Positions 1-35,161 of a DNA stretch of 35,161 bases are shown here, piece by piece. The position numbers were made by a program, and so were the translations under genes. Origin of the DNA: Methanomicrobiales archaeon (GTDB lineage Archaea > Halobacteriota > Methanomicrobia > Methanomicrobiales > JACTUA01); the NCBI GenBank assembly GCA_030019205.1, contig JASEFH010000025.1, positions 1-35,161 on the forward strand. The letters run 5' to 3'. The notes beneath the pieces were generated by a model that saw only the letters and a list, made by a program, of their open reading frames with translations, was not told the DNA's origin and did no database searches. Every line of letters begins with the position of its first letter. The first letter of the stretch is position 1.

Positions 1-8
1 CATTCCTG

Positions 9-63
9 GGGCTCATATACCTGGCCTGTGCCCGCATGATCTGGAGGGTTTTGGGATGACCTC
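9..63 (+). repeat. Left copy of 55-bp imperfect inverted repeat
   Basis: This stretch equals the reverse complement of the last 55 bases (35107-35161) except at two adjacent positions (34-35, gc here against ta there). It contains a Shine-Dalgarno-like ggaggg and the ATG of the short frame that starts at 56. In the right copy the same elements start the coiled-coil gene. It therefore looks like a duplicated gene 5' end and not a transposon terminus. Because it lies at the window edge, an assembly break at a multi-copy sequence could also explain where the window stops. Confidence 0.9.
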
Positions 64-145
64 ACAGTCAAACTTGAAATTCCAGGAATTCATCAGATAC
101 ATCGAGCAGACAACCCTTCATGGATACACAGCCCCACATCGGTAA
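56..145 (+). pseudogene. Truncated paralogue of the coiled-coil family (29 codons)
   Basis: An ATG behind ggaggg (in the repeat) opens a frame of only 29 residues ending in TAA. After MTS it diverges from the gene at the right edge. Its segment FIRYIEQTT nevertheless resembles FLAQIEETS in the TPR protein and FLTELERTQ in the coiled-coil protein at the right end. I infer a third family member that keeps only its first residues, the rest being lost or replaced. A minus-strand frame of 63 codons (284 to 93) overlaps it and I do not recognise it. The similarity is short, so homology rests mainly on the shared upstream sequence. Confidence 0.4.
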
Positions 146-664
146 AGGCGTTTACTTCTGGATTTCTTTGCCCGAGACAGTCAATTTTTTTATAGAGACT
201 CGATCTCGGCAATAGGCCTCCCAGCCGTTCTTGAGATCCGTGATAAGCGTGGAGCTTGCGGTGAGCCATAGAGATCATTCCCATATTCCCTGATCGGTGA
301 CTTCTTTATGAGATACTTTTTCAATCACCGAAAGTTACGGGAGGGGTAGTCCAGGACCTGAAAACCTGAGATCGTTCCTGTCGTACCAGAGGTGGGAAGG
401 GCAATATACCCTTCACGACGATTTGTCAATATCCTATGCATCATCCCGTTCAGGACAGGTGATATTTTAATCTATCGGATATGTCAGGGAAAACCTGACA
501 TTTTTCGTATTTTTAAATCTTTTACAGATAAATTTCCCTTGTCCAAGAGTTCGAACGATATGAAAACTCTCTGGAACGTGTGTTATCCTGAACGACGGGA
601 TGGAAATCTTGCGGTGCGATCAGGAGATCATGCGTAAGAAAATGGAACACGAGGAGTGATCTGT
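146..664. other. Intergenic, no convincing gene
   Basis: Short frames exist on both strands (minus 93-284, plus 392-637), but neither has a recognisable family or clear start signals. AT-rich stretches near 463-472 and 508-520 could be TATA elements for the downstream secreted-protein gene, which would then have a leader of more than 100 bases. The stretch may contain decayed coding sequence linked to the truncated frame at 56. Confidence 0.5.
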
Positions 665-1396
665 TTGAGAAACAAATCGATAGGAGCTGGAATCCTGGCT
701 CTTATTCTTTTGAGCGCTTTGAGTGTTCCGGTATCAGCATACCAGTACTCCATTACAAATGTGGAGCAGTATGACCACTCTGAAGATCTGTACCCTTTCG
801 GAACAGGCGTATCCCATGCAGTGAAAAATCGGTTAAATAACGCAGAATGGTCTCAGAAATTCTACGAAGTAGATTGGAATGTAAATGAATACGATCTCGG
901 TTATTCGCAGTCTGGATACCAAGGGCTGGATGAGGCTGAATTTCACAACCACTTCGGACACGGGATCAACTTGCTAGGAGAAACCCACATAGAGTTTTCG
1001 AATTATCCTTTTGGAGATTTTGATCGAGGAGAAGTGTATAAAAAGTGGGATTATACAGATAAGTGGGTCGTAATCGATGCATGTCACATACTGGCTAACC
1101 TGCAATGGGGTGGTGCACTGGAGTACTCGCATGGAATTTTAGGATTTTCGACGCTCGAAGCAGCGTATGTGGAACTCCCTGACAGGTTCCTGCGTAATTG
1201 CATTGATTACGATCATACTATTGGATACGCATGGCAGCAGGCAACTCAAGAAGTATTTGGCTCGGATGTAACTGCCAGAGTCATATTTGATACCCAAACT
1301 CAACTTTTGAACGACCACTTATCCGGGCAGGGTTATGTAGCACCGAACGAAAATCCGGACGACGACGCAATCTACTACGATAGCTGGGCGTGTTAA
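665..1396 (+). CDS. Secreted DUF6345-like protein with caspase-type His/Cys pair
   Basis: The product is 243 residues long. It has a Sec signal peptide (hydrophobic residues about 7-22, probable cleavage after VPVSA at about 25), so it should act outside the cell. The conserved core has HNHFGHG (His at about 99) followed by VVIDACH (Cys at about 140). This order and setting, His-Gly then Ala-Cys after a hydrophobic strand, matches clan CD cysteine peptidases such as caspases and gingipains. The overall pattern recalls the DUF6345 family. Activity is inferred. I chose TTG 665 because gaggag lies 8 bases upstream; GTG 656 in the same frame sits directly on that site. Lower GC than the bulk of the window. 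The next gene starts 14 bases after its stop, so the two are probably co-transcribed. Confidence 0.72.
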   Translation: MRNKSIGAGILALILLSALSVPVSAYQYSITNVEQYDHSEDLYPFGTGVSHAVKNRLNNAEWSQKFYEVDWNVNEYDLGYSQSGYQGLDEAEFHNHFGHGINLLGETHIEFSNYPFGDFDRGEVYKKWDYTDKWVVIDACHILANLQWGGALEYSHGILGFSTLEAAYVELPDRFLRNCIDYDHTIGYAWQQATQEVFGSDVTARVIFDTQTQLLNDHLSGQGYVAPNENPDDDAIYYDSWAC

Positions 1397-1410
1397 ACGG
1401 AGAGGAGATA

Positions 1411-2169
1411 ATGAAACATACCTGGATCGTATTTGGCACAATTCTTGCCATCCTTGTGGTGGCAATTGCATCGCTCGGAATTATAATCGATGATGGTTCG
1501 AGACCTTACAAGCTTCAATCTCCGTTCAGTAAATTCAACCTGAATACAGAATTTCCTGCATCTCCAGACACAGCCCCGATGTTCAGGGTGATAGAAAAAG
1601 AAGCATTCACCTTTGGTTCGGAGAGATTAATGGCGATCAAACCGAGCATCCCCTCTGAATAGGAGGCCCCGGCGATGGCATTGAAAGCCCTGGAAAAATA
1701 CGGCGGTCTTCCAGTAGATGCGGTTCTCCATAAAGTTGAGCGGGTTCAGATCAACAGGTACAATCTCACAACAGAGACAATCGAAGAACAGTACCCGCAG
1801 TGGACTCTGGTCATATACGAACAACAGCTCCAGGGGATGCCAGTCATCGGTCCGGGTGCTGAGATCTGGATTGCCTTAGGCGAGAATGGATAGCTTCTCC
1901 AGATTGACAAAGTCTGGCGTACTGTAGAATACACTGGAGAAGTTCCGATCATCACCGCAGAGCAGGCCTATGGGAAGCTCAACCGGGGCGAGCTGGTAAC
2001 GAGATACCCGTCACCCCTGGAGGGAATCGTGATATCCGATATCTACCTCGGATATTACGCAGAAAATCGAGACGTCGATCAGGAATTCTTCAAACCGATA
2101 TGGATATTCCATGGAATGGATATACACAACAACACAATCAGGTTGCCCGTGAGTGCAACAATAAGCTGA
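1411..2169 (+). pseudogene. Membrane-anchored protein, one frame with two in-frame amber codons
   Basis: A single frame of 252 codons runs from ATG 1411 (behind ggagaggag) to TGA 2167-2169. It is interrupted only by TAG at 1660-1662 and TAG at 1891-1893. The N-terminus is one membrane segment or signal anchor (residues about 5-27). The rest reads as a continuous soluble domain across both ambers: IALGENG, amber, LLQIDKVWR, and it ends near FFKPIWIFHG. The repeated strand-helix pattern is faintly like PepSY or YycI-type propeptide domains (weak inference). The first amber overlaps a strong aggagg placed 8 bases before ATG 1675, so separate re-initiation is possible there. The second amber has no such site. 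It could be a nonsense-mutated pseudogene, a split gene, or a gene needing UAG read-through (pyrrolysine or suppression). No pyl gene lies in the window. Confidence 0.65.
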
Positions 2170-2190
2170 TCTTTTTCGGGGTTTACAGGA

Positions 2191-2499
2191 ATGAAGGCAT
2201 GGAAAATCGGTGCCATCGTTGGGTGGATCTGGGGTCTGATTGGCGTTTTCATTCTCACCTCAACACCCCACACCGGTATCCTGATTGTAATCGGGGTTTA
2301 TGGGTGCTACATTCCTTTCTTCTTTGCACAGGGTTTGCACTCTCTTCTCAACCTGCTGGTCCCCGGCATCGTCGCTACAAACGACTATATCGTATGGATC
2401 ACGGTTCCTCTGCATGGGGCAGCAATTGTGGCAGCCGTAGGATACATACTTGATAGGGTGAGCCTGAGAGATCCAGCAGACAGGGATCAGACGGGTTGA
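2191..2499 (+). CDS. Small multi-pass membrane protein, unknown
   Basis: A 102-residue protein with about three hydrophobic segments (residues about 5-25, 28-50 and 66-88) and a charged C-terminal tail rich in Asp and Arg. No family recognised. It starts 21 bases after the end of the double-amber frame on the same strand, with only a weak ribosome binding site. It may be the last member of the 665-2499 transcript. Its AT-rich codon use matches the neighbouring genes. Confidence 0.55.
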   Translation: MKAWKIGAIVGWIWGLIGVFILTSTPHTGILIVIGVYGCYIPFFFAQGLHSLLNLLVPGIVATNDYIVWITVPLHGAAIVAAVGYILDRVSLRDPADRDQTG

Positions 2500-2508
2500 T
2501 TCAAAAGA

Positions 2509-2517
2509 ATTTATATG
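2509..2517 (+). promoter_or_regulatory. TATA box for the membrane-tethered regulator
   Basis: The sequence atttatatg is centred about 25 bases before GTG 2538. This is the usual archaeal TATA-to-start distance, so the transcript would begin at or next to the start codon (leaderless). Confidence 0.5.
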
Positions 2518-2537
2518 ATCTTCCATAGAGGATCAGA

Positions 2538-3050
2538 GTGTTGATACCTAAACAGATTATTTTGGATAGGTCGCTACTCAAACTGCTCGCCTCCGACACG
2601 AGAATAGATATCCTGAAAAAATTAGAGAAGCGCAAAATGACCGTGAGCGAACTGTCCAGAGATCTAAACCTCGCAAAAGCCACGGTTCACGAACATCTCG
2701 AGAGGATGAGTGCCGCTGGAATCATTAACTGCATTGACAATGGCCATAAATGGATATATTACGAATTGACACCGGAAGGCCGCTCTCTCGTACGACAACC
2801 GCCATCCATCCGATTCATGTTAGTCCTTTCATTCGCGGCAGCTGCCGCTTGTGTTGCGGGATTTGTCGCAATCATCTACAGTATCTTCTTCCACCCATCG
2901 GACTATCTTCCACCAGCTCAGGGAGGGTTGGGAGTGAATCTTCTCGGACTCGGTCTGTTTTTACTGTCATCAGGAATTATTCTGGTATATTATGCCGTAT
3001 CCAGTTGGAAATGCATTCAGCAATTATCTGAAAAAATCCTGTCAGAATAG
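2538..3050 (+). CDS. ArsR-type winged-helix regulator with two C-terminal membrane segments
   Basis: A 170-residue protein. Residues about 10-85 form a winged helix-turn-helix of the ArsR/HTH_20 kind: LLASDTRIDILKKLEKRKMT, then the recognition region LSRDLNLAKATVHEHLERM and the wing GHKWIYYELTPEG. Two hydrophobic segments follow (about 92-117 and 131-153) with a short outside loop, so the DNA-binding domain is membrane-tethered and cytoplasmic. Such regulators occur widely in methanogens. Its signal is unknown. It follows the 665-2499 cassette but has its own TATA box, so it may control that cassette (inference). The start is GTG 2538 or TTG 2541. It ends with TAG immediately followed by TGA, a tandem stop. 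Confidence 0.8.
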   Translation: MLIPKQIILDRSLLKLLASDTRIDILKKLEKRKMTVSELSRDLNLAKATVHEHLERMSAAGIINCIDNGHKWIYYELTPEGRSLVRQPPSIRFMLVLSFAAAAACVAGFVAIIYSIFFHPSDYLPPAQGGLGVNLLGLGLFLLSSGIILVYYAVSSWKCIQQLSEKILSE

Positions 3051-3890
3051 TGATTTTGGCTGCTGAGGCAAAAAAGAGAGGGATGAGTCCGATGACTTGT
3101 TCGGAATGCCGATTGAGTGCATACGATCGATCTCACGTTCGAGAACCTATCTCGATAATATCTGTGTTGGGTTGGTCTCGACCGCTGCCTGGCGTCTAGA
3201 GCATATCCATCCCTGGCCATCGGAGGGAGGTGTAGGGGGTGTGGTACGGCTCTCTGGTATCTTCGGGGTGGGACCTCGCTTCCTTCTACCCCTTCGTGCG
3301 ATAGAGCGGCCACCAGCATTCGGATCCGAGACGAGAATCGTGCTCCTGCCGTGAGGCAACCGAAAAGGCCAGAGCGGGTCTTTCAGGGACTTCTCCTCTG
3401 GGAAGTTATCCCGGGCGTATCCGCCTATCTCACAGATATACTATTGGTTACAGGGGTTCAGATCGTCCCTTCCCCGCGGCCCGGAACGGGCCGCCTCCTC
3501 CCCTCGCCGAGGGCAGGAGGATAGTGTGATAGGCCTGTATGGAATTGCGAGTATCGCGGAAGACCCCCTCGTCCGTGCGAAGGAGGGTAGATGAAGAACC
3601 GTGCAGTACCAATCTCTGCATTCGAGATCGACTATTCTGGACGGAATCTCCTGTCCTGCAGGGGATCTTTCCCAGACGCGGCGCGAGATGGAGGATACAC
3701 GGGATCTCACCCCGTGCCTGATCGATCCCCAGCCACCTGGCCATTGTATCAGGATCGTAAACCTCCATATGAGGGGATCTATTGGAAAATCGAGCCCTCC
3801 GCGGAGAGCCCTGGAACCGCTTCGAGAGAGTCGTCCGCTAAAGAGTTAGGTTTATTGGCCTGCAATAGAAACGATTAGTTGGACAATTCG
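3051..3890. other. GC-rich gap of 840 bases, no convincing gene
   Basis: Several overlapping frames are open on both strands, for example minus 3448-3768. They are rich in Arg, Pro and Ser and have no recognisable motif. One clean hairpin is visible at 3476-3494 (8-bp GC stem, gaa loop). A TATA-like aggtttattg near 3847-3856 probably serves the following KH-domain gene. GC content rises sharply relative to the genes before it. Confidence 0.6.
3476..3494. other. Perfect 8-bp GC hairpin
   Basis: The sequence gcggcccg, loop gaa, cgggccgc is a perfect inverted repeat. No T-run follows on either strand, so it is not a standard terminator. Its function is unknown. Confidence 0.6.
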
Positions 3891-4376
3891 ATGGAACGCA
3901 CAATCGGCTTTAAAGAGAGGCGATACATAGAAGAACTCAGAATTCTCACGAAATCCACTGCCTTGGACTGCATCATCGACGAACGCTTCGATCGGGTTAT
4001 CTACGTGATGAAACCGGGCGACATGGGGCTCGCGATCGGGAGAAAAGGGGAAAATATCAAGAAGATGCAGAGAGTGCTCGGACGGAAGATCGAGATGGTC
4101 GAATACGCCGAGGATCGGGATCGGTTCATCGCCAACATCTTCAAACCCGCCGAGGTGGTCGCCGTGGAGGTCGATCCTGAAAAGAACTCGATCAATGTCC
4201 GGGTCAGAAAGAAGAGCGATCTGGGTATCGCCATCGGAAAGGGCGGGATCAACGTGGAGAAGGCCAGAATGCTGTGCAGGCGGTTCCTGCAGCTGAATCT
4301 GAACGAAGTGCTGCTCGCCGAGGAGGAGTATGGCAAGGATAGAGATACTGTCGGAGCTGTGGGAAGTCATCGATGA
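3891..4376 (+). CDS. nusA: NusA-like KH-domain transcription factor
   Basis: A 161-residue stand-alone archaeal NusA-type protein with two KH RNA-binding domains. KH1 has VMKPGDMGLAIGRKGEN (GxxG loop at about 50-53) and KH2 has LGIAIGKGGINV (loop at about 116-119). The bacterial N-terminal and S1 domains are absent, as is normal in archaea. It binds RNA and is thought to affect transcription termination or elongation. The start is ATG 3891; TTG 3879 in frame is possible. The last 15 codons overlap the next gene in another frame. In many archaea nusA lies in the RNA polymerase and ribosomal-protein cluster, which is not present here, so this could be a relocated copy or a paralogue. Confidence 0.88.
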   Translation: MERTIGFKERRYIEELRILTKSTALDCIIDERFDRVIYVMKPGDMGLAIGRKGENIKKMQRVLGRKIEMVEYAEDRDRFIANIFKPAEVVAVEVDPEKNSINVRVRKKSDLGIAIGKGGINVEKARMLCRRFLQLNLNEVLLAEEEYGKDRDTVGAVGSHR

Positions 4377-4623
4377 GCGGGTCGCCAGACCTTCGCCGCA
4401 GTCCTACGTGAGCCGGCTCATCCAGGACGAGAAGGGCATCGACAGGGTGCTGGAGAAGGTCGGCGAGGAGGCAGTGGAGTTCATCCTCGCTGTAAAAGGG
4501 GGAGTTGCCGAGCGGACGGTCAGTGAGGCGGCCGATCTCGTCTTCCACGTGCTCGTGGCGCTCCGGGCTGCGGATATCGAACTGGATGCGGTTCTCGGGG
4601 AACTGGAGCGCCGCAGGCGGTGA
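4330..4623 (+). CDS. hisE: Phosphoribosyl-ATP pyrophosphohydrolase
   Basis: A 97-residue all-alpha protein of the HisE/MazG-like family. It hydrolyses phosphoribosyl-ATP to phosphoribosyl-AMP in histidine synthesis (second step). Diagnostic segments are SYVSRLIQDEKGIDRVLEKV, GEEAVEFILAVK and EAADLVFHVLVAL, whose acidic residues bind the metal ion. Length is normal for the stand-alone enzyme. It has a good ribosome binding site, gaggagg, placed inside the end of the KH-protein gene. The 47-base out-of-frame overlap suggests translational coupling. No other his gene is in the window. Confidence 0.93.
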   Translation: MARIEILSELWEVIDERVARPSPQSYVSRLIQDEKGIDRVLEKVGEEAVEFILAVKGGVAERTVSEAADLVFHVLVALRAADIELDAVLGELERRRR

Positions 4624-5900
4624 ATCCCCATGCAGCCCTACCCCTCCGATACCCCTCCTGCGCATCCCTCGCCATGCCGGTAGGTCCGGACAGGAAGAGC
4701 CAGGGATCTGTATCCGGACCGGTCGCACCCAGGATGTCCTCCCGATCGGATGGGGTCATCCCCAATAAGGGTTCTCCATCCGCCCGCGAGGATGGTGTTC
4801 CTTCATCGGGAGCCTTTTCTCTCCCGGGTGCCCCGTGGTGCGGCACCCGGGATGCCTCGCTTTTTGACCCCGGGCCCCTCTTCCTCCTTGCGCGACAGGG
4901 CCATGCCATAGGAGAGGGCGGCGGAAGAGAAGGTGGCGGGGGTATCAGCCCACTCCTGATGCTGTGCGGAGAACCGCGACGGCAGAGTGTGCTGACCTTC
5001 CGGAGATACAGAGGCTCGGTCCCCCACACGAACGCGGACGTCGTTGCACGTTCATGAAGGGCAGAGACGGTGCCGCCATCCTCCCCGCTGACATATCGTC
5101 CTGGCGGTGTGGAGGCTCATGGAGGGCGGCAGGAGCTCCTGCCCTGTTCTGGATCCAGCACTTCGCGCATCCCGATAAATTCACGAGGATTTCTTTTCGG
5201 TAGCATGCTTCCTGTCGTATCCGAACAATTTTGCCGGAACATGGAATTGTTTATCAAGATCCCTCGACCTGCGGGTTGGAGGCTGAATGTCAAGGTCGGA
5301 GCCATCGGGGAGGGAAGATTCCGATACGGTCGTGATCCCTCCCCCGGAGGGTATCGCACCCGTATCCCGTGGGCATAACGCAGGGGAAGTCGCCCGGCTA
5401 TCCGGAAGCGGGCCTGATGCCCGATTGGGTGCGGGAAGCGTGGAAATCCTCATTCCTACGAAGGAGCGCGATCAGCGGGCGGTCGAGGATCGGTCGGGGT
5501 TACGCCGGGGATCAGCCCTCAGGGCTGGAGGGGCAATCCGAACCCCCCCTTCCCGCACCACCGACGATCGGGAACGAGCCGCGGGGCGATCGGAGAGAGT
5601 CGAACAGTTCACCTGCCGATCGGAGAACTCGGCCCTGTCGAAATCCTCATCGATCAGAGAGTGTGCTGCGGGACGGCTGTCATCTTTGCAGGCGGGGCCC
5701 CAACCCCTTCTTGCGATAGCCCTGGAGATATCCTGTTTGGGATTCACGGGCCCCTGCAGGCCTATCGCACGATTCCCCCTCTCCCAAGGGATGGGTCGGC
5801 CCTTACAGGGCTGCGGGGAGAGGAGGACCGAATCAAGACGGGAGGGAATAATATCTGCAGGATCAAAAACGCCGGAGAACTTCTCGACAGAGCGGAGAAC
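4624..5900. other. GC-rich gap of 1.28 kb, no convincing gene
   Basis: No frame here has recognisable domains. One candidate has better start signals than the rest: a TATA-like gaattgttta near 5243-5252, ggagg at 5278-5282 and ATG 5287. Its frame then runs antisense into the kinase gene to 6015 and becomes Arg/Ser-rich. It may be a decayed gene whose 5' end survives. A strong hairpin with a T-run lies at 4822-4865. A T-run on the minus strand near 5866-5870 follows the kinase gene. Confidence 0.55.
4822..4865 (+). terminator. Stem-loop followed by T5
   Basis: An 11-bp perfect stem (4822-4832 pairing with 4842-4852, core cccgggtgcc) with a 9-base loop is followed about 8 bases later by ttttt at 4861-4865. 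It resembles an intrinsic terminator for transcripts from the nusA-hisE direction, about 200 bases past hisE. Confidence 0.5.
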
Positions 5901-8297
5901 TCAGGCCTTCTTCAGCCTGAACTTGATGGCGACACCCATCTCGGGGTGGGACTGCACCCGATCCTCCACCCATATCGTCCCCCCGTACCGCTCCACCAGC
6001 ATCCGCGAGAGATAGAGCCCGAGACCCTTGCCGCTGGCCTTCGACTCCCCCCGCTGGAATCGGTTGAAGATGAGCGGTTTGACCTTATCGGATATACCGG
6101 GTCCATTGTCCTCGACGGTGACTTCCACCTCGTCATCCCGCTCCTCGATGCGGATGGCGATGGAGACATGAGGTCCGCCGAACTTCAGGCTGTTGCCGAT
6201 GAGGTTGGCGAACACCTCGGCGAGGAGATAGTCCGCAGTCACCATGACGTCGGTGCCGTCATAGCTGATCGCCGCATCCGGGAAGGTGCGGATCTCGGAG
6301 CGGATGACGGAGTCCAGGTCGATGGGTTTGAGAACCGGTCTGTCCTCGTACACCCTGCGGATCTTCGAGACGTTGCCGATAATCTCGATGCTCCTCCTGA
6401 TGCTCGCAACCAGTTTCTCCGCGAACTCCTTCTTCTCCCCCTCGAGCATGTCCGATAGAAGTTCGGCGTACATGATGGAGACGTTGTTGGCATTGTTGAT
6501 GTCGTGGCTGATGATATCCAGGTAGAGCGTGGACTCACGGTACGCCTTCTCCAATTTCTCCTGGAGCAACCGCTTCTGGATTGCGCTTCCAATCTGCCGG
6601 CTGATCGACCCGAGGATATCCCTCTCCTTCTCGGTGAAGGGATACTGCTTCGCGGTGGCGAGGTGAACCGCACCGATCACGTCTTCTCCGGCCAGGAAAG
6701 GGATACTCGCAAAGGAGAGAATTCCGATATCCTTCTTCTCCATGTACCAGGGTTCCCCGTCGCCGAATATCCGCGAGTAGGGGGCCCCCTGGATATCGAG
6801 CGTCTCCATCTGTTTCAGATACCAGTCCGGCAGACCCCTCTGCACCTTCATCGTCGCCTTCTTTCGCAGGGGATCGACCAGGTAGATCGCTCCCGCATCG
6901 AACTCCAGGAGGGCAACGGTCCTCTCGAGAGCGACGTTCAGAAGTTCGTCCAGGCTTCCCGCGGATGCGACTGCCGCGATCACCTGGTTTATCGTCGAGA
7001 GGTACCTGTTGTGCTGCCGGATCTCCTCCTCCGCCCGCTTCCGCTCGGTGATATCCAGAAGAGAGGCCACGCTCTTCCCACTGCCGGGAATCATGGCAAT
7101 CGTTACGGCCACATTCCGGAGATCCCCCTTCCTGTCGATGAGACGGATCTCATAGTTGCGGGGAGCGAGATTCGGGTCGATCAGGCGGAGACGGTGGTAC
7201 TCCTTCATCCGCTCGCCATCTTCCCGGGGAATGAGGTCGATCCAGCTCCTTCCCACCGTCTCGCCCTGGGAGTACCCGAACACCCGCTCGAACTCGGTGT
7301 TTGCCAGGGCTATCGTTGCATCTTCGTTGATGATGATCGTCGCCGAGCCTGTCGTCTCGAAAATGGTGCGGTAGAGATTCTCGGACTGGGACAGCGCCGA
7401 CTCCACCCGCCTCCGTTCGGTGATGTCGATGCCTATCCCGAAGAAATAATCGAACTCACCGGTATCCCGATACACCACCCTCCCCAGCCACTCCACCAGG
7501 AGTTCACGCCCCTCCTTCGTGCGGAGTCTGTGTTCGTAGGCGAACGGCTCCTTTGCCGAGATCTTCCCCTGAAGGAACGCCCTGAGCGATTCGCGGTCCT
7601 CCTCCGGGATGAACTGGGTGAAATAGTTCTTTCCGATCACTTCTTCCTGCGTAAACCCCAGAGCGTGGAGCATGGATTCGTTCATCATCACCACATGGCT
7701 CCGAGCGTCGATCGCGACCATGAAGGCGGGGGATCCCTGGATCAGTCTGGAACTGAAGTCCCGCTCCTTCGAGAGCTCCTCTTCTACCCTCCTCCGATCC
7801 TGGATCTCGTGCTGGAGCTGTTCATTCAATTCGCGCAGCTCTTTGGTCCTCTCTTCTATCATCTCACCCAGATGCCCGAAGTGCTGGGCGAGTTCCTCTT
7901 CGAGCTGCTTGCGGAGCGTCACATCCTGGTAGATGTCCATGCGCATGCCGGCGAACGGACCATTCTCGACGATCTGGCTGGAGTAGTCGAGCCATTCCAC
8001 CCCGGCCACGGGCTCTTTCAGGTGACATTCGACGTCCCGGATGGAGACCCCTCCTGCCACTGACGCGGATGCCCGCTCCAGCAGCGATGCACCGTCGTCG
8101 ATCCGGGGTACGATCGCCTCCCGAATGAAAGATAGGACATCCTGCCCCTGCACATTCTCCCGCCGTATACCGAAGAGATCCTCCAGGGCGTGGTTCAGCC
8201 ACAGAATCTTGAGATCGGTATCGATGAGCACTACCCCGTAGTTCAGCTCGTCGAGCAGCCAGAAGAACTGGGAGGCTTCAGGGGTTCTCTCATCCAT
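5901..8297 (-). CDS. Soluble PAS-PAS-PAS-GAF sensor histidine kinase
   Basis: A 798-residue sensor kinase with no membrane segment. The order is PAS1 (about 8-125), a coiled coil (about 130-185), PAS2 (about 185-305, ending GIDITERRR), PAS3 (about 308-425, ending LLDITERKRA), GAF (about 435-580), then the kinase core. The core has the H box DIISHDINNANN (phosphorylated His at about 598), N box FANLIGNSLKFGG, G1 box VEDNGPGI, F box FNRFQRG and G2 box GKGLGLYL. It senses a cytoplasmic signal through PAS/GAF and autophosphorylates. No response regulator or receiver domain is in the window, so it is an orphan. The ATG at 8297 is supported by a TATA box about 35 bases upstream. Confidence 0.93.
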   Translation of the reverse strand: MDERTPEASQFFWLLDELNYGVVLIDTDLKILWLNHALEDLFGIRRENVQGQDVLSFIREAIVPRIDDGASLLERASASVAGGVSIRDVECHLKEPVAGVEWLDYSSQIVENGPFAGMRMDIYQDVTLRKQLEEELAQHFGHLGEMIEERTKELRELNEQLQHEIQDRRRVEEELSKERDFSSRLIQGSPAFMVAIDARSHVVMMNESMLHALGFTQEEVIGKNYFTQFIPEEDRESLRAFLQGKISAKEPFAYEHRLRTKEGRELLVEWLGRVVYRDTGEFDYFFGIGIDITERRRVESALSQSENLYRTIFETTGSATIIINEDATIALANTEFERVFGYSQGETVGRSWIDLIPREDGERMKEYHRLRLIDPNLAPRNYEIRLIDRKGDLRNVAVTIAMIPGSGKSVASLLDITERKRAEEEIRQHNRYLSTINQVIAAVASAGSLDELLNVALERTVALLEFDAGAIYLVDPLRKKATMKVQRGLPDWYLKQMETLDIQGAPYSRIFGDGEPWYMEKKDIGILSFASIPFLAGEDVIGAVHLATAKQYPFTEKERDILGSISRQIGSAIQKRLLQEKLEKAYRESTLYLDIISHDINNANNVSIMYAELLSDMLEGEKKEFAEKLVASIRRSIEIIGNVSKIRRVYEDRPVLKPIDLDSVIRSEIRTFPDAAISYDGTDVMVTADYLLAEVFANLIGNSLKFGGPHVSIAIRIEERDDEVEVTVEDNGPGISDKVKPLIFNRFQRGESKASGKGLGLYLSRMLVERYGGTIWVEDRVQSHPEMGVAIKFRLKKA

Positions 8298-8326
8298 GGC
8301 GTTCTGAAAAATAGTTTGGTGTTACT

Positions 8327-8339
8327 ATATTTATATTTT
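8327..8339 (-). promoter_or_regulatory. TATA box for the histidine kinase
   Basis: Read on the minus strand, aaatataaata is centred about 35 bases before the kinase ATG, in a markedly AT-rich stretch (about 8310-8450). A leader of only a few bases is predicted. Confidence 0.55.
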
Positions 8340-8557
8340 TCTATTAATATTCCTATGTATTTCTTTGCTTTTCCAGAAATGGAAGGTTAATTACACCTTA
8401 TTCAAATTTGCGCTTATAAAATTTTGCATATGATAATTTGCCCTGCATCCTTTTAAAATCCATAACTTCGGTTGATTCTGGCATCTCCATTGTCCGGCCA
8501 TCTGGGTGTCCGCCATTCATCGGATATCGCGCGATCTGCACTCTGACCGGAATGGCA

Positions 8558-9004
8558 TCAGAAATAATTGTTGATATCGACCACTTGGGGGAGATTCTCC
8601 CTCTTGATCGATGCCATCTGGATCACTTCATTGTCCACGAGGATGGGCGCACCGGCACGGAGGGCAATAGCGATGCCATCGCTGGGGCGACAGTCCAGGA
8701 GTTCGCACCGATCGCCCTGCCGGAGCACCATCTTCGCATAGTACACCCCATCCTCGAGCGAGTCGATGTGCAGCTCCTCAAGCGAGAGCCCGAAATTGTT
8801 CAGCAGCTCGATGAAGAGATCGTGCGTGATGGGGCGCGGCAGGACGTCTTTATTCAGGGCATTGCTGATGGAGATCGCCTCCCATAATCCGATGTAGACA
8901 GGGATGCAGGAACCCCCGCCGACATCCAGCACGACCGTGGGGGCAGTTCCCAGCTCTGTGACGGAGATGAACACCCCCTGGACTGCACACTTGACCAGAT
9001 CCAT
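8558..9004 (-). CDS. DUF151 (bifunctional nuclease family) protein
   Basis: A 148-residue protein of the DUF151/BFN family. Typical segments are VVLDVGGGSCIPVYIGLWEA, ITHDLFIELLNNFG and LDCRPSDGIAIALRAGAPI. A related plant protein has been reported to have DNase and RNase activity. The role in archaea is not established. It covers nearly the whole family length and has no extra domain. The start is ATG 9004, with a TATA-like gtttaatac about 30 bases upstream in the 40-base gap after the flippase-like gene. It is therefore probably transcribed on its own with a very short leader, although it lies in line with the minus-strand run. Confidence 0.9.
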   Translation of the reverse strand: MDLVKCAVQGVFISVTELGTAPTVVLDVGGGSCIPVYIGLWEAISISNALNKDVLPRPITHDLFIELLNNFGLSLEELHIDSLEDGVYYAKMVLRQGDRCELLDCRPSDGIAIALRAGAPILVDNEVIQMASIKRENLPQVVDINNYF

Positions 9005-9044
9005 AACGCTGAGAGGACGTAATCCTTATTCGTATTAAACGTTG

Positions 9045-10070
9045 TCACCTGCCATCGCGATCGAGACGATCCACCTTCCTCCGCAGGATCGGGATGCTGG
9101 ACAGCACGCCGAGGGATATATTGAAGTAAAAGAATATTGCGCGCCACAGCATCACGAATATGCCCACAATGGCCGAATCCACGAAGAGAGCGTAGAGAGA
9201 GTATGCGCTCACCTCCGCGACACCGGAGCCGCCCGGCGTCAGCGGGACCATCATCACGATGGCAATGACGATCTGGGCGACAAAGGATTCCACGAAGTGG
9301 GGCGATGTACCGAGTCCCATCAGAATGAACGAAGGCGTGAGGAACTCCAGACTCCAGAAGACCGTCGTTAGGAACGTGCCCCACAGCAGTCCCCGGCGCC
9401 CCTGGTGCGTGAAGAGCGAGAGACTGGAGTGGAAGTTGTCAACCTCGCAGTCGACTCGATTTCCGAACCGCTGCACCCGATCGGGATCCCATTTTCGCGT
9501 AAACGGAGAGCTCGCCCGTTTCGCCAGTCGTTTGAGGAGATCCGGGTTATTCATCGAGTAGAAGAAGATCAACAGGATCGAGATCACCCCGATCCATGCG
9601 GCAAGGATCAGCCATCCGATCCAGGACGAGAGACTCATCGTCCCCAGGAGGAAGATGGTCACAGCTCCGCCGATCGCCAGGACGAACCCGTCCAGGATCC
9701 GTTCGGTGATGACGAGCGCCGTCGCATCTCCGAGCCTGACGTTCGCCGCATAGAGCTCGTGGATACGCACCGGCTCCCCGCCGGCCTGGGAGGGCGTGAT
9801 CGCCGCTATCAGAAGGTTTGCATTGACCAGATTGAGGCAGTACAGAAATCCCACCCGATACCCGAGTGACTGCGCCATCTTCTGGATCTTCGCCGCCCAG
9901 ACAGCGAGGGCTGCCACATGCAGACCCAGTGCCAGGATAAGGAACAGGGGATCGATCCGCGAGAGATACTCCACGGTGGTCTCGTCGAACGTGAAGTAGA
10001 GCACGGCTGCAAGGACGGCGGTGCTGAAGAGAATCGATATCCAGAACCATTTCCTGTATTTCTTTCTCAT
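9045..10070 (-). CDS. Flippase-like integral membrane protein (LPG synthase TM family)
   Basis: A 341-residue multi-pass membrane protein of the PF03706/UPF0104 family. It resembles the membrane domain of lysylphosphatidylglycerol synthase/flippase and archaeal AglD-linked proteins. Conserved motifs are TPSQAGGEPVRI, ITERILDG and PLTPGGSGVAEV. Around seven to eight hydrophobic segments are seen. A lipid or lipid-linked substrate is likely but unknown. It starts at ATG 10070 with ggagacgtgatc upstream. A TATA-like aatttatgg about 80 bases upstream suggests its own promoter after the DUF357 gene. Confidence 0.88.
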   Translation of the reverse strand: MRKKYRKWFWISILFSTAVLAAVLYFTFDETTVEYLSRIDPLFLILALGLHVAALAVWAAKIQKMAQSLGYRVGFLYCLNLVNANLLIAAITPSQAGGEPVRIHELYAANVRLGDATALVITERILDGFVLAIGGAVTIFLLGTMSLSSWIGWLILAAWIGVISILLIFFYSMNNPDLLKRLAKRASSPFTRKWDPDRVQRFGNRVDCEVDNFHSSLSLFTHQGRRGLLWGTFLTTVFWSLEFLTPSFILMGLGTSPHFVESFVAQIVIAIVMMVPLTPGGSGVAEVSAYSLYALFVDSAIVGIFVMLWRAIFFYFNISLGVLSSIPILRRKVDRLDRDGR

Positions 10071-10181
10071 CGATCACGTCTCCGGGGAGGTGCGAACAGT
10101 CCTGCCGAGCATTCCGCCGATACAGCTTCTCACATATTGGTTTACGTATCCATAAATTAGTCCATTGCATTCGAAGCAGAT

Positions 10182-10751
10182 TCATATCGTGAAGAGATCC
10201 CGGTCGCAGGAGATCCGAAAGAGACCGGCTCGGATCCCCGCATCCAGCCAGGCGAACCCGTAGCTGTAGCATGCCAGCGCATTCTCCGCATCCCCGCCGC
10301 GGTGATACCCGGATCCTGCGGCAACCATCCCCTCAGCCACCCGCGTGGCATGGAGAGCAGCCCCGTGGAGGGCTGTGCTGCGTTCGGGGGCGAACTCAAG
10401 CGCCTGCAGCCCGCGCATCAGAAGACTGCCGTAGCGGCGCGCCTTCTCCTCCAGAAGGGGCTGCACGGCATCCGGAACCCGTTCCGTGAAGCGGGGCAGG
10501 GCTGTGGATCCTTCCAGGACGATCAGCCCCAGATACCGTCCCCCCTCGATCCACCCGTGAGCATAGGAGTAGGCGGCAAGGGCGTTCACGCGGTCACCCC
10601 GCTCGAAAAAGGCACGGCCATCCCGGCAGTAGGCGGATGCCATCTCCCGGATCTCATCTGCAACGCGGTGGAGCGCGGTGTTCTCGGGGGGCGTGCATGC
10701 GAGGGTGAGGAGCGCCCGTTCCAGCTCCCTGCCGGCTGCATCGATTCTCAT
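10182..10751 (-). CDS. Tandem DUF357 protein
   Basis: A 189-residue protein holding two DUF357-type helical repeats. The first (about 30-80) has [20 protein letters not shown] and [15 protein letters not shown]. The second (about 130-185) has [20 protein letters not shown] followed by [13 protein letters not shown]357 is an archaeal family of unknown role, usually with one copy of the module. Its ATG overlaps the stop of the diphthine synthase gene (ATGA), so the two are translationally coupled. This coupling suggests a link to translation or EF-2 modification, but that is inference only. Confidence 0.85.
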
Positions 10752-11500
10752 AGGCGAGCGAACGTATCCAGGTACTCCCTCTCCATCGGATGCAGTTCCG
10801 CCGGTACGGCGAGAACGTGGAGAGGCGGTCCGAAATCTATGCGTTTCAGCGCTTCACCGCTTCCTGCCGCCACGCGCGGATTCCGGGACCCGGCACGGGC
10901 GACTCCCACGTACAGCGAGGGCAGCTCTTCCCCCGCCGTGTGCGCCATCCTCTCCAGGAGTTCGATCCCTTCCGGGATGGTCATGCAGCGATCCGGCTGG
11001 ATGTCCAGGAATACCAGAGTATGGAGATTCAGCTCCAGGTTGATGCGGACGGTCTCCCAGGGTGTGAGCGGAAACCATCCCTTGCGGGGGTACGGGATGG
11101 AGCATGACTTTCCGAAGCGGTAGTTCTGGAGCCCGGTGATGCCGCAGACCGCCGTGGATATGGACGCCCCGTGGATGATGTGCGTCGGGATGCCTGCCGC
11201 CGCCGCTCGAAGGCGCAGATCGATGTGAGTGGTGGATACCATGGGATCGCCGCCGGTGAGGAGGACGACCCGCCCATTCCGGGCACGGTCGAGGAGTTCG
11301 GCAGGATCCTGTTCGATCGCATTCCTCTCCAGCAGCTGCAGCGGCTTTCCAAAGAACGCCTGCAGGCGGTCCACCGTCGTGCCCGTGAGCCTCGAGGTGT
11401 AGCATTCCAGGTAGACATGATCCGCCTTTCGGACACATTCGAGCCCCTTGCAGGAGATGTCGCGCTCGTCATAGAGTCCCAGACCCACGAATGTCAGCAC
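10748..11500 (-). CDS. dphB: Diphthine synthase
   Basis: A 250-residue SAM-dependent methyltransferase of the tetrapyrrole-methylase fold. It trimethylates the modified histidine of elongation factor 2 in diphthamide synthesis. Diagnostic segments are [16 protein letters not shown], the SAM-binding [39 protein letters not shown] and GKSCSIPYP. Normal family length. The start is GTG 11500 behind gaggtgagac. It lies 98 bases after feoB on the same strand, and its stop overlaps the DUF357 start. Confidence 0.95.
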
Positions 11501-11598
11501 GGTGTCTCACCTCCCCGGGTCTGACGGCGACGTCGAACCGGGCGTGGCGCGAATCGGTTTTTCGACCACTGCAGATGCATCGATCCATCGCCTCCCCA

Positions 11599-13449
11599 TC
11601 AGATTGCCACCCTGTGGATTGTAGCTCCTACTACGAGGCCCAGCAGCACCGTGTAGATCGATACCAGCAGGGCCGTGCGGGCATTCAGTTGCCGGTACAG
11701 GATGGCGATCGTGGAGATGCAGGGCACAAAGAGCGTGCTGACAACGGCAAAGACGAAGAGCTGCAGAGAAGTCATCACGAGGGGCAGGTCCGCTGTGCCT
11801 GCGAGCACGGCGAGCGTCTCGAATGCCATCTCTTTTCGGAGGATGCCGAATAGCAGGGCAGTTGCGGCATACGGCGGGAGACCGAGCAGATCCACGAAGA
11901 GGGGGGAGACGAGATCCTGGAAGATAGCGAGGATGCCGAAGAACTCCAGCAGGCTCAGGACGATGCTGCCGGCGATCAGCAGAGGCATCGCGACGAAGAG
12001 GAACTCGCGGAGGCGCGTCCAGGATTTGCGCAGGACGAGCAGGGGATCCGGGCGCCGCAGGGGCACCATCTCCAGGATCATCCCGAACCGTTCCCCGGAT
12101 ACTGTTTTGGAGAGGATCAGGCCGGTGATCAGCACCAGGAGAAGCACGATCGTGTACACACTGAGCGCTGCAACGATGCCGATGAAGGCCGCCACGATGC
12201 CCGTGATGATAACGGTGCGGGCGGAACAGGGCACCATGGTGACCAGGGTCGCGGCGATCATTCTCTCTCGCCGGCTTTGCAGATTCTTTGTTGCCATCAC
12301 CGCCGGTACATTGCACCCGAAGGCGAGTACGAGAGGGATCACCGCCTCACCGTGGAGGCCGAACTGGTGCATAGTCTTGTCGGCGAGGAACGCGACACGG
12401 GTCATGTAGCCGGAGTCTTCGATCAGCGCGAGGAGCATGTAGAAGGTCAGCACAAAGGGGAATGCGATCCCGAAGCCGGCCTGGAGTGCGAGCGCCACGG
12501 CGATCGCCACCGTGCCGACGAGCGGCGGGAGAGCGAGGGCCGCGATCGGCTGGAGCAGCAGAATATCGAAGAGTCCGGTGATCACCTCCTCCAGGAAGGA
12601 CCCCACGGTAAAGACTGTGAGCAGCATGGCAAGCATGATGGCGATCATGAGGGGGATGCCGGGTATTGTTCGGGTGAACAGCCTGTCCAGGTCGAACGAG
12701 GGAGGGACATCTCTCCTTCTGATAACTTTGAGGGCGATCTGATGGGCGAAATGGTGACGGTTGGCCTCGATGATCTGCCGCACGGTCATGCGGTGCGTCT
12801 TCTCGATCTCCTCCACGATCGCAGTGGCCGCCTCCAGCAGCTCGGGCTTCTCGGCGATGCCCAGAAGCGCCAGGATCGCCTCCGCCCGGGCGGCTCCCTC
12901 GACTTTCTCCAGGCTGCGTACGGCCCCCTCGATATGGTAGTCGTAGGGTATCCTCACCGGGGAAGGGCGCGCTGAGAAGAGGGCGGCGGGAATGATCCTC
13001 TCTATCCCCCGCCCTTCGGGAGCGGCTGTGGTCAGCACTTCAATGCCCAGGATCTCGCGCAGTCTGTCGATATCGATCTCGTAGCCCCCGCTCTCCACCT
13101 CGTCGATCATATTGAGCACGGCGAGCATCGGGACTCCGCACTCGGCGACCTGGAGAAGGAGGAAGAGGTTTCGCTCCAGACGCGTGGCGTTGACGACGAC
13201 CAGAGCCAGATCCACGCCGCCCTTCTTGAGGTACTCCCGCGCCAGCTGCTCCTCCTCCGATTCGCCGTCAAGGGAGTAGATGCCGGGGAGGTCGACGATC
13301 TCGATCATCTCCCGCTTGTAGCAGACGCTCCCCCGCTGCAGGGCGACCGTGGTGCCCGGGTAGTTGCTCACCTCCACGCCGAGGCCGGTGAGCTGGTTGA
13401 AGATGAGCGACTTTCCGACGCTCGGATTTCCGATGAGTGCGATCTTCAT
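11599..13449 (-). CDS. feoB: Ferrous iron transporter FeoB
   Basis: A 616-residue membrane GTPase for Fe(II) uptake. The N-terminal G domain has GNPSVGKS (7-14), DLPG (53-56) and NMID (113-116). A helical guanine-dissociation-inhibitor-like linker follows (about 165-245), then a polytopic membrane domain from about 265. The membrane domain includes the conserved GCNVPAVMATKN and a second gate-like segment after LRKSWTRLREFL. The sequence appears complete. Its ATG overlaps the stop of the DtxR/FeoA gene (ATGA), so regulator and transporter are coupled. No separate feoA gene is seen; the FeoA-like domain is fused to the regulator. Confidence 0.96.
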   Translation of the reverse strand: MKIALIGNPSVGKSLIFNQLTGLGVEVSNYPGTTVALQRGSVCYKREMIEIVDLPGIYSLDGESEEEQLAREYLKKGGVDLALVVVNATRLERNLFLLLQVAECGVPMLAVLNMIDEVESGGYEIDIDRLREILGIEVLTTAAPEGRGIERIIPAALFSARPSPVRIPYDYHIEGAVRSLEKVEGAARAEAILALLGIAEKPELLEAATAIVEEIEKTHRMTVRQIIEANRHHFAHQIALKVIRRRDVPPSFDLDRLFTRTIPGIPLMIAIMLAMLLTVFTVGSFLEEVITGLFDILLLQPIAALALPPLVGTVAIAVALALQAGFGIAFPFVLTFYMLLALIEDSGYMTRVAFLADKTMHQFGLHGEAVIPLVLAFGCNVPAVMATKNLQSRRERMIAATLVTMVPCSARTVIITGIVAAFIGIVAALSVYTIVLLLVLITGLILSKTVSGERFGMILEMVPLRRPDPLLVLRKSWTRLREFLFVAMPLLIAGSIVLSLLEFFGILAIFQDLVSPLFVDLLGLPPYAATALLFGILRKEMAFETLAVLAGTADLPLVMTSLQLFVFAVVSTLFVPCISTIAILYRQLNARTALLVSIYTVLLGLVVGATIHRVAI

Positions 13450-14141
13450 CGACTCTTCTCCGCAAAGATGGAACTGGCGATCTCGGGGCTCAGGGCGATG
13501 TCACACTCCTTCACCTGCACCACGATGGCATCGTTGGGCAGCTTCCTTCGCAGCAGGAGTCTCGCCCCCGGCAGGATACCGAGTGCGGCGAGCCGATCCA
13601 GCCTCCTCGCTCCCTGGATCATGCTGACCGTCACCTCGTCACCTTCATCGAATGCCAGCAGCGAGCGGATCCCTCTCTTCTCCAGTGCCCCCTTTCCGGC
13701 CCCCCTCCTCCGGCGGCGTGTGCCGAACAGACTGGTGATCTTGTCGATGGTCTCGTCCGAGACTGTGTGCTCCAGCTGGCATGCCTGACGGGATGCCGCC
13801 CTCCCGTCGACCCCGAGCATCTCCGATAAGAAACACTCCAGCACACGATGCTTCCGGCACACCCGTTCAGCGATCTCGCTTCCCTTCTGTGTCAGTTCCA
13901 GAATGCCGTCCGCTCTCTTCGAGACGGATCCCTCCTTCTCCAGTTCCTGCAGCACCTCTTCGAGCCTCGAAGGCTCTTCCTGAAGCGTAGCAGCAATCTC
14001 CGGCAGGGATATCGGAGAGATCCCTTTCACCTTCATGTTCAGGATCGCTTCCAGAACGTCCTCACGCACGTCGGGCTGCATGCACGCCTCCGCCGCGCTC
14101 GTAACGATCCCGGCGCTCCTGAATCCCCGGGATGGATTCAT
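13446..14141 (-). CDS. DtxR-family metal regulator with C-terminal FeoA domain
   Basis: A 231-residue protein. Residues about 22-95 are a winged helix (VREDVLEAILNMKVKGISPI to GILELTQKGSEIAERV). Residues about 95-145 form a DtxR-type metal-binding and dimerisation region with HRVLECFLSEMLGVD and ACQLEHTVSDE. The C-terminus (about 160-231) is a FeoA/SH3-like domain: DEGDEVTVSMIQGARRLDRL and LGILPGARLLLRRKLPNDAI. It probably represses feoB in response to Fe(II) or Mn(II). ATG 14141 is preferred. ATG 14081 is an alternative but its ggagg lies only one base away. An imperfect palindrome lies 40-60 bases upstream. Confidence 0.92.
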   Translation of the reverse strand: MNPSRGFRSAGIVTSAAEACMQPDVREDVLEAILNMKVKGISPISLPEIAATLQEEPSRLEEVLQELEKEGSVSKRADGILELTQKGSEIAERVCRKHRVLECFLSEMLGVDGRAASRQACQLEHTVSDETIDKITSLFGTRRRRRGAGKGALEKRGIRSLLAFDEGDEVTVSMIQGARRLDRLAALGILPGARLLLRRKLPNDAIVVQVKECDIALSPEIASSIFAEKSR

Positions 14142-14181
14142 CGATGGGTTCTCGCCTGGATGACACTGCTAGAAGAGTATT

Positions 14182-14199
14182 TATTATCCAAGCATTATA
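14182..14199 (-). promoter_or_regulatory. Candidate DtxR-type operator and promoter region
   Basis: The sequence tattatccaagcattata is an imperfect palindrome (12 of 18 positions symmetric). AGTATT is repeated at 14176-14181 and 14199-14204. It overlaps the AT-rich TATA-like region about 40-60 bases before the DtxR/FeoA start. Autoregulation of the feo operon at this site is inference. Confidence 0.4.
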
Positions 14200-14355
14200 G
14201 TATTCCCGAACTGCGCCATCGGCACAGGCGCCGGTGAACGCATCGCGGGGATGTCGCCGACCCGTACAGCAACCGCACCGGACGGGCAGCTCGAGACGCT
14301 CGGGCACCGCGGCACCGATACCCGTATAACCTTATGGGAACCAAGTCATGATTGT

Positions 14356-14415
14356 ATGATCTCCGGCATCCTGCGGGATGGCTCCCGGGAATGCATACAG
14401 GATGCGGCGCGATGA
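14356..14415 (+). CDS. Possible 19-residue leader peptide before the zinc ribbon
   Basis: A short frame starts at ATG 14356. It lies about 30 bases after a TATA-like cgtataacct (14322-14331), where transcription would be expected to begin. Its TGA (14413-14415) overlaps the ATG of the zinc-ribbon gene in the ATGA arrangement. This suggests a translated leader coupled to the next gene. The peptide has no recognisable feature and the coupling could be chance. Confidence 0.25.
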   Translation: MISGILRDGSRECIQDAAR

Positions 14416-14576
14416 TCCGTGCGACGATCGTCTGCCCCTACTGCCGGTATGTCCGTAAGCTGGACCTCACCGAGGAGGAGATCCGGGGGGAGAGACAGGT
14501 CATCGTCTGCTGCTGCATCTGCGGCAATCTCTTTCCGGTCGATGTTCAGCCGACGCTCTGCATCGTACAGGGGTAA
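14412..14576 (+). CDS. Small zinc-ribbon protein
   Basis: A 54-residue protein with CPYC (Cys 8 and 11) and VCCCICG (Cys 33-35 and 37), fitting one four-Cys zinc ribbon with an acidic helix (LTEEEIRGE) between the knuckles. Such proteins in methanogens are usually of unknown role and often bind nucleic acid or partner proteins. ATG 14412 was chosen over in-frame TTG 14352 because the extra 20 residues lack structure. It is divergent from the DtxR/FeoA-feoB operon across about 270 bases. Confidence 0.65.
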   Translation: MIRATIVCPYCRYVRKLDLTEEEIRGERQVIVCCCICGNLFPVDVQPTLCIVQG

Positions 14577-14742
14577 ACGGCGGTCATCGTGCAGACCGCG
14601 CCTGCATCATCGTGCCAATCCCGAGGATCCATCCCCCGCAAAACCCGATCACGGCCATACCAAAAAATAGGTGCAGGGAGCGATCTGATCGTGGTTCTGG
14701 CCGGCTGGCAGGCGACAGAGGAGCTGCAGGAGAGTCTGGCTG

Positions 14743-15330
14743 ATGTACTGGATCTATGAATGTCTGCTGGAGCGGAAATTACGGCTGTTCCCGCAGCACA
14801 TCTGCTTCATGATCACGGGAAGGGATCTCGCATCGGCACCCGGCAAGATCTTGGAAGTGGTGCGATGGTGCCGGGATCTCGGGATTCGCGGGTGCACTTT
14901 CCATGTGAGCACGAGAGACCCCCTTCTCGTGGAGCCGTATCTCCCCTCGATCCGGGCGATCCGGGACATCGCACATCTGAGGCTGCATTACGAAAATACG
15001 AACGAGGAGTCGGGAGAGGGCATGAATGTGACAGTGGCAATCGGCAAGAGCGGCAGAGCGGAGATCGCGTCGTGCATCCGCAAGATGGCGGAGGATGGCG
15101 TCCCGCCCGACGCTGTGGACGAAGAGATGATCGAGGCCTACCTGACCTTCAAGTACACCCCGGATCTGGTCATCAAGACCGGCGAGGATCACCTGACGGA
15201 TTTCCTGATCTGGCAGTCCGTGTACAGCGAACTCTTCTTCTCCGATGTCAACTGGGAACGCTTCCGGAGGGTGGATTTCCTGCGGGCCCTCCGGGACTAC
15301 CAGAATCGGAAGAGACGTTACGGCCGGTAA
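14743..15330 (+). CDS. Degenerate cis-prenyltransferase homologue (NgBR-like subunit)
   Basis: A 195-residue member of the undecaprenyl/dehydrodolichyl diphosphate synthase family that lacks the catalytic Asp. The region I motif HxxxxxDGNRR is replaced by HICFMITGRDL, with Thr 25 in place of Asp. The C-terminal half is well kept: VTVAIGKSGRAEIA, DLVIKTGEDHLTDFLIWQSV (K for the usual R of RTG) and YSELFF. It ends in RYG (192-194), matching the C-terminal RxG motif by which eukaryotic NgBR/Nus1 completes its partner's active site. The neighbouring minus-strand uppS gene has the catalytic Asp but no RxG end. I infer a heteromeric enzyme making the glycosyl carrier lipid. The start ATG has aggaga upstream. 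Confidence 0.85.
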   Translation: MYWIYECLLERKLRLFPQHICFMITGRDLASAPGKILEVVRWCRDLGIRGCTFHVSTRDPLLVEPYLPSIRAIRDIAHLRLHYENTNEESGEGMNVTVAIGKSGRAEIASCIRKMAEDGVPPDAVDEEMIEAYLTFKYTPDLVIKTGEDHLTDFLIWQSVYSELFFSDVNWERFRRVDFLRALRDYQNRKRRYGR

Positions 15331-15700
15331 ACGGATCAGTGGTCCATTCGGGGTCATTCCGGCCATCTCGCGTTTCAGACCGTGCATACCCTCTGTATCC
15401 GCGCCCAGACTCTCTCATGGATGCAGCATGCGTGGCCTGAAGGCAGGTTGGACACCAGCACGAATACAAGTGCGATCTCGTAGCGGTTCGCAATAAGGTA
15501 TACCGCCAGATAATCGAGCGTCGGGATGAATATCCGGCAGGTGACCGCCTTCACCATTGAGCGGGTCCCCCACGCCGTCTGGCCGTGGCTCCTGGAACTT
15601 CCCTGCATCTCGACACCGATTCGCATTCCCGGATCGGCTGCTCAAGAGAGCGGTGCTTCCCTGCAGCACGGATTTCGAACACGGAGGCGGATCTTGATAT
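15331..15700. other. Gap between the two convergent cis-prenyltransferase genes
   Basis: 370 bases with no supported gene. A minus-strand frame near 15375-15557 encodes a hydrophobic segment (LAVYLIANRYEIALVFVLV) but has no ribosome binding site or family. No terminator-like hairpin with a T-run was found. Confidence 0.45.
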
Positions 15701-16489
15701 TCAGGAGGAAAGAAGTTTCCGATCCTGCTCCTTCAGCCGCATTCTCTGATCGTAGACCCGGATCGCGCGCAGAAGGTCCAGCTTCCGGAAGACGGGCCAG
15801 TACGGGGCGCAGAAGTAGACCGCACACTCATTGCCGTTTGCCAGCCAGGGAAGGAAGTTGGAGGTGCGGCATTCGTTTCCTGTGCGGATGATCAGGTCAA
15901 CGGGTGGGAGGTAGCGTCCATCGTTCAGGTGCTTCTCCACAAGCTGCGTCGTGATCGCTTCCGGCGGCAGCGATCCCTCCTTCACCCGGGAGAGAATGGC
16001 GCGTGCCGCATGCACGATCTCGTTCCTCCCGCCATAGGCGATGGCGACGTTGAGGAAGAACCTGCTGTAGATACGCGTCGCCTCCTCGGCCGCCTCGATC
16101 TTTCGCAGCAGGAACTCCGGCAGCTTGCTGCGATCCCCGATGACCCGGACCCGGATCTGGTTCCGGTGGACCCGTTCGTCCATGACGATGCGATCGAACC
16201 TGTCTGAAAATAGGCTGAATAGACCTTCGATTTCACATTTGTCTCGATTAAAGTTCTCTGTTGAGAACGAGTAAAGGGTGATGTATCTGATGCCGATCTC
16301 GCGGGCCCAGTCCAGCATCTTTTCCGTGGTATCCGCCCCGAGGCGGTGCCCGGTGGCCGTATCGACCCCGCGCTCCCGCGCATACCGTCGATTGCCATCC
16401 TGGATCACACCGATATGGTTCGGGATGTGCCTGCACTGCAGCAGGAGGAGTCGTTCGTACAGCCTCTCCAGACCCGTTCTCGGCTTCAC
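15701..16489 (-). CDS. uppS: cis-prenyltransferase, catalytic subunit (undecaprenyl diphosphate synthase family)
   Basis: A 262-residue enzyme that condenses isopentenyl diphosphate into long-chain cis-polyprenyl diphosphate for the glycan carrier lipid. It has HIGVIQDGNRRYARERG (catalytic Asp 31), GHRLGAD, LYSFSTENFNR, NVAIAYGGRNEIVHAAR, DLIIRTGNECRTSNFLPW and YFCAPYWPVF. The C-terminus (RLKEQDRKLLSS) lacks the RxG motif. In eukaryotes this motif is missing from the catalytic DHDDS subunit and supplied by NgBR; the 14743-15330 protein carries it here. The start is GTG 16489, whose last two bases overlap the stop of the radical SAM gene (GTGA), so lysS, the radical SAM gene and uppS form one coupled operon. 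Confidence 0.92.
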   Translation of the reverse strand: MKPRTGLERLYERLLLLQCRHIPNHIGVIQDGNRRYARERGVDTATGHRLGADTTEKMLDWAREIGIRYITLYSFSTENFNRDKCEIEGLFSLFSDRFDRIVMDERVHRNQIRVRVIGDRSKLPEFLLRKIEAAEEATRIYSRFFLNVAIAYGGRNEIVHAARAILSRVKEGSLPPEAITTQLVEKHLNDGRYLPPVDLIIRTGNECRTSNFLPWLANGNECAVYFCAPYWPVFRKLDLLRAIRVYDQRMRLKEQDRKLLSS

Positions 16490-17460
16490 AGCGGCGTCAC
16501 TTCCACTACAATACCCCCATTGGGGTACCGCTCGATGATAAATTTGTTTCCCGGCAGGCGGTTCTCCATTCTCTTTAAATCTCTCCACCCCAGCTCGAAC
16601 CGGTTCTCTACCTGCTCCCATGGCACGCCCCGGAGGAGCGCGGTGATCTCCCCCGTTTGGCCATCCATTTCCAGCACGCCATAAACGACGGTCCCGTCCC
16701 CGGTCACTTCCTCGAACGGGCGGGCGGTATTGCGGGCGATCCGCTTCAGGCGCTCCCGGAGCTGCACGGAGTCCTTGAACGAGGATGTGCACCAGTGCAC
16801 TTTCTTCTCCTTTCGGAGCGGAATCGCCCAGCGGTGCGAGTTTTTGATGGCGTTGTGGAGCCCGTCGGCAGGGGAGAGTCTTCTGCGCCGCATCTCGTCT
16901 GCGCAGTACTCCCCCCACTCGAGTTCGTTGATGTTCAGAAAGTCGATTAGCGGCAGCGACGGTACGAGTCCATCCAGCCCGGGGAGCGCGGGAACCTCAA
17001 TACCCACTTCGAAGCCCATCTCGCGCGCCCATTCCGCGGATCGGGCGTACGGGGAGTCCAGGATCCGCGCCCAGCTCTCCTGCGGCGGGTGGAGGCGGAT
17101 CTCGTCCACGAATCCCCTGAGGGAGGTCAGTTCGTCCCTCGCGGGTGCGCTTCCCGTGTAGAGGTGGATATGGTGTTCTCTCCCGAAGGTGTCTTTCAGG
17201 CTCGAGCAGTACTCCACCACGCGATCCAGGACGAGGAGGGGTTCACCGCCGGTGATTCCGCTCCCAAGGGCGCTCATGACCTCTGCCTCCGCCAGCACGT
17301 CGCGAACGGAATGAACTTTTCGATCGTTGGCAAAGACCACGTCACGATCCTTCCGCTCACGGGAGAGCGGACAGTACCAGCAGTTACGTCTGCACAGTCC
17401 CGTGACGAACAGCACCAGCTTCGCCCCCCGGCGGCAGAGAACGCATCCCTTACTGCGCAC
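16486..17460 (-). CDS. Archaeal radical SAM protein (COG2108-like)
   Basis: A 324-residue radical SAM protein. The cluster motif is CRRNCWYC (Cys 23, 27 and 30) after GAKLVLFVTGL. GSGITGGEPLLVLDR gives the SAM-binding GGEP. Two more Cys (6 and 9) precede the cluster and could bind a second metal. The C-terminal third (about 230-324) is an extra domain with PFEEVTGDGTVVYGVLEM. The family is conserved in archaea and its substrate is not known to me. The start is GTG 17460, overlapping the end of lysS by 11 bases with gtggaga upstream. Co-transcription with lysS and uppS is likely but does not by itself indicate function. Confidence 0.87.
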   Translation of the reverse strand: MRSKGCVLCRRGAKLVLFVTGLCRRNCWYCPLSRERKDRDVVFANDRKVHSVRDVLAEAEVMSALGSGITGGEPLLVLDRVVEYCSSLKDTFGREHHIHLYTGSAPARDELTSLRGFVDEIRLHPPQESWARILDSPYARSAEWAREMGFEVGIEVPALPGLDGLVPSLPLIDFLNINELEWGEYCADEMRRRRLSPADGLHNAIKNSHRWAIPLRKEKKVHWCTSSFKDSVQLRERLKRIARNTARPFEEVTGDGTVVYGVLEMDGQTGEITALLRGVPWEQVENRFELGWRDLKRMENRLPGNKFIIERYPNGGIVVEVTPL

Positions 17461-18970
17461 GTCTCTCCACTGCCTCCTTTAGCCTCTGGATGACAAAATC
17501 CCTGCCTAGGGCTTCCAGAAACCAGCCCAGCCTGGGACCGCGCTCCTGTCCCAGAAACGCCATATACAGGGCCGAAAATATTTTCTTGGCAGGGATCCCC
17601 GACTCCTGGGCGACTGCGTACACCCCGTTGTGCAGCTCCTCCGCGGACCAGGCGGGAAGGGCAATCAGGTAATCCCGATACGCACTGAGCCCTGCCTGCT
17701 GGTCCAGATCCAGGTTCTCCAGCCCGGACGGCACGTCCTCGGTCACTGCGAATCTGACCGAATCGGGGGCGTACTTCTCCAGCCAAACGAGAGCTCTCCC
17801 TGCCTGCCGCAGCACGTTCTCCGGATCGCGGACGTCATAGCCGCTTCTCCGCAGACGCTGCAGGATGCTCTCGCGGTCCGCCGCGATCTGGACGATGGTC
17901 ACCATGTGACGGAACGGTATCCGCGTCGGAACCGAAGCGATCCGGGAGAGTTCGTACTCGCGGCTATCGGCCGCCCGCTCGACGCGGTCGTACTCATCGA
18001 TGAGGTGCAGAAGCCCCATGCCCGGATCGAAGTCGATCGCCCGTTCGGGACGGGTGCGGGCGATGAGGTAGCGGAGCACCTCGGGGGGGACGATCTCCAG
18101 CATCTCGTCGATGGTCACCGCCACTCCCTTGGAGGAGTGCATCGCGCCCCGACCCTTCAGGCTGATCCATTCGTACATCACCGGGTAAGGGGGATCGCGA
18201 TGGAAGATCTCCCGCGCGATCCGGGAGCCGCTGTCGTAGGATCCCCCGGCGGTGGCGTGATCCTTCCCGAAGGGCTCCACGGTGACGCCGAAGTGCACCC
18301 AGCGCATCGGCCAGTCCACCCGCCACACCAGTTTGCCTTCGCCCCGGGCGTAGTTCGCGATTCCTTCGTGGCAGCAGCCGCAGCGGTAGCGGACCTCGTG
18401 CCGATCGGGATCGTGATCCAGGATCTCGGCATTGCTGATTCTTCCGCAGGCGCCGCAGATCGGGTAGAAGGGCGACCAGGTCGTCGGGAGGGTCCTGTTC
18501 GAGGTCTGCTCCAGGATCCGCCGGATCTCGTCTCGCTTCTCGAGAACCATCGCGATCTCCTTCGTGTACGATCCGCTGCGGTACTCCCGGCTGGAGTGCA
18601 GCACGCGTGGGTGAACATCCATCTCACGGAGGGCTTTTAAAAACGGTTTCAGGAAGTGATCCGCGTAGCTCTCGCAGCCTCCGCAGGGGCAGGGGATGTC
18701 CGAGAGCGGCATTCCCACGCAGGTGGCGTAGGTCTCGGGGAGGAAGGGGTATACCTTCCGCAGGGGATCGAAGTCGTCTGCGATGTAGATCAGCTCCGCC
18801 TCGAGATCGCGGTCCACCATCGCCTTGTAGACGAGGTCGCCCGTGAGAACCTCCCGCATGTTCCCGATGTGGATCGGGCCCGAGGGGGTGATGCCGGTGG
18901 CAACTCTATGCGGAATGTCCTGTGGAACGCTGGCAGCAACAACGTCCGCCCAGTGGATCTTCGAACTCAC
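17450..18970 (-). CDS. lysS: Class I lysyl-tRNA synthetase
   Basis: A 506-residue class I LysRS, the archaeal and spirochaete form unrelated to class II enzymes. It charges tRNA-Lys. It has the signature HIGN (34-37, in TGITPSGPIHIGNMRE) and a KMSKS-like MHSSKG (277-282). A Cys-rich zinc insertion has PICGACG (about 170-176) and RCGCC (about 196-200), and ADDFDPLRK is typical of the family. The C-terminal helical anticodon-binding part is complete. The start is GTG 18970 with ggtgat upstream. A TATA box lies at 19018-19027. It is the first gene of a three-gene minus-strand operon. Confidence 0.96.
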   Translation of the reverse strand: MSSKIHWADVVAASVPQDIPHRVATGITPSGPIHIGNMREVLTGDLVYKAMVDRDLEAELIYIADDFDPLRKVYPFLPETYATCVGMPLSDIPCPCGGCESYADHFLKPFLKALREMDVHPRVLHSSREYRSGSYTKEIAMVLEKRDEIRRILEQTSNRTLPTTWSPFYPICGACGRISNAEILDHDPDRHEVRYRCGCCHEGIANYARGEGKLVWRVDWPMRWVHFGVTVEPFGKDHATAGGSYDSGSRIAREIFHRDPPYPVMYEWISLKGRGAMHSSKGVAVTIDEMLEIVPPEVLRYLIARTRPERAIDFDPGMGLLHLIDEYDRVERAADSREYELSRIASVPTRIPFRHMVTIVQIAADRESILQRLRRSGYDVRDPENVLRQAGRALVWLEKYAPDSVRFAVTEDVPSGLENLDLDQQAGLSAYRDYLIALPAWSAEELHNGVYAVAQESGIPAKKIFSALYMAFLGQERGPRLGWFLEALGRDFVIQRLKEAVERRAQ

Positions 18971-19017
18971 GCCATCACCGAATCGTTCTGTCTTCCTCTA
19001 CTATTGGACGCCAGACG

Positions 19018-19027
19018 TTAAATAAAA
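19018..19027 (-). promoter_or_regulatory. TATA box for the lysS operon
   Basis: Minus-strand sequence ttttatttaa, about 50 bases before the lysS GTG, predicts a leader of about 20-25 bases that contains the ggtgat ribosome binding site. Confidence 0.5.
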
Positions 19028-19750
19028 TCCTGTGACGGCGGAAAGCGTGGCAATCGCGCGGATACACCCCGTCAGAGAGCCCGCAGGAATCATGGGGAGC
19101 ACTCCCCGCCAGCCGTGCCCGTGATGCTGTTATGAGATCTCCCGATCCGCAGCGAATCCGGGGAGGGGCGAAGCCGGATTCGAGAGAATGGGGGAGACAG
19201 GGATCGTACGGGCATCCAGACCCTCAGTCGCGGCATCGCCGGTCAGGGGAAGGCGGGCATCCGGGGTTCGAACAGGCGGAAGGGACCGAATCGCGCCCGC
19301 GTCCGGAATCGGTGGCTTCATACCTCCGGGGAGCCGGCGGGAATACCCTGCACTTTCAAATCCCCCGGAGCGATACGCCCGGACAGGGTATCGACAAGTC
19401 GCATGACCGTAGGGTGTCGCGGATTCGATCGGTCCTTTCTCTGCGGTTGATGCGGGGAATCTCTCATGGAGAGATGCTGACAGAGGGTGCTCTTGTGATC
19501 CTGACAGGAGGGAAATTGCATCGTGTACGAAAGCACGGCGCCCCACGGGATGAACGCACCAGGACAGCGCACCGGAGGGGGGAGGAGGAAAAGGCGGGTC
19601 TTCCCCGAGGAGCGATAGAGCCTCTCCCAAGAGGGAAGAAGAGTCTGCAATCTTTCCTCCGCAGCGGCCGATAATCGAGGGGGCGAAACCAGGAGGGCGG
19701 ACAGCACCCCGAGCAGTGCGTCAGATCCCACCCGTTCACCAATCCCGTTC

Positions 19751-19781
19751 AAAAAGAGCCCGTTGCCCCCTCGAAGGGGCC
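19751..19781 (-). terminator. Possible terminator of the GTPase-DUF2073-DUF2072 operon
   Basis: On the minus strand a short GC stem (ggcccc/gggggc with loop ttcga) is followed about ten bases later by ttttt. It lies about 35 bases after the zinc-ribbon stop, so it fits the end of the operon. The stem is short. Confidence 0.35.
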
Positions 19782-19814
19782 ATCCGGAGATCGGCAGCCG
19801 AGATCCCGCCGGCC

Positions 19815-20210
19815 CTATCTGTCCTTTCTCCTCTTTTCGCGGCTGACGACAGTTCTTCTGGCCATGGAGGTTATGTCGACCATGTATTTTCCTTCCTGAC
19901 CGATACCCACCACGACCTCGTCGCTCTTCGCCAGCTTCTCGATATTCAGCTCGTAGGAGCCCGGACCCAGAATGCGGATGCTCTCGACCCGATCGAAGTA
20001 ATTGGCCTCTCTCTCGCCCCTTACCTCCAGCACCTCTTCCCTGCCCTCTTCAGCAAGGGCGGACACCGGCTTCTCTTCGAGCACGTCCCGATGCCGTTCG
20101 GACTCCCGCACGTAGAGGAACTTCTTCCCGCCGCAGCTCGGGCAGCCCTTCAGGATCTCCGTGGAGCCGTCCTCGAACTCGCGCCCGCACGTGGTGCACT
20201 TGTGAGGCAT
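19815..20210 (-). CDS. DUF2072 zinc-ribbon protein (OapC-like)
   Basis: A 131-residue archaeal protein. An N-terminal zinc ribbon has CTTCG and CPSCG (first 27 residues). A charged linker is followed by a C-terminal beta domain (NYFDRVESIRILGPGSYELN, then DEVVVGIGQEGKYMVD). It corresponds to the DUF2072/COG3364 family, called origin-associated protein C in some haloarchaeal annotations. Third gene of a compact operon, 6 bases after the DUF2073 stop. It ends in TAG; the frame stays open for 21 more codons to TGA. Confidence 0.85.
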   Translation of the reverse strand: MPHKCTTCGREFEDGSTEILKGCPSCGGKKFLYVRESERHRDVLEEKPVSALAEEGREEVLEVRGEREANYFDRVESIRILGPGSYELNIEKLAKSDEVVVGIGQEGKYMVDITSMARRTVVSREKRRKDR

Positions 20211-20216
20211 CCCCCT

Positions 20217-20597
20217 TCACCTTGACGAGACCCAGGCGCTGATCATATCCCTGTCCTTTTTAATGGTCTTCAGCTGGCTTGCAGGCCCGATCACCGTCAG
20301 ACGCCCTTCCGCCTTCCTCCCGAACAGCCGCCCGAGAAACCCGCCGATCCCCTCGCCCCCCTCTCTGACGGGGTAGGTCTCCATCTCGATGCCGTTGAAG
20401 CCGTCGGGGCGGATCTCCATCATGGTCAGCTCGATCAGCTTGCTGGCCTCGTCGGGTGCAAGACCCTTCTCCAGCACGACGATGTTGCCTTCCTTCACAT
20501 CGTCCAGGATGAGGCGGATCTTCTCCATCGAGGTGAGCTTGGAGAGGCGGTCTTCGGATATCAGGTCTATCTGGACACCCTGCAGCATTCCCCTCAC
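20217..20597 (-). CDS. DUF2073 protein (OapB-like)
   Basis: A 126-residue archaeal protein of the DUF2073/COG3365 family, recognised by GVQIDLISEDRLSKLTSMEK, IRLILDDVKEGNIVVLEKGL and IGGFLGRLFGRKAEGRLTVI. The biochemical role is unknown. It is almost always linked to the GTPase and zinc-ribbon genes on either side, so the three probably work together. Its GTG (20597) overlaps the GTPase stop (GTGA). ATG 20588 is an alternative start with gagggg only two bases upstream. Confidence 0.87.
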   Translation of the reverse strand: MRGMLQGVQIDLISEDRLSKLTSMEKIRLILDDVKEGNIVVLEKGLAPDEASKLIELTMMEIRPDGFNGIEMETYPVREGGEGIGGFLGRLFGRKAEGRLTVIGPASQLKTIKKDRDMISAWVSSR

Positions 20598-21235
20598 CCA
20601 AAGTATTCGGTCATCGCTTCGTAGAGCTGCTCGACATTGTTCCCTTCCAGGCTGGATATGGGGATGACCGGATGCTGCGGGAACGCGCTCTTGATCCGCG
20701 CAGGGGAGGCGTCGGGCAGATCGATCTTGTTCGCCACGATGAGTACCGGCAGGTTTCTGCTCTCGATGATCCCCACCATCATGATATTAACCTGCATGAA
20801 GGGATCCTGCGTGCTGTCCAGCATGTAGATGACCCCATCGATATCCTCCCGCAGCCAGTGCATCGCCTCGGCTACACCCTCCGTCGCCTCCCGAGCCCGT
20901 TTGACGGCTTCGTCCTTCTCGAGACCGTACTCCAGGAACTCCCGGTAGTCGATCTTCGTGGTGACTCCCGGCGTATCCACGATATCGATGGTGATGGCGC
21001 TGCCGTTGGCACCGGTGATCGTGATGTTCTCCTTTCTTCGAGCGCGGCGTGTCTCGTGCGGGATTTCACTCACAGGGCCGACAGCATCGCCTGTCCAGTC
21101 CCGAACGATCCTATTGGCAAGAGTGGTCTTACCGGCATTGGGAGGACCGTAAATGCCAATTCTCGATGTCTTTTTCCTGAAGAAGAATCGCAAAAACCTC
21201 GAGAATCCTTTTTTGACTCGAATAAGGAGACTCAT
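20594..21235 (-). CDS. Era-like archaeal GTPase (OapA-like)
   Basis: A 213-residue small GTPase with a basic, hydrophobic N-terminus (LIRVKKGFSRFLRFFFRKK). The motifs are G1 GPPNAGKT (30-37), G2 within EIPHETRR, G3 DTPG (87-90), G4 NKID (169-172) and G5 SSL. No KH domain follows, unlike bacterial Era. It is the first gene of a coupled three-gene operon with DUF2073 and DUF2072. The equivalent haloarchaeal genes have been annotated as origin-associated. A ribosome binding site ggggtg precedes ATG 21235. The cellular role is unknown. Confidence 0.9.
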   Translation of the reverse strand: MSLLIRVKKGFSRFLRFFFRKKTSRIGIYGPPNAGKTTLANRIVRDWTGDAVGPVSEIPHETRRARRKENITITGANGSAITIDIVDTPGVTTKIDYREFLEYGLEKDEAVKRAREATEGVAEAMHWLREDIDGVIYMLDSTQDPFMQVNIMMVGIIESRNLPVLIVANKIDLPDASPARIKSAFPQHPVIPISSLEGNNVEQLYEAMTEYFG

Positions 21236-21275
21236 CGCACACCCCAGATCTGCAGTATCACTATATCCATTGCGG

Positions 21276-21294
21276 ATAAATATAATTTTATATA
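21276..21294 (-). promoter_or_regulatory. TATA region for the GTPase operon
   Basis: An AT-rich block that reads, on the minus strand, as tatataaaattatatttat, 40-60 bases before the GTPase ATG. It lies in the 194-base gap shared with the CBS operon, so the two operons are divergently controlled. Confidence 0.5.
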
Positions 21295-21352
21295 CGCAAC
21301 GGTGCGAGATTCACCCGTATCTGTAAATTTCTGGAAGAGGTCAGAAGAATTC

Positions 21353-21362
21353 TTTTATACAA
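21353..21362 (+). promoter_or_regulatory. TATA box for the CBS-domain operon
   Basis: The sequence ttttatacaa lies about 75 bases before TTG 21430. This predicts a leader of about 45-50 bases that includes the strong ribosome binding site ggggtgatc at 21420-21428. Confidence 0.55.
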
Positions 21363-21429
21363 TTGACTCGTATGATACAGCTGAAATGTTCGGCGTGTTA
21401 CAGCGTTCGACAGGAAATGGGGTGATCCC

Positions 21430-21996
21430 TTGAACAACCGACGTGGCCCAATGCAGTTCGAAACCCGCGTCCCCCTACGCGAGGTGATGCGCTCGCGGGC
21501 TACCACCATCGATGCCGATGCCAGCGTAGCACGAGCTGCCGAGATGATGTGCCGTGATGAAGTCGGCAGCTGTATCGTGCTGCAGCGCAACATGCCAACC
21601 GGTATCGTCACAGAGGAGGATATCAACTGCAAAGTTGTTGCAAAGGACCTGAAGCCGAGCAGCGTTCCCGTGCGCCAGATCATGAGTACTCCTCTGATCA
21701 CGATCGGCGCCGACAAGACCGTAGGGGATGCCGCCCATCTGATGGTCAGCAAACGCGTACGGAGACTCCCCGTCGTAGAGGGGCAGAAGGTCGTGGGGAT
21801 CGTCACCGTTCGGGACATTCTCTCGATTGCCACGGTGATGAACGACATCATGGCCGAGCTCATCACGATCAACCGCGAGGAGCCGGTCGAGATGGGCGTA
21901 TGCAGCCGTTGCGGCATCATGTCCGATGACCTGCGGCGGGTGGACGATCAGCTGATTCTCTGCCCGACGTGCCGCGAAGAGGAGCGCCTCGTATGA
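21430..21996 (+). CDS. Two-CBS-domain protein with C-terminal zinc ribbon
   Basis: A 188-residue protein. Two CBS motifs (about 15-70 and 79-135) form one Bateman module: REVMRSRATTIDADASVARA and RQIMSTPLITIGADKTVGDA are the starts, and GIVTEEDI and GIVTVRDI close each nucleotide site. Residues about 155-182 are a zinc ribbon (CSRCG and LCPTC). Bateman modules bind adenosine-type ligands and regulate partners. The TTG start at 21430 is favoured by ggggtgatc 2 bases upstream; ATG 21451 is possible. First gene of a five-gene CBS operon; its stop overlaps the next ATG (ATGA). Confidence 0.9.
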   Translation: MNNRRGPMQFETRVPLREVMRSRATTIDADASVARAAEMMCRDEVGSCIVLQRNMPTGIVTEEDINCKVVAKDLKPSSVPVRQIMSTPLITIGADKTVGDAAHLMVSKRVRRLPVVEGQKVVGIVTVRDILSIATVMNDIMAELITINREEPVEMGVCSRCGIMSDDLRRVDDQLILCPTCREEERLV

Positions 21997-22793
21997 AAGT
22001 CGCCTGCGACGTCATGATGGAGGTCCCGGTGCTCTCCGAGCACGACCACCTGACGAAGGCCCGACAGATCCTCCGGGACGACGTATTCCGCGAGGCGTAC
22101 GTCAGGGACGACGACAAGAAGAGGCTGATCGGCTATATCGACATATCGGACGTGCTGATCCTGACAACGACCAAATCGAACGTGGAAGTAACCGCATTCA
22201 TGAAGGATCCCCCGATGGTCCATGCGGGGGACAGCCTGGAATCTGTCGCGCGGGAGATTCGAGGCCATATGACCGACAGCGCTGCCGTCGTGGACGAGAA
22301 GGGGTGCATCATGGGCGGGATCCTGCTCTCCGAGATATTCCCGATCCTGATTGCACGCCACGAGTTCCGGGGAACGGTATCCGACTACATGAGCACGGAT
22401 GTCGTGACCTGCCACGCGGACGAGCACGTTCAAAAAGTATATAACCTCATAGTGGCGAGCGGATTCACGGCGTTTCCCGTATTGAAGGACAACGTGCTGG
22501 TCGGCATGATCTCCCGGCGCGATGTCCTGAACGCCGGACGGGTGCGGCGGGCCCTTGAGGGCAATATCAACGTTAAGATCGAGAGAGAGCCGACCAATAC
22601 CCGGGTGGAGAACCTCATGAACACTCCCGTGATCACCGTCGCACCGGACGAATCCATCAGTGCCGCCGCCCGGCTCCTGGTGAAGCACGATATCAGCAGA
22701 ATGCCCGTTGTCCAGGATGGGAGAATCGTCGGAATCGTTGACCGTCACGACATTCTGGAAGGGCTGGTCGTCGAGAGTCCAAAGGAGCATTGA
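21993..22793 (+). CDS. Four-CBS-domain protein (second in operon)
   Basis: A 266-residue protein made almost wholly of four CBS motifs (about 1-55, 60-115, 128-183 and 203-258), so two Bateman modules. The last two are closest to consensus (DYMSTDVVTCHADEHVQKVY; NLMNTPVITVAPDESISAAA; RMPVVQDGRIVGIVDRHDI). The second is divergent (FMKDPPMVHAGDSLESVARE). No catalytic or DNA-binding domain is attached, so it must act through partners. ATG 21993 overlaps the previous stop and has gaagaggag upstream. Confidence 0.88.
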   Translation: MKVACDVMMEVPVLSEHDHLTKARQILRDDVFREAYVRDDDKKRLIGYIDISDVLILTTTKSNVEVTAFMKDPPMVHAGDSLESVAREIRGHMTDSAAVVDEKGCIMGGILLSEIFPILIARHEFRGTVSDYMSTDVVTCHADEHVQKVYNLIVASGFTAFPVLKDNVLVGMISRRDVLNAGRVRRALEGNINVKIEREPTNTRVENLMNTPVITVAPDESISAAARLLVKHDISRMPVVQDGRIVGIVDRHDILEGLVVESPKEH

Positions 22794-22794
22794 G

Positions 22795-23736
22795 ATGCAC
22801 CGCAATAATCGGATGAACAAGCAAGCTGACAGGCTCTTGAAGATGCCGGGCAAACTCGATCGAGGCCCGGTGGACTTCGAAACCCGTATCTCCCGCCAGG
22901 AGGGCGAGATCATGGCGGTCGCCACGAGAGACGTCATCTCCGTGACTCCCACCATTCCCATCCTGGAGGCGGTGAAAACGATGACGGAATGCGGATTTCG
23001 GCGTCTTCCCGTCACGGATGCGGGGACCCGCAGGCTGCGAGGAATCGTGACCGCCGGTGACATCATCGACCTGATGGGCGGGGGGAGCAAGTTCAACCTG
23101 GTGAAAAGGAAGCATGCGGGAAATCTTCTCGCTGCCATCAACGACAGCATCCGGGAGATCATGACCCAGCAGGTGATCACCATCCAGAACGATGCCCGAA
23201 TCGCGGATGCTGTCAGCATCATCATCGAGAAGAAGATCGGGGGGATCCCCATCACCGACGACGAAGGGATCCTCGAGGGCATCGTCACGGAACGGGATGT
23301 GATGCGGATTCTCTGCTCCGAAAGCAGCATGGTGCCCGTCGAGGCGGCAATGAGCCGCAGTCTGCGGGTGACAACGCCGGAGAGCACCATCGGCATGGCG
23401 ACGCGGGAGATGCTGGTGCATAAGTTCCGGCGCCTTCCTGTGGTCGCCGATGGCGTCCTGTTCGGTATCGTGACCAGCTCGGACATCATCCGTTACCTGG
23501 GCAACGGCCAGATCTTCCAGAAGCTGGTTACCGGGGATGTGGCGGAAGTAATGGGACTACCGGTGCGGACTCTGGTGTGCGGGGACCTCCATACCATCGA
23601 GCCGGATCGCACCATCTCGGAAGCCGCATCCGTGATGCTCAGCAGGGGCGTGGGTGCGCTACCGGTCATCGAGGACGCGCGGCTGGTAGGCATCATCACC
23701 GAGCACGATCTGGTGAAGGCGTTTTCCGGGGTGTGA
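22795..23736 (+). CDS. Four-CBS-domain protein (third in operon)
   Basis: A 313-residue protein with a basic N-terminal extension (MHRNNRMNKQADRLLK) and four CBS motifs (about 40-100, 118-172, 182-235 and 250-312). Segments such as REIMTQQVITIQNDARIADA, GGIPITDDEGILEGIVTERD and GALPVIEDARLVGIITEHDL are close to consensus. The ATG lies one base after the previous stop with ggag upstream. The extension might contact nucleic acid or membrane (speculative). Same transcription unit as the other four CBS genes. Confidence 0.88.
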   Translation: MHRNNRMNKQADRLLKMPGKLDRGPVDFETRISRQEGEIMAVATRDVISVTPTIPILEAVKTMTECGFRRLPVTDAGTRRLRGIVTAGDIIDLMGGGSKFNLVKRKHAGNLLAAINDSIREIMTQQVITIQNDARIADAVSIIIEKKIGGIPITDDEGILEGIVTERDVMRILCSESSMVPVEAAMSRSLRVTTPESTIGMATREMLVHKFRRLPVVADGVLFGIVTSSDIIRYLGNGQIFQKLVTGDVAEVMGLPVRTLVCGDLHTIEPDRTISEAASVMLSRGVGALPVIEDARLVGIITEHDLVKAFSGV

Positions 23737-23738
23737 GC

Positions 23739-24596
23739 ATGCAGGCATCGGATGTGATGTCCTCGCCGGTGTATGTGGTATCCCCCCATGAGCCCGTCAG
23801 CCGCGCCCGGAGTCTGATGCTGAAACACCGGATCTCCCGGGTTCCGGTGATGGATGAGGGGCACCTGGTCGGAATCCTGACCAAGAAGGATATTGCCTAC
23901 CGCCTCCGGCAGAGTGAACCCGTCTGGCGCCGCAGACCCATCGATCGGATCCCGGTGGAGATCCTGATGGTCCGGAATCCCATCACCATCGGCCCGAACA
24001 CCCCCATGCAGGAGATTGCGAGGCTGATGCTGAAGGAGGACATCAGCGGGCTGCCGGTCGCGGATGGAGAGACGGTGCTCGGAATCGTTACCAAGTCCGA
24101 TGTGCTGAAGTCGGAGGCGGTACGGAGAATCCCTCTGTCGGTCGGCGATCTGATGACCGACGTGATGACGGTCACCCGCTATCACTCGCTCGATCATGTC
24201 ATCGATCTCATGAGCGAACGGCACGACAAGCTGATCGTGGTGAACGATAACGGATCGATCGCCGGGATCATCACGGAGAGCAATGTGGCCTTCTTCGTCT
24301 TCGTCCAGAACGACCCGGATCGGGTAGAGGCCGGCGTTCCCGCCAAAGAGATCACACTGCTCCGCAAGGCTGTGCCGGGTGGCAGGAAGCAGTTCCGCGA
24401 CGTGATTGAGGTCTCCAGCGTCGCCGAAGACGTGATGTCCCGACCTGTCATCACCCTGCCCGTGAGCGCTCCGCTCTCCGAGGCGGTTCAGCGAATGCAG
24501 CAGCACCATATCACGAGCGTTGTTGCGGTCGGAGAGAACGACGAACTCAGAGGAATTGTGAAACGAGACGATATCATTCGTGAGGTGGCAAAATGA
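23739..24596 (+). CDS. Four-CBS-domain protein (fourth in operon)
   Basis: A 285-residue protein with four CBS motifs (about 1-60, 70-127, 134-190 and 225-283). Examples are SDVMSSPVYVVSPHEPVSRA, ISGLPVADGETVLGIVTKSD and EDVMSRPVITLPVSAPLSEA. A linker of about 35 residues with a basic stretch (LLRKAVPGGRKQFR) separates the third and fourth motifs. ATG 23739 follows the previous stop by two bases. No other domain is present. Confidence 0.88.
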   Translation: MQASDVMSSPVYVVSPHEPVSRARSLMLKHRISRVPVMDEGHLVGILTKKDIAYRLRQSEPVWRRRPIDRIPVEILMVRNPITIGPNTPMQEIARLMLKEDISGLPVADGETVLGIVTKSDVLKSEAVRRIPLSVGDLMTDVMTVTRYHSLDHVIDLMSERHDKLIVVNDNGSIAGIITESNVAFFVFVQNDPDRVEAGVPAKEITLLRKAVPGGRKQFRDVIEVSSVAEDVMSRPVITLPVSAPLSEAVQRMQQHHITSVVAVGENDELRGIVKRDDIIREVAK

Positions 24597-25369
24597 GCGA
24601 AGATGTGCTCATCAGAGATGTGATGTCAAAACCCATAACCATCGCAAAATCGGCATTTGTCACGGAAGCGCTGGACAAGATGCTGGATGGGGGTGTCGAT
24701 CCCCTGATCGTCACCAACAACGGCGACGTCGTGGGAACGATATCCCGCAAGTCCATTGCCCGCAAACTGGGCAGAAGGCAGGCTTCCAACATCGCAGCAA
24801 CATCCATCCACGTGGCAAACAGCGTTGAGCACGACTTCACCTCCGCGTATCCGGACCAGAACATCGACGTGCTGATCCCGCTTCTCCAGGTCTACAAGCT
24901 GGTTGTGGTGCTGGACGAGGAGCACCGCCTGGTGGGGCAGGTGACCGCCGGGGATCTGCTGCGCGTTGTCGAGCCGGTCGGCGAGATCGAGGACGTGATG
25001 GTCCCGGCCTGCGTCATCCAGACCGACGAGCGGGTCGTGCATCTTCGCCGCAGGATGCTCGACGACGGGATCGACAAGTTCGTGGCGGTGGAAGGAGGGG
25101 AACCCATGGGTGTCGTCACGGAGACGGATGTGGCAAACGCCATGCGGGCATTCAAAGAGGTGGTGGAGGAGAAGTACCAGGACCACCGCATCCGCAACCT
25201 GATCGTGCGGGACATCATGAGCACCCCGATCATCTCCGCCGAGAAGAGCAGCAACATCTCCACGATCGTGGAGATGTTGCTCTCCCGCAACATCAGCACC
25301 ATACCCATCACGGAGAACGGGAGAGTCATCGGCATGGTGACGCGCGAGTCTCTCGTGAAAGCTCTTTAA
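24593..25369 (+). CDS. Four-CBS-domain protein (fifth in operon)
   Basis: A 258-residue protein with four CBS motifs (about 1-60, 70-125, 133-190 and 202-258). Examples are DVLIRDVMSKPITIAKSAFV, DVMVPACVIQTDERVVHLRR and RDIMSTPIISAEKSSNISTI. The second motif is degenerate. Its ATG overlaps the stop of the fourth gene (ATGA) and gaggtg lies upstream. It ends the operon; a T7 run follows six bases after its stop. Confidence 0.88.
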   Translation: MSEDVLIRDVMSKPITIAKSAFVTEALDKMLDGGVDPLIVTNNGDVVGTISRKSIARKLGRRQASNIAATSIHVANSVEHDFTSAYPDQNIDVLIPLLQVYKLVVVLDEEHRLVGQVTAGDLLRVVEPVGEIEDVMVPACVIQTDERVVHLRRRMLDDGIDKFVAVEGGEPMGVVTETDVANAMRAFKEVVEEKYQDHRIRNLIVRDIMSTPIISAEKSSNISTIVEMLLSRNISTIPITENGRVIGMVTRESLVKAL

Positions 25370-25375
25370 TACCCA

Positions 25376-25382
25376 TTTTTTT
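25376..25382 (+). terminator. T-run terminator of the CBS operon
   Basis: Seven consecutive T residues lie just after the last CBS stop codon. Archaeal RNA polymerase can terminate at such U-tracts without a hairpin. No other function is evident. Confidence 0.5.
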
Positions 25383-25602
25383 AATCCGTTCATGGAACAG
25401 AGCAGATTATCCGTCAGGATTCTGGTCGTGCATTTTCTTTCGTTTGCGATGTCCCGCGCATGGCATTGGGGAATCCCGCCTGCTCCCGAGGATACAGGGC
25501 ATCCGCCATCCCGCCACATCGTCAGGAGATCGGGAACGGTGAGGAAACGGAAACGCGCGAGAAGAAGGATCTTCCTGACTTTCAGGCATCGAAAAAGAGG
25601 GT

Positions 25603-26343
25603 TTATTCTTCGAGCGGTTGTTGCGGTGTCCCCGCCGGCGACCTGCCCGCTTCTTCCGCCCCAGGGGCCTCTTCCGCGGGTCTTGCGGGCCGCTTGAAGG
25701 TCTCAAGCAGCACGATCTCTGCTACATCCGGCAGGTACTCAAACGTCTCGTGGACAACCCGGCTCCTCCAGATGAGCCAGCGCCGATCGTACGTGATGGC
25801 AGGCGGAAGATGGATTGTCACGGTGCCGTTCTCGAACGCCACGTCCATGTCCCGCTGGACATAGAGCCGGATCAGGCCCTTTACCCGATTCTCCACCCCA
25901 TCGACGGTACCTTCGACGCGATAGGTATAGTGAACAGTCTTGCCGGCGAGCGGGCTGTTGAAGTCGACGACGGCGCGCCGTCCGATCACATTGGTGACAA
26001 CGCCCTCCCGATCTTCGAGCTTCACCTGCATCCCGACGAACGGCTTCTCCTTGAAGTTGGTTATGGGGATGGACTCGACGAGGCTATCGTCGTGAGGCCC
26101 GAACGCCTTCTCGGGCGGAACGTCAACTTCACCCTCCCCGCCGACCTCCGCGCCCATCAGGGCATCCTCGAGCCCGGCGACCACGTGCCCGCTTCCGAGC
26201 CGGATCATGATCGGGCCGTATCGGGCGGAAGGGTTATGAATCCCCGCCTCTTTTGCGATCTCCTCGTCCGTTGTATCGAATACATTGTCATCGATCCGAC
26301 CGGTATAGGATACATGGATAAAATCTCCTTCTCCCAGTGGCAT
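25603..26343 (-). CDS. FKBP-type peptidyl-prolyl isomerase (SlyD-like)
   Basis: A 246-residue prolyl isomerase and chaperone. The N-terminal FKBP domain has GDFIHVSYTGRIDDNVFDTT, IMIRLGSGHVVAGLEDALMG and GEVDVPPEKAFGPHD. The insert-in-flap chaperone region is about 85-130, and VVDFNSPLAGKTVHYTYRV closes the fold. A C-terminal extension of about 90 residues (from about 155) follows, as in long archaeal FKBPs, ending in an Ala/Pro/Glu-rich tail. No signal peptide, so cytoplasmic. The start ATG 26343 has aggtga upstream and a TATA box (ctttaaattg, 26381-26390). Confidence 0.93.
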   Translation of the reverse strand: MPLGEGDFIHVSYTGRIDDNVFDTTDEEIAKEAGIHNPSARYGPIMIRLGSGHVVAGLEDALMGAEVGGEGEVDVPPEKAFGPHDDSLVESIPITNFKEKPFVGMQVKLEDREGVVTNVIGRRAVVDFNSPLAGKTVHYTYRVEGTVDGVENRVKGLIRLYVQRDMDVAFENGTVTIHLPPAITYDRRWLIWRSRVVHETFEYLPDVAEIVLLETFKRPARPAEEAPGAEEAGRSPAGTPQQPLEE

Positions 26344-27173
26344 CTGGTATTCACCTTGTCTATATTAAGTCACGATGAATCAATTTAAAGGTAGCTTCAG
26401 GTGGAGTACGAGGCAATGGCCGTTTCCAGGGAAATCGTGCACCTGTCTCCTGCCGTCACGCCTGCAGGAACGCCGTTCGGTTTCCCGTTCGGGATATCTG
26501 GAGGCGGTGTGGCGGGACGGCGAAGGGCAGGTCGACTGGGCTAGTCGGCGGCGAGTCGGAGGCGATCGGGGTTTGCCGTCCTCCGTGCCCCGAGGGAGCC
26601 GGTTCCAGCGCCCGGAGAGCAGTGCCGGAATGTTGTCAGAATATCCACGGGTTCTTTGCTCTGCCGGCCGGTACAACGATTCCGAATCCCCGTCCTTCGG
26701 GGCGGGCGCAGCAGGAGAAAGGCATGGCTTCGGCATCCCCCTTCCGTGCGGAAGCGGCCGGTACCGGTTAAACAGAATCGTACCATGCCGAACCGGGAGG
26801 AACAACTCCGATATCGGTGAATGAAAGAGCCCTTCACGTTCCGCAACATCCCCGATGCGAGATGGAGAAATGACGGGGAGAAACACGCACCCTCCATTCC
26901 TCGGCCGGTGGGATCCGGATGCTCCTTCCCCCGAAAGGTTCCCGGCCCGAAGCCTGGTTCTGTCCTCCGCGCCGGTTGCGGGGTATGGACCGTGGGACAA
27001 CAGGAGGCGGAATCGGAGTCGCCGCTTCCGGCCGCCCGGACTGCGGTGCCCCGAATTGGCATTCGTCTCCCCCAGAGGCCCCGGAGCGGGACGGCCCTGG
27101 CGGGAGGGTGGCGAGCCGTCCGCACATCCAGAATTTAATGCTGATCGAACGACAGAAATGTATTCGGATCAAC
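26344..27173. other. GC-rich gap of 830 bases, no convincing gene
   Basis: It holds the FKBP promoter at one end and, at the other, a TATA-like gaatttaatg (27131-27140) for the CYTH gene. The middle has long open frames on both strands (for example minus 26541-27125 and 26380-27000), with no domain, no ribosome binding site and Arg/Pro/Ser-rich translations. Small GC-rich inverted repeats are present, such as ccttccgtgcggaag near 26740. Confidence 0.55.
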
Positions 27174-27716
27174 ATGCTCGAGATCGAGGCAAAAGTGCGG
27201 GTTGCGGACCTGGACGCGGTGCGGGCCCGTCTCAAAGCCCGGGGATCGCGGCTCTCCGGGCGTTCCGTCGAGAGGGATGTCTACTACAACGCCCCGCATC
27301 GGGATTTTGGAGAGACCGACGAAGCGTTGCGGATGCGGTACGCAGGGAGTTCCTGCGTCGTGACGTACAAAGGCCCGAAACGGCCTGGTTCGGGGCTCAA
27401 GGTGCGCGATGAGTTGAACGTCGGGGTGGAGCCCGGCGGGGAGTTCGAGCAGATTCTGCGGAATCTGGGCTTCAGAGCGGTTCACGAGGTGGTTAAGACG
27501 CGCGAGGTGTACGCGGTACCGGGGGCCACGGTCATGCTCGACGAGGTCGAGGATCTCGGCAGTTTCGTGGAGATCGAGGCATCGGCGGGTCTCGGGGAGG
27601 TGTCGGCGGCGGATCGGGTGAACCGGCTGGTAGAGGAGCTCGGACTTCCCAAAGAGTATGTCCCGCTGTCCTACCTGGAACTGGCACTCGCCAGGGACCG
27701 GGCTTCTCCGGGCTGA
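27174..27716 (+). CDS. cyaB: CYTH-domain protein (class IV adenylate cyclase CyaB-like)
   Basis: A 180-residue CYTH (CyaB-thiamine triphosphatase) enzyme. The signature ExExK is EIEAK (3-7). RDVYYNAPHRDF and ALRMRYAGSSCVVTYKGPKR give the basic triphosphate-binding residues. VMLDEVEDLGSFVEIEA gives the acidic metal ligands on the late strands. Members act on triphosphates (ATP to cAMP, thiamine triphosphate or inorganic triphosphate); which one applies here cannot be told from sequence. ATG 27174 fits a TATA about 38 bases upstream. ATG 27138 in frame would overlap that element. Confidence 0.9.
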   Translation: MLEIEAKVRVADLDAVRARLKARGSRLSGRSVERDVYYNAPHRDFGETDEALRMRYAGSSCVVTYKGPKRPGSGLKVRDELNVGVEPGGEFEQILRNLGFRAVHEVVKTREVYAVPGATVMLDEVEDLGSFVEIEASAGLGEVSAADRVNRLVEELGLPKEYVPLSYLELALARDRASPG

Positions 27717-27723
27717 TACTGCA

Positions 27724-28119
27724 TCAGGGAAGCACCCTCACCATATTGTCGAGTGCATTCTCCAGGATATGCTTGGCGGCCTGAAGATTCCGCGCCGTGG
27801 AAGGGGGGAGGGAACTCTGACGGGACGCCTGCACCATCCGCAGCGTGATGACGAACTCTTTTATCTGCGATCTGGCTCTGGCAAGCGCCTTCTTCGCGCC
27901 CTCCAGGTCGCCCGCATCGAGGAGGAATCTGGCAGCGGAAAGTTCGCGCTGCATCTCCGCTGCAATATCGCGTGCCACAGCCATATCGATGTAGCACGAT
28001 TCCAGTTCCTGCAGGATCTCGTCCATCAGTATGGGAACCGGCCGCGCTGGCGACGGAGGACGGAATACACGGGTCTTCATTGTCTCGGATATACTCTCCA
28101 TTTCCATCACGGGCTGCAT
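27724..28119 (-). CDS. Helical protein of unknown function
   Basis: A 131-residue protein predicted to be almost all alpha-helix after a Pro-rich N-terminus (about 18-32). LMDEILQELESCYIDMAVAR and AARFLLDAGDLEGAKKALAR recall the paired-helix look of DUF357 or TPR-like modules, but I cannot place it in a family. It is convergent with the CYTH gene (7 bases between stops). A long AT-rich promoter (minus-strand gattttattattttatta, about 28148-28166) lies just upstream of the ATG, so the transcript is probably nearly leaderless. Confidence 0.7.
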   Translation of the reverse strand: MQPVMEMESISETMKTRVFRPPSPARPVPILMDEILQELESCYIDMAVARDIAAEMQRELSAARFLLDAGDLEGAKKALARARSQIKEFVITLRMVQASRQSSLPPSTARNLQAAKHILENALDNMVRVLP

Positions 28120-28329
28120 CAATTCCTGTATCGCACTATCGGACGTGTATGATAATAAAATAATAAAATCTTCCCGGTTTTAGCACTGAACCGATGAGCT
28201 CGATTAGCGAACCGGACGGATTCATGCTCGTTGAATTGCGGAGCAATATCCGACTGGGGGGGAGACCGGGTGAGCCGCCCCTCTCCGGCAACGGAAAGGG
28301 GGGAGAGCCGGAAAGACCTGTAGGAAGGA

Positions 28330-28971
28330 TCAGAAGGTCAGAAGCTGTATTGAGATGTCCCGCGGCTCGCTTCCGAACTCGAGGATGGCGCAGTGGCCTC
28401 TTGATCCCTCGCCGGGGTTGACGATCTTCACACCCTCAATCTCCATCGCGCCCCTCTGTTCATGAATGTGGGCGGTGCAGACCAGATCGAAATGCTTTAT
28501 GTACCTCCGGATAGCAGGGCTGCCAACGTGCTTACCATCGATCAGATCCAGCGTACCCTCGGGGGGTGCATGGGTGATCAGGATGTTGTGGACATTCCGC
28601 TCCATGCCTTCGGTGAGAGTGCGCAGTATCGCATCGATCTCCTCCTCGGAGAGTTCGAAAGGCGTATCGAACGGGGTGGTATTCGAACCCCCGATGCCGA
28701 GTATGGTCATGTTCCCGATGGTCATGGAGTTGCGGTGCAGGCATACGGCGCTCGATTCGTCCAGCGCATCCAGTACATCCCGTGGGTCGCAGTTGCCGGG
28801 GATGGCAAGACAGGGCACATCGATACGGGAGACGACAGATAGAATCGATTCGGATGGGCCAAAGTGGGTGATATCGCCTGCCAGGAAGACCAGGTCGGGT
28901 TCGAGACTCAGGAAAGAGTCGAGCTTTCCGAACTGGCCGTGCATGTCGGCGAGCAGGAGAACTCTTGTCAT
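28330..28971 (-). CDS. YfcE-like calcineurin-type metallophosphoesterase
   Basis: A 213-residue phosphoesterase with the full two-metal motif set: ADMHG (Asp 9, His 11), LAGDITHFG, IPGNCDPRD (GNxD in place of the more common GNH), ILITHAPP and TAHIHEQ. Close to MJ0936/YfcE-type phosphodiesterases; the natural substrate is not known. ATG 28971 was chosen because the protein family begins at this point (MTRVLLLADMHG). An AT-rich TATA-like element lies about 25-30 bases upstream. Possible upstream in-frame starts to 29031 add residues with no counterpart. Confidence 0.9.
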   Translation of the reverse strand: MTRVLLLADMHGQFGKLDSFLSLEPDLVFLAGDITHFGPSESILSVVSRIDVPCLAIPGNCDPRDVLDALDESSAVCLHRNSMTIGNMTILGIGGSNTTPFDTPFELSEEEIDAILRTLTEGMERNVHNILITHAPPEGTLDLIDGKHVGSPAIRRYIKHFDLVCTAHIHEQRGAMEIEGVKIVNPGEGSRGHCAILEFGSEPRDISIQLLTF

Positions 28972-29569
28972 TGTACCATGATCCGTCTGCTCCGTAAAAA
29001 ATGTTATCGGGGGAAACGTGCGCACTGCCATCGGTCTTTCCGGTGGAAATGAGAGGCTTCTCGCCCTGCGAACAGGGGTACGGGCGGGTGCAGGGAAGAG
29101 GCGTGTCCATCGAATCCGGCGATGCTATCCCGGTAAGGGGCGCACGGTGACGCGAGCAGCCGATCCCGCATTTCTGCGGCACCCTCGAGGAACCGACCGG
29201 GCGGGAGCACGGGTTGCCGCACCCCCGGGCCAGCGCCTCAGAATCCCCCATCGCCGCACCGATGCGGAGAGCGGAGCATGGGAGCGGTGCCGTGAGCGGC
29301 AGAGCCCGAACGCACCCTTGCAAGCAGGGATGGTAGGCCTCCCCCCAGCATCCCGAAGTCCTGCGCTCCTTGTCGGAGCGTGGAATCGAATCCGGCGCGT
29401 TTGGCCGTACCGAGAATGAAGGGGGAATACTGGCACCAGACCATCCCACCGGAGGTCCTGACAGGGCATGGGAACGGAAAGGGGATCACCGTCGTAGCGG
29501 GACGGCCGGGATGCAGCGGAATCACGGCAGGATCCCTTCCCGAGCGCCCTCCTGCGGTGCAGAGCCCGT
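28972..29569. other. GC-rich gap of about 600 bases, no convincing gene
   Basis: It lies between the phosphoesterase start and the end of the radical SAM gene. Open frames are present on both strands (plus 29018-29419, plus 29370-29813, minus 29125-29985) with no motif. They run into or across neighbouring genes antisense. Nothing else was seen. Confidence 0.5.
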
Positions 29570-30754
29570 TCACCGCTCGAGCGGGCTGCTCCCGGGAAGG
29601 TGCCGCACCTTCGAGCCATGGCGGGATCGGCGCCCCGCATCCCGGGGCGGCTCGAGGGCATCGTCCACCCTTCTCCATGAGCCGGTGAGCCTGCCCTGCA
29701 GGGCAAGCCGCCCGAGAGTTCGCTCCGTCTCTCTGAGCAGACTGCGGGGAGCGGTTCCTGCCAGAGGGGTACCGGGCAGGGGCGTGAATGCATGGATATG
29801 CACCAATCCATGACGCGATGCCCAGAGAATGAGCCGTTCCGTCTCTCTCTGGTCCGCATCGGTCTCGAACGGGAACCCCACGATGAAGTCCACCACGGGA
29901 GTGAATCCATGCTCGCAGGCGAGCTCCACCGCCCGGATGACGTCTGCGGTCGTATGCCCGCGGCGAAGCCGCTGCAGGATCGCATCGCTGCCGGACTGTG
30001 CGCCGAAGTGAATCTTCGTATTTGCGCAGTAGCGGGATATGAGCTCGAGCGCTTCGTCGGTAACGAACTCGGGCCGCACTTCGCTCGGGAAAGTCCCGAA
30101 GTAGATGTTGCCTCTCAGCCGTGCGAGGAGCTTCTCGACCCGATCGAGGCGGGGCCGCCTTCCGTCGGAGCCGTATGCCAGTGCATTCGGGGTCACGAAC
30201 CGGATGTCCTGATAGCGCGATGCCGCCGTTTCGATGCACGAGAGAGAACGATGCCGCATGCAGCGGCCGAAGAGGCGGGGGGTCTGGCAGTAGGCGCAAT
30301 GATGAGGGCACCCGCGGGTAATCTCGATATAGCCTTTCACCGTGGAGAACGGAGGATACGCATCAAGGATCACAGTCTCCTCTGCCGGGTGGAAGCCGTC
30401 AACCGTCGCCACACCCGGGGGGATCCCCTGTCTTCCCGCCTCGATCCAAGACAGGAGCCTGGGCAGTGCACGCTCTCCCTCGCCCACAACCACATAATCC
30501 GCATACTCCGCCACCTCGCGGTAGCATGCAGAGGCATGGGGGCCGCCCACGATGGTGATGCAGGGGGCCTGCCGAATCTCGCGCCTGTATGCCCGTTCGT
30601 TGATCGAGTTCAGACTGTAGCATGTGACATCCGCGGACGGACGGTCCACAGGATGCAGGCGGTATCCTTCTCTTTCGCAGGCGGCGAATAGTGCTGCAAA
30701 CGTGTTTCTGGCAGCGCCGATGGATCTCCAGTTAACGGTTAGAGAGGACGGCAT
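29570..30754 (-). CDS. B12-binding-type radical SAM protein (MJ1487-like)
   Basis: A 394-residue protein. The N-terminal about 115 residues resemble a cobalamin-binding fold (VTCYSLNSINERAYRREI, ITIVGGPHASACYREVAEYA, VVVGEGERALPRLLSWI) but lack the usual DxHxxG. The radical SAM core follows, with CPHHCAYC (Cys 149, 153 and 156) after GYIEITRG. Downstream are IHFGAQSGSDAILQRLRRGH and FIVGFPFETDADQRETERLI, as in methylthiotransferase-like enzymes. No TRAM domain is attached. Matches the archaeal family often called B12-binding domain/radical SAM, MJ1487 type; the substrate is unknown. Start ATG 30754 with aggtg about 12 bases upstream. Confidence 0.9.
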   Translation of the reverse strand: MPSSLTVNWRSIGAARNTFAALFAACEREGYRLHPVDRPSADVTCYSLNSINERAYRREIRQAPCITIVGGPHASACYREVAEYADYVVVGEGERALPRLLSWIEAGRQGIPPGVATVDGFHPAEETVILDAYPPFSTVKGYIEITRGCPHHCAYCQTPRLFGRCMRHRSLSCIETAASRYQDIRFVTPNALAYGSDGRRPRLDRVEKLLARLRGNIYFGTFPSEVRPEFVTDEALELISRYCANTKIHFGAQSGSDAILQRLRRGHTTADVIRAVELACEHGFTPVVDFIVGFPFETDADQRETERLILWASRHGLVHIHAFTPLPGTPLAGTAPRSLLRETERTLGRLALQGRLTGSWRRVDDALEPPRDAGRRSRHGSKVRHLPGSSPLER

Positions 30755-31018
30755 AGAGCGGTGAATGCACCTGAGATATCTTCAGTGCGTTCTCATGATA
30801 GTATCTCCGGTTCGTCAGGGACTGGTCGGCATCCGGATCCCCGGCATTCCGTTCCCCAGCGGAGGGCACAGAAAAAGAGTCTTTGTTAATAAATAATTTA
30901 ATATTGCCATAGATTATATTTATGAATTTATTTTTATTTAATCGATGATTTTTGTTTATTTATCATATTAGAAAAAATAAAATATGAATATATTATTGAT
31001 AACGTTTTTATAATATAA
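30755..31018. other. Gap ending in a strongly AT-rich island
   Basis: Positions about 30883-31035 are nearly pure A and T runs (repeated tttattt and aataaat), unlike any other stretch of this length here. No gene is visible. It could be promoter DNA for the frame at 31019, an unwinding element, or the edge of foreign DNA. Confidence 0.6.
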
Positions 31019-31426
31019 CTGATAAATACAATCACATCGAATATTCGACCGGAGACGATCGTCCTGCCCCTGAGACCGAACCGGCAACCGCCAGTCAGAA
31101 GCCCCCCGCGCGGCAAACGAGAGCACTTCACGCACAAGTTCATCATCTACTGCCAGGGGAAGAAGGGGAGGGGGGGCGATGGGCGGGGCCGGGCCTCTTT
31201 TCCGGACCAGTGCCTGTACGTCGAGATCAAAAGTCCCGAGACGGTGCTGTTGCCGCGGCTGGAGAAGGAGCTGAAGAAAATGAACGGAAGAGCCTTCCGG
31301 ATCGTGAAGTACAAACCGGAGATTCTCAAACTCTTCCCGCATTTCGAGATAGCCCGCTGCAACTCCCCGGAACAGCTGATGGGCCACCTCAGCGCCCTAA
31401 CCAATCCCGAGGGCGCAGATGGATGA
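31019..31426 (+). pseudogene. Open frame without a usable start, probable gene remnant
   Basis: The frame is open from the stop at 31016-31018 to TGA 31424-31426. The second half looks coding: KFIIYCQGKKG, CLYVEIKSPETVLLPRLEKE and AFRIVKYKPEILKLFPHFEI, with normal high-GC codon choice. There is no ATG before the coding-like part. GTG 31244 is the first initiator, has no ribosome binding site and would discard half of it. The first half is Pro/Arg-rich with a Gly/Arg run (GKKGRGGDGRGR). I infer a 5'-truncated gene next to the AT-rich island. No family recognised. Confidence 0.45.
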
Positions 31427-31473
31427 AACGGTCCTGGAAAAGAGATCAAACGGCGGTTGGACAGCCTCGGCCG

Positions 31474-31884
31474 TTAATCGGTCAGTTCCCCTTGGTATAT
31501 CATCTCGCCGGCGTCGCCGTCCACCGCTGCCTGCGTGCCATTCACGAGCCGTGACAGCGATACTTCAAGACGATCGATGACGGGGATCCCTGCCATGATA
31601 GCACCCACTGCAATGATCGGCTCTGCCTCTTCGTTGACGATCGCAGCCGGCGCCCTGCCATTCTGTTTGAGAGCGTACAGCACGTACGAACCCACGGTCG
31701 AACCTTTCCCGTGGCTAAATACCAGCACCCTGCCCGCGATCGTCTCTCCAAAGAGAGGGTGCCCTTTTTCGACGATCCTGCCTGATTCCGGGTCGACGCC
31801 GGATAGGAACGATATCGGCGCCGGGCTCACGAGCACCGCGCCCTTTCCGGTACCCCGTGCAATACCTCTGCCTCTGAGAATCAT
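31474..31884 (-). CDS. AcnX-type small subunit (DUF126), phosphomevalonate dehydratase
   Basis: A 136-residue swivel-domain protein of the aconitase X family (DUF126). In archaea AcnX with a large DUF521 subunit dehydrates mevalonate 5-phosphate in the modified mevalonate pathway for isoprenoid lipids. Typical segments are GKGAVLVSPAPISFLSGVDP, GRVLVFSHGKGSTVGSYVLY and APAAIVNEEAEPIIAVGAIM followed by AGIP. The large subunit is not in the window. ATG 31884 is chosen because aggtg lies 8 bases upstream. It is divergent from the PAN gene with only 43 bases between the two starts. Confidence 0.9.
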   Translation of the reverse strand: MILRGRGIARGTGKGAVLVSPAPISFLSGVDPESGRIVEKGHPLFGETIAGRVLVFSHGKGSTVGSYVLYALKQNGRAPAAIVNEEAEPIIAVGAIMAGIPVIDRLEVSLSRLVNGTQAAVDGDAGEMIYQGELTD

Positions 31885-31927
31885 AAAGCACACCTAATAA
31901 ATGTCTAGAGATACAATATATACAGGG

Positions 31928-33094
31928 ATGGAAGACACCGTCATCAACACAAGTGGCGATATCGATCTATATAAACTGCAGCTTCAGGAACTTACCGCCC
32001 AGCTCCTCGACCTGAAGATGAAGAACGAGATCCAGCACAAGGAGATCAACCAGCTGAAACGGGAGAATAACCAGCTGAAGAGAATGCCCTACTTCGTCGG
32101 GGTCGTGATCGATCTTCTCGGCAACGGGGAGGTGTATGTCCGACAGCAGGGCAACAACCAGGAGTACATCACTCAGGTGAACGAGGAGCTGTACAAGAGC
32201 CTGAAGGCCGGAACCAAGGTCGCGGTGAATAACGCACTCTCCATCGTGAAAGTGATCGGCAACATCTACGATGCGCGGGTGCGGGTCATGGAGCTCGACG
32301 AGTCCCCCGACGTGACATTCGAGAATATCGGAGGGCTCTGGGACCAGATCGAGGAGGTCCGCGAGGCCGTGGAGTACCCCCTGACAAAGCCCGAGATCTT
32401 CCGTCATATCGGCGTAGAGCCTCCCAAGGGCGTCCTCCTCCACGGTCCGCCCGGCACCGGGAAGACTCTCATCGCGAAGGCGGTCGCGCACAACGCGAAA
32501 GCGACGTTCATCCGGATGTCGGGGAGCGAGCTCGTTCACAAGTTCATCGGTGAAGGAGCGCAGCTGGTCCGCGAACTCTTCACGCTGGCGCGGGAGCGTG
32601 CGCCCTCCATCGTCTTCATCGACGAGATCGACGCGATCGGCAGCATGCGCACCCACGACGGCACATCCGGCAGTGCGGAGGTCCAGCGCACCCTGATGCA
32701 GCTGCTGGCCGGCATGGACGGGTTCGACAACCGCGGCGACGTGCGCATCATGGGTGCAACCAACCGCCTGGACATGCTCGATCCCGCGCTGCTGCGCCCG
32801 GGGCGGTTCGACCGCATCATCGAGATTCCTCTCCCGAACGCAGAGGGTCGGCGCGAGATCCTGCGCATCCACACCGCGAAGCTGCGCATGAGCGACGTCA
32901 ACCTCGAGGAGATCGTGAAGAGGACAGAGCGCGCCACGGGCGCGGAGCTCCAGGCGATCTGCCGCGAGGCCGGCATGATGGCGGTGCGCAGGAATGCGCA
33001 GGCGATCGAGCAGTCGGACTTCCTCCGCGCGGTTCGCAAAGTCAGGGCAGAACCCCCGCCGGTCCCCCCGATCGACAACCGCATGTGGACATGA
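31928..33094 (+). CDS. pan: Proteasome-activating nucleotidase PAN
   Basis: A 388-residue AAA ATPase that unfolds substrates and feeds them to the archaeal 20S proteasome. An N-terminal coiled coil (about 12-52) is followed by an OB domain (about 55-115) and the AAA module. The module has Walker A GPPGTGKT (173-180), Walker B IVFIDEID (228-235), sensor and arginine-finger region (GATNRLDMLDPALLRPGRFD) and helical lid. The extreme C-terminus is MWT, where PAN normally has hydrophobic-Tyr-X for docking to the proteasome. ATG 31928 is preferred since ataaatg upstream would be its TATA; ATG 31901 in frame is possible. No proteasome gene is nearby. Confidence 0.95.
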   Translation: MEDTVINTSGDIDLYKLQLQELTAQLLDLKMKNEIQHKEINQLKRENNQLKRMPYFVGVVIDLLGNGEVYVRQQGNNQEYITQVNEELYKSLKAGTKVAVNNALSIVKVIGNIYDARVRVMELDESPDVTFENIGGLWDQIEEVREAVEYPLTKPEIFRHIGVEPPKGVLLHGPPGTGKTLIAKAVAHNAKATFIRMSGSELVHKFIGEGAQLVRELFTLARERAPSIVFIDEIDAIGSMRTHDGTSGSAEVQRTLMQLLAGMDGFDNRGDVRIMGATNRLDMLDPALLRPGRFDRIIEIPLPNAEGRREILRIHTAKLRMSDVNLEEIVKRTERATGAELQAICREAGMMAVRRNAQAIEQSDFLRAVRKVRAEPPPVPPIDNRMWT

Positions 33095-33857
33095 ATCCGG
33101 AATTCGAGCCCCCAGTATACCTTTTTTCCGCCTGATTGCCATCGGATTTATCATACCGGGAATTCTCCCCGTGCCCGCATCCGACCACCCGGAAGGTGGC
33201 GGACGAGCGGGACGCCACGAGCTGCCATTTTAACGACCCTCTCCCAGCCCTGAGCCGCCCCCCCGGAAGGGACAGGTGGTACGGGGCATACAGAACGTCT
33301 CTTGCCTCCCACGATCCGAATTCGGAACCGGGACGACAGCCTGCAAATGCTGTACGCATCCGGTCCCGGTTCATTGGGGATGCGATCCGGTCTGTCGCAC
33401 CGGGGATAGAGGGGGAATCACGGGCGGTACGTTCCGCGCTCCCTCACCTGCAATACGAACACACAGGGGGAAGCGGTGGACCGGGAGAAATCCCGTCTCC
33501 GTGTACGAGGGGCCCCGTTCGACATCCTGCGCCGCTGATCGCAGCCCCAGGATCCCGCTCGGGGGAATCTACAGCATCCACCGCCCGCACGGGATGCCGC
33601 GGGGGAAGCCACGTGGCTGCCTCTTTCATGAAATTCGAACTCCCTCCCCCTTTCCGTTCCAGGGGAGGGGCGTCAGCGTCCATTCCCCGCGGATCTCCAC
33701 CGATACCTTTTCTCATCCCCGAAACGTCACCAATAGGGATTCGGGACAGTCTTTCCGGGAGGGCGGCGCGTTCGTGCACCGGCAGGAGGGCTGCAGGCAT
33801 CCCCCACTCCGCCCATCGGAGGAGGAAGGTGATGGCCGGAAGGGGATCGTGCGCGCA
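33095..33857. other. GC-rich gap of 760 bases, no convincing gene
   Basis: A T6 run at 33122-33127 may end the PAN transcript. The rest has long frames on both strands with no motif. One minus-strand frame (33444-33857) continues in phase from the TAG stop of the TPR gene for 138 codons. Its translation is low-complexity and not convincingly coding. Confidence 0.55.
33122..33127 (+). terminator. T6 run after PAN
   Basis: Six T residues about 28 bases after the PAN stop, a plausible archaeal U-tract terminator. No hairpin precedes it. Confidence 0.35.
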
Positions 33858-34754
33858 CTACTGGGACTGCCTCTCAGGGGGTATATCCAGCTCCTGGATC
33901 AGCCTGTCGATGAAGTTGGACTGGATCTCAAGGATGATGCCGAGTTTCCCGATCAACTCCTCCTCTCTGGCCAGAATGGCGGAGAGTTCGCGAATCATCT
34001 CTCTCTGGTCATGGATCTGGTCCTTGAGCGCGGTGGAGTCCTGTTCGAGCCGGTTTCTGAAGAGAATCCATGAGGTTTCTTCTATCTGGGCAAGAAATCG
34101 CCGCACCGTCTCCTCGTACGCCTGTATCTCATTGAGGGTGTCACCGGTATTCGGTGGCAGCGCCATGCTCGGATGCCGTGCGCGAGTCGTGCTGCGGACT
34201 TCCGGCGGACATTCCGCATCCCGGCCGTCTCCGGGGCTGTTCGAGACGCACTCTCTGCTCTCCAGCAGGAGCCTGCACCGTGCGATCGCTTCTGCAAGCC
34301 GCTCATCGTGCTCCGGGTTCAGGCCGCGAGCTGTGGTATAACAGGCCAGAGCCTCGTCATACTTGTGGAGAGTCGCCAGGACGTCCCCTTTCGACTCCCA
34401 CGCGGCACCGTACTCGGGGTTGATCTCGATCGCCCGCTCCAGGCAGGGGAGCGCTTCGCTGCTTCTACCGATAAGGTGAAGAACAAACCCCTTGATGTAC
34501 CAGATGTTCGAGGCGGAGGGATTGATCTCGAGGGAGCGGTCATAGCACTCCACAGCTTCGGAATACTGCTTCAGGCTCACATAGCAGTTGCCCTTCCTCC
34601 CCCATGCGATCGCAGCGATGGCGGAGCGGCTGTCCATCTCGAGGGCCTGCGAGAAGCACCTGATGGCCTCTTCGAAATTTTTCCTGTTGAACTGCTCGAT
34701 CCCCTCGTTCACGATCCGGGAGGGGCTCGTTGCGGGGAGTAACAATCTCCACAT
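33858..34754 (-). CDS. TPR protein with C-terminal coiled-coil domain
   Basis: A 298-residue protein. Residues about 15-155 hold four TPR repeats (NEGIEQFNRKNFEEAIRCFS; GRKGNCYVSLKQYSEAVECY; GFVLHLIGRSSEALPCLERA; WESKGDVLATLHKYDEALAC). After a linker, residues about 208-298 are a long helical domain. It is clearly paralogous to the whole of the neighbouring 113-residue protein (shared pattern RxFLxxxExTxW, QxSxAL, REL, REExL, LxxQ). Probably a cytoplasmic scaffold; partners unknown. It lies 18 bases after that gene and in the same frame, separated only by one TAG and six codons. It ends in TAG. The start is ATG 34754; aggagg lies 14 bases upstream. Confidence 0.85.
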   Translation of the reverse strand: MWRLLLPATSPSRIVNEGIEQFNRKNFEEAIRCFSQALEMDSRSAIAAIAWGRKGNCYVSLKQYSEAVECYDRSLEINPSASNIWYIKGFVLHLIGRSSEALPCLERAIEINPEYGAAWESKGDVLATLHKYDEALACYTTARGLNPEHDERLAEAIARCRLLLESRECVSNSPGDGRDAECPPEVRSTTRARHPSMALPPNTGDTLNEIQAYEETVRRFLAQIEETSWILFRNRLEQDSTALKDQIHDQREMIRELSAILAREEELIGKLGIILEIQSNFIDRLIQELDIPPERQSQ

Positions 34755-34772
34755 GGCAGCGTCCGTGCCCTC

Positions 34773-35114
34773 CTATAAGCCGCTCTCCGTTGCGGTCTCG
34801 ATCTCTTCCCCCTCTTCCTTTGCCAGATTCCGGACGCACCTCTCCTGGACGTCCAGGACCGCTTCCATCCGTGCCAGGAGCTTCTGCTCCCGCTGGATCA
34901 GATCGTGCAACTCCCGGAGGATCTGCTTCTCCTCAGAAACCTGCTCCCGCAGCGCTATTGACTCCTGACCGATCCTGCTCTGGACGATCTTCCACTGGGT
35001 CCTCTCCAGTTCGGTCAGGAACTGCCGGATGGTCTCATTCAGAAGTTGACCCTTCTCTGCATGCTCCCCTACCATATGTAAGGATTGGATGGCGCCTCCA
35101 TAAAAAGAGGTCAT
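34773..35114 (-). CDS. Stand-alone coiled-coil protein, paralogue of the TPR protein C-terminus
   Basis: A 113-residue mostly helical protein. From about residue 26 (LLNETIRQFLTELERTQWKI) to 100 it matches the C-terminal domain of the next gene, with conserved Trp, QESIALREQ, ILRELHDLIQREQKLL and LDVQE. Heptad-like spacing suggests a coiled coil. Its ATG and ggaggg lie in the right copy of the 55-bp inverted repeat, so the start is well supported. It ends in TAG, which overlaps the aggagg of the downstream gene in the same frame. Function unknown. Confidence 0.82.
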   Translation of the reverse strand: MTSFYGGAIQSLHMVGEHAEKGQLLNETIRQFLTELERTQWKIVQSRIGQESIALREQVSEEKQILRELHDLIQREQKLLARMEAVLDVQERCVRNLAKEEGEEIETATESGL

Positions 35115-35161
35115 CCCAAAACCCTCCAGATCATTAGGGCACAGGCCAGGTATATGAGCCC
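35107..35161 (-). repeat. Right copy of 55-bp imperfect inverted repeat
   Basis: Reverse complement of 9-63 with 53 of 55 matches. It contains the ribosome binding site and first codons of the coiled-coil gene. Its end coincides exactly with the window end. Confidence 0.9.

Follow-up and report, generated by a model that had tools for sequence, protein, structure and literature searches.

The gene at positions 1411-2169 (forward strand) of the window, which is the whole 35,161-nucleotide stretch of DNA analysed here and at the same time the whole of contig C25, is in all likelihood a recent pseudogene with two nonsense mutations rather than a sign of an expanded genetic code. This reading is based on homologues which are intact and carry ordinary codons at the positions of the stops, the absence of PylS and MtmB, the use of TAG as a working stop elsewhere in the genome, the location of the gene in an AT-rich accessory island next to the end of an IS element, and the finding that another member of the family is also broken. 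The frame reading, together with a search of the whole genome with the read-through protein, which returned a single copy carrying two inner TAG codons, confirmed the original prediction that the frame is broken by exactly two UAG codons and nothing else: the 250 sense codons and two TAG codons are closed by a terminator TGA at 2167-2169, and no frameshift, TAA or inner TGA was found between this terminator and the ATG. The features discussed below are collected in Table 1.

Table 1. Features in and around the broken gene, with positions in the window
Feature	Position	Strand	Basis or remark
Right end of IS5-type element: last transposase residues FLGLIYLACARMIWRVLG, then GACCTC	1..63	+	15 places in genome
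Intact gene for DUF6345 secreted protein, conserved upstream partner	656..1396	+	True start may be TTG 665
Broken gene (two in-frame TAG codons) for a predicted YycI-like protein with a membrane anchor	1411..2169	+	Frame reading, homologues, fold model
First in-frame TAG, residue 84	1660..1662	+	Homologues variable, mostly polar/small (E/D/Q/S/A/T/G)
AGGAGG, Shine-Dalgarno-like, shares last two bases of first TAG	1661..1666	+	8 nt before ATG 1675
Second in-frame TAG, residue 161, beta-turn motif G-E-N-G-E	1891..1893	+	Homologues nearly always Glu (some Lys/Asp/Thr)
Intact gene for 102-aa membrane protein, conserved downstream partner	2191..2499	+	Two relatives
ArsR-type winged-helix regulator, two apparent membrane segments	2538..3050	+	Homologues beside cassette in three relatives

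Homologues of the read-through protein were found in 69 of the 232 genomes of the order (Methanomicrobiales), the best of them at 52% and 48% identity. The best two and most of the other close homologues are uninterrupted and cover both TAG sites, which shows the frame to be more than chance and agrees with the earlier claim that continuous protein reads on both sides of each amber codon. The homologue alignment showed sense codons at both sites in all homologues aligned there, for example GAG at both sites in L007, and CAG at the first and AAG at the second site in L009 and L010, each one substitution away from TAG; the stop mutation of Glu, Gln or Lys codons, which had been among the options put forward, is thus supported by the presence of such codons in the homologues. 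The possibility that the homologues are separate short proteins had been raised as an observation that would count against the prediction, and no close homologue was found to be split at either site. Among the matches listed, one other carries an inner stop (G165:C15, an inner TGA), and an inner TAG was found in none of the other matches listed from the 232 genomes. The gene was not found in any of the 10 other genomes of the window's own family, and neither the broken protein nor the DUF6345 protein returned a relative in scans of genome contigs. A viral origin is unsupported, with phage and viral scans likewise giving no relative.

The share of TAG among the single substitutions which would give a stop in this sequence is 42-48%, and the probability that two random nonsense changes are both to TAG is 0.18-0.23, so that the double TAG is not remarkable. 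The broken frame contains no indels, keeps 16 of the 16 columns that are invariant in the other homologues, and has lost 1 of the 26 near-invariant columns. The terminal branch of the broken gene was 0.63 in comparison to 0.61 and 0.71 for its neighbours, and the identity to homologues, taken relative to the adjacent DUF6345 gene, was not clearly below that of intact relative pairs. As the constrained residues are intact, the inactivation, if real, would appear to be recent. The undecayed frame outside the two TAG codons would fit such a recent loss but would equally fit a protein which is still being made. By the proposed course of events, an accessory and probably laterally acquired YycI-like gene would have been hit by two nonsense mutations, each a single-base change to TAG. 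Ribosomes would then stop at the first TAG and leave an 83-residue N-terminal stub with the membrane anchor and first strands, at most accompanied by a re-initiated 72-residue piece running from ATG 1675 to the second TAG. The last 91 residues of the protein would remain untranslated, and we infer that the cell produces no protein of full length.

TAG is a normal stop in this organism. The usage of stop codons was determined in a sample of 575 kb, consisting of 27 sampled stretches and the window, with 432 predicted genes, of which 260 are terminated by TGA, 106 by TAG and 66 by TAA. Coding-like in-frame extensions were observed past 11 of 103 TAG, 24 of 255 TGA and 9 of 60 TAA codons, and these rates are alike, which indicates no excess of coding-like frames past TAG. 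Pfam scans of 7 of the 11 coding-like TAG cases found no domain spanning the TAG in any of them. In addition, the gene for ribosomal protein L2 terminates at a TAG with S19 directly after it, and the gene for a V-ATPase G-type subunit terminates at a TAG followed by subunit I, from which it follows that TAG terminates essential genes. A genome-wide reassignment of amber is rejected by the extension statistics, the Pfam scans and the L2/S19 boundary, and the option of amber suppression, in its genome-wide form, is not supported given that TAG ends 106 of the 432 sampled genes.

The insertion of pyrrolysine at one or both UAG codons, another option of the original prediction, is extremely improbable. 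UAG is the codon of pyrrolysine and the organism is archaeal, but PylS, MtmB and a CUA tRNA were all undetected in a genome (2.73 Mb in 73 contigs) that is 99.6% complete. The search with the PylS model (TIGR02367), for which Methanosarcina acetivorans served as the positive control and scored positive, gave only sub-cut-off matches in this genome (maximum 29.9 bits in comparison to a cut-off of 178.15), and none of the 232 genomes of the order had a match above the curated cut-off. No CUA anticodon occurs among the 43 tRNA genes detected, a list from which a few of the expected tRNAs, such as that for Trp, are missing and which comes from a scan that is not exhaustive; one tRNA left untyped by ARAGORN appears by eye to be an intron-bearing CAT tRNA. 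Because the tRNA list is incomplete, it is the PylS result which carries the argument against pyrrolysine. The broken protein, moreover, is not a methylamine methyltransferase, and the first site is variable among the homologues. Pyrrolysine is therefore close to refuted for this gene and, as regards PylS, across the 232 genomes of the order.

Three further explanations would leave the gene or parts of it in use. An assembly or base-calling error, by which one or both TAG codons would not exist in the organism and the gene would be intact, is unlikely: the draft state of the genome, the distance of 1.35 kb between the start of the gene and a contig end bounded by a repeat, and the otherwise perfectly kept frame speak for it, but two independent substitution errors would be improbable within 759 bases whose sequence is otherwise good, the indels which are the common assembly errors do not occur in the frame, and repeat collapse is no explanation for a single-copy gene. 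It is still less likely that the gene is split and useful as pieces, with the first TAG terminating one peptide and a second peptide re-initiating at ATG 1675. The predicted aggagg and ATG after the first amber are indeed present at a suitable place (Table 1), but the second piece would break off inside a predicted domain on reaching the next TAG, we saw no start with a Shine-Dalgarno-like sequence shortly downstream of the second TAG, and the unbroken close homologues argue against a split; we consider it fair, as had been claimed, that re-initiation cannot explain the second amber, at which the re-initiated piece ends. Read-through or suppression of amber, whether by a leaky stop, a suppressor tRNA that escaped detection or a recoding element that was not recognised, would give a full-length protein and is very improbable. 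It would agree with the constraint that persists to either side of each stop and with the report of in-frame stops under purifying selection in bacteria (PMC7918605), and a perfect inverted repeat of 9 bp, CTTCTCCAG / CTGGAGAAG (1894-1902 and 1934-1942), starts directly after the second TAG. This hairpin, however, is missing from all ten homologues checked, for which reason it was rejected as evidence of recoding; among random coding windows about 0.9% contain an inverted repeat this long, and no exceptional RNA structure was found after the first TAG. The frequent use of TAG as an ordinary stop, including that of L2 directly before S19, and the failure to find a CUA tRNA also count against read-through. 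The local form of such recoding, in which both ambers would be efficiently read through without pyrrolysine, perhaps aided by the hairpin, and UAG would otherwise be a normal stop, deserves hardly any credence.

The read-through sequence was modelled by AlphaFold together with 19 homologues, and the results suggest that the broken gene encoded a membrane-anchored, YycI-like extracytoplasmic protein with tandem domains. The model (mean pLDDT 89) has a membrane helix at residues 2-22 followed by tandem alpha/beta domains; helix 86-97 follows closely on the first TAG and strand 162-180 on the second. The top fold match was YycI from Bacillus (2o3o; E 6e-7, probability 1.00, TM 0.43-0.48), chains of which made up the top 11 PDB matches, in comparison to much weaker matches for thermolysin-type propeptides. 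The window's own broken protein gave no Pfam match, while the intact homologue L006 scored 30.0 bits for Pfam YycI, just above the cut-off of 29.7, and a fused homologue in L110 scored 23.0 bits. In two relatives, L110 (1913-6022) and L111 (6772-10665), proteins of approximately 1300-1370 residues combine the YycI-like domain with 10-11 PKD repeats.

The broken YycI-like gene lies between a DUF6345 gene and the gene for a small membrane protein, and the three form a cassette (656-3050 including the regulator close by) of patchy distribution in these archaea. Three relatives, L105, L106 and L107, retain the pairing with the DUF6345 gene, and two of them, L106 and L107, also have the gene for the small membrane protein; an ArsR-like regulator is encoded nearby in L106, L107 and L108. 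DUF6345 was not mentioned in the papers searched, in which the cassette has no described function; the gene content suggests a cell-surface system, and the PKD fusions point the same way. The cassette has a GC content of 43-50% in comparison to 63.6% for the genome, and both contig ends (1-63 and 35107-35161) are the right end of one IS5-type element. It is probably an accessory, laterally acquired AT-rich island, and accessory islands are common places for gene loss. The transposase copy in L119 carries several in-frame stops and looks decayed. About 0.8 kb between the cassette and a KH-domain-like gene at 3879 (3051-3878) holds no convincing gene by eye and possibly consists of remnants of lost genes. 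Elsewhere in the window, five consecutive long open frames on the same strand (21430-25369) have translations that by eye resemble CBS-domain proteins, and no Rfam family was matched in the window. As a question about the genetic code the case carries little weight, with an ordinary result; a minor positive result is the recognition of a conserved, patchy cassette whose YycI-like member is broken in this genome.

The genes for MtmB, MtbB and MttB, the carriers of pyrrolysine, likewise are archaeal genes with an in-frame TAG in a frame which is otherwise intact. However, they have a single conserved active-site UAG that is common to their homologues, whereas the broken gene has two UAG codons that occur in no listed homologue, encodes an unrelated protein and belongs to a genome in which neither PylS nor MtmB was detected. 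The broken gene shares with nonsense-type prokaryotic pseudogenes the intact homologues, the stops one substitution from sense codons and the position of an accessory gene beside an IS element, and differs from them in that TAG is the stop at both lesions and constraint on the rest of the frame is still complete. In Bacillus, the sensor kinase WalK/YycG is regulated by the membrane-anchored protein YycI (PF09648; PDB 2o3o). One N-terminal membrane helix followed by tandem extracytoplasmic alpha/beta domains is common to YycI and the predicted protein, although the identity between them is approximately 13% and the TM-score is modest; YycI has YycH and WalK as partners, neither of which was seen among the immediate neighbours here, where the partner is the DUF6345 protein.
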